Assembly: GCA_002843035.1 (NCBI GenBank) | Contig: PHEV01000006.1 | Coordinates: 1-64,000, forward strand | DNA length: 64,000 nucleotides | Direction of reading: 5' to 3' | DNA from: Actinobacteria bacterium HGW-Actinobacteria-5 | Lineage (GTDB): Bacteria; Actinomycetota; Actinomycetes; Propionibacteriales; Propionibacteriaceae | Shown here: piece by piece, positions 1 to 64,000 of the stretch | Position numbering within the stretch: position 1 is the first letter of the stretch | Layout: each line of letters begins with the position of its first letter | Position numbers and translations under genes: made by a program | The notes under the pieces: generated by a model | Told to the model about the DNA's origin: nothing | The model's database searches: none | The model's input: only the letters and a program-made list of their open reading frames with translations

Positions 1-83
1 TCGGCGACGATCTTCGCCTCCGGCGACCAGATCTCCCGCATCGCCGCGGACGCGTACCGGGTGGCCAGGACGTCGGGAATCAT
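1..83 (-). CDS. purB: Adenylosuccinate lyase, N-terminal fragment (runs off window)
   Basis: Reverse-strand translation MIPDVLATRYASAAMREIWSPEAKIVA matches the typical PurB N-terminus; adjacent to purD. Confidence 0.85.
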   Translation of the reverse strand, partial: MIPDVLATRYASAAMREIWSPEAKIVA

Positions 84-96
84 GCGTGGGCCTCCT

Positions 97-173
97 GGCC
101 GAAAAGGGGACGGTTCTCTTTTCCGTCCAGTCGGGCGAGGTGGCCGAAAAGGAGAACCGTCCCCTTTTCGGCC
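97..173. repeat. Palindromic GGGGACGGTTC-core repeat, family A, locus 1 (units 97-128 and 142-173 in opposite orientation)
   Basis: GGCCGAAAAGGGGACGGTTCTCTTTTCCGTCC then GGCCGAAAAGGAGAACCGTCCCCTTTTCGGCC; ends 3 nt from the purD stop codon. Confidence 0.9.
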
Positions 174-176
174 AAC

Positions 177-1424
177 TCAGTCATCGTCCCGCCCCGTTCG
201 GGACGCGGCGAGGGCGATGTCGGAGCGGTGGAAGCCGCCCGGAAGCGTGATGCCGGCCACCTTCGCGTAGGCGGCCTCGCGGGCTTCGGCGAGCGTCGTG
301 CCAGTGCCGACGACGGTGAGGACGCGGCCGCCGGCGCTGACCAGCTGCCCGGACGCGTCCAGCGCCGTCCCGGCGTGGAACACCCCCTCGGCGTCCGCGC
401 CGGTGATCGGGTCGCCCTTGCGCGGCGAGGCGGGATAGCCCTGTGCGGCGACCACCACGCCCACGGCGGCCCCGCTCCCCCATTCCAGCGGGGCGTGGTC
501 GCCGAGCGAGCCGGTCGCCGCGGCGTACAGCACCTCGTAGAGGGGGGTCTGCAACCGGGTCAGCAGCGGCTGGGTCTCCGGGTCGCCGAAGCGGCAGTTG
601 AACTCCACCACCCGGACGCCGCGCGAGGTCAGCGCGAGCCCCGCGTAGACCAACCCGACGAACGGGGTGCCGCGGCGGCGCAGCTCGTCCACGGTCGGCT
701 GGATCACCGTCCGGACGACCTGCGCGGTCAGCCCCTCCGGCGCCCACGGCAGCGGTGTGTAGGCGCCCATGCCGCCCGTGTTCGGCCCGGTGTCGCCCTC
801 GCCCACCCGCTTGAAGTCCTGGGCCGGCTCGAACGGCAGCACGTGCTCACCATCGGACAGCGCGAACAGGCTCACCTCCGGCCCGTCGAGGTACTCCTCG
901 ACGATCACCCGCCGGCAGCCCGCCGCGTGCCGGATCGCCGCGTCCCTGTCGTCGGTGACGATCACGCCCTTGCCTGCGGCCAGCCCGTCGTCCTTGACCA
1001 CGTACGGAGCCCCGAACTCGTCGAGCGCCGCAACCACCTCGTCCATCGAGACGCAGAGCCGGGCGTCAGCGGTGGGCACCCCGGCGGCCTCCATGATCTC
1101 CTTGGCGAACGCCTTGCTGCCCTCCAGCATGGCCGCAGCCCCGGACGGCCCGAACACCGGGATGCCCTTCGCGCGCACGTCGTCGGCCACCCCGGCCACC
1201 AGCGGCGCCTCCGGGCCGACCACGACCAGGTCGGCACCCAGCTCGACCGCCAGCGCGGCCACCGCCGCTCCGTCCATGGCATCCACCGGGTGGTTCGTGC
1301 CCACGGCCGCAGTCCCCGGGTTGCCGGGCGCGATGTGCACGGCCACCTCGGGGTCACGGCCGAGCGCCCACGCCAACGCGTGTTCGCGGCCTCCGGATCC
1401 GATCACCAGCACCGTGTGAGTCAC
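177..1424 (-). CDS. purD: Phosphoribosylamine--glycine ligase
   Basis: VLVIGSGGREHALAWAL, GPEAPLVAGVADD, NTGGMGAYTPLP, EFNCRFGDPETQ motifs. Confidence 0.95.
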   Translation of the reverse strand: MTHTVLVIGSGGREHALAWALGRDPEVAVHIAPGNPGTAAVGTNHPVDAMDGAAVAALAVELGADLVVVGPEAPLVAGVADDVRAKGIPVFGPSGAAAMLEGSKAFAKEIMEAAGVPTADARLCVSMDEVVAALDEFGAPYVVKDDGLAAGKGVIVTDDRDAAIRHAAGCRRVIVEEYLDGPEVSLFALSDGEHVLPFEPAQDFKRVGEGDTGPNTGGMGAYTPLPWAPEGLTAQVVRTVIQPTVDELRRRGTPFVGLVYAGLALTSRGVRVVEFNCRFGDPETQPLLTRLQTPLYEVLYAAATGSLGDHAPLEWGSGAAVGVVVAAQGYPASPRKGDPITGADAEGVFHAGTALDASGQLVSAGGRVLTVVGTGTTLAEAREAAYAKVAGITLPGGFHRSDIALAASRTGRDDD

Positions 1425-1505
1425 GGCGCGATCCTACCGAGGACCGGTGCGGCGGGCCTGTGGCCGTCCACCGTGGTCGAGACCAGATCGTAACCGGAAA
1501 GACTC

Positions 1506-1534
1506 TTTACAGATAGATTCCTTCCAGTTATCTT
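1506..1534 (+). promoter_or_regulatory. Predicted sigma70-type promoter (TTTACA-N17-TATCTT) overlapping a GAAAGAcTCTTTa inverted repeat (1497-1509)
   Basis: -35 1506-1511, 17-nt spacer, -10 1529-1534, about 50 nt upstream of the ABC transporter operon; locally AT-rich in a GC-rich genome. Confidence 0.55.
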
Positions 1535-1582
1535 TCGAAGCAGGCCGCACTGTCGCGGCACGGCGTCGAGCGAGGAGCGAAC

Positions 1583-3256
1583 GTGAAGAAGATCTCCCTG
1601 GCACTGGCCGCCACCGCGGTGGCGTTGTCCCTGACCCTGGCCGCCTGCACGTCACCGGCTCCGGCCCCCTCCGGCTCGGCCGCCAGCAGTGCACCGGCCA
1701 TGGCGGCCACGCTGCGGGTCTGGGCGGGCAGCACCACCCCGATCACCGTCGACTTCAACCCGTTCCACGTCGACACCGCCCTCTACGGCACCTACGGCCC
1801 GATCTACGAACCCCTGTTCTTCTTCAACCAGCTCTCCTCGGACGCGCCCGTCCCGATGATCGGCCAGAGCTACAACTACAGCGCGGACGGCAAGACCATC
1901 ACGATCACCATCAAGCCCGGGCTGAAGTGGAGCGACGGCCAGGCGCTCACCGCGGACGACGTCGCGTTCACGATGGGCTACGGACCCAACAAGACCGACA
2001 AGATGATCTCCGCGACCGCCACCGACGACACGACGATCGTGCTGAAGTACTCCAGCCCCCAGTTCACCGCCGCCTCCCAGCTGCTCGGCTCGACCATGAT
2101 CGTGCCCCGGCACGTCTGGTCGAAGATCGACAACTACATGAAGGAGACCAACGACAACCCGGTCGGGTCCGGCGCCTACGTGGTCAAGACCACCTCGGAC
2201 GCGTCCTACACGTTCACCGCGAACCCGAACTACCGCGACCCCGTGCCGATCACCAACGTCCAGTTCCTCGGCATCGACTCCAACCAGTCCGGCCAGGACC
2301 TGCTCTCCACCGGCCAGATCGACTGGACGGGCATGTTCATCGCCAACCCCGACTCGGTCACCGGCACCGGGGCGATCGGGACCATGAACCAGCAGCAGGA
2401 CCCGACCGTCATGGTCACCTGCGCGGACGCATCGAAGGGCTGCAAGGGCGACCAGACGGACGTGGCGGTGCGGCAGGCCCTGAACGTCGCCATCGACCGC
2501 AGCCAGCTCGCCGAGAAGGCCTGGGTGAACCTGGTCGGCAAGGCCAATCCGGCGTTCGTCCTGCTGCCGCGTGACCAGAAGTGGCTGACCGACTCCAGCC
2601 TGGCCGAGTCCCCCCAGACCGCGAACGCCGCGCAGGCCGGCCAGATCCTCGAGGCCGCCGGCTACACCAAGGACGACAAGGGGTTCTACGCCAAGAACGG
2701 AAAGGAGATCAGCCTCGACCTGTTCTCCCCGGACGGCTGGACCGACTACAACGACGCCGCCAAGCTGATCGCAGAGCAGGCCGGCAAGGCGGGCATCAAG
2801 ATCACCGCCCGCACGGTCTCCGAGGCCGAGTACTGGACCCCGGTCACCGACGGCGACTTCCAGCTGGCCATGTACGGCCTCACCCAGTCGGTGGTGGCCG
2901 ACCCGTTCAGCAACTACGACCAGTACTTCTTCGGCAAGTCCACCGCGAAGGTCGGGGACGCCCCCGTCCGCGGCCAGAACTACTCCCGCTACTCCAACGC
3001 CGTGGTGAACGCCGCGGTCGAGGCGGCGGCGGCGACCGACGACGAGGCCACGAAGAAGGCCGAGTACGCGAAGATCCAGGCCCAGATCGCGATCGACCTG
3101 CCGTACATCCCGGTGGTGCTGAACGCCTCCCAGGCCTTCTTCAACACGAAGAACTTCACCGGCTGGCCGACCGACGCCAACCTCTACGCCGACCCGCTGC
3201 CGTACCTCTCGGTCGCCCCGGCTATCGTTCTGCTCAACCTGAAGCCCGTGCAGTGA
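1583..3256 (+). CDS. Family 5 extracellular solute-binding lipoprotein (peptide/oligosaccharide ABC importer)
   Basis: Lipobox LTLAAC; SBP_bac_5-like features (YGPIYEPLFF, GLKWSDGQALTADDVAFT). Confidence 0.9.
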   Translation: MKKISLALAATAVALSLTLAACTSPAPAPSGSAASSAPAMAATLRVWAGSTTPITVDFNPFHVDTALYGTYGPIYEPLFFFNQLSSDAPVPMIGQSYNYSADGKTITITIKPGLKWSDGQALTADDVAFTMGYGPNKTDKMISATATDDTTIVLKYSSPQFTAASQLLGSTMIVPRHVWSKIDNYMKETNDNPVGSGAYVVKTTSDASYTFTANPNYRDPVPITNVQFLGIDSNQSGQDLLSTGQIDWTGMFIANPDSVTGTGAIGTMNQQQDPTVMVTCADASKGCKGDQTDVAVRQALNVAIDRSQLAEKAWVNLVGKANPAFVLLPRDQKWLTDSSLAESPQTANAAQAGQILEAAGYTKDDKGFYAKNGKEISLDLFSPDGWTDYNDAAKLIAEQAGKAGIKITARTVSEAEYWTPVTDGDFQLAMYGLTQSVVADPFSNYDQYFFGKSTAKVGDAPVRGQNYSRYSNAVVNAAVEAAAATDDEATKKAEYAKIQAQIAIDLPYIPVVLNASQAFFNTKNFTGWPTDANLYADPLPYLSVAPAIVLLNLKPVQ

Positions 3257-3281
3257 GGCCGAGCGCCGCAGGGAGGATGCC

Positions 3282-4286
3282 ATGAAGTTCTACCTGCGGC
3301 GGATCGCCTTCTACGTCATCACGGTCTGGGCGGCGGTGTCGCTGAACTTCCTGCTGCCCCGGATGATGCCGGGCGATCCCGCCGCGATCATGATCGGCAA
3401 GCTGCGCCGTGCCAGTGGTGGGCGCGAGCTGTCGCCGCAGGTGATCGAGGACATCTACGCCCTACTCGGCGCGGACAAGAACACCTCGCCGTGGGATCAG
3501 TACCTCGCCTACTGGGGGCGCCTGCTGCACGGCGACCTGGGGTTGTCGTCCACGCGCTACCCGTACCCGGTGGTCGAACTGATCGGCAACGCACTGCCCT
3601 GGACGCTGTTCATGGTCGGCACGGCGACCGTGATCTCCTTCATCCTCGGGATCGTCGGCGGCGCCTGGGTGGGCTGGAGGCGCGGCACCTGGCTCGACCA
3701 CCTGGTGCCCGCCACGGCACTGCTGCAGTCGATCCCGTACTTCTGGCTGGCCCTGGTGCTGGTCGCGGTGTTCTCCGTCCAGCTCGGCTGGCTGCCGATC
3801 GTGGGCGCCTACGACCCGTTCGAGTTCCCGTCCGGGCCGGAGTGGAGCTGGGACTTCTTCGTCTCGGCGCTGCAGCACGCCTTCCTGCCCGCCCTCACGA
3901 TCGTGATCAGCTCGATCGGCGGCTGGCTGCTCGGCATGCGCAACATGATGGTCTCGACGATGAGCGAGGACTTCGTCGTGACCGCGGAGGCGAAGGGGCT
4001 GCGTCCGTCCCGGATCCGCGACCGGTACGCGGCCCGCAACGCCGCGATCCCCTCGCTGGCCGGGTTCAGCATCGCGCTGGCATTCGTGGTGGCCGGCTCG
4101 ATCGTCACCGAGCAGGTGTTCAGCTACCCGGGGATCGGCAAGCTGATGATCCAGTCGGTACAGGGCCTGGACTACACCCTGATGCAGGGCGTGTTCCTCG
4201 TGATCACCCTCACCGTGCTGGCGGCCAACTTCCTGATGGACCTGCTCTACGGCGTGATCGACCCGCGGGTGCGCAGCCATGGCTGA
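3282..4286 (+). CDS. ABC transporter permease, DppB-like
   Basis: MPGDPAAIMIGK, multiple TM segments, EAKGLRPSRI...RNAAIP EAA-type loop. Confidence 0.9.
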   Translation: MKFYLRRIAFYVITVWAAVSLNFLLPRMMPGDPAAIMIGKLRRASGGRELSPQVIEDIYALLGADKNTSPWDQYLAYWGRLLHGDLGLSSTRYPYPVVELIGNALPWTLFMVGTATVISFILGIVGGAWVGWRRGTWLDHLVPATALLQSIPYFWLALVLVAVFSVQLGWLPIVGAYDPFEFPSGPEWSWDFFVSALQHAFLPALTIVISSIGGWLLGMRNMMVSTMSEDFVVTAEAKGLRPSRIRDRYAARNAAIPSLAGFSIALAFVVAGSIVTEQVFSYPGIGKLMIQSVQGLDYTLMQGVFLVITLTVLAANFLMDLLYGVIDPRVRSHG

Positions 4287-5226
4287 CCGGTTCGCAGGCA
4301 TCCGCTACCTGATGCCCCGGTGGTCGGCCAAGCTCGGCGCCGGCCTGGTGATCGTCGGGCTGATCACGCTGTTCGGGATCGTCGCGCCGTTCTTCACCGC
4401 GGACCCGCGGGACTCCAGCAACAAGGGCCTGCTGCCGCCGTCGCCCGAGCACCTCCTGGGCACAACGAAGCTGGGCTACGACGTGCTCGCCCAGCTCGCC
4501 ACCGGGACGCGGGGCTCGTTGTACGTGGGCCTCCTCGGAGGATTGTCGGCGATGCTGCTGGCGATCGTGTTCGGCATCCTGGCCGGCTACTTCGGCGGCT
4601 GGCTGGACGAGGTGCTGATGCTGGCCACCAACATCATGCTGGTCATCCCCGGGCTGCCCCTGGTGATGGTGATCGCCGCCTACGTGCAGAACACCGAGGG
4701 GCTGGGCGACTTCGCCCGCAGTTCCACCCTGGTCGCGCTGATCCTCGGCGTCACCGGGTGGGCGGGCTCCGCGGTCGTTCTGCGCGCCCAGGCGCGGTCG
4801 CTGCGGACGCGGGAGTACGTGGCGGCCGCGCGAGTCGCCGGTGAGCGCGGCCTGCGGATCATCTTCGTCGAGATCATCCCGAACCTCGTCCCGCTGATCG
4901 CCGCCCAGCTGATCTTCGGGGTGATGGCGGCCGTACTCGGCGAGGCCGGATTGAGCTACCTCGGGCTGGGCCCGACCAATTCGATCACGCTCGGCACCAT
5001 GCTGAACGACGCCCAGACCGGTCAGGCCGTCGGCTCCCACGCCTGGTGGTGGTTCATCCCGCCGGGCGCCATGATCGCGCTGCTCGGCACCGGCCTGGCA
5101 CTGGTGAACTTCGCCATCGACGAGATCGTGAACCCGAAGCTGCGGCTGGCTCCCCAGGCGGCCCGGCAGCAACGCCGCGCCACCAAGGCGGGCAAGGGCG
5201 TCGCCGGAGGAGGTGCGTACGCATGA
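4279..5226 (+). CDS. ABC transporter permease, DppC-like
   Basis: HLLGTTKLGYDVLAQLATGTRGSLYVG; start overlaps upstream stop. Confidence 0.9.
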   Translation: MADRFAGIRYLMPRWSAKLGAGLVIVGLITLFGIVAPFFTADPRDSSNKGLLPPSPEHLLGTTKLGYDVLAQLATGTRGSLYVGLLGGLSAMLLAIVFGILAGYFGGWLDEVLMLATNIMLVIPGLPLVMVIAAYVQNTEGLGDFARSSTLVALILGVTGWAGSAVVLRAQARSLRTREYVAAARVAGERGLRIIFVEIIPNLVPLIAAQLIFGVMAAVLGEAGLSYLGLGPTNSITLGTMLNDAQTGQAVGSHAWWWFIPPGAMIALLGTGLALVNFAIDEIVNPKLRLAPQAARQQRRATKAGKGVAGGGAYA

Positions 5227-6122
5227 CCACCGGCGCGAGCAGCCCCACCGCCGCGGCCCGGCCTGTCCTGACCACGCGCGAGGTGTCCATCACCTACGAG
5301 GTGAACCCGCCCGTCGAAGCGGTGAAGGACGTCTCGCTCACCCTGGAACGCGGGGAGATCCTCGGGCTGGCCGGCGAGTCCGGCTGCGGCAAGACCACGC
5401 TGGCCTACGGCATGAACCGGCTGCTGAAGGCGCCCGCGGTGATGAGGTCCGGACAGGTCACCTTCCACGACGCCTCCGGCACCGACATCGACGTCACCAC
5501 CCTGGACGGTGAGGCGCTGCGCCGGTTCCGCTGGGACAAGGTGTCAATGGTGTTCCAGGGCTCCATGAACTCGCTGAACCCGGTGATGAACGTCCGCACC
5601 CAGCTCGGTGACGTCTTCACGACCCACCGGCCCGGCATGTCCAGGGCCGAGCGCGACCAGCGCTGCGCCGAACTGCTCGACCTGGTCGGCGTCGACCCGC
5701 GACGGATGTCCGCGTTCCCGCACGAGCTGTCCGGCGGCATGCGGCAGCGGGTGATGATCGCGATGGCGCTCGCCCTGGAGCCCCAGGTGATGATCATGGA
5801 CGAGCCCACGACGGCGCTGGACGTGGTCGTGCAGCGCGGCATCGTCCGCCAGCTGATGCGGCTGCGGGAGCGGCTCGGGTTCGCGGTGATCTTCATCACC
5901 CACGACCTGCCCCTGCTGATCGAGATCAGCGACCGGATCGCGATCATGAAGGACGGCCGGATCGTCGAGGAGGCGACCGCGGAGGAGATCTATCGCACGC
6001 CGCAGGACGCCTACACCCGACAGCTGCTGGCCAGCTTCCCGAGCCTGACCGGCGCCCGGGGTGGCTTCGTCCGCTCCGGTTCGCCGGTCGAGCCCGGCCC
6101 GACCCCGGCAGGAGGCCAGTGA
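5223..6122 (+). CDS. ABC transporter ATP-binding protein, DppD-like
   Basis: Walker A GESGCGKTT, signature LSGGMRQRV, Walker B VMIMDEPT; ATGA overlap with upstream gene. Confidence 0.92.
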   Translation: MTTGASSPTAAARPVLTTREVSITYEVNPPVEAVKDVSLTLERGEILGLAGESGCGKTTLAYGMNRLLKAPAVMRSGQVTFHDASGTDIDVTTLDGEALRRFRWDKVSMVFQGSMNSLNPVMNVRTQLGDVFTTHRPGMSRAERDQRCAELLDLVGVDPRRMSAFPHELSGGMRQRVMIAMALALEPQVMIMDEPTTALDVVVQRGIVRQLMRLRERLGFAVIFITHDLPLLIEISDRIAIMKDGRIVEEATAEEIYRTPQDAYTRQLLASFPSLTGARGGFVRSGSPVEPGPTPAGGQ

Positions 6123-6955
6123 TGTCCGGCTCACTCGAGGTGCGCAACCTCCACAAGGACTTCCGGCTCCGCAACGGCGTGAGCTTCTCCACCCTGCACG
6201 CGGTGGCGGATGCCTCCTTCGCCGTCGAGCCGGGCCGGACCGTTGCCCTGGTCGGCGAGAGCGGCTCGGGCAAGTCCACGATCGCCCGGATCATCACCAA
6301 GCTCGAGACGCCGACGTCCGGCGAGGTGCTCCTCGATGGACGGCCCACACCGCGGCACGCCACCCGCGAGTACCGCCGCCAGGTGCAGATGGTGTTCCAG
6401 GACCCGTTCGCCTCGCTCAACCCGTTCCACTCGATCAGCCATCACATCGAGCGGCCGCTCCGGCTGCACCACCCCGGCCTGAGCGCCGATCAGCTACGGT
6501 CCCGTGTCGTGGAGTTGCTCGAGCGGGTACACCTGACGCCGGGCGAGACCTACCTCGAGCGACGCCCGCACGAGCTCTCCGGTGGCCAGCGCCAGCGCGT
6601 GGCGATCGCCCGGGCGCTGGCTCCCGGCGCCCGTTTCGTGGTGGCGGACGAGCCGGTGTCGATGCTGGACGTCTCGATCCGGGTCGGCGTGCTGAACCTC
6701 CTCGCCGACCTGCAGCGGGCCGAGGGCCTGGGCGTCCTCTACATCACCCACGACCTCGCCACCGCGCGGCACTTCTCCGACGAGATCCTGGTCATGTACC
6801 GGGGACGGATCGTCGAGCGTGGACCCTCGGACGAGGTGATCCTCAACCCGCGGCACGAGTACACCCGGAAGCTGCGCGAGGCGGCCGCCGACCCCGACCG
6901 GCTCGGCCAGTTGCGTGACGAGGTGCGCAGCGAGATGACAGGGGGCCCCGCATGA
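6122..6955 (+). CDS. ABC transporter ATP-binding protein, DppF-like
   Basis: Walker A GESGSGKST, LSGGQRQRV, FVVADEPVS. Confidence 0.92.
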   Translation: MSGSLEVRNLHKDFRLRNGVSFSTLHAVADASFAVEPGRTVALVGESGSGKSTIARIITKLETPTSGEVLLDGRPTPRHATREYRRQVQMVFQDPFASLNPFHSISHHIERPLRLHHPGLSADQLRSRVVELLERVHLTPGETYLERRPHELSGGQRQRVAIARALAPGARFVVADEPVSMLDVSIRVGVLNLLADLQRAEGLGVLYITHDLATARHFSDEILVMYRGRIVERGPSDEVILNPRHEYTRKLREAAADPDRLGQLRDEVRSEMTGGPA

Positions 6956-8094
6956 GCACGGGCGCGGGCACACCGGCCTGGCTGGCCACCCAGAACGACC
7001 GGACGGCGTTCCGGCTCCTGCTCGAGCACGGTCCGCTCAGCCGGTCACAGCTCGGGGAGCTGTCCGGCGCGTCCAGGCCGACCGCAGGGCAGATGATCGC
7101 GCGGCTGGAACGTGCCGGGCTGATCGCCCCGGCCGGGCAGACCTCCGGGGCGCGGGGACCGAACGCGACCGCCTACGGCGTCCGCACCGACAGCCTCACC
7201 GGAGTCGCGGTGAGCATCCTCGACGACCGGATCGAGACCACCCTGGTCGATCCGACGGATGCCGACCACCCGGTGGTCGTGCTGCCCACCGCGGGGGCCG
7301 ACCGCTCCCCCGCCGCCGACGTGGTGCGGGCGGTGCAGGCTGCCGCCGGCGCGGCAGAGGTGGACCGGGCCTCGGTGAGTGTGGTCGCGGTCGGTGTCCA
7401 GGCCGCCTTCGATGCGGACGCCGACCGGCTGTCCTTCACCGACACGCTGCCCGGCTGGCCCGAGCGCGGCGCCCGCGTCCGGATCGAGCAGGCCACCGGA
7501 CTCGGCGTCGTGCTGGAGAACGACGTGAACCTCGCCACCATGGCGGAGGCTGCGGCCACCGGCCTGGACGACTTCGCCTACCTCTGGCTGGGGACGGGCC
7601 TCGGCGCAGGGCTGCTCGTCGGCGGGGTGGTGCGCCGCGGCGCGTCCGGCTCCGTGGGCGAGATCGGCTACCTGGAGGTGCCGCGCTCTGCCGCGGCGAT
7701 CGACCCCGATGCGCACGACTTCACCGACCTGCTCGGCGGACCGGCCGTGACCGCGCTGCTCGGCGGCCCCGACCTGGCCTCCGCGCTGTCGCGGCTACCG
7801 TCGCGCCCGGAAGCGCTCGGCACGCTCGCCGACCGGATCGCCCTGCTGCTGGAGCCTGTCGCCGCAGTGGTCGACCCCGCGTGCGTGGTGCTCGGCGGCC
7901 CCACCGGCCTGGCCGGAGGGGACGCTCTCGCCGGACTCGTCCGCAAGCGCCTGGCCGGGCGGCGCGAGGTGGGCGTCCAGGCCGCGCGGGCCGGCGAACA
8001 GCCGGTCCTGCGGGGGGCTCGGCGACTGCTCGTCACCGGCATCCGCGAACGTCTCGAGGACGCGATCGTCGCGTCCGTGACCAAGGAGGACTGA
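6952..8094 (+). CDS. ROK family transcriptional regulator
   Basis: N-terminal wHTH (RLLLEHGPLSRSQLGELSGASRPTAGQMIARLERAGLI) followed by a ROK-type domain (GLGAGLLVGG). Confidence 0.85.
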   Translation: MSTGAGTPAWLATQNDRTAFRLLLEHGPLSRSQLGELSGASRPTAGQMIARLERAGLIAPAGQTSGARGPNATAYGVRTDSLTGVAVSILDDRIETTLVDPTDADHPVVVLPTAGADRSPAADVVRAVQAAAGAAEVDRASVSVVAVGVQAAFDADADRLSFTDTLPGWPERGARVRIEQATGLGVVLENDVNLATMAEAAATGLDDFAYLWLGTGLGAGLLVGGVVRRGASGSVGEIGYLEVPRSAAAIDPDAHDFTDLLGGPAVTALLGGPDLASALSRLPSRPEALGTLADRIALLLEPVAAVVDPACVVLGGPTGLAGGDALAGLVRKRLAGRREVGVQAARAGEQPVLRGARRLLVTGIRERLEDAIVASVTKED

Positions 8095-9344
8095 TGAAGC
8101 TCGCCATCGTCGGCGGCGGCTCGACCTATACCCCGGAGCTGATCGACGGCTTCACCCGCACCGGCCTGCCGCTGGGCGAGGTGCACCTGGTCGACCCGAA
8201 CCCCGATCGGCTCGGCCCGGTGGCGGCGATGGCCCGGCGCATGCTCGCGCGGGCCGGGCATCCGGCGAGGGTGGTGCCGACCACTGACCTGGTCGCCGGC
8301 GTCGAGGACGCGGACGCCGTGCTGCTACAGCTGCGCGTGGGCGGCCAGGACACCCGCCGCCAGGACGAGACGTGGCCGCACGAGGAGCACTGCATCGGCC
8401 AGGAGACCACCGGGCCCGGCGGCTTCGCGAAGGCCCTGCGCACCGTCCCGGTCGTGCTGGAGATCGCCGAGGTCGTGCGACAGCACGCGTTGCCCGACGC
8501 CTGGATCGTCGACTTCACGAACCCGGTCGGCATCGTGACCAGGGCCCTGCTGCAGGCCGGGCACCGCGCGGTGGGCCTGTGCAACGTGGCGATCGGCTTC
8601 CAGCGCCGGTTCGCCGCTGCGCTCGGGGTGCTGCCCGACGAGGTGAGCCTGGGTCACGTGGGCCTGAACCACCTCACCTGGGAGCGCAGCGTGACCGTCG
8701 ACGGTACCGACCGCCTGCCCGGCATGCTCGCCGAGCACCTCGGCGACCTGGCCGAAGAGGTGGAACTCGCCCCGGCCCTGCTCGCCCAGCTCGGGATGGT
8801 GCCGTCCTACTACCTGCGCTACTACTACGCCCACGACGAGGTCCTGGCCGAGCAGCTGCGCGAGCCCACCCGGGCCGAAGCGGTGAAGGCGATCGAGGAC
8901 GAACTGCTCGCGCTGTACGCCGACCCGGCCGTCGCCACCTTGCCCGAGGCGCTGGAGCGCCGCGGCGGCGCGTTCTACTCCGAGGCCGCTGTCGAGTTGC
9001 TGGACGCGATGCGGGGGACCCCCGGCCCCGCCCGCGTGGTCAACCTGCGCAACGACGGCACCCTGCCCTTCCTGCCCGACGACCATGTGATCGAGGTGCC
9101 GGCCCGGTTCGGCGATGGACGGTTCGTGGCCGAACCGGTCGCGCCGCTGCCCGACGACCTCGCGGGCCTGATCGCCGCGGTGGCCGGCTACGAGCGGCTC
9201 GCCCTGGACGCCGCCGTGCACGGCGGCCGCGATCGCGTGCTGCGGGCGATGCGCGCGCACCCGCTGGTCCTGCAGCACGATCGGGCCGAGCGGCTCACCG
9301 ACCTGCTGCTGGCCGAGAACGCGAGGTTCCTGCCGTGGGCCTGA
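8094..9344 (+). CDS. Glycoside hydrolase family 4 (6-phospho-beta-glucosidase-like)
   Basis: MKLAIVGGGSTYTPELIDG, CNVAIGF, GLNHLTW, PSYYLRYYY; TGATG overlap with ROK gene. Confidence 0.88.
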   Translation: MKLAIVGGGSTYTPELIDGFTRTGLPLGEVHLVDPNPDRLGPVAAMARRMLARAGHPARVVPTTDLVAGVEDADAVLLQLRVGGQDTRRQDETWPHEEHCIGQETTGPGGFAKALRTVPVVLEIAEVVRQHALPDAWIVDFTNPVGIVTRALLQAGHRAVGLCNVAIGFQRRFAAALGVLPDEVSLGHVGLNHLTWERSVTVDGTDRLPGMLAEHLGDLAEEVELAPALLAQLGMVPSYYLRYYYAHDEVLAEQLREPTRAEAVKAIEDELLALYADPAVATLPEALERRGGAFYSEAAVELLDAMRGTPGPARVVNLRNDGTLPFLPDDHVIEVPARFGDGRFVAEPVAPLPDDLAGLIAAVAGYERLALDAAVHGGRDRVLRAMRAHPLVLQHDRAERLTDLLLAENARFLPWA

Positions 9345-10321
9345 GCTCCGTGGTCGTCGCCGTGGACGGCGGCGGCTCCAAGACCGACGCGGTCGCCGTC
9401 AGCCTCGACGGCGAGGTCGTCGGCCGCACCCGTGGCCCCGGAAGCAGTCCCCACGACGTCGGGCTGGGGGCTTCGGTCGCGCTGATCGACACGCTCGTCC
9501 GCGAGGTGGCCGGCGGGGCAGGAGTGCGGCAGGCCTCGGTGTACCTCTCCGGCCTCGACCTGCCCGCAGAGATCGACGCCTACCGGGAAGCGCTGACCGG
9601 GCTGCCGTGGGCCTCCGGTGGGCTGGACGTCGACAACGACCTTTTCGCGCTGCTGCGCTCCGGCACCGACGAGCCGGACGCGGTGGCCGTGGTCTGCGGC
9701 ACCGGGATGAATGCCGTCGGGGTGCGCGCGGACGGGGCCCGGGTCCGGTTCCTCGCGGTCGGGCCCGTCTCGGGAGACTGGGGTGGCGGTAGCGGGCTGG
9801 GCGGTGAGGCGCTCTGGCACGCCGCTCGGGACGTGGACGGACGCGGCCCCCACACTCTGCTCACCGACGCCGTGGCCAGCCACTTCGGCGTGCCGGTGCC
9901 GACGCTGACCGAGCAGTTGCACCTGGGGGGTCGCGACCATTCCGAACTCGCCGGGCTGGCCCCCGCGGTGTTCGCCGCCGCCGACGCGGGGGATGCGGTG
10001 GCGCAGGGGCTGGTGGACCGACAGGCCGACGAGGTGGTGGCGTTCGTCCGGGCGTGTGTGACCCGGCTGGACCTGACCGCGGCGCCCGTCCCCGTGGTGC
10101 TCGGCGGCAGCATCCTTCGGGCCGGTCACGCCCGCCTCGACGACCGGATCGCCGCCGGGGTCGCGAAGGTCGCCCCGCGGGCCCGGATCATCACGCCGTC
10201 CCAACCGCCGATCGAGGGCGCCGTCCTGCTTGCGCTCACCGCAGCGGGCTCGACCCCGGAAGCCCTGACCCGGGCTGGAGCCGGACCCGTGCGTGAGCGA
10301 CCTCAGGAGCGCAGCGCGTAG
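9335..10321 (+). CDS. BadF/BadG/BcrA/BcrD-type sugar kinase (GlcNAc kinase-like)
   Basis: GTG start VGLSSVVVAVDGGGSKTDAVAV; ASKHA phosphate loop, VCGTGMNAVGV, GPVSGDWGGGSGLG. Confidence 0.8.
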   Translation: MGLSSVVVAVDGGGSKTDAVAVSLDGEVVGRTRGPGSSPHDVGLGASVALIDTLVREVAGGAGVRQASVYLSGLDLPAEIDAYREALTGLPWASGGLDVDNDLFALLRSGTDEPDAVAVVCGTGMNAVGVRADGARVRFLAVGPVSGDWGGGSGLGGEALWHAARDVDGRGPHTLLTDAVASHFGVPVPTLTEQLHLGGRDHSELAGLAPAVFAAADAGDAVAQGLVDRQADEVVAFVRACVTRLDLTAAPVPVVLGGSILRAGHARLDDRIAAGVAKVAPRARIITPSQPPIEGAVLLALTAAGSTPEALTRAGAGPVRERPQERSA

Positions 10322-12297
10322 AGCCAGGCGAGCAGGTAGGTGCGACTCATCCCGTCGTCGATCGAGGTGTCCGAGAGTTTCCCGGCCACGGCAATCGCAC
10401 GATCCCGGTCATCGGGCCCTGCCAGCGCGGAGTACATCAGGATGTAGTCGCCGAACTTCTGATCGAAGTCGTCCCCGACCGCCTCGGTGACATTCGCACG
10501 GATCGACTCCGGGTCGCCAGCGAGGTACATCGACGTCGGGCTCATCGGCAGCAGCAGGATGCCCAGCTTGGCGGCCGGCTCGGGAGAGAACCAGGTCGCG
10601 TAATCACGCTTGCCGCCCCAGTTCAGGCTGATGATCCGGTGGCCGTAGCCGCGCAGGCCGGACAGGTCCGGATTCAGCCACTCGGTGGCCGAGGAGCGCG
10701 CCTCCAGCGAGAGCATCCAGTCGGCCTCGTCGGCCAGCGGCTGGTATCCGACAGCCCTGCCCCACAGCGCGAGCCCTGCGTAGGCGTTGACGGCCTCCGA
10801 CACCGACTCCTGGTTGTTGCCGTCCGCGAACGGGGAGGTGCCGGAAGCCCAGGAGTGCCCCGCGTAGGCATCGAAGGCGCGCCTGTCGGGGAAGTAGCTG
10901 TTGCCTGCGCTGCCGATGTCTGCCGCGACCAGGTTCATCACCGGAGCGAGCCTGCTCGCTGCCGAAGGATCGTGGCCGGCGAGCACGCCCGCCGCGTACA
11001 GGAAGTAGCCGTAGTGGAAGTGATGGTCGTTGTACTCGTCGCTGCCGAAGGCCGCAACGTGCCCGATCACCCCTTTGGTGGACGGGTCGTAGCCGAAGCA
11101 GAACGCGTCCCGCGTCGCGCAGCCCTCGGGATCTGTCCACGTGGTCAGCTGCTCGTCGAGGGTCGCGGCCAGCTTCGAGGCCCGGTCGTCGAGGCCGAGC
11201 GCGTCGGCCACCATCAGCAGCATCGCCACCCGCTGCAGGGCCTTCCCGCCGAAGTAGGTGTCGGCCGGGAAGGCGGGGAGCGAAGCGATGTCAGCGTCGA
11301 GCTGCCGGGTCAGCGAAGCCCGCTCGGCGGAGGTGACGTCGCTGAGGTCGAGGCTCGCCGACGCCCGCGTCCGCGGTGTCGTCCAGCTCAGCTCAGTACC
11401 GGCGCACAGTCGCAGCGTCCCGTAGATCGACGGGTACTCGCCGAGCGTGCAGGTCCCGCCCGCCTGCTGGGGCAGTCGGGCGATCGCGGTCGGCCCGTCG
11501 CTCGCGTAGGCGAGCGTCGTGTCGACCTGGTCCTCCCCCACCCGGTAGGCGATCGACGATCCGGTCGGGACGTGTGCGGACGCGGCGAGCAGCCCGCCCG
11601 GTTCCTGTCCGTCGGGTACCGCCCAGAACACGACCTGACCGCCGGCGGAGACCCGAACGGAGGTTCCGGACACCTCCGCGCTCCCGGTGGCCATCGCATA
11701 GTGGGTCGCGCCGAACTGGGCGACCCACAGCCCGTCCCCTGCCGCGGTGAAGCCGTCGGGGATGGTGAGCGTTGTCGCCCGGGACGCCGCCCAGGCAACG
11801 AACGGCCAGCCTTGGGCGATCGTGGTGTGGCCGATGGCCTTCCCGTCCGCGTCCCGGTTCTCCATCACGACGACGGACGGATCGTCGCTCGTCACGACGG
11901 ACGTCCTGGCGCCCAGCCCGACGTCCACCACGGGGGCGTAGCCTCCCGCAATCGTGTCCGCGCCGGCGGTCACCGTCGGCAGGCCGAAAGCGAAGCCGTC
12001 GTCGGTCAGCCCGAACGAGAGCGGGAGGGGGAACACCGGCTGCGGCTTGGCGCCGAAGACCAGGCCCGAGTACCAGCGGTTCGTCGGAGGCGTGAGGCCG
12101 TCGCCCAGGCGGACGCCGTCCAGTGGTTTCGCCGCCACCGGGCTGATCCCGTCGACCGCACTCGAGACCTGCTGATCGCCGAAGACCGTCGCCGTCGAGG
12201 TCGGCGTCGCGCCCGGCACCCCGTCGGCCGGGTCCATCATGCCGGCGCAGCCCGCCAGCGGCATAAGCGCGGCAGCGAGGATCGCGGCGAACCTCAT
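10303..12297 (-). CDS. GH81 family endo-beta-1,3-glucanase-like lipoprotein
   Basis: Lipobox MPLAGC; TPPTNRWYSGLVFG near N-terminus, NDHHFHYGYFLYAAGVLA and GNNQESVSEAVNAYAGL typical of GH81. Confidence 0.85.
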   Translation of the reverse strand: MRFAAILAAALMPLAGCAGMMDPADGVPGATPTSTATVFGDQQVSSAVDGISPVAAKPLDGVRLGDGLTPPTNRWYSGLVFGAKPQPVFPLPLSFGLTDDGFAFGLPTVTAGADTIAGGYAPVVDVGLGARTSVVTSDDPSVVVMENRDADGKAIGHTTIAQGWPFVAWAASRATTLTIPDGFTAAGDGLWVAQFGATHYAMATGSAEVSGTSVRVSAGGQVVFWAVPDGQEPGGLLAASAHVPTGSSIAYRVGEDQVDTTLAYASDGPTAIARLPQQAGGTCTLGEYPSIYGTLRLCAGTELSWTTPRTRASASLDLSDVTSAERASLTRQLDADIASLPAFPADTYFGGKALQRVAMLLMVADALGLDDRASKLAATLDEQLTTWTDPEGCATRDAFCFGYDPSTKGVIGHVAAFGSDEYNDHHFHYGYFLYAAGVLAGHDPSAASRLAPVMNLVAADIGSAGNSYFPDRRAFDAYAGHSWASGTSPFADGNNQESVSEAVNAYAGLALWGRAVGYQPLADEADWMLSLEARSSATEWLNPDLSGLRGYGHRIISLNWGGKRDYATWFSPEPAAKLGILLLPMSPTSMYLAGDPESIRANVTEAVGDDFDQKFGDYILMYSALAGPDDRDRAIAVAGKLSDTSIDDGMSRTYLLAWLYALRS

Positions 12298-13028
12298 CGA
12301 AGGCCCACCTGCTGCAGCAGGTCGTTCACCGCGTCAGTGATCGGCGCGAACCAGCTGCTGTCAGCCAGCCCGACCGTGACGATCACCGGTGCCCCCGGCT
12401 CGGCCAGGGTCTGCTGGTCCAGGCCGCGCAGCGCGTCGGAGGTGATCCTCAACGTGCTCACGGTGCCGTCGACGCCGCTGGTCACAGAGACCTTCTCCAC
12501 AGTGCCCGTGACCACCTGGTCGTTGGGCAGCGTGATCCGCGCAGGCTCGCCGGTCGCCACGCGGGCGTAGTCGCGCGGAACCAGCCGGAAGCTGGCCTCG
12601 ACGTAGCGCTCACCCCCGGTCAGCTCGGCAAGGGCTCCGCCCGCGGGCACGGAGTTGCCCTGCATGGCGTTGAGCTTGTCGATCCTTCCGGCCGTGACCG
12701 CGTAGTAGGTGATCGTCCCGCTCGCCCGGTTGAGCTTGTAGGCCTCGGTGTCCGCGACCTCGAGACCGTTGGCGATGTCCTCCTTCAGCTGCAGGCTCTG
12801 CACGACGAACAGCTCCTGCCCGGACTCGACGGTGTCGCCCTCCGCGACCAGTTGCCTGACCACCGTGCCGGCGTGATCGGCACCGACGGTGTAGGTGTCG
12901 GCCGCGACCTGGGCGGAGTAGCTGGTGATCTGGTTCTGCCGATGGTTGAAGATCAGGGTCAGTCCGAACACGAGCGCGATCACGGCGGCCACGCCGCCGA
13001 ACAGTCGGAAGCGATTCTCCCAGGTCAT
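12294..13028 (-). CDS. HlyD/membrane-fusion-like protein with one N-terminal TM segment
   Basis: MTWENRFRLFGGVAAVIALVFGLTLIF anchor, biotinyl/lipoyl-like HAGTVVRQLVAEGDTVESGQELFVVQS; overlaps flanking genes. Confidence 0.7.
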   Translation of the reverse strand: MTWENRFRLFGGVAAVIALVFGLTLIFNHRQNQITSYSAQVAADTYTVGADHAGTVVRQLVAEGDTVESGQELFVVQSLQLKEDIANGLEVADTEAYKLNRASGTITYYAVTAGRIDKLNAMQGNSVPAGGALAELTGGERYVEASFRLVPRDYARVATGEPARITLPNDQVVTGTVEKVSVTSGVDGTVSTLRITSDALRGLDQQTLAEPGAPVIVTVGLADSSWFAPITDAVNDLLQQVGLR

Positions 13029-14683
13029 GACAGTCCTCCTTCGGTGCGGGCGCCCAGCAGGGCGAACCGGCGGGGTGGGCGTTCCTTGGCCCGGACGGGC
13101 AGGCCCGCCGGACGCGGACGGAAGTGCTCGACGACGGCGACGGCGAGGAACGCCCCCAGTGCCGCAGTGTTGGTGAGGTTCCACGCGGTGGCGAGCGACA
13201 ACTGGGTGTTGTTCAGGTCTCGCCAGATCGCCACGGCCGAGGTCAGGGCGAGGAATACGAACAGGTACACCTGCGGCCTGATGAACGCGAACGGAGAGCT
13301 GCGCCGGCCCTCGGAGCCGGTCACGTGCCAGCGTTGCTCCTTGCCCGAGAGGGCGTTCATGAGCGCCTGGTGGTAGATCGGGAAGCTCGCCGTGGAGAGC
13401 AGCAGTACCTCCCACCGGAACGAGCCCAGGGTGAAGGACGCCAGCAGGATCTGCATCACGTAGAACCCCGCGTACGCCAGGGCCCAGGTGGTGAAGCTCG
13501 TCCCGAGCGTCACTGGCCGAAGGTCGAAGAACACCTCGAGGGCCGGAACGAGCAGCAGCACGCCCGGGGCGATCCCGGTCAGATAGTGGGTGGCGGTGAC
13601 GAAGTACATCAGGCGCTGGTCGAGCGTGAGCCGGCGCCTGGGACTCAGCGGGTTGTGCGTGAACAGGATCTCGAAACCGCCGGTCGCCCAGCGAAGCTGC
13701 TGCTTGGTGTAGTCCTCGATCGTCTCCGGCGCATCGCCGACGGCCAGCACGTCGGGGATGTAGACACTGCGCCAGCCGCGCTCGTGCAGCATCAGCGACG
13801 TCCACACGTCCTCCGACTTGGAGTCGGTGTAGATTCCGCCGACGTCGTCGACCGCGGTTCGCCGGAACACCACGTTGGTGCCCACGCAGAAGGCCGCGTT
13901 GAAGTGATTGCGCCCGGGCTGGACGAAGCGGTAGAAGACGGTCTGCATGTAGCCCGCGCCGCGCGAGACGAAGTTCCTGAGGTTGCCGTAACTCTGCGGG
14001 GTCTGCACGAAGGCGACGGCAGGATCGGTGAAGAAGGGCATGGTCTCAACCAGGAACTCGGGCCTGGGCACGAAATCCGCGTCGAAGATGCAGAAGTAGT
14101 CGGTCTTGATCTGGCTGAGCGCGTGATTCACGTTGCCCGCCTTCGCCCCGCCGCTGCTCAGCCGCCGCAGATACCCGACCCCGAGCTCGGCCGCGAGGTC
14201 GCGGACCTCGTCGCTCCTGCCGTCGTCGAGGATCCACGTCGAGTGGCGTCCACGGACGTCCCGTGCAGCGCTGGCGGTACGCCGGATCACGTCGAGCGGT
14301 TCGCCGTAACACGTGATCAGGACGGCGACGGAGACTTCCTTCCCGTCGAGCAGGAGGGGTGCGTCCTGCTCGGGCCGGTCGTCGAGGAGCGCCTGCCGGG
14401 CAGCGAAGTAGGCGTGGTCACGTGGGCTCTTCGAACCGGCGAGGATGGTCCACATCGCCAGCAGGGCATGGGTGATCAGGATCGCCTCGGCGACGATCAC
14501 CAGGCTGTAGGGCAGGGCGTCACCCCGGCTGGCCGGGTTGAGCAGGAAGACCGCGTAGAAGACGATGCCGCCGGTCGCAATGAGCGTGAGCAGGATCATC
14601 ACCGGCGAGTAGGGATTCCGGACCAGCTCCCTGCGGGCCAATTCATCCGGACCGGCGACCGATCTCAAGTCATGGGTTGGCAT
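13025..14683 (-). CDS. Processive family 2 glycosyltransferase (BcsA/curdlan-synthase-like)
   Basis: DDGRSDEV, DADFVP, KSEDVWTSLMLHERGW, QQLRWATGG (QxxRW) motifs plus several TM segments; start taken at MPTHDLRSVAG. Confidence 0.8.
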   Translation of the reverse strand: MPTHDLRSVAGPDELARRELVRNPYSPVMILLTLIATGGIVFYAVFLLNPASRGDALPYSLVIVAEAILITHALLAMWTILAGSKSPRDHAYFAARQALLDDRPEQDAPLLLDGKEVSVAVLITCYGEPLDVIRRTASAARDVRGRHSTWILDDGRSDEVRDLAAELGVGYLRRLSSGGAKAGNVNHALSQIKTDYFCIFDADFVPRPEFLVETMPFFTDPAVAFVQTPQSYGNLRNFVSRGAGYMQTVFYRFVQPGRNHFNAAFCVGTNVVFRRTAVDDVGGIYTDSKSEDVWTSLMLHERGWRSVYIPDVLAVGDAPETIEDYTKQQLRWATGGFEILFTHNPLSPRRRLTLDQRLMYFVTATHYLTGIAPGVLLLVPALEVFFDLRPVTLGTSFTTWALAYAGFYVMQILLASFTLGSFRWEVLLLSTASFPIYHQALMNALSGKEQRWHVTGSEGRRSSPFAFIRPQVYLFVFLALTSAVAIWRDLNNTQLSLATAWNLTNTAALGAFLAVAVVEHFRPRPAGLPVRAKERPPRRFALLGARTEGGLS

Positions 14684-14910
14684 TTCGATCCCTGGAGTCG
14701 TGATGCCGCAGGCGTGCCTCGGGAGGCTTCCCGCGGCGTCGCTGAAAGGGCAAAGCCGGCACTCGAGAGAATCCCGTCCGGCATTGTCGTGGTCGGGGTG
14801 TTCCCCGTCCATTGCTTTCCACGGTGGCAGGCATGGACCCGGATCGCAAATCCCGAAGTCGGAGATCTCAGGCAGCCTCGCCAGAATTCGCAGTACCACT
14901 GACGAAATGC

Positions 14911-15207
14911 TTACGCAAAGTTGCCCATGAAGCCGAACATCAGCACGCTGAACAGTACGAAGGTGCCGAGCACGGCCCACCACCGCCACGAGACCCTGCC
15001 GGTGCGTGCGTCCATGCCGGTCGCGACCACGGCTGCGATGGTGGTGCCGAGGTTCAGGGCGGTCATGAACAGCCCGAACCAGTAGATGCGCCCGTCCACC
15101 TGGATCCAGGAGATGTAGGCGACGGTGAGGAAGCACGCGGTGAGACCCAGGAAGCTGAGCAGGATCGGCACCCACCAGGGCGTCGGGGTGGGCAGCTTCT
15201 TCGCCAT
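14911..15207 (-). CDS. Small membrane protein of unknown function
   Basis: 98 aa with three predicted TM stretches; starts 3 bp after the purA stop. Confidence 0.6.
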   Translation of the reverse strand: MAKKLPTPTPWWVPILLSFLGLTACFLTVAYISWIQVDGRIYWFGLFMTALNLGTTIAAVVATGMDARTGRVSWRWWAVLGTFVLFSVLMFGFMGNFA

Positions 15208-15209
15208 GG

Positions 15210-16550
<1,341 letters not shown>

Positions 16551-16590
16551 TTACCTTACCGGCTGCGCGGCACGGCCGACCCGATCGCGC

Positions 16591-17208
16591 TCAGGCCGCG
16601 AGCAGCCGGACGCCACCGGTGAGGACGAGCAGGGCGATCAGGTTTGCCGCGACGGCCAGCCAGAACGCCAGCTGGAAGCTCGTCTTGCGGTTCTTGTGCC
16701 GCAGCACCTGCTGGGCCACGACCGCGCCCGGCCAGCCACCGAGCAGCGAGGCCAGCAGCAGCGTCCGCTCGGGAGTGCGCCGGGTGCCAGCCACCGCCGC
16801 CCGCTTGTCCGCGGCGTACAGCAGGTAGGCCAGCACACTCAGGACGAGGTAGGCCAGCGGGAACCAGAGCGCTGCGCCCAGGCGAGCGACGGCGAGCCAC
16901 AGGTACGCGGCGACGGCCAGCACCGGGAGGAAGGCCGCCCAGTCGATCGCGCCGCGGCGCGGGGGCCGACGGGTGGCGTGACCCGGCAACGCGTGGACCC
17001 GGCTGGCCCGGACCGCGCACGGGCGTCCGTCCGGTGCGGACCCGACCTCGAACTGCACGAAGTCGCCGGACTGCGGACGTCCGCCGGCCGGGTCGAAGGC
17101 GGAGATGTGTACGAACGTCCGCCGTCCACCGGTCTCGACGAACCCGAACCCCCGTTCGTCGCTCCACTCGGCGAGCACGCCCGTATGGCGGGCGGCGCGC
17201 GGACTCAT
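16591..17208 (-). CDS. Cold-shock domain + DUF1294 membrane protein
   Basis: [29 protein letters not shown] (CSD) followed by DUF1294-like LYAADKRAA...[18 protein letters not shown]. Confidence 0.8.
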
Positions 17209-17340
17209 GCCGCGATCGTAGCGGTGGCCGGACCGGTCCCTGCCCGACGTGGCGCAGTCGGTACCGCGATCCGGCTGCACTGCCCCGGTGTGGCTCGGCC
17301 GATGAGGATTGCCGGCAAGTGGCGACCCAAGGAGATAGTC

Positions 17341-17354
17341 TGAGAGCGCTTCCA
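17341..17354. promoter_or_regulatory. CebR-like LacI-family operator upstream of GH94
   Basis: TGAGAGCGCTTCCA versus CebR box TGGGAGCGCTCCCA (2 mismatches), about 73 bp upstream of the GH94 start. Confidence 0.55.
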
Positions 17355-17426
17355 GTGCGCTGGCCACGTTGTTCCGGCCGCGCTGGCGGCAGCACCGGCG
17401 ACCACACCTCAGCGGGGAGGCAACCC

Positions 17427-19901
17427 ATGCAGTACGGGCATTTCGACGACGCGGCCCGCGAGTACGTCATCACCACGCCGCGCACGCCGTATCCCTGGAT
17501 CAACTACCTGGGTTCCGAGGAGTTCTTCTCCCTGCGGTCCCACCTGGGCGGCGGCTACTCGTTCTACCGCGACGCCCGGATGCGCAGGCTCACCCGCTAC
17601 CGCTACAACAACCTGCCCACCGACGCGGGCGGGCACTACCTCTACGTCAACGACGGCGGCGATGTGTGGTCACCGACCTGGATGCCGGTCCAGGCCGAAC
17701 TGGACCGCTTCGAGGCGCGCCACGGCCTGGGCTACTCGACGATCACCGGCGCGCGCGGCGGGGCGGAGGTGAGCACCACCTCCTTCGTCCCGATCGGGGT
17801 GAACGCCGAGGTGCAGCGGGTGCGGGTCTCCAACCTCACCGACGCCGCCAAACACCTCACCCTGTTCTCCTTCGTCGAGTTCGCGCTCTGGAATGCCTAC
17901 GACGACCAGACGAACTACCAGCGCAATCTCTCCATCGGCGAGGTCGAGGTCGAGCCGCACACCCCGTCGGGCGGATCGGCGATCTACCACCGCACCGAGT
18001 ACCGCGAGCGGCGCAACCACTATGCGGTGTTCGCCGTGAACGCTCCTGCGGCGGGCTTCGACACCGACCGCGAGACCTTCCTCGGCGGCCCGTACGCATC
18101 CTTCGCCGACGCCGCCGTGCCCCGCACGGGCCACTCGGCGAACTCCGTCGCCTCCGGCTGGTACCCGATCGGCTCGCACAGCATCGAACTCGATCTGGCG
18201 CCCGGCGCGACCACAGACCTCGTCCTCGTGCTCGGGTATCTGGAGAACGAGCCGGACGCGAAGTGGGCCGACCCCGAACAGCAGGTGATCAACAAGTCCG
18301 GCGCGCATGACCTCCTGGCCCGTTTCGCGACCGCCGACGCGGCCGACGCGGCGCTGGTCGAGCTGAAGGACTACTGGACCAGCCTGCTGGACACCTACAC
18401 GGTCGCCTCCACCGACCCGAAGCTCGACCGGATGGTCAACGTCTGGAACCAGTACCAGTGCATGGTCACCTTCAACATGTCCCGCTCGGCCTCCTACTTC
18501 GAGACCGGGATCGGCCGCGGCATGGGCTTCCGGGACTCCAACCAGGACCTGCTGGGCTTCGTCCACCTGGTGCCGGAACGGGCGCGCGAGCGGATCATCG
18601 ACATCGCGTCCACCCAGTTCACCGACGGCAGTGCCTACCACCAGTACCAGCCCCTGACCAAGCGCGGGAACAACGACGTCGGCTCGGGCTTCAACGACGA
18701 CCCGCTGTGGCTGGTGGCGGGGGTGGCCGGCTACCTGAAGGAGACCGGCGACGACTCGATCCTGGACGAGCCGGTGCCGTTCGACAACGAGCCGGGCAGC
18801 GAAGCTCCCCTCTGGGAGCACCTGGTGCGCTCCTTCGAGTTCGTGCGAAACCACCTCGGCCCGCACGGCCTGCCCCTGATCGGGCGCGCCGACTGGAACG
18901 ACTGCCTGAACCTGAACTGCTTCTCCGCCGAGCCGGGCGAACCGTTCCAGACCACGGAGAACAAGGCCGGCGGCGCCGCAGAGTCGGTGTTCATCGCCGC
19001 CCAGTTCGTGCTGTACGGCACCGATTACGCGGCCATCGCCCGCCGGCGTGGTCTGGATGCGGTGGCCGCGGACGCCGAGGCCGCGGTCGAGCGGATGCGG
19101 TCGACGATCCTCGAGCACGGCTGGGACGGCGAGTGGTTCCTGCGGGCCTACGACTACTTCGGCCACCCGGTGGGCACGGGCGCGGACAGCGAGGGACGGA
19201 TCTGGATCGAGCCGCAGGGGTTCGCGGTGATGGCGGGAGTCGGGCTGGGTTCGGGCCCGGACGACACCACCGCCCCGGCCGTCCGGGCGCTGGATTCCGT
19301 CGCCGAACTGCTCGGCCCCCCGCACGGCCTCGTGCTGCAGTACCCCGCCTACACCACCTACCGGATCGAGCTGGGCGAGGTGTCCACCTACCCGCCGGGC
19401 TACAAGGAGAACGGCGGCGTGTTCTGCCACAACAACCCGTGGGTGATCATCGCCGAGACGATCCTCGGACGGGGCGCGCGCGCCTTCGACTACTACCGGC
19501 GGATCACCCCGTCCTACCGGGAGGAGATCAGCGACGTCCACCGGCTCGAGCCCTACGTCTACGCCCAGATGATCGCGGGCAAGCAGGCAGTCCGGGCCGG
19601 CGAGGCGAAGAACTCCTGGCTGACCGGTACCGCGGCCTGGAACTTCGTTGCGGTCTCGCAGTACCTGCTCGGCGTCCGCCCCGACTACGACGCCCTGGTG
19701 ATCGACCCGCAACTGGGCCCGGACGTGCCCTCATGCACGGTCACCCGGAAACTGCGCGGTGCCACCTACATCGTCGAGGTGACCAACTCCGGCGCCGAGG
19801 GCTCCCGGGCGCGCCTCGTCGTCGACGGGACGCCGGTGGCCGGCAACCGGGTGCCCTACGCCCCGCAGGGCAGCACCGTCCGCATCCTCGCCACCCTGTA
19901 G
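17427..19901 (+). CDS. GH94 cellobiose (or related beta-glucan disaccharide) phosphorylase
   Basis: [95 protein letters not shown]. Confidence 0.88.
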
Positions 19902-19909
19902 GCGCGAAA

Positions 19910-19935
19910 CGGCCCGGGGCCGAAGCCCCGGGCCG
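19910..19935. terminator. Bidirectional hairpin terminator between convergent genes
   Basis: Perfect 11-bp stem CGGCCCGGGGC-CGAA-GCCCCGGGCCG between GH94 and fba stops. Confidence 0.75.
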
Positions 19936-19956
19936 CCGCAGACCGGTCTGCGAGGA

Positions 19957-20979
<1,023 letters not shown>

Positions 20980-21181
20980 TCGGTTGACCTCTCCTAGGTG
21001 ACAGCGGCCCGCGACAACGCGACCCGCCTGGCAGAACAGCTCCAGTCTCTCAAATGTGGGACGGCGATGCTCCAACCCGGCAGAGATTGGACGCGGCATT
21101 CGAGGCATCGCCGCAGGGACGTCCCTGCGAGCGCGCGTCACCGTCCGGGAGGGTGCGGGTCCGGCCAGGCCCGCCTCCGGC

Positions 21182-21706
21182 TCAGTCCAGGCGGGAGAGG
21201 TCCACCCAGGCCCGCCCGGCGGACAGCACGCGGACCGCGGCATCCAGAGTGGCCGGCATGGTGTCGGTGTAGTCCAGCGGCACCCGGCTGGTGGAACGGT
21301 CGCGGCCGGTCGTCACGAGGGCCGTGGACGAGCCGAGGGCGCCCGGACGGACCACCACCGAGCCCACCTCGGGCCAGACCAGCCAGCGCTGGCCGATCAG
21401 GATGCCGTCACGGTTCAGGCCGATGGCCAGGCCGGGCCGGGCGAGCTCGGCGTCCCTGCGCACGCGCAACAGCTGGATCACGCTGAACCCCACCGAGACA
21501 AGCCCGGCCGCTGCGGAGGTCCCGATGATCCACGGGGCCCAGGCACCGAACTGCTCGGGCCACACCCACCAGGCGACGCCCGCGATCACGATGCCCAGCA
21601 CCATCGAGCCGATTCGCCACAGCAGCAGGCTGCGCGCCTGCGCGAGGTGCCGCTCGGCCACGCCCTCGGCGTAGTAGATCCCGTACTCGTCGTTCATCGC
21701 GCTCAA
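21182..21706 (-). CDS. Hypothetical membrane protein
   Basis: 174 aa, two TM segments (VLGIVIAGVAWWVWP, WIIGTSAAAGLVSVGFSV). Confidence 0.6.
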   Translation of the reverse strand: MSAMNDEYGIYYAEGVAERHLAQARSLLLWRIGSMVLGIVIAGVAWWVWPEQFGAWAPWIIGTSAAAGLVSVGFSVIQLLRVRRDAELARPGLAIGLNRDGILIGQRWLVWPEVGSVVVRPGALGSSTALVTTGRDRSTSRVPLDYTDTMPATLDAAVRVLSAGRAWVDLSRLD

Positions 21707-21721
21707 TCCTAGGCTCGCCGT

Positions 21722-21800
21722 GGCCCGGGTTGGGGACGGTTCCTAACCCGGTCCAGCCTCAGCAGGTGGACCGGGTTCGGAACCGTCCCCGATTCGGTCC
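21722..21800. repeat. GGGGACGGTTC-core repeat, family B, locus 3 (units 21722-21754 and 21768-21800, inverted)
   Basis: GGCCCGGGTTGGGGACGGTTCCTAACCCGGTCC and GGACCGGGTTCGGAACCGTCCCCGATTCGGTCC; ends 3 nt from the methyltransferase stop codon. Confidence 0.9.
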
Positions 21801-21803
21801 GGG

Positions 21804-22445
21804 TTACCGGAGCCACTGCAGCGACCAGTGGTACATCGCGATCGCCGCGGCGGCGCCGGCGTTCAGCGACCGGGTCGAGCCGTACTGGGTGATCGCCACC
21901 ACCCGCTCGCAGGCGGCGGCGAGCTCCTCGGTGAGGCCGGGGCCCTCCGAGCCGAAGACCAGGCAGCAGTGCTCGGGCAGGGCCTGCCCCTCCAGCGGTA
22001 CCGAGCCGGGGATGTTGTCCACCCCGACCGGGGTGACGCCCGCCTCGCCGAGCCAGTCCAGCAGGGAGGCAGCGTCCGGGTGGTGGTGGACGTGCAGGTA
22101 GCGGTCGGTGACCATCGCCCCACGGCGGTTCCAGCGACGGCGCCCGACGATGTGCACGCCGGCCACGTTGAACGCGTTCGCGGTGCGCACCATCGAGCCG
22201 ATGTTGAAGTCGTGCTCCCAGTTCTGGATCGCCACGTGCAGCGGGGCCCTGCGGGTGTCGAGGTCAGCGACGATCGCGTCCACACCCCAGTAGCGGTACG
22301 GGTCGGTGACGTTGCGCCGGTCACCCCCGGCGAGGAGCTCGCGGTCGTAGCGCGGATCATCAGGCCAGGGCTGCGGGTGCGGGCCGACACCCGGGCTGCT
22401 CACAGCCGCCACCTCGTCGTCGCTCAGGGAGGGCACGGGGGTCAC
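21804..22445 (-). CDS. SpoU-family (TrmH-like) RNA methyltransferase
   Basis: NWEHDFNIGSMVRTANAF, VFGSEGPGLTEEL, TQYGSTRSLNAGAAAAIAMY. Confidence 0.9.
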   Translation of the reverse strand: MTPVPSLSDDEVAAVSSPGVGPHPQPWPDDPRYDRELLAGGDRRNVTDPYRYWGVDAIVADLDTRRAPLHVAIQNWEHDFNIGSMVRTANAFNVAGVHIVGRRRWNRRGAMVTDRYLHVHHHPDAASLLDWLGEAGVTPVGVDNIPGSVPLEGQALPEHCCLVFGSEGPGLTEELAAACERVVAITQYGSTRSLNAGAAAAIAMYHWSLQWLR

Positions 22446-22461
22446 GCTACCCTTGGACGTT

Positions 22462-23163
22462 GTGAACCTGTTGCTCCAGCTGGCCCTCGTGCCCCTGCTG
22501 CTGCCCGACTGGCTCGATCCGGAGTTCCTGCTCAGGTCCCTGGGGAACTGGGCACTGTGGGGCGCCGCCTTCATCGTCTTCATCGAATGTGCGATCTTCC
22601 CTGTCCTGCCGGGCGACTCGCTGCTGTTCACGGTGGGCATGTTCATCGCCCAGGACCCGCCGATCATCAGCTTCGCCGGAATGAGCCAGCCCGCCACGCT
22701 CGCGATCTCGATCGTGGTGCTCATGATCGCGGCCGTCGCCGGGAACGTGGTCGGGTACTGGGTGGGCAAGAGCATCTCGCCGTGGCTGTTCAAGCCGAGG
22801 CCGGGGTTCATCGGGAAGGTGTTCTCGCAGAAGCACCTCGACCAGACCCACGCGTTCTTCGAGCGCTACGGCTCCAAGGCGCTGGTGCTCGGCCGTTTCG
22901 TCCCCTTCGTGCGCACCTTCGTGACCATGGTCGCCGGGGCCGCCGGGATGAGCTTCCGCACCTTCATCACCTGGACGGGCGTCGGCGCCATCATCTGGGC
23001 CGCCGGCGTGACGCTGCTGGGCTACTTCCTGGGCACGATCCCCTTCATCGCGCACAACATCGACGCCGTGCTGATCGTGATCGTGGTGGTCTCGGTGCTG
23101 CCGATGGTGGTGGAGGCGCTGCTGGCCCGCCGGCGCGCGAGGGCCGAGGCAACCGAGAGCTGA
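22462..23163 (+). CDS. DedA family membrane protein
   Basis: FIVFIECAIFPVLPGDSLLF, FFERYGSKALVLGRFVPFVRTFVTMVAGAAGMSFRTF. Confidence 0.9.
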   Translation: MNLLLQLALVPLLLPDWLDPEFLLRSLGNWALWGAAFIVFIECAIFPVLPGDSLLFTVGMFIAQDPPIISFAGMSQPATLAISIVVLMIAAVAGNVVGYWVGKSISPWLFKPRPGFIGKVFSQKHLDQTHAFFERYGSKALVLGRFVPFVRTFVTMVAGAAGMSFRTFITWTGVGAIIWAAGVTLLGYFLGTIPFIAHNIDAVLIVIVVVSVLPMVVEALLARRRARAEATES

Positions 23164-24050
23164 TGCCGACCTTCCGCACCGGCATCGGCTGGATGCCCGG
23201 CGAGCCGGACGCGCGCCCACCGGCCGGACAGGACGAACTGGACGCCGCGGTCGCCGCGCTGGCCGGACGCAGGATCGTCGCGCTCACCGGCGCGGGCTTC
23301 TCCACCGACTCGGGACTGCCCGACTACCGTGGCCCGGACGCGAAGCCGCGCAACCCGATGACCTACGACCAGTTCGTCGGCGACCCGGCCATGCGGCGGC
23401 ACTACTGGGCGCGCAACCACCTCGGCTGGCACCACATGAACGCGTCCGAACCCAACGACGGCCACTACGCCCTGGCCCGGCTCGAAGCGGCCGGCGTGGT
23501 CGCCGGCGTGATCACCCAGAACGTCGACCGGCTGCACGAAAGGGCCGGTTCACGGCGGGTCATCGACCTGCACGGGAACTACGACGTCATACGCTGCCTC
23601 TCCTGCGGCTGGACCTGCTCACGGGCCGAACTGGACGCGATGCTGCTCGCCCTGAACCCCGGCTTCCTGGAGCGGGTGAGCGAACTCGGCGACGTCGAGG
23701 TCGCCCCGGACGCCGACGTCGTGCTGGAGGCGACCTCCGACTTCGTCGTGGCGGCCTGCCCGAGGTGCGGCGGCGTCCTCAAGCCCGACATCGTGTTCTT
23801 CGGCGAGTCCGTGCCCCCGGCCACCACCCGCGCGGCCTACGACCTGGTGGACGATTCGCAGGCCCTGCTCGTGGCCGGCACATCGCTGGCGGTGATGTCC
23901 GGGCTGCGGTTCGTCCGCCACGCCTCCGGCGCAGGCCTGCCGATCGTGCTGGTGAACCGGGGCCTGACCAGGGGCGACGACCTCGCCTCCGTCCGGCTCA
24001 ACGCGGGTACAACCGAGGTGCTCACCTACCTGGAGCGCCACCTCTCCTGA
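23163..24050 (+). CDS. Sir2-family NAD-dependent protein deacetylase
   Basis: ALTGAGFSTDSGLPDYRG, TQNVDRLHERAG, CLSCGW...CPRCGG zinc motif, KPDIVFFGE. Confidence 0.93.
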   Translation: MPTFRTGIGWMPGEPDARPPAGQDELDAAVAALAGRRIVALTGAGFSTDSGLPDYRGPDAKPRNPMTYDQFVGDPAMRRHYWARNHLGWHHMNASEPNDGHYALARLEAAGVVAGVITQNVDRLHERAGSRRVIDLHGNYDVIRCLSCGWTCSRAELDAMLLALNPGFLERVSELGDVEVAPDADVVLEATSDFVVAACPRCGGVLKPDIVFFGESVPPATTRAAYDLVDDSQALLVAGTSLAVMSGLRFVRHASGAGLPIVLVNRGLTRGDDLASVRLNAGTTEVLTYLERHLS

Positions 24051-24060
24051 CCGGCGTACG

Positions 24061-24130
24061 CCGAACGCCTCCGTTTGCGTCGAACGCTCCTGCCTGGGCA
24101 GGGGCACTCGGCCGGAACGGAGGCGTTCGG
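24061..24130. repeat. 15-bp perfect inverted repeat between convergent sir2 and lemA
   Basis: CCGAACGCCTCCGTT (24061-24075) and AACGGAGGCGTTCGG (24116-24130), 40-nt spacer. Confidence 0.85.
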
Positions 24131-24142
24131 TTCGCTCGCGTC

Positions 24143-24970
24143 CTACTGCTGCGGCGGCTGCTGGTAGGTGGGCGGGGCGTAGCCTCCCTCGACCGGCGGC
24201 TGCGGCGCCTCGACCTGCGCCGGCGGGGCGTAGGTCGGCGGTTGCGGCGGGGTCGCGAACTCGCCGGGGGCCGGGGCGACCGGGTCGGCCTGCGGATAGG
24301 CCTGCGGGTTCGGCAGACCGCCCTGCGCTGCACCCGCGGTGAGCTGGTCGTTCGTGGGCTCGGGGACGGCCGACTCCGGCCGGTCGCTGATCTCGCCGAA
24401 GCTGACCTTCGGGGCCTGCCGCACCATCGGGTCGTTCACCTCGAAGTAGGTCGCCTTCTCGAATTTGAACATGCCCGCGAGGACGTTGGACGGGAAGGAC
24501 TCGACCTGGGTGTTGTAGTTGCGCACGTTGGCGTTGTAGAACCGCCGGCCGGCCGCGATCCGGTCCTCCGTTGCGGTCAGTTCGCGCTGCAGCTCGAGGA
24601 AGTTCACGTTGCTCTTCAGCTCGGGGTAGGCCTCCACGCTGACCAGCAGGTTGCGGACGGCGCCGCTCAGCGCCTCCTCCGCCTGGGCCCGCTCCTGGGT
24701 CACCGCACCCCCGCCGGCCTGGGCGAGTGCCGCGGCCTGGTTGCGCAGCCGGGTGACCCCCTCCAGGGTGTTGCGCTCGTGGGCGGCGTAGGCGCGCACC
24801 GTCTCGACGAGGTTCGGGATCAGGTCGTAGCGCCGGTTCAGCTCGACGTCGATCTGGCGCCACGACTCCTGGATCAGGTTCCGGGAGCGGACGAACCCGT
24901 TGTACAGCGAGACCGCGTAGAACGCGATACCGAGGACGACGAGCAGGAGGATGAGGAAGAACCAGAGCAT
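24143..24970 (-). CDS. LemA family protein with Pro/Gln-rich C-terminal tail
   Basis: YNGFVRSRNLIQESWRQIDVELNRRYDLIPNLVETVRAYAAHE. Confidence 0.9.
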   Translation of the reverse strand: MLWFFLILLLVVLGIAFYAVSLYNGFVRSRNLIQESWRQIDVELNRRYDLIPNLVETVRAYAAHERNTLEGVTRLRNQAAALAQAGGGAVTQERAQAEEALSGAVRNLLVSVEAYPELKSNVNFLELQRELTATEDRIAAGRRFYNANVRNYNTQVESFPSNVLAGMFKFEKATYFEVNDPMVRQAPKVSFGEISDRPESAVPEPTNDQLTAGAAQGGLPNPQAYPQADPVAPAPGEFATPPQPPTYAPPAQVEAPQPPVEGGYAPPTYQQPPQQ

Positions 24971-25015
24971 CCGGGTGTCTCCATTCGGTGAGGTGACCGG
25001 CAGTGCCAGCCTAAC

Positions 25016-25035
25016 GACCAGCACTCACGCTGGTC
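25016..25035 (-). terminator. Hairpin downstream of pyrE
   Basis: GACCAGC-GTGAGT-GCTGGTC 7-bp perfect stem on minus strand, just after the pyrE stop. Confidence 0.45.
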
Positions 25036-25054
25036 GAGTGATCGTTGGGAGCCG

Positions 25055-25597
25055 CTAGACCAGCCCGAGGTCGGCGAGCCCGACCGCGTAGCGGTAAGGG
25101 ATACCCGAAGCCTCGATCTTCTCCTTCGCGCCGGTGTCGCGGTCGACGATCACGGCGACCCCGACCACCTCTCCCCCGGTCTCGCGCACGGCGTCCACCG
25201 CGGTCATCACCGAGCCACCGGTGGTGGAGGTGTCCTCGACGACCAGGACGCGTCGTCCGGCCACCTCGGTGCCCTCGATCCGGCGCTGCATGCCGTGGCC
25301 CTTGGCCTCCTTGCGGACCACGAAGGCGTCCAGCCGTCCGCCGGTGTGGGCGGTGTGGTGCAGCATCGCGACCGCGACCGGGTCGGCGCCGAGGGTGAGC
25401 CCACCGGCCGCCTCGAACTCCCAGTCCGAGACCAGTTCGGTCATCACCGCGCCGACCAGTGGCGCCGCGACGCCGTCCAGGGTGACCCGGCGCAGGTCGA
25501 CGTAGTAGTCGGCCTCCTTGCCCGAGGCGAGGGTGACCTTCCCCCACACCACGGCGAGGGCCTTGATCTGCTCGATGAGTTCGTCGCGTGGAGCCAT
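25055..25597 (-). CDS. pyrE: Orotate phosphoribosyltransferase
   Basis: SGKEADYYVDLRRVTL, RVLVVEDTSTTGGSVMTAVDAVRE. Confidence 0.93.
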   Translation of the reverse strand: MAPRDELIEQIKALAVVWGKVTLASGKEADYYVDLRRVTLDGVAAPLVGAVMTELVSDWEFEAAGGLTLGADPVAVAMLHHTAHTGGRLDAFVVRKEAKGHGMQRRIEGTEVAGRRVLVVEDTSTTGGSVMTAVDAVRETGGEVVGVAVIVDRDTGAKEKIEASGIPYRYAVGLADLGLV

Positions 25598-25614
25598 GAC
25601 CTGAACCGTACCGG

Positions 25615-26424
25615 TCAGGAGAACCAGCCGCGGCTCCAGGCCGGAGAGGGGGACGGCTCGGCGTCCGCATCGGTGAACGGCAGCGCGCCGCCGATCCACC
25701 GGGCGAGCTCGCGGCCGTGCAGCAGGCGGTACGGGAACGGCGCCCGGGCCAGTCGCCGCTCGATGAGCTGGACGGGAACCTCCGCGCCGGCAACCACGAC
25801 GAGGTTGCCGAACCGACGCCCCTTCCAGACCGGCACCTCCGCGCTGACCGCGACCTGGCCGAAGCTCGCGGTGAACCCGGCCAGGCAGCGTCGCGCCCAC
25901 GCGAAGGGGGCGGAGTCGGTGAGGTTCATCACCGCCAGCCCTCCGTGGCGAAGGGTGCGGGTCAGGTCCGCGAAGAACTCCGTCGTGGCCAGCTCGGCGG
26001 GCACGCTGGCGCCGGCGAAGGCATCCACGATCATCAGGTCGGTGCAGGCGGAGGGAAGCTGGGCCGCCCCGGTGCGCCCGTCCACCCCGCGCACCTTGAT
26101 CCCGCTGTGCCGCGGCAGCGGAAGCTTCTCGCGGACCTGCTCGGTGAGCGCCTCGTCGGGCTCGAGCACGACCTGCGCCGTGTGCGGACGGCGGGCCTCG
26201 ACGTACCGCGGCAGCGTGAGCCCGCCGCCACCGATGTGGACCACGCGGACGCGTTCGCTGGCGGGACGGGCGAGCACGGTCTCCTCCAGCACCTCGGCGA
26301 TCCGCTGGACGTACTCGAACTCGAGCCGCAACGGGTCGCCCGGATCCACCCAGGACTGCTCGGTACGTCCGTTCACCACCATGAAGGCACGACGATCATC
26401 CGGCGCGGGCACAACCTGACTCAT
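25615..26424 (-). CDS. Spermidine synthase-like (SAM-dependent) protein
   Basis: VVHIGGGGLTLPRYVEARRP, VLEPDEAL, DLMIVDAFAGASVP. Confidence 0.75.
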   Translation of the reverse strand: MSQVVPAPDDRRAFMVVNGRTEQSWVDPGDPLRLEFEYVQRIAEVLEETVLARPASERVRVVHIGGGGLTLPRYVEARRPHTAQVVLEPDEALTEQVREKLPLPRHSGIKVRGVDGRTGAAQLPSACTDLMIVDAFAGASVPAELATTEFFADLTRTLRHGGLAVMNLTDSAPFAWARRCLAGFTASFGQVAVSAEVPVWKGRRFGNLVVVAGAEVPVQLIERRLARAPFPYRLLHGRELARWIGGALPFTDADAEPSPSPAWSRGWFS

Positions 26425-26646
26425 GGCGATCAGCTCGTGGAGACCGCAGCGCCGCCGAGGAACGACGGGAAGCCCCACCGCGTCCAGATGATCATGGGCA
26501 CGGAGCCTAGCCGCAGGAAGGGGCCCGGCGGGGGCTACCCCCGCCTCGCCACACGCCGGAAGGACTGACACGAATCAGTGGTCCGCCGGGCGCGACCACC
26601 GTTATCGTTGCGACCAAGAGTGGACCTTCCTTCGTGCGGAGCAGGC

Positions 26647-28131
26647 GTGACCAACAACGAGCAACCCGATCAGCCCTCCGACCAGACCGGGCAACCGGCA
26701 CCAGGGGGTTCCTACACCAGCGGGCCGGCAGCCACCGGCCAGCCGCAGCCCTACCCAGGCGCTCAGGCTCCCTACCCCGGCCAGCCCGGGGCTACGCCCG
26801 GACAGCAGCAGCCCTACCCGGGACAACAGCCCTACCCCGGACAACAGCCCTACCCCGGCGCTCAGGCTCCCTACCCCGGCCAGCCCGCGGCCGCACCCGG
26901 ACAGCAGCAGCCCTACCCGGGACAGCAGCCCTACCCGGGACAGCAGCCCTACCCCGGACAACAGGCGTACCCCGGACAACAGCAGCCGGGCCAGCAGCAG
27001 TACCCGGGCCGGCCACAGTACGCCGCACAGCCGGGCACCCCGCCCTACGGCCAGGGCCAGCCTGGCCAGCCTGGCCAGCCCTATGGCTACCCCGGCCAGC
27101 CGCCCTACCAGAGCCCGCCGCCACGGCCGGCGAAGAGCAGGGTGCCGCTGTTCATCGGGCTCGGCGCCGGCGTGGTGGTACTCGTCCTGATCGCGGTCTA
27201 CGCCCTCACCCGCGGCACAGTCAGCGGCACCGTCCCCACCGTCGCACCGACCATCGGGACGAACACGAGCGCCGGCGGCCCGCCGCAGTCCGCCGACGCG
27301 GCCGCAGCCGTGCAGGGCTACCTGAACGCCATCGCGACCGGCGACTCCGCGACGGCCCTCGCCTACGCGGCCACGCCCCCGGACGACGCCGCGCTGCTCA
27401 CCGACGAGATGCTCGCCGCCTCGAACGCGACCGCGCCGATCAGCGGAATCGTGGTCACTCCCGGCAGCGGCACCGACCACCAGGACGTGCAGGCGGACTA
27501 CGCGATCGGTGACACCCCGGCGAGCGCGACCTTCGGGGTCAGCAACGTCGGTGGCACCTGGCTGCTCGACGACGTGGCCTTCGCCCTGCCGCTCGACCTC
27601 TCTGCGGCGGAGGATCTCGAACTGTCGCTCAACGGCGTGCCCCTGCCGTCCACCTCGCCGGTCGTGTTCCCCGGCAAGTACACGGTGAAGACGGCCAGCG
27701 GCTGGTACAAGCTCTCCGGCGGCACCGTCACGGTGGACGGCAACACCGCCTCCACCGGCACGTCCGCGGTGGACCTGAAGCTGAGCAGCTCCGGGGTGTC
27801 CGCGATCCGCAAGGCGGCCCAGGCCAAGCTGACCGCCTGCCTGAAGAAGAAGTCGCTGACCCCCTCCGGCTGCGGCTTCGGAGTCTTCCTCCCCGGCAAC
27901 AACAAGGTGCGGACCTCGTCGATCCGGTGGCAGGTGGTCAGCGGCAGCAGCGCGATGAAGACCCTCAAGCCGAGCCTGTTCGGTGCGGGCACCGCCACAG
28001 CCAAGGTGTCGGTGAAGACCCGCAACGACTGCTACTCCACCAACGGCCTGCGCTGGCGCGGGTTCTCGAGCATCCACTCGGTGTACGCCACGCTCGACGG
28101 CGGCAAGGTGCAGGTCACTTTCGGCGCGTGA
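26647..28131 (+). CDS. Membrane-anchored hypothetical protein with PYPGQQ-rich N-terminal low-complexity region
   Basis: GTG start MTNNEQPDQPSDQ; (PYPGQQ)n, one TM segment (VPLFIGLGAGVVVLVLIAVYAL), extracytoplasmic C-terminus. Confidence 0.75.
   Translation: MTNNEQPDQPSDQTGQPAPGGSYTSGPAATGQPQPYPGAQAPYPGQPGATPGQQQPYPGQQPYPGQQPYPGAQAPYPGQPAAAPGQQQPYPGQQPYPGQQPYPGQQAYPGQQQPGQQQYPGRPQYAAQPGTPPYGQGQPGQPGQPYGYPGQPPYQSPPPRPAKSRVPLFIGLGAGVVVLVLIAVYALTRGTVSGTVPTVAPTIGTNTSAGGPPQSADAAAAVQGYLNAIATGDSATALAYAATPPDDAALLTDEMLAASNATAPISGIVVTPGSGTDHQDVQADYAIGDTPASATFGVSNVGGTWLLDDVAFALPLDLSAAEDLELSLNGVPLPSTSPVVFPGKYTVKTASGWYKLSGGTVTVDGNTASTGTSAVDLKLSSSGVSAIRKAAQAKLTACLKKKSLTPSGCGFGVFLPGNNKVRTSSIRWQVVSGSSAMKTLKPSLFGAGTATAKVSVKTRNDCYSTNGLRWRGFSSIHSVYATLDGGKVQVTFGA
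26761..26958 (+). repeat. 99-bp in-frame higher-order tandem duplication within the PYPGQQ region
   Basis: AQAPYPGQPGATPGQQQPYPGQQPYPGQQPYPG followed by AQAPYPGQPAAAPGQQQPYPGQQPYPGQQPYPG. Confidence 0.85.
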
Positions 28132-28165
28132 GGCCACACCAGAGCTGAGCCTCCAGCCGGGAGGA

Positions 28166-30760
<2,595 letters not shown>

Positions 30761-30789
30761 GTAGGTGGGTTCTCCTTGGGAAGGCAAAG

Positions 30790-30808
30790 TTGAGTTCACC
30801 AGACTCAA
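30790..30808. promoter_or_regulatory. HAIR box (HspR operator) upstream of clpB
   Basis: TTGAGT-TCACCAG-ACTCAA, matching TTGAGT-N7-ACTCAA. Confidence 0.9.
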
Positions 30809-30835
30809 CTAGCTTAGCGCGCGGCCTATTCCGCG

Positions 30836-31459
30836 TCAGACGGTCTCCCCGGAGCTCGCGACGCCGACGCGGAGCGCCTCGAACAGCGCCTCGAACCGCG
30901 TGCGCTGACGGTCGACGAGGCCCTCGGCCGCCTCGCCGTCGATGATCCTGCGGGCGGCGTCCACCAGGACCGTCGAATAGCCGGCGACGAAGAAGGCGGC
31001 GAACAGGTCGGCGTCCCCGTGGAAGCGCGAATCCCGGGTGAGTTCGGACGCGAGCAACTCCTGGACCTCGCCCGCGATCTCCCGCGAGCGGGCCACCAGC
31101 GCCGGGGATTCCGCCACCGTCTTGAAGAACGAGGCGGAGCGGACGTCGACGCCGGCCAGGGCGTGCCCCTCGCCCACGAGCCCGAAGGTCATCGCGCGCA
31201 GAGCCTCGAGCACGTCCACCCCGTCCGGACGATCCCGGACGGCGGCGCGCAGCAGGTCGGCGGCGTCACCCGACCGGTCGAGGAACAGGTCCTCCTTGCG
31301 CGGGAAGTGGTTGAACACGGTCACGCTGGACACCCCCGCAGCCTTCGCCACCTCGGCGACGGTCACCGCATCGAAGCCGCGCTCCAGGAACAACCCGGAC
31401 GCGATTGCCGCGATCCGGCGTCGGGTCTGCGGGCCGCCGCGCTCCCCTGTCCTCGGCAT
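30836..31459 (-). CDS. TetR family regulator
   Basis: RRRIAAIASGLFLERGFDAVTVAEVAKAAGVSSVTVFNHFPRKEDLF. Confidence 0.9.
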   Translation of the reverse strand: MPRTGERGGPQTRRRIAAIASGLFLERGFDAVTVAEVAKAAGVSSVTVFNHFPRKEDLFLDRSGDAADLLRAAVRDRPDGVDVLEALRAMTFGLVGEGHALAGVDVRSASFFKTVAESPALVARSREIAGEVQELLASELTRDSRFHGDADLFAAFFVAGYSTVLVDAARRIIDGEAAEGLVDRQRTRFEALFEALRVGVASSGETV

Positions 31460-31473
31460 TCGTACTCACTTTC

Positions 31474-31502
31474 TTGTGTCACTAAACTTAGTCAGATAAC
31501 CT
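31474..31502 (+). promoter_or_regulatory. Predicted promoter TTGTGT-N17-TAACCT with ACTAA-ac-TTAGT palindrome (31481-31492) in the spacer
   Basis: Lies in the 49-bp divergent TetR/MFS intergenic region; expected TSS is near the GTG start at 31509. Confidence 0.5.
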
Positions 31503-31508
31503 AGCCGT

Positions 31509-32972
31509 GTGTCCACCACCCAGACCACCGCCATTCTCCCGCAGTCGCTGCGGGAAGCCTGGATCGCCCTCGCGGGGCTGTCCGCCGTGTTCCTGTTCGA
31601 GATGCTCGACAACTCGATCCTCAACGTCGCCCTGCCGACCATCGGCCGCGAGTTGCACGCCTCCACCACTGCCCTGCAGTGGGTCACCGGCTCCTACGCC
31701 GTCGTCTTCGGCGGGCTGATGCTCGCCTTCGGAGCCGTTGCCGACCGCTTCGGCCGCCGTCGCGTCATGCTCGTCGGGCTGGCCCTGCTGGCCGCGGCCG
31801 GCCTGGCGACCGCCTTCGTGACGACCGCGGAGCAGCTCATCGCGGTCCGGGTCGCCATGGGGGTCGCGGCAGCCATGACCACCCCCGGATCGGCAGCGCT
31901 CGCGTTCCGCCTGTTCGAGTCGGACCGGCTGCGGGTCAGCGCGATGACGCTGATCTCGACCGTGGGGCTGGTCGGGCTCGCGATCGGCCCGACGATCGGC
32001 GGTTTCGTTCTCGCCGTCGCACCCTGGCAGGTGTTGCTGCTGGCCAATGTGCCGGTGGCGGTGTTCGCCATCGTCGGCATCCGCCGGGGGATCGCCGCCG
32101 ACTCCGCGTCAGAACTGCACCGCGATCCGATCGACGTGACCGGCGCGGCGCTCGGCACCGCGACCATCGTGCTGGCCCTGCTCGCCCCGACGATGTTCGT
32201 CGAGGACGGCGTCGGCTCGTGGACGCCGTGGGTCACGACCCTCGCCGCCGTGTCGGCAGCCGCAGCGTTCGTCGTGCGCCAGCGGAGGGCGAGCCACCCC
32301 CTGCTCGACCTGGCCCTGGTCAGGCACCCGCTCGTCACCAGCGGTCTGGCGTTCAAGGCCGCCGCTGGCCTGGCGACCGCGGGTCTGGGCTACCTGGTCA
32401 CGCTGCAGCTGCAACTCGACTGGGGCTGGACACCGGTCCTCGCCGCCATCGGCACGCTGCCGCAGGTCGTCGTGCTGATCGCCGGCGGAGCGGTGATCAA
32501 CCCGCTGATCAGGAAGGTCGGCATGCAACGCGCCGCAGTGCTCAGTGCCGCGTCCGTCGTCGCCGGGCTCGGGGTGTACGCGTTGCTGGGCACGCTCGGC
32601 TACGCCTGGGTGGCCGTCGCGCTCATCCTCGTGGCGGCCGGCCTGCGCGTCGTCGGCGTCGTGGCCGGAACGAACGTCCTGCGCGGCCTGCCGGAGAGCC
32701 GGACGACGATCGGCGCGGCCCTCACCGACACCGTCAGCGAGGTCACCTCCGCGATCGGCATCGCCGTGGCCGGCACGATCCTCGCGGCACTGTTCACCGG
32801 CAGCATCGCGGCGGCGCCATGGAGCGCGCAGCAGACCGCGGAGTTCCACGAGTCCGTGCGCATCGCCGGGCTCGCACTCACCGGTATTGCGGCCGCGTTG
32901 GTGGCCTGGGGCATGGCCCGGGGCCGGATGGCTGCCCCGCTGACCGGGGCTCAGCCGGCGACAGCCTGCTGA
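31509..32972 (+). CDS. MFS transporter, DHA2 (14-TM) drug efflux type
   Basis: FLFEMLDNSILNVALPTIGRELHASTTALQWVTGSYAV, GAVADRFGRRRVMLVGL. Confidence 0.9.
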   Translation: MSTTQTTAILPQSLREAWIALAGLSAVFLFEMLDNSILNVALPTIGRELHASTTALQWVTGSYAVVFGGLMLAFGAVADRFGRRRVMLVGLALLAAAGLATAFVTTAEQLIAVRVAMGVAAAMTTPGSAALAFRLFESDRLRVSAMTLISTVGLVGLAIGPTIGGFVLAVAPWQVLLLANVPVAVFAIVGIRRGIAADSASELHRDPIDVTGAALGTATIVLALLAPTMFVEDGVGSWTPWVTTLAAVSAAAAFVVRQRRASHPLLDLALVRHPLVTSGLAFKAAAGLATAGLGYLVTLQLQLDWGWTPVLAAIGTLPQVVVLIAGGAVINPLIRKVGMQRAAVLSAASVVAGLGVYALLGTLGYAWVAVALILVAAGLRVVGVVAGTNVLRGLPESRTTIGAALTDTVSEVTSAIGIAVAGTILAALFTGSIAAAPWSAQQTAEFHESVRIAGLALTGIAAALVAWGMARGRMAAPLTGAQPATAC

Positions 32973-33841
32973 GGTGCGGACGCGCCGACCGGGGCGGCGG
33001 TCACGCTCGCGCGAGCGGCCAGCACCGCGACCGCACCGAACAGGCCTGCCGCGTCCACCGCATACACGGCTCGCACCGCGACGCTGCCCACGCCGAGGAG
33101 CAGCACAACGGCCAGCAGGAGCTCTGCGGCGAGCAGCAGGGCCGCCACCGTTGCGGGGACCACGAGGCCACCGCGTCGTAGCGCACCCACCACGGCGAGC
33201 ACGATCAGACTGGCTGCAGCAAGGGCCAACGCGAGCCGCACGCCCTGCACCACCGGCCAGCGGTCGGCACCCAGTACCCCGAGCGGCCAGCCGAGGCAGC
33301 GGGTGAAGGAGTTCGTCCCGGCCACACCCAGGGCAGACAGGTGCAGGAGCACCAGCGTGGCCAGGGCCGCCCACGCCGTCCGCGCCACCCGGTCGGGAGC
33401 CCAGACGGGCCGGTCGAGCAGGACCCGCGCCTGCACCAGTGCAGTGGTGGCGACCAGCGCGCTGCCCAGATCGAGGACGCCGAGCCACCACGGGATGCCG
33501 ACCTTCACGATCAGCATCCCGAACAGTCCCGCCGAGAGCGTGCCGGCCAGGGCGATCCAGGCCAGGCGTCGGGGCCGGGGATCGGAGAGGCGGCGTCCCA
33601 GGATCGCGGTGACCAGCACGACCGGGCCGGTGAGCCCTGCGACCACCCGGTGGGCGAACTCGATCAGCGGGTTCGTCGAGAGCCCCGCGGCGGGCGTGGG
33701 CAGGAACTGGTCGAGGTAGCAGCCCGGCCAGTTCGGGCAGGACGCGCCGGACTCGGTCGCGCAGACCACCGCACCCATCACGACCGAAGCGAGCGCGAAG
33801 GCGGCTGCCGCGGTGAACCAGCCCCGCACGACGCGGTTCAT
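32951..33841 (-). CDS. ctaA: Heme A synthase, CtaA/COX15 family
   Basis: CATESGASCPNWPGC, EFAHRVVAGLTG; eight TM-like segments. Confidence 0.85.
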   Translation of the reverse strand: MNRVVRGWFTAAAAFALASVVMGAVVCATESGASCPNWPGCYLDQFLPTPAAGLSTNPLIEFAHRVVAGLTGPVVLVTAILGRRLSDPRPRRLAWIALAGTLSAGLFGMLIVKVGIPWWLGVLDLGSALVATTALVQARVLLDRPVWAPDRVARTAWAALATLVLLHLSALGVAGTNSFTRCLGWPLGVLGADRWPVVQGVRLALALAAASLIVLAVVGALRRGGLVVPATVAALLLAAELLLAVVLLLGVGSVAVRAVYAVDAAGLFGAVAVLAARASVTAAPVGASAPQQAVAG

Positions 33842-35052
33842 GCCGGCTCCCCCGCGGCCGGCGCCGAGGCGTGCCTCACCGCAGCGGCACGGGCCCGTCC
33901 CCACGGTCCGAGCGCGACCGCGGCGGAACCGGCGAGCAGCAGGACGCCGGCGACGATGCCGACGTTGTCCACGAACTGCTGCCACGGGGCGTAGCTGAGC
34001 TCGACGTTGTTGCCGTTCGGCAGCCACATGAATGGAGCGATCGCTACCCAGGCCGTGTAGCCGAGGCCCGGCCAGCGCAGGTAGCCCGGCAGCTCGCGTG
34101 CCTGCCACAGCACGACCGCCAGCGGCACCACCCACACGTAGTGGTGCGACCAGGAGATGGGCGAGCCGAGCAGGCTGGTCAGGCCCGCGAGGCACAGCGC
34201 GAAGGCGACCTGGCCGCGCCGGTGCATCAGCACGGCCGCCCAGACGCCGAGCCCGACGACCAGCACGCTCAGCACCAGGCCGCCACGGCTCGGTTCGCCG
34301 GTGAGGCGGTTCCACATCCCCAGCACCGACTGGTTGGACGCGAACACGATGCCCGAGTTCAGCCCGGAATCGCCGGAGGCGAGCTTGACCCAGTACTCGA
34401 GGGAGGCCGCCGGCAGCACGGCGAATCCGATCGCCGTCGCAGCGACGAAGGCCCCGAACGCGACCAGCCCTGCCTTGCGGCGTCCGGCGAAGAAGTTGTA
34501 GGCGGCCACCACGGCCGGCGTGAGCTTCACGGCGGTCGCCACGCCCACCAGCCAGCCCTCCGGCAGTAGCCGGCGGGGGAAGATCCGGCGTCCGGGCATC
34601 GAGTCGAGCACGGCCGCGGCGACCAGGAAGATGCCGAGCTGGCCGAATCCCAGCGTGTCCCGAACCGGCTGTACCAGCAGGATCACGAGCGTGGTGAGCA
34701 GGCTCAGCCGCCAGCCGTCGATCCCGAGCCGGTACAGGATCGCGGCCAGCGCCGCCGTGCACAGCGCGAGCCACAGCACGGCCGCGGCAGTGAACGGGAT
34801 CACCGCGAACGGCACCGTGAGCAGCGCGGCGAAGCCGGGGTAGATCCAGGGCAGCTGACCGGCGGCGTCGAAGATGTCGCCCCCGGTGAGCACCAGCCCC
34901 CCGACGCGGGCGTAGACGCCCAGGTCCATCATGTTCGGCTGCCACGGCACGAGAGTGCTCCCGGGGATCTGTACGCCGGCGACGTACATCGCGGCGACGA
35001 GCGGGACGATGGCCAGCCCCGTCCGGACCGCCCACCTGCGCACCAGCTCCAC
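33838..35052 (-). CDS. GT87 family (DUF2029) polyprenol-phosphate-sugar-dependent glycosyltransferase
   Basis: DLGVYARVGGLVLTGGDIFD, WIYPGFAALL, GVATAVKLTPAV, SPISWSHHYVW. Confidence 0.82.
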   Translation of the reverse strand: MELVRRWAVRTGLAIVPLVAAMYVAGVQIPGSTLVPWQPNMMDLGVYARVGGLVLTGGDIFDAAGQLPWIYPGFAALLTVPFAVIPFTAAAVLWLALCTAALAAILYRLGIDGWRLSLLTTLVILLVQPVRDTLGFGQLGIFLVAAAVLDSMPGRRIFPRRLLPEGWLVGVATAVKLTPAVVAAYNFFAGRRKAGLVAFGAFVAATAIGFAVLPAASLEYWVKLASGDSGLNSGIVFASNQSVLGMWNRLTGEPSRGGLVLSVLVVGLGVWAAVLMHRRGQVAFALCLAGLTSLLGSPISWSHHYVWVVPLAVVLWQARELPGYLRWPGLGYTAWVAIAPFMWLPNGNNVELSYAPWQQFVDNVGIVAGVLLLAGSAAVALGPWGRARAAAVRHASAPAAGEPA

Positions 35053-35142
35053 GTCGCACCTCTCCTTCGGCGCGTCATAGCGTAGACGGGCCGGCGGGTC
35101 CGCGTTGTCCCGGCGGGTCAGAACCCACCCGCGCCGCACCAT

Positions 35143-35364
35143 GGCCGAAAAGGGGACGGCTCTCCTTCTCGTCCACGCGCGCCGAAGAGGCGGACGGCCG
35201 ATAAGGGGACGGTTCTCCTTTTCGTCCACACCGTTCATCCGCCACCCTGGAGGTGCCCTACACCCGGCCGCGCGGTGGCCGATAAAGGAACCGTCCCCTT
35301 ATCGGCCAGGACGCGCCCTCCACCGACCGCAGTGGCCGAAAAGAGAACCGTCCCCTTATCGGCC
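35143..35364. repeat. GGGGACGGTTC-core repeat, family A, locus 2, four units (35143-35174, 35196-35227, 35277-35307, 35334-35364)
   Basis: Two units in one orientation followed by two inverted units, e.g. GGCCGATAAGGGGACGGTTCTCCTTTTCGTCC and GGCCGATAAAGGAACCGTCCCCTTATCGGCC. Confidence 0.92.
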
Positions 35365-35377
35365 AGGACGAAGCCGC

Positions 35378-37012
35378 TCAGAGGCTCGCCAGCGGCAGGC
35401 GGTGCCGCATCAGCACCACCTGGTAGGGGTTCCAGGTGGACAGCGTGTAGCGCAGCACCAGGTCCGCACCCTCGGAGGTGGCGTCGAACAGGTAGGGGGC
35501 GTACGCCGCGCCGGTGCCGTCGGCCTGGGCCCGGAAGATCCGGTCACCGACCGGGTCGTCGTCGCGGGACGCCTTGATGAATCGGCTGTGCGGGTCGGGG
35601 GACATACCGCCCGCGACCCAGTCGAGCAGACGGACGCGCGGCGACCACGGTCCCCACGGCTGGACCGCGCTGCGCAGCACGACCGACGGACCGATCGGGT
35701 CCTCCGGCGCCGAGGCGTGCAGCATCAGGTAGCGGCCGGCCGCCTCAACCCAGCGGACGGAGAGCTCGCCCAGCGCCGCCGGGCCGAACAGCGGTGCGGC
35801 AGCGGACTCGGCGTCCGTCCAGCCAGCGCCGGCCCAGTAGCGGACGCCGGCCCGCGCGGGCGGGACACCGGCGTCCAACCGGGTCAGCGCGGCAGCGTCC
35901 AGCAGGGCAAGGCGCGGCTCGGACGCCCGGTAGGGCCCGCTCCCCCAGACCAGCAGCACGTCGCCGTCGCCGCGACAGCCGGGCACCTGCGCAGCCGGCC
36001 GCAACTGCACGGAGGCATTGATGAAGTGCCGCTCGCTGAACGTGCCGAGCACCTCGAAGCGCATCGGACGCCGGCGGGCGGCCGGATCGAGTACCGGCTC
36101 GTCGCTGACCGCCCGGGCGAGCACCGAACGCCCCATCACCCGACCGCCGCGGAAGTGGTTCGAGCTGAACAGCCCGTACAGGTGGCCGCCGTGGGAGAAC
36201 CCGTCCAGCGGCACGTCGTACTCGCGCATGGTGATCCGCCCGCCGGCGCGCCCGACCAGCTTCAGCGGCGAGCCGTGGAAGCGGACCGTGGGCAGGTCGC
36301 CGCCGGCGACCACTTCAGCGATCGCGTCGCGGGTGCCGAGCCAGGGCCGCGTCCAGTGGGTGTCGCCGAACAGCAGGAAGCTGCGCCCGGAGTGGTCGAC
36401 GCGGACGCCGAGGTCGGTACCGCGGACACCGGCGGTGGCCAGAGAGTCACTCAGCGTCGGCGCCCGCTCGCCCCACGGCGTGGGGGTCGCATCCCGGTCG
36501 CCCGTGACCTGGGCGAGCTTCACCGACTCCGTGCCGGCCACGAGGAAGCTGCTGTGATCGGCAAGCCGCAGGCAGGCGTCCCGCTCCCAGGAGCCACCGG
36601 GCAGCGCGCGGTAGCTGAACAGCGAACCGTCCTCGTCGACCAGCAGCCGGGACCCTCCGCACGCGGCGATCGCCCGAACCCGGGACGCATCCAGGCCCAG
36701 CCGTGCAGCGGACGGCGCAGTCACCGCGGGCGGGACGGCCACCTCCCTGGCCGGCACCCACTCCGTCCCGACCAGCTGGTAGGTGAGCGGTCCGCCCGGC
36801 TCGGGCACCACGGCGAGGAGCCGACGGCCCCGCCGCACCAGCACGCCGGGCCCGTCCGCGCGCTCGCTGACCGGGCGCAGCCGAACCCACGGCCGGTCCG
36901 GACGGTCCAGCCGGCGGCGGTAGTGGCGCAGCGTCCGACCGGACCGCACCACCGCGTCCACCCGCAGCCACGGCCAGCCGTGGACCAGCGCGGACGCGGG
37001 GCCGATCTGCAT
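35378..37012 (-). CDS. DUF4185-like hypothetical protein
   Basis: SFLLFGDTHWTRPWLGTRDAIAE, PDPHSRFIKASRDDDPVGDRIF; embedded among GT87 genes. Confidence 0.55.
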   Translation of the reverse strand: MQIGPASALVHGWPWLRVDAVVRSGRTLRHYRRRLDRPDRPWVRLRPVSERADGPGVLVRRGRRLLAVVPEPGGPLTYQLVGTEWVPAREVAVPPAVTAPSAARLGLDASRVRAIAACGGSRLLVDEDGSLFSYRALPGGSWERDACLRLADHSSFLVAGTESVKLAQVTGDRDATPTPWGERAPTLSDSLATAGVRGTDLGVRVDHSGRSFLLFGDTHWTRPWLGTRDAIAEVVAGGDLPTVRFHGSPLKLVGRAGGRITMREYDVPLDGFSHGGHLYGLFSSNHFRGGRVMGRSVLARAVSDEPVLDPAARRRPMRFEVLGTFSERHFINASVQLRPAAQVPGCRGDGDVLLVWGSGPYRASEPRLALLDAAALTRLDAGVPPARAGVRYWAGAGWTDAESAAAPLFGPAALGELSVRWVEAAGRYLMLHASAPEDPIGPSVVLRSAVQPWGPWSPRVRLLDWVAGGMSPDPHSRFIKASRDDDPVGDRIFRAQADGTGAAYAPYLFDATSEGADLVLRYTLSTWNPYQVVLMRHRLPLASL

Positions 37013-38193
37013 CAGCCCGCCGCCACGGGAGCGACCGGACGGGCCTGGGGCAGCCCCAGGACGGACACGGCCACGGCGGCGAGCGTCGGCAGCTCCCAGC
37101 TCAGGCGCAGCCAGAGCGGGCCGGTCTCGAGCCAGCTGAACAGCGGGCTCGCGAACACGTACCCGAGGAGCAGCGCCGACCCGGCAGCGATCGTCCAGCG
37201 CCGCTCCTGCAGGATCAGGTACAGCGCGACCAGCGTCATCCACACCTGGTGGTGCGGCCACGAGATCGGCGTGAGCAGGATCGACAGCGTGCCCACCACG
37301 AGCGCGGCAGCCAGTTCCTGGCCGCGACGGTGATGCCGGCTCGCCGCCCACAGCCCCAGCACAGCGACCACCGCAGCGAGGGCGAGCCAGACCAGCCGCT
37401 GATGGTCGCCGCCGAGGTCCCAGCGCGCCACCAGGCCGAGCAGCGACTTGCTGCGGCTGAGCGCGACCTCACCGACCCGGCTCGTGTCGAAGACCAACTG
37501 CGTCCAGTAGCGCACCGATTCGCCGGGCAGGACCACGAACCCGAGCCCCGTCGCCACCCCGAAGGCCACGGTCGCGTTCACCGCCCGGCGCCACTGCCGC
37601 GTGATCAGGAAGTAGGGGACGAAGACCAGCGGGATCAGCTTGATCGCTCCGGCGAGCCCGATCAGCACCCCCTGCCAGCGGCGCGGCAGCACGCCGCAGG
37701 CGTCGGCGAGGCTCGCCAGCACGAGGAAGAGGCTGATCTGGCCGAGGATCACGCCCAGCCCCACCGGCTCGGAGACCAACAGCGCCAACGAGGCCAGTGC
37801 GAGCGGCAGCGCCGGGATCCGTCCGCCACGCCAGCGCGAACCGTGGCGCAGCAGCAGGTGGGCGAGGCCGACACAGGCGGCCAGCGACGCCACGACGACC
37901 AGCCAGGCGGACACCGCGGACGGCAGCACCGCGACCGGCACGAACACCAGCGCGGCGAAGGGCGGGTAGGTGAACGGCAGCGCGGACTCCCCGGGACGAA
38001 GCAGGGCGTAGTCGTAGAGCCCGCGGCCGTCCAGCATCGAGAGCACGGCCCCGCGGTACACCGCGAGGTCGGTCATGCCGGAACCGCCGACCTTCGCGAG
38101 CAGGGCGACGAACCAGTAGCCGGCGATCACCAGGGCGAGACCGGTGGCGAGCGCGAGGACAACGACGAGGCCGGACCGCCTCGGCTCAGGCAC
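37012..38193 (-). CDS. GT87 family glycosyltransferase
   Basis: DLAVYRGAVLSMLDGRGLYDYA, FTYPPFAAL, GAIKLIPLVFVPYFLITRQWRRA, TPISWPHHQVW. Confidence 0.85.
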   Translation of the reverse strand: MPEPRRSGLVVVLALATGLALVIAGYWFVALLAKVGGSGMTDLAVYRGAVLSMLDGRGLYDYALLRPGESALPFTYPPFAALVFVPVAVLPSAVSAWLVVVASLAACVGLAHLLLRHGSRWRGGRIPALPLALASLALLVSEPVGLGVILGQISLFLVLASLADACGVLPRRWQGVLIGLAGAIKLIPLVFVPYFLITRQWRRAVNATVAFGVATGLGFVVLPGESVRYWTQLVFDTSRVGEVALSRSKSLLGLVARWDLGGDHQRLVWLALAAVVAVLGLWAASRHHRRGQELAAALVVGTLSILLTPISWPHHQVWMTLVALYLILQERRWTIAAGSALLLGYVFASPLFSWLETGPLWLRLSWELPTLAAVAVSVLGLPQARPVAPVAAG

Positions 38194-39421
38194 GGTCGAC
38201 CGCCGGCTCGGGAGCAGCCCGGCCGGTGAGGTCGCGCCGGAGCGGGAGCAGCCCGAAGCCGAGCACGACCAGCACAGCCAGCGCGGGCAGTTCGACACCG
38301 ATCGCTGCCAACGGGCCGGCCGTGCCCGCCGCGTAGTCGTCGAACCACGGATAGCCGAAGAAGATGGCGAACAGCACGATGCCGAGCACCAGCGGCGTAC
38401 GTCCGCGCAGCAGCAGGTACCAGGCGGCGGCCAGCACCAGCCAGAGCTGGTGGTGCGGCCACGAGATCGGCGACACCGCGACCGACAAGGCGCCCACGGC
38501 GAGGGTCGCGGCGAGCGCCTCCCCCTCGCGCAGGTGCCGGGAGGCACGCCAGTACGCCAGCGTGGCCACCGCGGCGGCCACGACCAGCCAGATCAGCGTG
38601 ACCGGAGCCCCGTCCGGCAGCTGCCGGGTGAGCATGCCGAGCAGCGACTTGTTCACCGTGGAGTCGGTGCGGCCGACCCGTCCGGTCTGCCACAGCTTGT
38701 CGGTCCAGTAGGCGACCGAAGGCCCGGGCAGCAGCACGAACGCCAGGGCGGACGCGCCGGCGAACGTCCCTGCGCAGACCGCGGCCTGCCGCCACTGTCG
38801 GGTCAGCAGGTAGTAGGGAAGGAACACCAGCGGGGTCAGCTTGATCGCCGCGGAGAGGCCGACCAGCACGCCCTGCCACCGCCGCGGCAGGAGGTGGTCG
38901 AACAGGGCGAGCGCGATCACGAACAGGCTGACCTGGCCGACGATCAGGTTGTGCAGGAAGGGATAGGTGAGCAGCACCGGGACGGCCAGTCCCGCCACCC
39001 AGGCGATGTGCGCAGCGCCCTGCCGCTCGACCGACGGACGCCGGTGGGGAGTCCCCGCGGCGCCGCGCACCAGGACCGACAGGCAGGCCACGACCACGAC
39101 GAAGGTGAGGATGGTCCAGAGGGTCTTGGCGACGAGCAGCGGCATCAGCGCAAACGGAGCGAGGACGAGCGCGGCAAAGGGCGGGTAGGTGAATCCGAGC
39201 CCGTGCACCGTCGGGTGGACGTAGGCGTAGGCGTAGAGGTCGCCGCCGGCGAGCGCGTAATTGATCGCGCCGCTGTAGATCTCCAGGTCGCCCAGCATGC
39301 CGGCGACCCCCCGGCTCGCGACCAGCCCGTAGACCAGCACGCCCGCGGTGGCCACCGCTACGGCCACCAGCGCGACCGAGAGGATCCGGGTGCGCTCCGC
39401 GGCAGTGATCGTGGCAGCCAC
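38186..39421 (-). CDS. GT87 family glycosyltransferase, paralogue of the preceding gene
   Basis: DLEIYSGAINYALAGGDLYAYAY, FTYPPFAAL, AAIKLTPLVFLPYYLLTRQWRQA, SPISWPHHQLW. Confidence 0.85.
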   Translation of the reverse strand: MAATITAAERTRILSVALVAVAVATAGVLVYGLVASRGVAGMLGDLEIYSGAINYALAGGDLYAYAYVHPTVHGLGFTYPPFAALVLAPFALMPLLVAKTLWTILTFVVVVACLSVLVRGAAGTPHRRPSVERQGAAHIAWVAGLAVPVLLTYPFLHNLIVGQVSLFVIALALFDHLLPRRWQGVLVGLSAAIKLTPLVFLPYYLLTRQWRQAAVCAGTFAGASALAFVLLPGPSVAYWTDKLWQTGRVGRTDSTVNKSLLGMLTRQLPDGAPVTLIWLVVAAAVATLAYWRASRHLREGEALAATLAVGALSVAVSPISWPHHQLWLVLAAAWYLLLRGRTPLVLGIVLFAIFFGYPWFDDYAAGTAGPLAAIGVELPALAVLVVLGFGLLPLRRDLTGRAAPEPAVDRA

Positions 39422-39559
39422 GGCACTCCCCTCGTCACGTCCGGTTCGCTCGAAAGCCTAAGGGCTCGGACCGGCGGACGTCTGTTCCCCCGGCGGAGGA
39501 CTGCGCGCGCCGCGTCCACCCCCACCCGGACCGTCGGCGGCGGCTGCCATGATGTCGCA

Positions 39560-40738
39560 GTGCTCCGCTTCACCGACGCCCAGCGGCGCGACCGGCTCGC
39601 CGTCCGGCACGGCCTGCACCCGGACCACCGGCACCCCGACCCGGTCGCCGCGACCCGCGCGATGACCGTCCTGCACGCCACCGAACCAGCCACCGTGCAC
39701 CTCGCCCTCCAGGCCCGCGTGGACGGGCTGGACATCGCAGCGGTGGACGACCTGCTCGCCACCGAACGCTCGGTGGTGAAGCAGCTGGCCATGCGTCGCA
39801 CGCTGTTCGGCTTCACCCGTGACCTGCTTCCCGCCGCGCTCGGCAGCGCCTCCGCGCGAGTGGCCGCCGCCGAGTTGCGCCGGCTCGCCGCGGACGTGGA
39901 ACGGGCCGGGATCGCCGCCGACGGCGCGGCGTGGGTTGAGAATGCCGCCGCGGCCGTGCTCACGCACCTGGGTTCGGACGGAGCCATGGACGCCGCCTCG
40001 CTGCGGGCGCAGGTGCCCGCGCTGGCCGCCCGGATCACGTTCGGCTCGGGGAAGTGGGCGCAGGAGGCTCCGGTGGCCCCCCGTGTCCTCACCCTGCTCG
40101 GCGCCCGCGGTCAGCTGTTCCGCGGCCGCAACGCCGGGCACTGGCGGGTGTCGCGTCCGGTCTGGACCACGGCACGGGCCTGGCTGGGCAGCGTCCCGGT
40201 CCCGCGGCCGGAGGCCGAGGGCTGGGCCGAGCTGGTGCGGCGCTGGCTGTGGACGTTCGGGCCGGGCACCGAGACCGACCTGGTCTGGTGGCTCGGTGCC
40301 ACCAGGACCCTGGTGCGTCGGGCGCTCGGCGACCTCGGCGCGGTGAGCGTGGCCCTCGACGACGGCGGCACCGGCTGGGTGCTACCCGGGGACGAGGAGC
40401 CCGATCCGCCGGTGACGCCCTGGGCGGCGCTGCTCCCGGTGCTGGACCCGACGACCATGGGCTGGAAGCAGCGCGACTTCTACCTGCACCCTGCGGACGC
40501 ACCCCACCTTTTCGACACCGCCGGAAACGCCGGCACGACGGCATGGTGGAACGGACGGATCGTCGGTGCCTGGGTGCAGGGGGCGGACGCGTCCGTCCGG
40601 GTCATCCACCGTTCCGACCCGGGCCCGGAAGGCCGGGCGGCGCTGGCCGCCCAGGCGGAGCGGCTCACCGCCTTCTTCGACGGCGAGGTGGTCGCGCCGA
40701 TCTACACCTCTGCGGAGATGCGCAGGAACGGGCGTTGA
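39560..40738 (+). CDS. Winged-helix DNA-binding domain protein (HTH_42/AlkX-like)
   Basis: RAMTVLHATEPATVHLALQARVDGL, VVKQLAMRRTLFGF, WTFGPGTETDLVWWLG, LLPVLDPTTMGWKQRDFYL. Confidence 0.75.
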   Translation: MLRFTDAQRRDRLAVRHGLHPDHRHPDPVAATRAMTVLHATEPATVHLALQARVDGLDIAAVDDLLATERSVVKQLAMRRTLFGFTRDLLPAALGSASARVAAAELRRLAADVERAGIAADGAAWVENAAAAVLTHLGSDGAMDAASLRAQVPALAARITFGSGKWAQEAPVAPRVLTLLGARGQLFRGRNAGHWRVSRPVWTTARAWLGSVPVPRPEAEGWAELVRRWLWTFGPGTETDLVWWLGATRTLVRRALGDLGAVSVALDDGGTGWVLPGDEEPDPPVTPWAALLPVLDPTTMGWKQRDFYLHPADAPHLFDTAGNAGTTAWWNGRIVGAWVQGADASVRVIHRSDPGPEGRAALAAQAERLTAFFDGEVVAPIYTSAEMRRNGR

Positions 40739-40749
40739 TGGCGGCGCTG

Positions 40750-40783
40750 CCGGGTCGCGAGGTCTGAGGACCTCGCGACCCGG
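40750..40783 (+). terminator. Perfect 14-bp hairpin downstream of the winged-helix gene
   Basis: CCGGGTCGCGAGGT-CTGAGG-ACCTCGCGACCCGG. Confidence 0.7.
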
Positions 40784-40971
40784 TCAGCTCAGGATCGCTG
40801 TTTCCCCTCCGCGGCGTGGCCGACGATGACGACCACCAGGTGATCGACGCCCCGGTGCCTGCAAACGCACTCGCCGACCGGTTTCGCGAACAGCGTTCTC
40901 TGATCCGGTGCAAGTCCAGCATGTCCCGTGGGATAATTCAAGAACACCGTTCACGCAAGGTCGGAGGCTTC

Positions 40972-41682
40972 GTGGGTACACGGGCACAACACAGGGACAC
41001 CACCGAGGCAGCCATCCTGGCCGCCGGGTTGCGGCTCCTGGCCGAGGGCGGATCGGAGGCACTGACGGTCCGTGGCCTGGCCAGGGAGCTCACGCTGGCC
41101 CCGTCCGCCCTGTACCGCTACGTCCGCAGCCGTGAGGACCTGCTCGCCCTCCTCCTCCGCCACGCCTACGCCGACCTCGCCGACACCATCCAGGCCGCCC
41201 ACGACGCCGTTCCGCGCGTGGACCTGCGGGGCCGCTGGCGCGCCTTCGCGCACACCCTGCGGAACTGGTCGCTCGCCCACCGGCACGAGTGGCTCCTGAT
41301 CCAGAGCGCCGTGGTCGCGGGGCCCCTCCCCTTCACCGAGAACACGTTCCGGCTACACCTGCTGCTGATCCGGCTGGGGGCGGACGCGGAGCGCGCAGGG
41401 ATCTTCCCGAGCATCTCCGCGCCACGCGACGAACCGGTGATCCGTGGGCTGCCCGTCCTGGAGATGATGGCCGGAGTCGAGGTTCGCGAGCAGACGATGC
41501 TCAGCGGTCTCGCCGCCTGGCACCTGCTCGACGGCGCGCTCTACGCCGAGCTACTGGGACTCGCGGGCACCGAGATGATGGACGCCGACGCCTACTACGA
41601 CGCGATGGTCTCCGCGACGGAACTGCTTCTGCTCGGGCCCGAGGCCATTCGGCCCCCGGAGTCGGTCGACGCCCCTCGCTGA
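40972..41682 (+). CDS. TetR family regulator
   Basis: ILAAGLRLLAEGGSEALTVRGLARELTLAPSALYRYVRSREDLLALL. Confidence 0.85.
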   Translation: MGTRAQHRDTTEAAILAAGLRLLAEGGSEALTVRGLARELTLAPSALYRYVRSREDLLALLLRHAYADLADTIQAAHDAVPRVDLRGRWRAFAHTLRNWSLAHRHEWLLIQSAVVAGPLPFTENTFRLHLLLIRLGADAERAGIFPSISAPRDEPVIRGLPVLEMMAGVEVREQTMLSGLAAWHLLDGALYAELLGLAGTEMMDADAYYDAMVSATELLLLGPEAIRPPESVDAPR

Positions 41683-41690
41683 CCCGGAAC

Positions 41691-42428
41691 TCACCAGGTC
41701 TCGTCGTCGTGGAGACCATCGGTCCAGGCGGCGTGGCGGTCCGCGGAGAAGCGCAGCACCGCCTTGGCGTCGGCGGAGACGACCGCACCGAAGTTGTTGT
41801 AGAGGCGGTCGAACTCACGCTGCGCCGGTCGGGATTGGGGAAGACGGCGTCCCCGGCGAACAGCACCCCCGCTCCGCCACTGCCCGGACGCCACTCGGCC
41901 ACGGTCTGGCCCCGGAAGTGCCCGCCCACCCGGTGCAGGGTGATGTCCGGACCCACATCGAAGGACTCCTCGAAGAAGGTGACCCGCTCGGGACGCCGGC
42001 ACCACTCGCGGTCGTGCACGTTCAGCACGACCGGTGCGTCGAGGGCCGCGGCCCACTCGGTCTGGCAGCCGTACATGTGCGGATGGCTGGCCGCGACGGC
42101 GAGCACCGGACCGAGGGCGCGGACGCGATCGAGCGCGGCGTCGTCCACGAAGCCCAGTGGGTCGAAGACCCAGAACCCCGGCCGCGGTGCGGACCACCAT
42201 CGTCTGCTGGCCGATGCCCACCTGTGGCGTCGCCGTGATGCCGTAGAGGTCCGGCTCCACCTCGAACCAGCGGGTGGCGGTCCCTGCGGCGGCCAGTTCC
42301 TCCCGCGTCGTCCACCGCTGCCCGGACGCCGGCACCCACTGCCGGTCGTCGGAGCAGATCTCGCAGGTCGGGGGCGGGGCGTCCAGGTCGGCGGTCTCCA
42401 CCGCGCACGTTGCACAGATCCAGATCAC
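41691..42428 (-). pseudogene. Disrupted MBL-fold hydrolase with N-terminal CxxC/CxxC domain
   Basis: Homology-like segments split over two frames: MIWICATC...TCEICSDDRQWVPASGQRWT (frame 1), GFWVFDPLGFVDDAALDRVR...AVAASHPHMYG...GHFRGQTVAEW...LFAGDAVFPNPDR (frame 2), REFDRLYNNFGAVV...SADRHAAW (frame 1). Confidence 0.75.
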
Positions 42429-42556
42429 CGGCCGACGATAACCAGGCCAACGGCCCGTCGGCCATGCTCACATCTTCGCTCTCGGGCGGTTCGAGGACCC
42501 GGTGGTGCCCGCCGCGCGACGGGCAGCGGGCGGAGCGGCGGCAGTGAAGCCGGCCC

Positions 42557-42979
42557 TCAGCGCGAGGTGATCGCCCGCGGCGGGTGCCTGCGGACGCGGC
42601 CGAGGTAGACCTGGCCGGTCTGCTCGGCCGTGAACAGGCGCGAGCCCTCCGGCAGCAGCTGGAGCTCGTTCACCACCTCGGCGAGCCGGGCCAGCTGGCC
42701 GCGGACGGCGTCGAGCTCGGCCTCCAGCGCGAGGATCCGGCGCACGCCCTCCAGGTTGATCCCCTCGTTCTGGGACAGGTGCTGGATGTGCCGCAGCTTG
42801 GCGATGTCACGCAGCGAGTAGCGGCGCCCCCGGCCACGGGATCGGCCGGGCACCACCAGGCCGAGCCGGTCGTAGCCGCGCAGGGTCTGGGGGTGCATCT
42901 CGGCCAGCTGCGCCGCCACCGAGATCACGAAGATCGGGGCGTCGGCGTCCAGCCGGTCAGGCAGTCGTTCGGTCATCAC
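42557..42979 (-). CDS. hspR: MerR-family heat-shock repressor HspR
   Basis: PIFVISVAAQLAEMHPQTLRGYDRLGLVVPGRSRGRGRRYSLRDIAKLRHIQHLSQNEGINLEGVRRIL; last gene of the dnaK operon. Confidence 0.95.
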   Translation of the reverse strand: MMTERLPDRLDADAPIFVISVAAQLAEMHPQTLRGYDRLGLVVPGRSRGRGRRYSLRDIAKLRHIQHLSQNEGINLEGVRRILALEAELDAVRGQLARLAEVVNELQLLPEGSRLFTAEQTGQVYLGRVRRHPPRAITSR

Positions 42980-44115
42980 GAACCTCCCAGCAGGTGAGCC
43001 CGCGGGTCACCACCGCCGGCCTTCGCCTGGTAGTGGGCCAGTGCTGCCTTCGCCTCCTCAGACAGGTGCGTGGGCACCTCCACCTCCACGGTGACCAGCA
43101 GGTCGCCATCGGTCGCGCCGCCCTTGACGCCACGGCCACGGACGCGGAACGTCCGCCCGTTCGGCGTGCCGGCGGGCACCTTCAGCCGCACCGGACCATC
43201 GTCGAGGGTGGGGACGGAGATCTCCGCGCCCAGGACGGCCTCGGCGAAGGTGACCGGGACGGTGACCGTGAGGTGGTCGCCCTTGCGGCCGAACACCTTG
43301 TGCGGCCGCACGTGCACCAGCACGTAGAGGTCGCCGGACGCGCCGGAGTTCTCGCCGGCACCGCCCTTGCCCTTGATCCGGATCCGCTGTCCGTCGGTGA
43401 CTCCCGCGGGGATCCGTACCTGCATGGTGCGGGTCGACTGGCCGCGCCCCGAACCCTGGCAGGTGGCGCACGGGTCGTCCACGATCATGCCCCGGCCGCG
43501 GCACTCGCGACACGGCTCGGTGACCGCGAACACCCCACCCGACGTGGAGGTCTGCATCCCGCTGCCCTGGCAGACCGGGCACACTCGCGGCTGGGAGCCG
43601 GGACGGGCGCCGGTGCCGTGGCAGGTCGGGCAGGCCGCGTCCGACGTGGTCTGCATGGTGACCGTCGAGCCGGCCAGCGCACTCGCGAAGTCGATCGTGA
43701 CCTCGCCCTCGATGTCGGCGCCGCGCCGCGGTCCCCGGCTCGTGCGCCGGGTCGTGGTGGCACCGCCGAACAGGTTGCCGAACAGGTCGCCGATCCCGGA
43801 GTCGCCGGCTCCGCGGAACAGGTCCTCCATGGACGGCCCGCCCTGCCCGGCGCCGGGGAACCGGAAGCCCCCGCCGCCGAACAGGCTGCGCGCCTCGTCG
43901 TACTCCTTGCGCTTGGCCGGATCGCTCAGGATCGAGTTCGCCTCGGAGATCTCCTTGAACTTCGCCTCGGCGTCGGCGTTCGTCTTGTTCTGGTCGGGGT
44001 GGTACTGCCGGGCCAGCTTCCGGAACGCCTTCTTGATCTCCTCGGGCTTGGCGTCCTTGGAGACGCCGAGCACCTTGTAGTAGTCCTTCTCCAGGTAGTC
44101 CTTGGTACTCATCAC
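42976..44115 (-). CDS. dnaJ: Chaperone protein DnaJ
   Basis: KDYYKVLGVSKDAKPEEIKKAFRKLARQYHPDQN, four CxxCxGxG-type motifs. Confidence 0.96.
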   Translation of the reverse strand: MMSTKDYLEKDYYKVLGVSKDAKPEEIKKAFRKLARQYHPDQNKTNADAEAKFKEISEANSILSDPAKRKEYDEARSLFGGGGFRFPGAGQGGPSMEDLFRGAGDSGIGDLFGNLFGGATTTRRTSRGPRRGADIEGEVTIDFASALAGSTVTMQTTSDAACPTCHGTGARPGSQPRVCPVCQGSGMQTSTSGGVFAVTEPCRECRGRGMIVDDPCATCQGSGRGQSTRTMQVRIPAGVTDGQRIRIKGKGGAGENSGASGDLYVLVHVRPHKVFGRKGDHLTVTVPVTFAEAVLGAEISVPTLDDGPVRLKVPAGTPNGRTFRVRGRGVKGGATDGDLLVTVEVEVPTHLSEEAKAALAHYQAKAGGGDPRAHLLGGS

Positions 44116-44146
44116 GCCTCCTCTCGTGTGCTCATGGGTACTCGGT

Positions 44147-44781
44147 TCACTCCGGGTTGGCGACCCCCACGCGGGCGGGTCGGAGCACCCGGTCGTTGAG
44201 CTTCACTCCGCGCTGCATCACCGCGGAGATGGTGGGGACGCTCACGGCGCCGCCCTCGAACGGCATCTGCATCAGTGCCTCGTGCAGCTGCGGGTCGAAC
44301 TCCTCGCCGACCTCGCCGTAGGCCTCCAGTCCGTACTTGGCGGTGATCTTCTCCAGCTCCTCCGCCACCAGCTTGAAGCCCCCGGTGAGCTCGTCGTGCT
44401 CGCGGGCGGCCTCGACGCTGTCCAGGACGGGGAGCAGGTCGAGCACGACCACCTCGATGCCGCCCTGCCGGGACAGCGCCCGGTCGCGGTCGACCCGCTT
44501 CTTGTAGTTCTGGTACTCGGCGGAGAGCCGCTGCAGGTCGGCGGTGCGTTCGTCCACCAGCTCCTGCAACTCGGCCACCTTCGCGTCCAGGACGGCGGCA
44601 CCGGAAGACTTCGCGGCCAGCGGCTCCTCGGCGCCGTCCCCGCCGGCCTCGCCCTCGGGCACGAAGCCCTCGGGCTCGGCGGCGGATTCGCTCGCGCGGT
44701 CCTGCCCTTCGGCGACCCCAGGGCTGATGTCCTGGGGCTCAGGCGCTTCCTGGGGCGCTCCGAACTCCTCTGCGGAATCGG

Positions 44782-44785
<4 letters not shown>
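44147..44785 (-). CDS. grpE: Nucleotide exchange factor GrpE
   Basis: [44 protein letters not shown]. Confidence 0.95.
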
Positions 44786-46626
<1,841 letters not shown>

Positions 46627-46659
46627 TGTTTGCTACCTCCGGTTGAGTCTTGGACGGAG

Positions 46660-46706
46660 TTGAGCTTAGCACGCTCAACTTCGGTGATTGAGTTCACCAG
46701 ACTCAA
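46660..46706. promoter_or_regulatory. Two HAIR boxes upstream of dnaK (46660-46678 and 46688-46706)
   Basis: TTGAGC-TTAGCAC-GCTCAA and TTGAGT-TCACCAG-ACTCAA. Confidence 0.88.
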
Positions 46707-46803
46707 CTGTGGGGAAGCTGGGGGTATTCCCTGATCCGGCACAGGTTCCGCAGGCTCGACCAGCGCGGGAAGGTGCCTCTCCGGCAGCGGGTGGCCCGCA
46801 GGG

Positions 46804-47718
46804 TCAGGCGGCGGTGCTGGTGTCGCCGAGCATGGCCTGGGTCAACTGGGCGACGATCGGGAACGAGTGCCACAACTGGTGGCCGAGGCCGTCCACGGTG
46901 ATCGTGGGACCGGGCACACCGCGTCCGGCCAGCTGGGCGTCGAGCCGCTCGTAGTCGCCCACGCGGCACAGCGAACTGCGCGAGCCGCGCGCCAGCGCGC
47001 ACCGGGCGAGCTCGACGGCGTCCAGGCCCTCGAGCAGGCCCGGGGTCGCCAGCACCTGCCCGATCGCGACCAGGTCCACCGGCGAATAGCGGACGGACGG
47101 CTCGCGGCGCTGCGACCGGCGGGCTGCCATCACCCACTCGTGGCCCTTGTTCGTGGCCAGGACGGTGGGCATCCGGCCGAGGTCGGCGATGTTGTGGGCC
47201 TGCAGCGAGGCGATGTTGCGGGTCGTGATGGCCACCGGCTCGACGAGGTTCAGGCCCTCGATCGGCCCCCACTCCCCCAGCAGCGGGAGCGCGGAGACGG
47301 CGAGCGAGCAGCCCGTCGAGTAGCCGAGCACCTGCATGTACTCGGGATTGCGGACGTCGCCGACCTCGAGCGCCTCGGCGACGTAGGCGAGGTTCAGCTC
47401 CGCCCAGGCATCGATCCTGCCGTGCAGCATCTCGGTGCGAACCGCTTTCGGAATGCTGTGCCCGAACCGGCTCATCCCCGGGATCTCTGTGACCACGACG
47501 GTCAGCGAGGTCGCGTCCGCCAGGTGTGCGCACCTGGCGATCTCCCACGGCCCGAGCGGGGTGTTGAAGCCGGGGAAGTAGACCAGCACGCCGTGGGACA
47601 CCGGTGGCGTGGCCACCAGGGCGTCCAGGGGAGTGCGTCCGGTCGGTCGCAGGGTGTGCTGGCGCACCAGCGTCTCCGGCCGGGCCTCAACGGCACGGTG
47701 GTCGACCGAGATCGTCAT
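46804..47718 (-). CDS. Alpha/beta-hydrolase-like protein
   Basis: GVLVYFPGFNTPLGPWEIAR, VLGYSTGCSLAVSALPLL (nucleophile-elbow-like), GLGHQLWHSFPIV. Confidence 0.65.
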   Translation of the reverse strand: MTISVDHRAVEARPETLVRQHTLRPTGRTPLDALVATPPVSHGVLVYFPGFNTPLGPWEIARCAHLADATSLTVVVTEIPGMSRFGHSIPKAVRTEMLHGRIDAWAELNLAYVAEALEVGDVRNPEYMQVLGYSTGCSLAVSALPLLGEWGPIEGLNLVEPVAITTRNIASLQAHNIADLGRMPTVLATNKGHEWVMAARRSQRREPSVRYSPVDLVAIGQVLATPGLLEGLDAVELARCALARGSRSSLCRVGDYERLDAQLAGRGVPGPTITVDGLGHQLWHSFPIVAQLTQAMLGDTSTAA

Positions 47719-47880
47719 CCTCGACCGCTGCACGTCTGCCACGCCTGCGATCGTACGCGAGGAGTGGGCGCGATTCGCCCGGGAGCGGCTGCGGCGACAG
47801 AATGGCCGACAGAGTGCTGCGGCGACCGATTCGCCGGGCGGGACGTCCGTCCTCACGGTCGCCGGCCTCGTGGAGGACCG

Positions 47881-48822
47881 ATGAATTCGCTCGAGGGCCT
47901 GCTGCGCAACGCGCTGCTGGCCGCCGCCCGCAGTGCCCGGCTGAAGGCCATGGCCCTGCGGCTGCCCGTGACAGCCGCCGTGGTACGCCGGTTCGTCCCC
48001 GGTGAGACGATCGCCGAGTGCCTCGCCGCGGTTCGAGCGCTGGCCGCGGACGGGCTGCACGCGAGCATCGACTTCCTCGGCGAGGACACCACCAGCCCCG
48101 CCCAGGCCGCGGTCGTCCGCGACGGCTACCTGGAGGTGCTCGCGCGCCTGGCCGCCGAGGGCCTCACCGGAACCGCGGAAGTGTCGGTCAAACTGACCGC
48201 ACTCGGGCTGGGGCTGCCGGACGGGCGTGGCCTGGCCCTGGCGCACGCGCGGGAGATCTGCGCGGCGGCATCCGCTGCCGGGACGACCGTGACCGTCGAC
48301 ATGGAGGACCACACCGCGACCGACGCCACCCTCGGCGTCCTCGCCGAACTGCGACGCGACTACCCCGACGCGGGCGGCGTCCTGCAGGCCTACCTGCACC
48401 GGACGCTGGACGACTGCACGCTGCTCGCCGGCGAGAAGTCGCGGATCCGGCTGTGCAAGGGCGCGTACGCCGAGCCGGCCGAGGTCGCCCACCAGACCCG
48501 CGAGGAAGTGTCGACCGCGTACGTGGCATGCGCCCGCGTCCTGATCGCCGGGGACGGCTATCCGATGCTGGCCACGCACGACCCGGAGATGATCGCCGCC
48601 GTCGCCGAACTGGCCGCCCAGTACGGCCGCGAGCCGGGCAGCTACGAGTACCAGATGCTGTACGGCATCCGCTCCGACGAGCAGCGCCGGCTCGCCGCGA
48701 TGGGCGAGGCCGTGCGGGTGTACGTCCCCTTCGGCACCGATTGGTGGGGCTACTTCGTCCGCCGCCTCGCCGAGCGTCCGGCGAACCTGCTGTTCTTCCT
48801 GCGCGCCCTGCTGGGTCGCTAG
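47881..48822 (+). CDS. Proline dehydrogenase
   Basis: RLCKGAYAEPAEVAHQ, LATHDPEMIAAV, EYQMLYGIRSDEQRRL, VYVPFGTDWWGYFVRRLAERPAN. Confidence 0.92.
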   Translation: MNSLEGLLRNALLAAARSARLKAMALRLPVTAAVVRRFVPGETIAECLAAVRALAADGLHASIDFLGEDTTSPAQAAVVRDGYLEVLARLAAEGLTGTAEVSVKLTALGLGLPDGRGLALAHAREICAAASAAGTTVTVDMEDHTATDATLGVLAELRRDYPDAGGVLQAYLHRTLDDCTLLAGEKSRIRLCKGAYAEPAEVAHQTREEVSTAYVACARVLIAGDGYPMLATHDPEMIAAVAELAAQYGREPGSYEYQMLYGIRSDEQRRLAAMGEAVRVYVPFGTDWWGYFVRRLAERPANLLFFLRALLGR

Positions 48823-48828
48823 CCGGGT

Positions 48829-48894
48829 GGACCGAGTTCGGAACCGTCCCCAATTCGGTCCGGACCGGGTTGGGGACGGTTCCGAACTCGGTCC
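48829..48894. repeat. GGGGACGGTTC-core repeat, family B, locus 4 (units 48829-48861 and 48862-48894, inverted and abutting)
   Basis: GGACCGAGTTCGGAACCGTCCCCAATTCGGTCC followed by GGACCGGGTTGGGGACGGTTCCGAACTCGGTCC; 6 nt after the proline dehydrogenase stop. Confidence 0.92.
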
Positions 48895-49254
48895 ACCCTC
48901 GAGCCAGCGGGCCACCGCGGCATCCGCGTCGACGAGGCCGACCACGATCCTCGGACCGTCGTGCGGACGCAGGTAGCCCTCCCGGATCCGGGCGTTCAGA
49001 TCGGCGACGATCTCGCGCACTTCCGCCTCGGTGGGGACTCCGGCCAGCGTCTCCGGCAGCCGCTCGACCTCGCGGCGCAGGGCCAGCGGGGTGGGAAGCA
49101 GCGGTTCGAGGTGCTCCCTGGCGATCTTGGCCTTCACCCACCAGTCCGGGTCGTCGTCCAGGTGCAGGGGTTTGCCCGCCCCGGGCAGGTCGTCGAACTC
49201 GCCGCGCTCGATCGCTTCCCGGACCTGCCGGTCGATCCACGACTCGTACTGCAT
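48895..49254 (-). CDS. DUF1992 (DnaJC28-like) protein; 3' end undefined because the frame runs without a stop through the repeat
   Basis: MQYESWIDRQVREAIERGEFDDLPGAGKPLHLDDDPDWWVKAKIARE; no in-frame stop before 46804. Confidence 0.75.
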
Positions 49255-49288
49255 GGCTCCATCCTGCCCCTGCGAACGGGGGCCGACC

Positions 49289-50449
49289 TCAGCCGGCCGA
49301 CGCCGCCCGGTCGAGCCCGGCGCGCAGGTCTGCGACCAGGTCGGACGCGTCCTCGACGCCCAGGCTGAGCCGCAGCAGGCCGACGGTGATCCCCGCGGCC
49401 GCCTGCACCTCGAGCGGCATCGCCGCGTGGGTCATCGTGGCCGGGTGCGAGATGAGCGACTCGACGCCGCCGAGGCTCTCCGCCAGGCAGAAGCACTCCA
49501 GCCCGTCGACGAGCGCCCGGACCGCGGCCTCACCACCCACGTCGAAGGTGACGATCGCGCCGAAGCCGTCCATCTGGCCGGCGGCGAGCGCGTGCTGGGG
49601 ATGCGTGGACAGCCCCGGGTAGTGGACGGCCCGCACGGCAGGGTGCGCGCCGAGCAGTTCGACGATCGCGGCGGCGTTGGCCTGGGCTGCAGCCATCCGC
49701 AGGTGCAGGGTGCGCAGACCGCGCAACACGAGGTACGCGTCCAGGGCTCCGCCGGTGGCTCCCAGGGTGTTCGCCCACCACCCCAGCTGGTCGAGCACGT
49801 CCCCGGACGCGGCGACGATCGCTCCCGCCACCACGTCGCTGTGCCCGTTGAGGTACTTGGTCGCCGAGTGCACCACCACGTCGGCGCCCCACTCCAGGGG
49901 ACGTTGCACGACCGGGCTGGCGAACGTGTTGTCCGCCACCACCCGCGCGCCCGCGGCGTGGGCCGCCCGGCACAGCGCCGCGATGTCGGTGATCCGCAGC
50001 AGCGGATTCGACGGGGTCTCCAGCCAGACGAGGTCGGCTCCGGCCAGCGCGTCCGGCCAGGTGGAGGGGTCACTGAGGGCGACCAGGCGCAACTGCAGGC
50101 GTCCGGTGCGGGCCAGGGCTTCGAACAACCGCCAGGAACCGCCGTAGCAGTCCAGCGGCGCGACCAGCGTGCCGCCGGGTGGCAGCAGGGCCAGCACCGT
50201 GGTGGCGACCGCGCCCATGCCGGACGCCGTGATGACACCGCCCACCCCGCCTTCGAGCCCGGCAATCGCGTCCGCGAGTACCGACCTGGTGGGGTTGCCG
50301 GCCCGGCTGTAGTCGTAGCCGCCGGGCTCGCCGAAGCCGGGGAAGGAGTAGGTCGTCGACAGGTACACCGGGGGCACGACAGCACTGTGCGTCGGGTCGG
50401 TGTTGATCCCGGCCCGGACCGCCCGCGTCCGGGGGTGCTGGTGTGTCAC
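49289..50449 (-). CDS. metB: Cystathionine gamma-synthase-like PLP enzyme
   Basis: DYSRAGNPTRSVLADAIAGLEGG, VVADNTFASPVVQRPLEWGADVVVHSATKYLNGHSDVVAG, ESLGGVESLISHPATMTHA. Confidence 0.9.
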   Translation of the reverse strand: MTHQHPRTRAVRAGINTDPTHSAVVPPVYLSTTYSFPGFGEPGGYDYSRAGNPTRSVLADAIAGLEGGVGGVITASGMGAVATTVLALLPPGGTLVAPLDCYGGSWRLFEALARTGRLQLRLVALSDPSTWPDALAGADLVWLETPSNPLLRITDIAALCRAAHAAGARVVADNTFASPVVQRPLEWGADVVVHSATKYLNGHSDVVAGAIVAASGDVLDQLGWWANTLGATGGALDAYLVLRGLRTLHLRMAAAQANAAAIVELLGAHPAVRAVHYPGLSTHPQHALAAGQMDGFGAIVTFDVGGEAAVRALVDGLECFCLAESLGGVESLISHPATMTHAAMPLEVQAAAGITVGLLRLSLGVEDASDLVADLRAGLDRAASAG

Positions 50450-50558
50450 AGCGCGAGACCCTACCGGCCGGGGCGCCGCGGCACATCCGTCCCACGGGGC
50501 ATTTGCCGCACCCCGTGTCCTCTGGTGCGTGGTCGCCGCCCGGGGTAGCGTCCCAGAC

Positions 50559-50987
50559 ATGAAGATCGAGGACATCATCCGCAACAAGGGCGCGGACGTG
50601 GTCACCATCGCCCCCGCCGCAACTGTCGCCGAGCTGGTCGAGCTGCTCGGCAGGAACAACATCGGCGCCGTGGTGGTCAGCGAAGACGGTGCCACGATCT
50701 CCGGCATCGTCAGCGAGCGGGACGTCGTCCGGCACCTCGCCGACGGGACGGGCGTGCTCAGCCAGCCGGTCTCGGCGATCATGACCGCGAACGTCAAGAC
50801 CTGCACTCCCGAGGACTCCCTCGAGGCCACCGGCCACACCATGACCTACTCCCGGATCCGGCACCTGCCCGTGGTCGGCGAGGACGGCAAGCTTGCCGCG
50901 ATCGTCTCCATCGGTGACGTCGTGAAGTACCGCATCGACCAGCTCACCGACGAGCGCAACCACCTGCTTGAGTACCTCCACACCTGA
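50559..50987 (+). CDS. CBS-domain pair protein
   Basis: IGAVVVSEDGATISGIVSERDVVRHLA, SRIRHLPVVGEDGKLAAIVSIGDVVKYRI. Confidence 0.9.
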   Translation: MKIEDIIRNKGADVVTIAPAATVAELVELLGRNNIGAVVVSEDGATISGIVSERDVVRHLADGTGVLSQPVSAIMTANVKTCTPEDSLEATGHTMTYSRIRHLPVVGEDGKLAAIVSIGDVVKYRIDQLTDERNHLLEYLHT

Positions 50988-51447
50988 GGCCCCCGCCGAG
51001 GCGGCCCTGATCGCGGCCGGCCTGACCTACCGGGTGGTCCGGCACCCTCCGGCGAGGTCGCTGGCCGAGGCCGCAGCCCTGCGCGGGATCAGCCCGGCCG
51101 ACATCGTCAAGACCCTCGTCGTGCGCCGCGGCGAGGACGACTACCTGTTCGTCCTCGTGCCCGGTGACCGCGAGATCGCCTGGCCCAAGCTGCGCGCGCA
51201 CCTCGGCGTGGGCCGGCTGTCCATGCCGGACGCCGAGGCGGCGTACGCCGCGACCGGCTACCGCCGCGGCACGATCACCCCGTTCGGCTCGCGGGTCGCC
51301 TGGCCCGTGATCGCGGACGCGAGCGTCGCTGGCCGCACCATCTCGCTCGGCGCCGGGGAGCCCGGGGCCACCGTCCTGCTCAGCGCGGACGCGGCGCTCG
51401 CCGCCCTCGGGGCCGCGGTCGCCGACGTCACCGAACCGGCGGCCTGA
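50968..51447 (+). CDS. YbaK/ProX-like aminoacyl-tRNA deacylase domain protein
   Basis: VVRHPPARSLAEAAALRGISPADIVKTLVVR, GTITPFG; TTG start overlapping the CBS gene. Confidence 0.8.
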   Translation: MSTSTPEAPAEAALIAAGLTYRVVRHPPARSLAEAAALRGISPADIVKTLVVRRGEDDYLFVLVPGDREIAWPKLRAHLGVGRLSMPDAEAAYAATGYRRGTITPFGSRVAWPVIADASVAGRTISLGAGEPGATVLLSADAALAALGAAVADVTEPAA

Positions 51448-51636
51448 GCCGGGTTGCCGGCGCCCACACTGGGTCGACGATCGCTTCCGGAGTGCGCCGG
51501 ACCATGGAGGTGCCCGTCGGTGCGATCCAGGCGCATGCGTCCACCTCCGTCGGGCCGGGTGTGAGGGAGCGTGGACAGCACAGTCCTGCCGGCTGATCTC
51601 CCGTGGCCTGTCGGAGGTCGGGGGCATGCTGGACGC

Positions 51637-52995
51637 ATGAGTGACCCCGTCGACGTCGCCCACATCGTCCCGCCGTACCTGCTGCAGCACCTCGCCCAGG
51701 GCAGCGAGCCGATCGCGGAGCAGGCCCGCGCCACCCTCGTTGCGGACACCCAGAAGCGCCGGGCGCGATCCCGGCGCACCGCCCCCACGGTGATCGCGGG
51801 CGGCAGCGCGGCCACGTCCGGCCCGTCCCGGGAGATCTTCGACGCCGGAAACTCCGAGAACCTTCCCGGCAAGGCGGTCCGCACCGAGGGCGCGCCCGCC
51901 ACCGGCGACCCCGCCGCCGACGAGGCCTACGACGGCTTCGGCGCCACCTGGAAGCTGTTCGACGAGGTGTACGGGCGCAACTCCATCGACGGCTCCGGCA
52001 TGGCCCTGCTCGGCACCGTCCACTACGGCGAGGGCTACCAGAACGCCTTCTGGAACGGCGAGCGGATGGTCTTCGGCGACGGCGACGGAGTCATCTTCGG
52101 CCGCTTCACCGCCAGCCTCGACGTGATCGGCCACGAGCTCACCCACGGCGTCACCGAGCACGCCGCCGGCCTCACCTACCGCAACCAGTCCGGCGCGCTC
52201 AACGAATCGGTCTCCGACGTGTTCGGCGTGCTCGTCGCCCAGTACCGGGCGGGCCAGACCGCTGCCGAGGCCGACTGGCTGATCGGCGCGGACCTGTTGC
52301 TCCCCGGTGTGAAGGGGGTCGCGCTGCGCAACATGCTGCATCCGGGCACGGCCTACGACGACCCTCGGCTCGGCAAGGACCCGCAGCCGGCCGACATGAG
52401 CGGGTACGTGCAGACCAGTTCCGACAACGGCGGCGTGCACTACAACTCGGGCATCCCGAACCGGGCGTTCGCGCTCACCGCCACCACGCTCGGAGGCCAT
52501 GCCTGGGAGACCGCGGGACGCGTCTGGTACGACGTGCTCACCGGTCCGGACATCCAGCCGGGCTGTGACTTCGCCACTTTCGCGGCCCTCACGATCAACG
52601 CAGCCGTCGCCCGTTTCGGCGAGGGAGCCGAGGCGGCCGCGGTCCGCTCGGCGTGGGCGAGTGTCGGCGTGGGCGCACGCGCTGCGGACGCGCCGCCGCG
52701 CGGGGAGGGCATCGACCCGAACGCCCCGCTGCTCGTCCGCCGCACCGGTGGCTTCGCCGGTCTGGTCCGGGAGCGGCGGACGAGCCTCGCCGAGCTCCCT
52801 CGCAGCGACCGGCGCGCCTGGACCGGGCTGCTGGCCGACCGGACGCTGGCCGCGCTGGCCACGGCGAGCCGGCCCACCCCGGACGCCTTCTGCTACGGGG
52901 TGGTCTGCCAGGCAGCGGAGGTGGACGTCGAGGTCGCCGAGCACGACCTGCCCGGCCACGTGCGCGCGCTTCTGGAACGCACGCTCGAGGGCTAG
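51637..52995 (+). CDS. Protealysin-like M4 metallopeptidase with fused C-terminal emfourin-like inhibitor domain
   Basis: HIVPPYLLQHLA propeptide motif, VIGHELTHGVTEHAAGL, GALNESVSDVFG; C-terminal VRRTGGFAGLVRERRTSL...FCYGVVCQAAEVDVEVAEHDLPGHVRALLERTLEG. Confidence 0.88.
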   Translation: MSDPVDVAHIVPPYLLQHLAQGSEPIAEQARATLVADTQKRRARSRRTAPTVIAGGSAATSGPSREIFDAGNSENLPGKAVRTEGAPATGDPAADEAYDGFGATWKLFDEVYGRNSIDGSGMALLGTVHYGEGYQNAFWNGERMVFGDGDGVIFGRFTASLDVIGHELTHGVTEHAAGLTYRNQSGALNESVSDVFGVLVAQYRAGQTAAEADWLIGADLLLPGVKGVALRNMLHPGTAYDDPRLGKDPQPADMSGYVQTSSDNGGVHYNSGIPNRAFALTATTLGGHAWETAGRVWYDVLTGPDIQPGCDFATFAALTINAAVARFGEGAEAAAVRSAWASVGVGARAADAPPRGEGIDPNAPLLVRRTGGFAGLVRERRTSLAELPRSDRRAWTGLLADRTLAALATASRPTPDAFCYGVVCQAAEVDVEVAEHDLPGHVRALLERTLEG

Positions 52996-53153
52996 ACGGG
53001 CGCCAGCGGCCCACCGTCGGGCGCGCACCCACCAAGGAGCGGGCTGCACCGGCCGCGGCGACGGAGCACGTCCGGGAGGGCGCGGACGCCCTTCGTGGCA
53101 CGAGGAACGATCGTGGTGCTTGGTGGAGCCGGCTCGTCGCTACCCTTGCCGCC

Positions 53154-54058
53154 GTGCCCGAACCGAGCCGGCTGCGTCCCGCACTGATGATGGTCGCCGC
53201 GGCCGTCCTGTTCGGCACGACCGGCACGACCCAGGCCCTGGGTCCCCCGCAGGCCAATCCGCTCAGCGTGGGCGCGGTGCGCCAGGTGGTGGGCGGTTCC
53301 GCGCTGCTGGTGGTCGGCGTTGTGTGGTGGCTGCGGCACCACGGCGGCCGGCTCCCCCGCTGGTCGAGGAAGGTGGGCTGGGTGCTGCTGGGCGGGCTCA
53401 GCGTGATGGCGTTCCAGGCCACCTTCTTCTTCGGCACCCGGCTCAACGGCGTCGCCGTCGGCACCGTGGTCGCGCTCGGTTCGAGCCCGTTGTTCGCGGG
53501 CGTGTTCGACGGGCTTCGCGGGCACGCGCCCACCCGTCGGTGGGCGGCGGCCACGGCGCTGGCAGTGGCGGGCATGGTGCTGCTGTCCGGCGCGCTGGGC
53601 AACGCGGCCCCGCTGCAACCGCTCGGCGTACTCGCCTCGCTGATCGCCGGGGCGGCCTACGCCGGCTACGCGGTGGCGACCTCGACGCTGGTCCAGCGAG
53701 GCGCTGCAGCAGTGCCCACCACCGCGGCCGTGATCGGCACCAGCGGCCTGCTCGGGGCTGCCGTCCTGCCGTTCACCGACAACGCGTGGGTCGGAGAGCC
53801 GGCCGGCCTCGCGATGGCGGCCTGGCTCGGCCTGGTCACCGTCGTCGTCTCCTACCTGCTGATGGGGACGGCCCTTCGCCACCTGTCGGCGTCCACCGCG
53901 ATCACGCTGGGTCTGGCCGAGCCGACCACCGCCACCTGCTGGGAGTCGTCGTGCTGGGCGAGCGCCTCGGCGCGCTGCAGTGGGCCGGGCTCCTCGCCGT
54001 CCTGGCCGGTGTCGTGGTGGCAGGCTCCGGTCGGGCGCGGGTCAGCGAACCAGGCTGA
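53154..54058 (+). pseudogene. DMT/EamA family transporter with a frameshift near the C-terminus
   Basis: EamA-like repeats to ITLGLAEPTTAT, then the conserved continuation LLGVVVLGERLGALQWAGLLAVLAGVVVAGSGRARVSEPG lies in another frame. Confidence 0.8.
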
Positions 54059-55652
54059 TCCGGTTCGAGGTGGTGCCCGCCGTGGCCCCCTTCAGCGGGT
54101 TGTACACGGCACTCGAGACCACCCCGGTGCGGGTGTTGATCGTGACGATCCGGACCGGGTTGTTGCCCGCACCGCTCAACTCGTTGCCGAGGTAGGAGAC
54201 CACCGTGTGGCCCCGGTAGGTGTCGGTCCGGGTCGTGAACTTCCCGGTGTGCCCGGAGAACACCAGTTTCACGTTGGCGTACGGCTTGACCACCTGGTCG
54301 TAGAGGTACTTCGGGCTGGTCGCACCGTAGCCGCCGTCGGAGGCCGAGATCTTCCCGCCGCCAGTGAGGTAGCTGTGGGTCTGGATGATCACGTTGACGT
54401 TCGGGTGGCTTGCGACAACGTCCTTCGCCCAGGCCACGACCTCCTTCCGCGGCCACAGTTCGAGGGTCAGCACCAGCCACTGGGTGTCGTCGGCATTGAA
54501 CGTGGTCCAGTAGTTGTCGATCTTGCCGGCCTCGTACGCGCCACCGACGTTCTGGATGCTGCTGAGCGGGAACGACTGGTTGAACGCGCCGGTCTTGCGG
54601 ACCAGGAGCCACGACTTGCACGCGCCGGCACCCAGCCGGACCGGGCACTCCGGGTTGTACGCGTACGCCGAGCCGCCGTACCCGCTCGAGCCCGGCACGC
54701 CGTTCCAGCCGACGACCTCGGTGTCGTGGTTCCCGATGGCGAGCGCGTAGGGGAGCCCGGCGTTCCGGAGCACCGCAACCGCCGCCTTCGCGCGCGTGAA
54801 CTGGCCGGCGTCCAGCCAGCCCCAGTTGACCATGTCGCCGGTGTGCAGCACATACCTCAGGTCGAACCGGGACGTGTTCGCGACCATCCAGTTCACCCGG
54901 TTCAGGAACGGGGTGTTCGCGGTGTTGTTGGTCTCGGCCTGCGTATCGGGCATCACAGCGATCGAGAACTGGTCGCTGTTCGGTTCCGGGGCCACCACGC
55001 CCACAGCCGCGGCCTTCGACGCACTGTAGGACTTCACCGAGACCCCTGCGCAGGCCAGGTCCGAGGCAGTCGTGTCCACGTCGGGCCGGGCCCAGAGATA
55101 GGTGTAGCCAGCCTTCTTGAGCCGCTTCCGGGACGCGTCCTTGGCGGTCAACTGCCAGGTGGGCGGCTTGATCGAACCGCCTCGCCACGCACGCAGGTAG
55201 AGCCGGACCGACTTCAACGCCGCCACCGCCGCCTCGAGGTTGATCACATCTCCGGGCTGCACCCGGATCCCCAGATCCGTGGCGTCCCCCAGCATGGTCT
55301 CCCGCCCCGAGGCCACCCGGCTGAACGAGCCGCTCAGCGACCCGTCCGCCGCGACCGACAACCGCGCCCGGTAGCCGGAAGAGGTGGACTTGGCCCGGAA
55401 CTGGAAGCCGAAGGTCACCGGCACCGCCGACGGGATCGTCACGGCGGCCGACGCGATGGACGTCGTGCGCTTGGACGAGATCCTCGACCAGCTGGACGCG
55501 TCGGGTGTCAGCGGGAGGCTGGCAGAGCCGGCGTTGGCGGGTGCGGCGGGGACGAGGCCGACGAGCATGAGCACGGCGACCAGGAGCGCCAGCGTACGAA
55601 CGATCGGGAGAACGGCACGTGAGGACGGCTCGGGGGTGGGCATGGGCGGCAC
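54042..55652 (-). CDS. Secreted metallophosphoesterase-like protein
   Basis: Signal peptide; SIAVMPDTQ, VLHTGDMVNWG, AIGNHDTE, IIQTHSY, VFSGHTG metal-ligand motifs. Confidence 0.85.
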   Translation of the reverse strand: MPPMPTPEPSSRAVLPIVRTLALLVAVLMLVGLVPAAPANAGSASLPLTPDASSWSRISSKRTTSIASAAVTIPSAVPVTFGFQFRAKSTSSGYRARLSVAADGSLSGSFSRVASGRETMLGDATDLGIRVQPGDVINLEAAVAALKSVRLYLRAWRGGSIKPPTWQLTAKDASRKRLKKAGYTYLWARPDVDTTASDLACAGVSVKSYSASKAAAVGVVAPEPNSDQFSIAVMPDTQAETNNTANTPFLNRVNWMVANTSRFDLRYVLHTGDMVNWGWLDAGQFTRAKAAVAVLRNAGLPYALAIGNHDTEVVGWNGVPGSSGYGGSAYAYNPECPVRLGAGACKSWLLVRKTGAFNQSFPLSSIQNVGGAYEAGKIDNYWTTFNADDTQWLVLTLELWPRKEVVAWAKDVVASHPNVNVIIQTHSYLTGGGKISASDGGYGATSPKYLYDQVVKPYANVKLVFSGHTGKFTTRTDTYRGHTVVSYLGNELSGAGNNPVRIVTINTRTGVVSSAVYNPLKGATAGTTSNRISLVR

Positions 55653-55757
55653 TCCGGTCTGTCGGCGGCTCCCCGGGGGCGACCGGGAACGGGCTCCCCT
55701 ACCGGGGGCTTGTGAAGATCATCACCCGGCGGGTGGGGCGATTTCCAGCTTCACAGG

Positions 55758-56249
55758 TCAGTTGTCCGTGGATGTGCCCACCAGCGGCGGCTCGCTCGAC
55801 CACGGGAAGGAGATCCAGTCCGAGGTGCGCCTCCACACGTAGTCGCACTTCACCACCGATTGCGGCTTCTCGTAGAGCACGGCCGTCCGCGTCTCCGCGA
55901 CGTGCGCGGCACAGAAGTCGCGGACCATTCGCAGGGTCTCGCCGGTATCCGCGACGTCGTCAACGATCAGCACGGTCTTGGCCGACAGGTCCACCGCGGC
56001 GGGCACCGGCGGCAGCAGGACGGGCAGCGCCAGCCGGGTGTCGACCCCGGTGTAGAACTCCACGTTGATGATGTGCAGGTTCTTGATGCCCATCGCGTAG
56101 CTCATGGTGCCGGCGGGCAGCATGCCGCCCCGGGTGATCGACAGGATCAGGTCGGGCCGGAAGCCCGAGTCCACCACCGTCTGGGCCAGCTCCCGGGCCG
56201 CCTTGCCGAACGTTTCCCAGGTGAGTACCTCGCGGACCGGTTCGCTCAT
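55758..56249 (-). CDS. Phosphoribosyltransferase (Gpt/Hpt-like)
   Basis: PDLILSITRGGMLPAGTMSYAMG, TVLIVDDVADTGETLRMV. Confidence 0.88.
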   Translation of the reverse strand: MSEPVREVLTWETFGKAARELAQTVVDSGFRPDLILSITRGGMLPAGTMSYAMGIKNLHIINVEFYTGVDTRLALPVLLPPVPAAVDLSAKTVLIVDDVADTGETLRMVRDFCAAHVAETRTAVLYEKPQSVVKCDYVWRRTSDWISFPWSSEPPLVGTSTDN

Positions 56250-56382
56250 GCGCACATCTTTCCAGACCGATCGGCCCGTCTCGACCCTTCGACAGGCTGC
56301 GACCAGGTCGAGCTCGACCAGCGAGAACGAAACCGGCCCTTTCGGGGTCGGTGACGGCCGGGACAGTGTTGAATAGGTCGTC

Positions 56383-56664
56383 ATGATCGCGGTGGTCATG
56401 ACCGTGCGCGGACGCGTCCAGGGCGTCGGCTTCCGCTGGTGGGCGATGGGCGAGGCCCGCTATCTCGGCCTGTCCGGCTACGCAGAGAACCAGTCGGACG
56501 GCTCGGTCGTGATCCGCGCCCAGGGCGACGCGGAGGCGGTGGGAAAGATGATCCGCCTGGTCTCGGAGTTCCCCTCGACCACCGCCCGTCCGGGATCCGT
56601 GGACGACTTCGACCTCAACTGGGTGGATGTCATCCCTGGCGCGCGGGCGTTCGGCTACCGCTGA
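56383..56664 (+). CDS. acyP: Acylphosphatase
   Basis: VRGRVQGVGFRWWAMGEARYLGLSGYAENQSDGSVVIRAQGD. Confidence 0.92.
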   Translation: MIAVVMTVRGRVQGVGFRWWAMGEARYLGLSGYAENQSDGSVVIRAQGDAEAVGKMIRLVSEFPSTTARPGSVDDFDLNWVDVIPGARAFGYR

Positions 56665-57689
56665 ACCCCGCCCACCATCCCGAGGACGGCCACCACGAAC
56701 GGCGTCACGCTGAGGCCCGCCAGCACCACGTTCACCCAGAAGTGGTCGCGCAGCACGGCGAAGAACTCCCGGATCACCGCGCTCGGCCAGTAGTACGGCG
56801 CCGTCGGGGCACCGACGCTGTAGCCGGCCAGGCCGTGCCTGCGCATCAACAGCGCGGCCCGGAACGCATGGAAGTCGCTGGTCACGACGGCGATCGGCCC
56901 GGTGATCCCGCGGGACGCGAGGAGCGCTGCGGTGTTGCCCAGGTTCTCGTCGGTGTTCGTGGACTCGTTCTCCACCAGCACCACCTCGGGTGGCACCCCG
57001 TCCTCGATCAGATAGGCGGCCATGGCGTCGGCCTCGGCCACCGGTTCGTCGGGTCCACGGCCACCGGAGGTGACCAGCACGCGGGCCGGCGTCCCGTGTT
57101 CCGCGAGCCGTTCGAACACCTGCCGTCCCCGCTGCAACCGGGACGCGAGCAGCGGCGGCACGCGTCCGTCGATCAGCCCGGAGCCGAGCACCACGACCGC
57201 CTCCACCGACCCGCCGCGCCGTGCCATCACCGCGGGGTAGAGGCTGCCGTAGAGCAGGAAGGAGGTGAAGGCGAAGCCCAGGTATGCGGCCGGGAGCCCC
57301 AGCAGCAGCAGCCAGGTGAACAGCCCAACGGAGTCGGTGTACACCACCGCGACGGCCAGGCCGCAGTAGGCCAGCAGCGCGAGGCCGGCCACGATGCCCA
57401 GCAGGCGGGACAGCGCGAACCCCTCCCGGCGCACCACTGTCACGCCGGCCGCGATCAGGAACGCGGCGAACCCGACCACCGTGGCCAGACCCAGCCCGAT
57501 CAGGACGAGCAGCACGATCGCTCCGGCGAGCGGGTCGAGGCTGGACGCCCAGCCGGTGAGCCCGCCGGCGACGACGAGCACCAGCCAGAACAGGGCGAAC
57601 AGCAGGTAGAGCCCGGTGCGGACCTTGCGTGGGTCGAGCCAGAAGCTGACCAGGAAGACCGCGACCGGCAGCAGGGCGGTCACCGGCAC
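56655..57689 (-). CDS. YdcF/DUF218 family membrane protein
   Basis: EAVVVLGSGLIDGRVPPLLASRLQRG, VLVTSGGRGPDEPVAEADAMAAYLIEDGVPPEVVLVENESTNTDENL. Confidence 0.9.
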   Translation of the reverse strand: MPVTALLPVAVFLVSFWLDPRKVRTGLYLLFALFWLVLVVAGGLTGWASSLDPLAGAIVLLVLIGLGLATVVGFAAFLIAAGVTVVRREGFALSRLLGIVAGLALLAYCGLAVAVVYTDSVGLFTWLLLLGLPAAYLGFAFTSFLLYGSLYPAVMARRGGSVEAVVVLGSGLIDGRVPPLLASRLQRGRQVFERLAEHGTPARVLVTSGGRGPDEPVAEADAMAAYLIEDGVPPEVVLVENESTNTDENLGNTAALLASRGITGPIAVVTSDFHAFRAALLMRRHGLAGYSVGAPTAPYYWPSAVIREFFAVLRDHFWVNVVLAGLSVTPFVVAVLGMVGGVQR

Positions 57690-57702
57690 GACGCGTCCCG
57701 GT

Positions 57703-57867
57703 TCACTGCCCGACGGTGGTGTCGTTGAACGGCATGAACGGCGCGACAGCGGGGAAGACCCAGACGAACAAGACGGCGACCACGGCGAGCACCAGCACCG
57801 CCGCTTCGACCACCTTCAGCGCCGTCGGCCCCGGCAGCAGCCGCCAGATCAGCCCGTAGAACGACAT
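57703..57867 (-). CDS. 54-aa membrane protein adjacent to the sortase
   Basis: MSFYGLIWRLLPGPTALKVVEAAVLVLAVVAVLFVWVFPAVAPFMPFNDTTVGQ; below the ORF-track size cut-off; one TM segment; start abuts the sortase stop. Confidence 0.75.
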   Translation of the reverse strand: MSFYGLIWRLLPGPTALKVVEAAVLVLAVVAVLFVWVFPAVAPFMPFNDTTVGQ

Positions 57868-58529
57868 CAGGACACCTCCAGCACGCCGGCGGGGACGCCC
57901 TGGTCGTGCGGGTAGCTGGCGTCCAGGGTGGCGTGCACGACGAAGCGCTCGCGGGCACTGAACTCGGGATGGCAGCTGGTCATCGTCAGCACCGCCTCGG
58001 TGGGCTCGGCATCAGGCTGGTTCGGCACCGGCAGGAGCACAGAGACCTGCGTGGGCGGCACGATCTCGTGGCCGCTGACCCGGTACACGTACCAGGTCGA
58101 CTTCGTCTCCACCAGCACGACGTCGCCCTTCTCGAGGGTGGCGATCTGGTTGAACGGCTTGCCGTAGGTGGTGCGATGCCCGGCCATGGCCAGGTTGCCG
58201 ACCTCACCCGGCATCGCGGTGTTGGTGTAGTGGCCGATCCCCCGCTGCAGGATGTCCCTGGTGGTGCCCTCGTAGAGCGGACGGGCGAACCTCGCCCCGA
58301 ACCGGGGGATGCGCACGATCGCGAACGCGTCCCCGAGCTTCACGTGCTTCGGCTGCACCCATTCCGGGCTGTCGAAGTCCGCCTGCAGGGCGTCCACCAC
58401 CTGCGCGGCATCGGCGTCGGAGACGACGTCGGTCCACCACAGCTGCCAGCCGACGAACAGCAGCAGCACCACGCCGACGGTGACCAGGAGCTCGCCGAGC
58501 AGGCCGGCAACACCACGGACGAACCGCAT
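57867..58529 (-). CDS. Class E sortase
   Basis: AMAGHRTTYGKPFNQIATLEKGD, LTMTSCHPEFSARERFVVHA catalytic Cys/Arg region, N-terminal TM. Confidence 0.9.
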   Translation of the reverse strand: MRFVRGVAGLLGELLVTVGVVLLLFVGWQLWWTDVVSDADAAQVVDALQADFDSPEWVQPKHVKLGDAFAIVRIPRFGARFARPLYEGTTRDILQRGIGHYTNTAMPGEVGNLAMAGHRTTYGKPFNQIATLEKGDVVLVETKSTWYVYRVSGHEIVPPTQVSVLLPVPNQPDAEPTEAVLTMTSCHPEFSARERFVVHATLDASYPHDQGVPAGVLEVS

Positions 58530-58812
58530 CCCGCCTCCCCATCTGGCCCGGTCCCGGCGCCTTGCCGGCGCGGCCAAGGCTACCCGTCGGGACCGTCCCA
58601 CCGGTGTCCCCCGGCCGGCTGACCGCGGACCGGCCCCCGGGTCGCCACCGCCATCGCGACCCGTCCTCCCCGCACCCGGGCTGCCCGCCCGACCCCGGCC
58701 GCAGCGACGCTCGGCGATCGGCCCACGACCTCGTCAAGAGGCTGCCGGGAGTCATAGGGTTCCCACAGGAAACTGCCAGCAGTTCCTCACCCGGTACTGA
58801 GAGAGTCGATGC

Positions 58813-59553
58813 ATGGCCATCACTGCGCGAAGCGGACAGGAAGCCCTCACCCGCCCCGACGGCACGGCGATCCGGGTGCTCACCGTGGACGACGAGACCA
58901 GCCTCACCGAACTGCTCAGCATGGCGCTGCGCTACGAGGGCTGGGAGGTGTCGACGGCCGCATCGGGCCTGGCCGCGGTGAAGACCGCCCGTGAGGTGCG
59001 CCCGGACGCGATCGTGCTGGACATGATGCTGCCCGACTTCGACGGCCTGGAGGTGATGCGCCGCATCCGTGCCGAGCAGCCGGACGTACCGGTGATCTTC
59101 CTCACCGCGAGGGACGCCCTCGACGACCGGATCGGCGGGTTGACCGCTGGCGGCGACGACTACGTGACCAAGCCGTTCAGCCTGGAGGAACTGGTGGCCC
59201 GGCTGCGCGCACTGCTGCGCCGCTCCGGTGCGACCACGCTGCGCAACGAGTCACAGCTCGTGGTCGGCGACCTCACCCTCGACGAGGACAGCCACGAGGT
59301 GTCCCGGGCCGGTGAGCTGATCAACCTGACCGCGACGGAGTTCGAACTGCTGCGCTACCTGATGCGCAACCCTCGCCGGGTACTGAGCAAGGCCCAGATC
59401 CTCGACCGGGTCTGGAACTACGACTTCGGCGGCCAGGCCAACGTCGTGGAGCTCTACATCTCCTACCTGCGCAAGAAGATCGACGCGGGCCGCGCCCCGA
59501 TGATCCACACCATGCGCGGGGCTGGGTACGTCCTCAAACCCGCCACCGAATGA
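58813..59553 (+). CDS. OmpR-family response regulator
   Basis: RVLTVDDETSLTELL, AIVLDMMLPDFDGLEVM, winged helix ATEFELLRYLMRNPRRVLSKAQILDRVWNYDF. Confidence 0.95.
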   Translation: MAITARSGQEALTRPDGTAIRVLTVDDETSLTELLSMALRYEGWEVSTAASGLAAVKTAREVRPDAIVLDMMLPDFDGLEVMRRIRAEQPDVPVIFLTARDALDDRIGGLTAGGDDYVTKPFSLEELVARLRALLRRSGATTLRNESQLVVGDLTLDEDSHEVSRAGELINLTATEFELLRYLMRNPRRVLSKAQILDRVWNYDFGGQANVVELYISYLRKKIDAGRAPMIHTMRGAGYVLKPATE

Positions 59554-61058
59554 CCCTTCCGACCACGCCCCCGGCGCCGGCCCCGGCTCCGACGCCGATG
59601 GGAAAGGGGACGCTGAGCCGGCAGTTGGTGCTGCGCACGACCGCCCTGGTGGCCCTGGTCACCGTGGCGCTGAGCATGTTCACCGCGCTGGCCAGCTTCC
59701 AGATCCTGCAGCAGCAGCTGGACAGCCGGCTCGAGTCGGCGATCGAGCGTCCCGCGTTCCGGTCGCGGCCGGGCAGCACCGGAACCAACACCGGCACTGA
59801 CGAGCAGACCTCGCCCGGCGACCCCGGCGGTTCAGGGCTGATCCGGGTCGACGCCACCCTCGGCCAGGACGCCGCCGGCAACCTGGTCGTGACGCTGTAC
59901 CGGGATCCGACCCGTCCGGACAGCATCAGCCGGGCCACCGTTGTCCAGCTGCTCGCCGCCGTGGCGAACCGGGTGAACGCTGCGCCGTTCACGGTGCGGG
60001 TGAACGGCGGCGGCCTCTACCGCGTCCAGGTGCGCACCGACGCGAACTCCGTGACCACCATGGTCGGGCTGCCCTACAGCGAGGTGACCTCGCCGATGAC
60101 CAGCCAGCTGGTCATGGCCGGGCTGCTCACCATCGGCGCCGTCGTCTTGTCCTACGTCGCGGCCCGGCGGGTCGTGGAGACCAGCCTGCGTCCGCTGACC
60201 CGGCTGGCCGCGACCGCCAACCAGGTGTCGAACCTGCCGCTGGAGAGCGGCGAGGGGCTGGTACCGATCCGGGTAGCCCCCCAGGACGCCAACCCCGCCT
60301 CCGAGGTCGGCCAGGTGGGACTGGCGTTCAACCACATGCTCGACAACGTCGAGAACGCACTGGCCGTGCGTCACCGCAGCGAGACGAAGGTGCGCCAGTT
60401 CGTGGCGGACGCGTCCCACGAACTGCGCAACCCGCTGGCCTCCATCCGCGGCTACGCCGAGCTGACCCGCCGTGGCAGCGAGGAGCTGCCCGAGGACGCC
60501 GCCCACGCGCTCGGCCGGATCGAGGCGGAGTCGGAGCGGATGTCGGCGCTGGTCCAGGACCTGCTCCTGCTTGCCCGCCTGGACTCCGAGCCCACCCTCG
60601 ACCTGCAACCCACGGACGTCACCGAGCTCGTCCTGAACGCGGTCAGCGATGCCCGTGCGGCCAGCTCCGAGCGCACCTGGGGTCTGGACCTGCCGGAGGA
60701 CCCGGTCACGGCGCGGGCGGACGCACACCGCCTGCACCAGGTGGTGGCGAACCTGCTGGCCAACGCCCGCACCCACACCCCTCCGGGCACGCGGGTGGAG
60801 ACCACGTTGCGGGCGGAGGGCGGCTGGGCGGTGATCTCGGTCACCGACAACGGCCCCGGCGTGCCCGAGGAGATCCGCGATTCGGTGTTCGAACGGTTCA
60901 CCAGGGCGGACTCGAGTCGCGTCCGTCAGGCCGGGGGCTCGTCCACCGGGCTCGGGCTGGCCATCGTGTCCGCCGTGGTGAACGCCCACGGAGGCCAGGT
61001 GCTCCTCGACAGCGCGCCCGGTCACACCACGTTCTCGATCCGGATTCCCCTCGCCTGA
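59550..61058 (+). CDS. Sensor histidine kinase
   Basis: Two TM segments; FVADASHELRNPLASIRGYAEL, ITVTDNGPGVPE-like N box, GLGLAIVSAVVNAHGG. Confidence 0.95.
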   Translation: MTLPTTPPAPAPAPTPMGKGTLSRQLVLRTTALVALVTVALSMFTALASFQILQQQLDSRLESAIERPAFRSRPGSTGTNTGTDEQTSPGDPGGSGLIRVDATLGQDAAGNLVVTLYRDPTRPDSISRATVVQLLAAVANRVNAAPFTVRVNGGGLYRVQVRTDANSVTTMVGLPYSEVTSPMTSQLVMAGLLTIGAVVLSYVAARRVVETSLRPLTRLAATANQVSNLPLESGEGLVPIRVAPQDANPASEVGQVGLAFNHMLDNVENALAVRHRSETKVRQFVADASHELRNPLASIRGYAELTRRGSEELPEDAAHALGRIEAESERMSALVQDLLLLARLDSEPTLDLQPTDVTELVLNAVSDARAASSERTWGLDLPEDPVTARADAHRLHQVVANLLANARTHTPPGTRVETTLRAEGGWAVISVTDNGPGVPEEIRDSVFERFTRADSSRVRQAGGSSTGLGLAIVSAVVNAHGGQVLLDSAPGHTTFSIRIPLA

Positions 61059-61062
61059 GCCC

Positions 61063-61141
61063 GGACCGAGTTGGGGACGGTTCCGAACTCGGTCCACGTC
61101 CCGAAGGTGGACCGAGTTCGGAACCGTCCCCAACTCGGTCC
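61063..61141. repeat. GGGGACGGTTC-core repeat, family B, locus 5 (units 61063-61095 and 61109-61141); 35-bp perfect inverted repeat
   Basis: 61063-61097 GGACCGAGTTGGGGACGGTTCCGAACTCGGTCCAC is the exact reverse complement of 61107-61141, 9-nt spacer. Confidence 0.95.
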
Positions 61142-61216
61142 GCACGGTGAACAGGTCACACGAGGCACACAGGAGTGACCGATGGGCCGCCCAGCACGGT
61201 GGCGTTCCATGAACGC

Positions 61217-63319
61217 ATGACGTTGATCGAGACCGAGTCGCCGGCCACAACGGGCGGACCCGCGGACGCACGACCGGTGCGCCACTACTTCAGCTACGTC
61301 GCCGACCGCCCGGACTGGGTGGTGCGGGGCTCTGTGATCGCCCTGCTGGTCGCGACGGCCTTCCTCTACATCTGGGGCCTGTCGGCCTCCGGGTACGCCA
61401 ACTCCTTCTACTCGGCGGCCGCGCAAGCCGGGTCGACCAACCTCGAGGCCTGGTTCTTCGGTTCGCTGGACGGCGGGAACAGCATCACCGTCGACAAGCC
61501 GCCGGCCGCGATCTGGCTGATGGCGCTGTCGGTGCGCCTGTTCGGGCTGAGCTCGTGGAGCATCCTTGTGCCCGAGGCGCTGCTCGGTGTGGCCAGCGTC
61601 GGCGTCCTGTACGCCACCGTGCGACGCAGCCTGCTGTCCTGGCGCAACGCCCCGGGCAGCACCCACCCGTTGACCGCACGCAACGTGCACTGGGCGGCCC
61701 TGGTCGGTGCCGCCGTGTTTGCCCTCACCCCGGTAGCGACGCTGATGTTCCGGTTCAACAATCCCGACGCCCTGTTGGTCTTCACGATGGTGGTGGCGAG
61801 CTACTTCACCGTCCGCGCGTCGGAGACCGCCTCCCGCGGCTGGCTCGCGCTGGCCGGCGTCGCGATCGGGCTGGGCTTCCTGACCAAGATGCTGCAGGCG
61901 TTCCTGGTGCTGCCCGCACTGGTCGTGGCCTACTGGATCGCAGCCCCCGCGTCCTGGAAGAAGCGGCTGCTCGACCTGTTCATCGCGTTCGTGACGATGG
62001 TGGCGTCCTTCGGCTGGTACGTGGCCGTCGTCGAGCTGACCCCCGCGTCCCTGCGGCCCTACATCGGCGGCTCGCAGACCAACTCGCTGCTCGAACTGAT
62101 CATCAGCTACAACGGCCTCGGCCGGATCACCGGGTCCGAGGTCGGCTCGGTGGGCGGTGGCGGAGGCCGAGGCGGGAACTGGGGATCCACCGGCATCCTG
62201 CGCATGTTCGAGGGTGTCTCGGGCGGCATGGTCTCCTGGCTGATCCCTGCCGCGCTGGTGCTCTCGCTCGGCGCGCTCGGCTACGCGTTCGCGCACCGCA
62301 GGCTCGCGCCCTCCGCGGACGGGGAAGGACGCCGGTTGCAGACCCCCAGCCAGGCACTCGCCGCAGGCGTGGTGATCTGGCTCGGCTGGCTCGTCGTCAC
62401 CACGCTCACCTTCAGCTTCATGGCCGGCATCTACCACGACTACTACACGATCGCGCTCGCTCCGGCGATCGGCGGGGCGGTCGCGCTCGGCGGCGCTTCG
62501 CTGTGGGCCCACCGCGGCAGGCTGGCCGCGCGGCTGCTGCTGGCTGCGACCAGCGTGGGCACCGGCACGTGGGCCCTGGTGCTCCTTCAGCAGGCCGGTT
62601 CCTGGTACACGGTCCTCGGCTGGTCGGTGTTCGGCGTCTCCGTCGCGGCCGGTCTCGCCCTGATGTGGGCCGACCAGCTGCCGAGGACGCTCGCGTCCAC
62701 CGCTCTCGCCGCTGCGGTCGTGGCCGCGCTGGCCGGTCCCTACGCCTACTCGATCAACACCGCTGCCACCGCGCACACCGGCTCGATCGTGACCGCCGGC
62801 CCGGTGTCCAGCTTCGGCGGCGGCGGTGGCCCCGGTGACGGGGGTGGCTTCGGCGGACGCGACGGACGCCCGGGCGGCGGACAACCCCCGGGCCAGGCGC
62901 AGGCACAGACGTCGATTGGTACGACGAGCCCCGGCCAGAGCCGCGGCGGCGGCATGGGCGGCCTGCTGAACGGCGCGTCCACCTCCTCCGAGCTGGTCGC
63001 CCTGCTCGAGACGAACGCCTCGCCCTACACCTGGGTGGCAGCGACCGTCGGCTCCCAGAACGCGGCGAGCTACCAGCTGGCCACCGGCGACCCGGTGATG
63101 GCGATCGGCGGCTTCAACGGCTCCGACCCGTCCCCGACCCTCGCGGAGTTCCAGCAGGACGTGGCACAGGGGAGGATCCACTACTTCATCGCGAACAGCA
63201 TCGGCGCATCGAACGGTGGCTCGGACGTCTCCAGTCAGATCACCGAGTGGGTGGAGCAGAACTACACGGCGACGACCGTCGGCGACGCGACCGTCTACGA
63301 CCTGACCGCGGCGAAGTGA
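61217..63319 (+). CDS. PMT/ArnT-like membrane glycosyltransferase (GT39-like) with Gly-rich C-terminal region
   Basis: SGYANSFYSAAAQAGSTNLEAWFFGSLDGGNSITVDKPPAAIWLMALSVRLFG, many TM segments. Confidence 0.88.
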   Translation: MTLIETESPATTGGPADARPVRHYFSYVADRPDWVVRGSVIALLVATAFLYIWGLSASGYANSFYSAAAQAGSTNLEAWFFGSLDGGNSITVDKPPAAIWLMALSVRLFGLSSWSILVPEALLGVASVGVLYATVRRSLLSWRNAPGSTHPLTARNVHWAALVGAAVFALTPVATLMFRFNNPDALLVFTMVVASYFTVRASETASRGWLALAGVAIGLGFLTKMLQAFLVLPALVVAYWIAAPASWKKRLLDLFIAFVTMVASFGWYVAVVELTPASLRPYIGGSQTNSLLELIISYNGLGRITGSEVGSVGGGGGRGGNWGSTGILRMFEGVSGGMVSWLIPAALVLSLGALGYAFAHRRLAPSADGEGRRLQTPSQALAAGVVIWLGWLVVTTLTFSFMAGIYHDYYTIALAPAIGGAVALGGASLWAHRGRLAARLLLAATSVGTGTWALVLLQQAGSWYTVLGWSVFGVSVAAGLALMWADQLPRTLASTALAAAVVAALAGPYAYSINTAATAHTGSIVTAGPVSSFGGGGGPGDGGGFGGRDGRPGGGQPPGQAQAQTSIGTTSPGQSRGGGMGGLLNGASTSSELVALLETNASPYTWVAATVGSQNAASYQLATGDPVMAIGGFNGSDPSPTLAEFQQDVAQGRIHYFIANSIGASNGGSDVSSQITEWVEQNYTATTVGDATVYDLTAAK

Positions 63320-63329
63320 GGTGGCAGCG

Positions 63330-64000
63330 ATGAGCGCGCTTCCCGTCCCGGGCGCCGAGGTCCGGCCGTCCGTCCGTACCGCCCTGGTCGACGTGGTGGT
63401 CCCGGTCTACAACGAGGTCGACGATCTGGCCGCGTCGGTGCAGAGGCTGGAGGAGTACCTCGCCGGCAATTTCCCGTACGACTACCGGGTGGTGATCGCG
63501 GACAACGCGTCCACCGATGGCACCTGGCCGGTTGCGCAGCGGCTGGCCGCCCGCAACAGCCACGTCTGGGCTGTGCACCTGGACGCCAAGGGCCGCGGCC
63601 GGGCCTTGCGGCAGACCTGGCTCGCCTCCGACGCGGACGTGGTCGCCTACATGGACGTGGACCTGTCCACCGACCTCAAGGCGCTGCTCCCGCTGGTCGC
63701 GCCGCTGGTGTCGGGGCACTCCGACCTGGCGATCGGATCGCGGCTCGCCCGGGGCTCGCGGGTGACCCGCGGGCCGAAGCGGGAGTTCATCTCGCGCAGC
63801 TACAACCTGATCCTGCGGACGGCGCTCGGCGTGACCTTCTCCGACGCCCAGTGCGGGTTCAAGGCCGTCCGCAGCGACGTCGCGCAGCGGCTGCTGCCGC
63901 TGGTCGAGGACAACAACTGGTTCTTCGACACCGAACTGCTGGTGCTCGCACAACGGGCCGGGCTGCGGATCCACGAGGTACCGGTGGACTGGGTCGACGA
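63330..64000 (+). CDS. Family 2 glycosyltransferase (dolichyl-phosphate-mannose-synthase-like), partial
   Basis: VDVVVPVYNEVDDLAASVQRL, IADNASTDGTWPVAQ, AYMDVDLSTDLKALLPLV, SDAQCGFKAVR; runs off the window end. Confidence 0.88.
   Translation, partial: MSALPVPGAEVRPSVRTALVDVVVPVYNEVDDLAASVQRLEEYLAGNFPYDYRVVIADNASTDGTWPVAQRLAARNSHVWAVHLDAKGRGRALRQTWLASDADVVAYMDVDLSTDLKALLPLVAPLVSGHSDLAIGSRLARGSRVTRGPKREFISRSYNLILRTALGVTFSDAQCGFKAVRSDVAQRLLPLVEDNNWFFDTELLVLAQRAGLRIHEVPVDWVD

Follow-up and report, generated by a model that had tools for sequence, protein, structure and literature searches.

A DUF1992 gene that runs past its normal end

Our analysis supports the view that a DUF1992 gene in the 64,000-nucleotide window (the whole stretch of DNA analyzed here) has lost its normal end because of a 70-nt REP pair. 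The conserved part of the gene, 120 codons at positions 48895 to 49254 of the minus strand, is defined by Pfam (PF09350, DJC28_CD), codon score, and homologues. Its frame opens at an ATG at 49254, 34 nt after the stop of the upstream gene for a PLP enzyme of Cys/Met metabolism (49289 to 50377, minus strand; Pfam, 5.5e-130), and reaches a stop at 46804 after 816 codons. The part that continues past the repeat to this first in-frame stop (46804 to 48826, minus strand; codon score and ORF) runs without a stop for 2,020 nt. These limits, and the peptide quoted through the repeat in an earlier sequence-only reading, are exact. DJC28_CD is the only Pfam match within the 816 codons (residues 6 to 71; 5.2e-21, above the curated cut-off). 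The first two 50-codon blocks score 0.34 and 0.23, coding-like values, and the coding signal is intact as far as the repeat; the score then falls in the repeat-bearing block, is at or below zero opposite the neighboring proline dehydrogenase gene, and becomes coding-like again from about 47718. There a separate downstream gene (46804 to 47718, minus strand; gene call, codon score 0.26 to 0.43) lies by chance in the same frame; a Pfam search gave no match for this gene, which had been read as an alpha/beta-hydrolase.

Homologues of DUF1992 end where the repeat begins in the window gene, as the sequence-only reading had claimed. Among 30 homologous loci sharing at least 56% identity, a set in which two genomes are counted twice, 29 have their stop 3 to 11 residues beyond the last conserved Trp and the remaining one has it 34 residues beyond; the three closest (73 to 81% identity) stop after 3 to 4 residues. 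Homologues within the same genus match at 79, 76, and 73%. The window gene reads W-L-E and then enters the repeat, and the normal end just past the final Trp is not present. Repeat-free orthologues that also lacked a stop here would have refuted that reading, but the homologues without the repeat do stop at this point. The nearest named relatives carrying DUF1992 are Micropruina and Propioniciclava (three matches in the genome collection, the best in a Micropruina sp. at 65%).

The length of the continuation follows from codon usage. The proline dehydrogenase gene (Pro_dh; 47881 to 48822, plus strand; Pfam, 1.9e-34) is convergent with DUF1992, and its stop (48820 to 48822) lies 4 nt before the repeat. 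Its codons line up with those of the DUF1992 frame on the other strand, and that frame stays open past the repeat because an in-register antisense stop requires TTA, CTA, or TCA, codons that are rare here (24 of 18,638, or 0.13%) and absent from the proline dehydrogenase gene. A gene of 314 codons has a 0.67 chance of an in-register antisense frame free of stops, and such open frames occur in 20 of the 36 large genes of the window; among relatives, antisense openness of proline dehydrogenase is mixed. The openness over 816 codons is therefore real but less remarkable than had been thought, and the long continuation needs no special explanation. The idea that selection maintains a long antisense frame was dropped, because an open frame is to be expected and this stretch has non-coding codon scores.

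The repeat is a RAYT-associated REP element

The repeat at 48827 to 48896 is a family-B REP pair (BIME) of '+-' type, with arms at 48827 to 48862 (plus strand) and 48861 to 48896 (minus strand); its exact ends are as yet not fixed by an empty site. It is not a chance sequence: the core GTTCGGAACCGTCCCC is present at 84 genomic sites with no more than one mismatch, against none in a reversed control. About 100 family-B arms with consensus GTGGACCGAGTTCGGAACCGTCCCCAACTCGGTCCG are found genome-wide at no more than one mismatch (reversed control, 0), and they occur as inverted pairs, both '+-' and '-+'. As the sequence-only reading had stated for both orientations, the pair is free of stops, the 70-nt consensus pair having none in any of the six frames. 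The RNA folds as a hairpin of -73.9 kcal/mol (folding z-score, -11.3). Prediction of intrinsic terminators found none at the repeat, the single reported site lying elsewhere, and a known structured RNA was rejected for want of any Rfam match in the window.

Each arm of the DUF1992 copy differs from the consensus by a single base, and '+-' pairs of exactly 70 nt occur at seven other loci (two more '+-' pairs measure 65 and 72 nt). These figures bear on the proposal that an assembly or base-calling error at the hairpin has concealed a different true length or a stop within the repeat. A perfect hairpin is a difficult sequencing template, and the assembly is a draft broken into 295 contigs, but arms one base from consensus and a length shared with seven other copies are poorly compatible with such an error, which we consider quite improbable. 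The canonical length, found again in the seven other '+-' copies, also makes a collapsed repeat or an indel unlikely here, even in a draft genome.

The genome encodes three Y1 transposases (RAYTs), on contigs C225, C256, and C268. The RAYT gene on C268 (PF01797; E = 1.4e-12) has family-B arms on both sides, and the other two are bordered by two other palindromes, so that each gene has its own family. The palindrome around the C225 gene matches the window's other repeat family, family A, whose arms (GGCCGAAAAGGGGACGGTTCTC) lie at 96 to 181 and 35142 to 35373. Among 30 genomes, family B is common only in this one (G000) and its nearest relative, G024. Nine of 10 comparable G000 sites also hold repeat sequence in G024, the clear exception being the site on C210.

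The repeat is thus a RAYT-associated REP/BIME element of the kind linked to IS200/IS605-type Y1 transposases (Nunvar 2010, PMC2817692; Bertels and Rainey 2011, PMC3116915). Like those elements, it consists of short paired palindromes in high copy, with each family flanking its own Y1 gene and a GTRG-like head. It differs in that the outer end of most arms is GTGG, with variants, a GTRG form rather than GTAG itself, and in that the host is an actinobacterium. A single search of open-access papers gave none joining RAYT, REP, and Actinobacteria.

Repeat copies and the ends of genes

Family-B copies are closely associated with the ends of genes. Using our own codon-score gene finder, we counted coding frames running towards an element at 51 clusters: of 65 such frames, 54 end ahead of the element (45 of them no more than 8 nt away; median distance, 3 nt), 8 stop inside it, and 3 pass through. 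Two of these three are internal insertions in long genes, leaving DUF1992 as the only one in which an ending has been removed and none supplied. In-frame REP insertions were seen in a MetH-like gene (C108, L111) and a pyruvate:ferredoxin oxidoreductase-like gene (C163, L113), both named by eye; the one on C108 looks like a family-A element combined with one of family B. In gene pairs running in one direction, the element is closer to the 3' end in 25 of 26 cases (P = 8e-7). Convergent pairs free of repeats are separated by a median of 15.5 nt, and the genes overlap in 9 of the 32 pairs, in one of them by exactly 4 nt; gaps are so short that an element within one adjoins both stops.

Some copies also supply the stop. 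The consensus pair is stop-free in six frames, though certain arms carry GGT TCC followed by TGA or TAA in one of their frames, and seven unrelated genes end in -GDGS with the stop inside a REP arm. These lie on C27, C79 (MetF), C88 (SnoaL-like), C101 (PAP2), C210 (alpha-amylase family), C260 (M20-type peptidase, by eye), and C268 (cobalamin adenosyltransferase), at L265, L267, L206, L125, L096, L270, and L104. Most relatives of MetF end in R-x-I-P-P-H plus 0 to 4 residues, and the C79 copy reads REIPPHLDQLGDGS. The C260 tail is common to G024, with TAA there instead of TGA; other relatives end in ATSA or AGS. G024 has three -GDGS genes in all, one being this same gene. A gene on C254 (L269; element at 2761 to 2830) enters the repeat in the frame used by DUF1992 and ends four codons in, at a TAG (...DYADGGPE-stop); where the C254 arm has TAG, the DUF1992 arm has TCG.

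In other bacteria, REPs have been described that lie no more than 20 bp from convergent 3' ends, that sit inside or at the end of coding regions, or whose termini provide a TAG (Di Nocera 2013, PMC3733652). Placement at convergent 3' ends, occurrence in or at the end of coding regions, and the supply of stops are shared with the elements described here. Here, however, the supplied stop lies inside the arm (GGT TCC TGA/TAA), giving several unrelated proteins one -GDGS tail, and DUF1992 is the one end without any stop. Stop-supplying REPs are already known (PMC3733652), and it is the stop-less outcome at DUF1992 that is unusual.

How the stop was lost

The flanks of the DUF1992 copy suggest where the native stop lay. 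Excision of 48827 to 48896 joins them as ...ARWLEAG-TAG, giving 121 codons, the length of the homologues. The candidate native stop is a TAG at 48819 to 48821 (minus strand), now one base out of frame; once restored, it and the stop of proline dehydrogenase would overlap by 4 nt, the shared sequence being CTAG. As 70 mod 3 is 1, a 70-nt insertion shifts the frame. The native TAG is probably still present, pushed out of frame rather than replaced, because removal of the 70 nt restores W-L-E-A-G-TAG. The sequence-only reading had held that the element inserted at or replaced the native stop; loss of the normal end through the repeat stands, and replacement is unnecessary.

We propose the following course of events, which we consider somewhat more probable than its competitors taken together. 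A family-B pair, presumably spread by the RAYT of contig 268, would have landed 4 nt beyond the stop of proline dehydrogenase. This point would also lie just inside the last DUF1992 codons, because the convergent genes were packed tightly and probably shared CTAG. Seventy bases would shift the frame by one, so that the native TAG would no longer be read; with the repeat stop-free in this frame and the proline dehydrogenase antisense open by codon bias, no stop would follow for about 700 codons. Several points weigh against a frame shift of this kind. A C in front of the proline dehydrogenase stop is enough to account for the restored TAG, the fit in phase had a one-in-three chance, most genes that end inside a repeat regain no stop when their flanks are joined, and G004, the sole relative with the same convergent pair, has a DUF1992 gene that ends in TGA, separated from proline dehydrogenase by a gap of about 190 nt with no overlap. 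This gap (L135) is filled by another inverted-repeat family, GTTTCGACAAGCTCAACC....

Alternatively, the REP pair may first have sat harmlessly after the DUF1992 stop until a small deletion removed that stop, fusing the gene to the repeat. Most copies do lie 0 to 8 nt past a stop, and joining the flanks brings back a stop in only one of the eight genes that end inside a repeat. Since seven of the eight regain no native stop, such stops can also be lost outright. Yet the flanks at DUF1992 rejoin to an in-frame TAG at the length of the homologues, which is unexpected after a deletion, and we regard this course as possible but doubtful here.

Fate of the mRNA and its meaning

Loss of the stop would be tolerable because DUF1992 is dispensable in this genus. 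A DUF1992 match was detected in 8 of 30 genomes of the genus, this one included, and was undetected in 22. In G024, the proline dehydrogenase is 89% identical and no DUF1992 gene follows it, and in G017 the order is proline dehydrogenase, REP-like arms, and the PLP-enzyme gene (identified by eye through its similarity to the one in the window), with DUF1992 gone. The gene is therefore dispensable in the group.

Under the frame shift favored above, the mRNA would most likely be subject to stalling at the hairpin and tmRNA rescue, or else to a long unproductive extension. The bacterial gene arfA is a non-stop gene whose mRNA is cleaved or ended in a hairpin and whose product is tagged by tmRNA. 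Traits like those of arfA are present at DUF1992, where a stable hairpin precedes any stop, and the genome has a tmRNA gene. By analogy with arfA, DUF1992 might now be a true non-stop gene with a product made only via tmRNA tagging, and hence at low or conditional levels, although we think this unlikely. Stalling and rescue seem the likeliest fate because a tmRNA gene is present and ribosomes are reported to stall at E. coli REPs lying no more than 15 nt from a stop (PMC12306157, citing its reference 17). In both cases a strong hairpin immediately adjoins the coding end. E. coli ribosomes meet the stop before the hairpin, whereas at DUF1992 the ribosome must enter it, so stalling here is proposed by analogy.

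The extension could instead be functional, either as a fusion of DUF1992 to the downstream hydrolase or as a selected non-stop gene under tmRNA control as in arfA. The downstream gene shares the frame, the hairpin is very stable, and tmRNA is present. Against these stand the roughly 300 intervening codons that score as non-coding in the DUF1992 frame, the one-in-three chance of a shared frame, the expected openness of the antisense, and the frequent absence of DUF1992 in the genus, and a functional extension is very unlikely.

In this compact genome, a mobile hairpin affects the ends of proteins in three ways. Usually it sits directly behind a stop codon and is tolerated; in some genes it takes the place of the stop and adds a common tail to unrelated enzymes; and in one case the gene is left without an end. 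The DUF1992 locus offers a natural test of how bacteria handle a chromosomal non-stop gene. It is also a warning, as annotation software could either list a spurious protein of 816 residues or miss the DUF1992 gene. Elsewhere in the window, at 26746 to 27044, tandem 18-nt and 99-nt direct repeats (CAGCAGCCCTACCCGGGA units) lie probably within a coding region.
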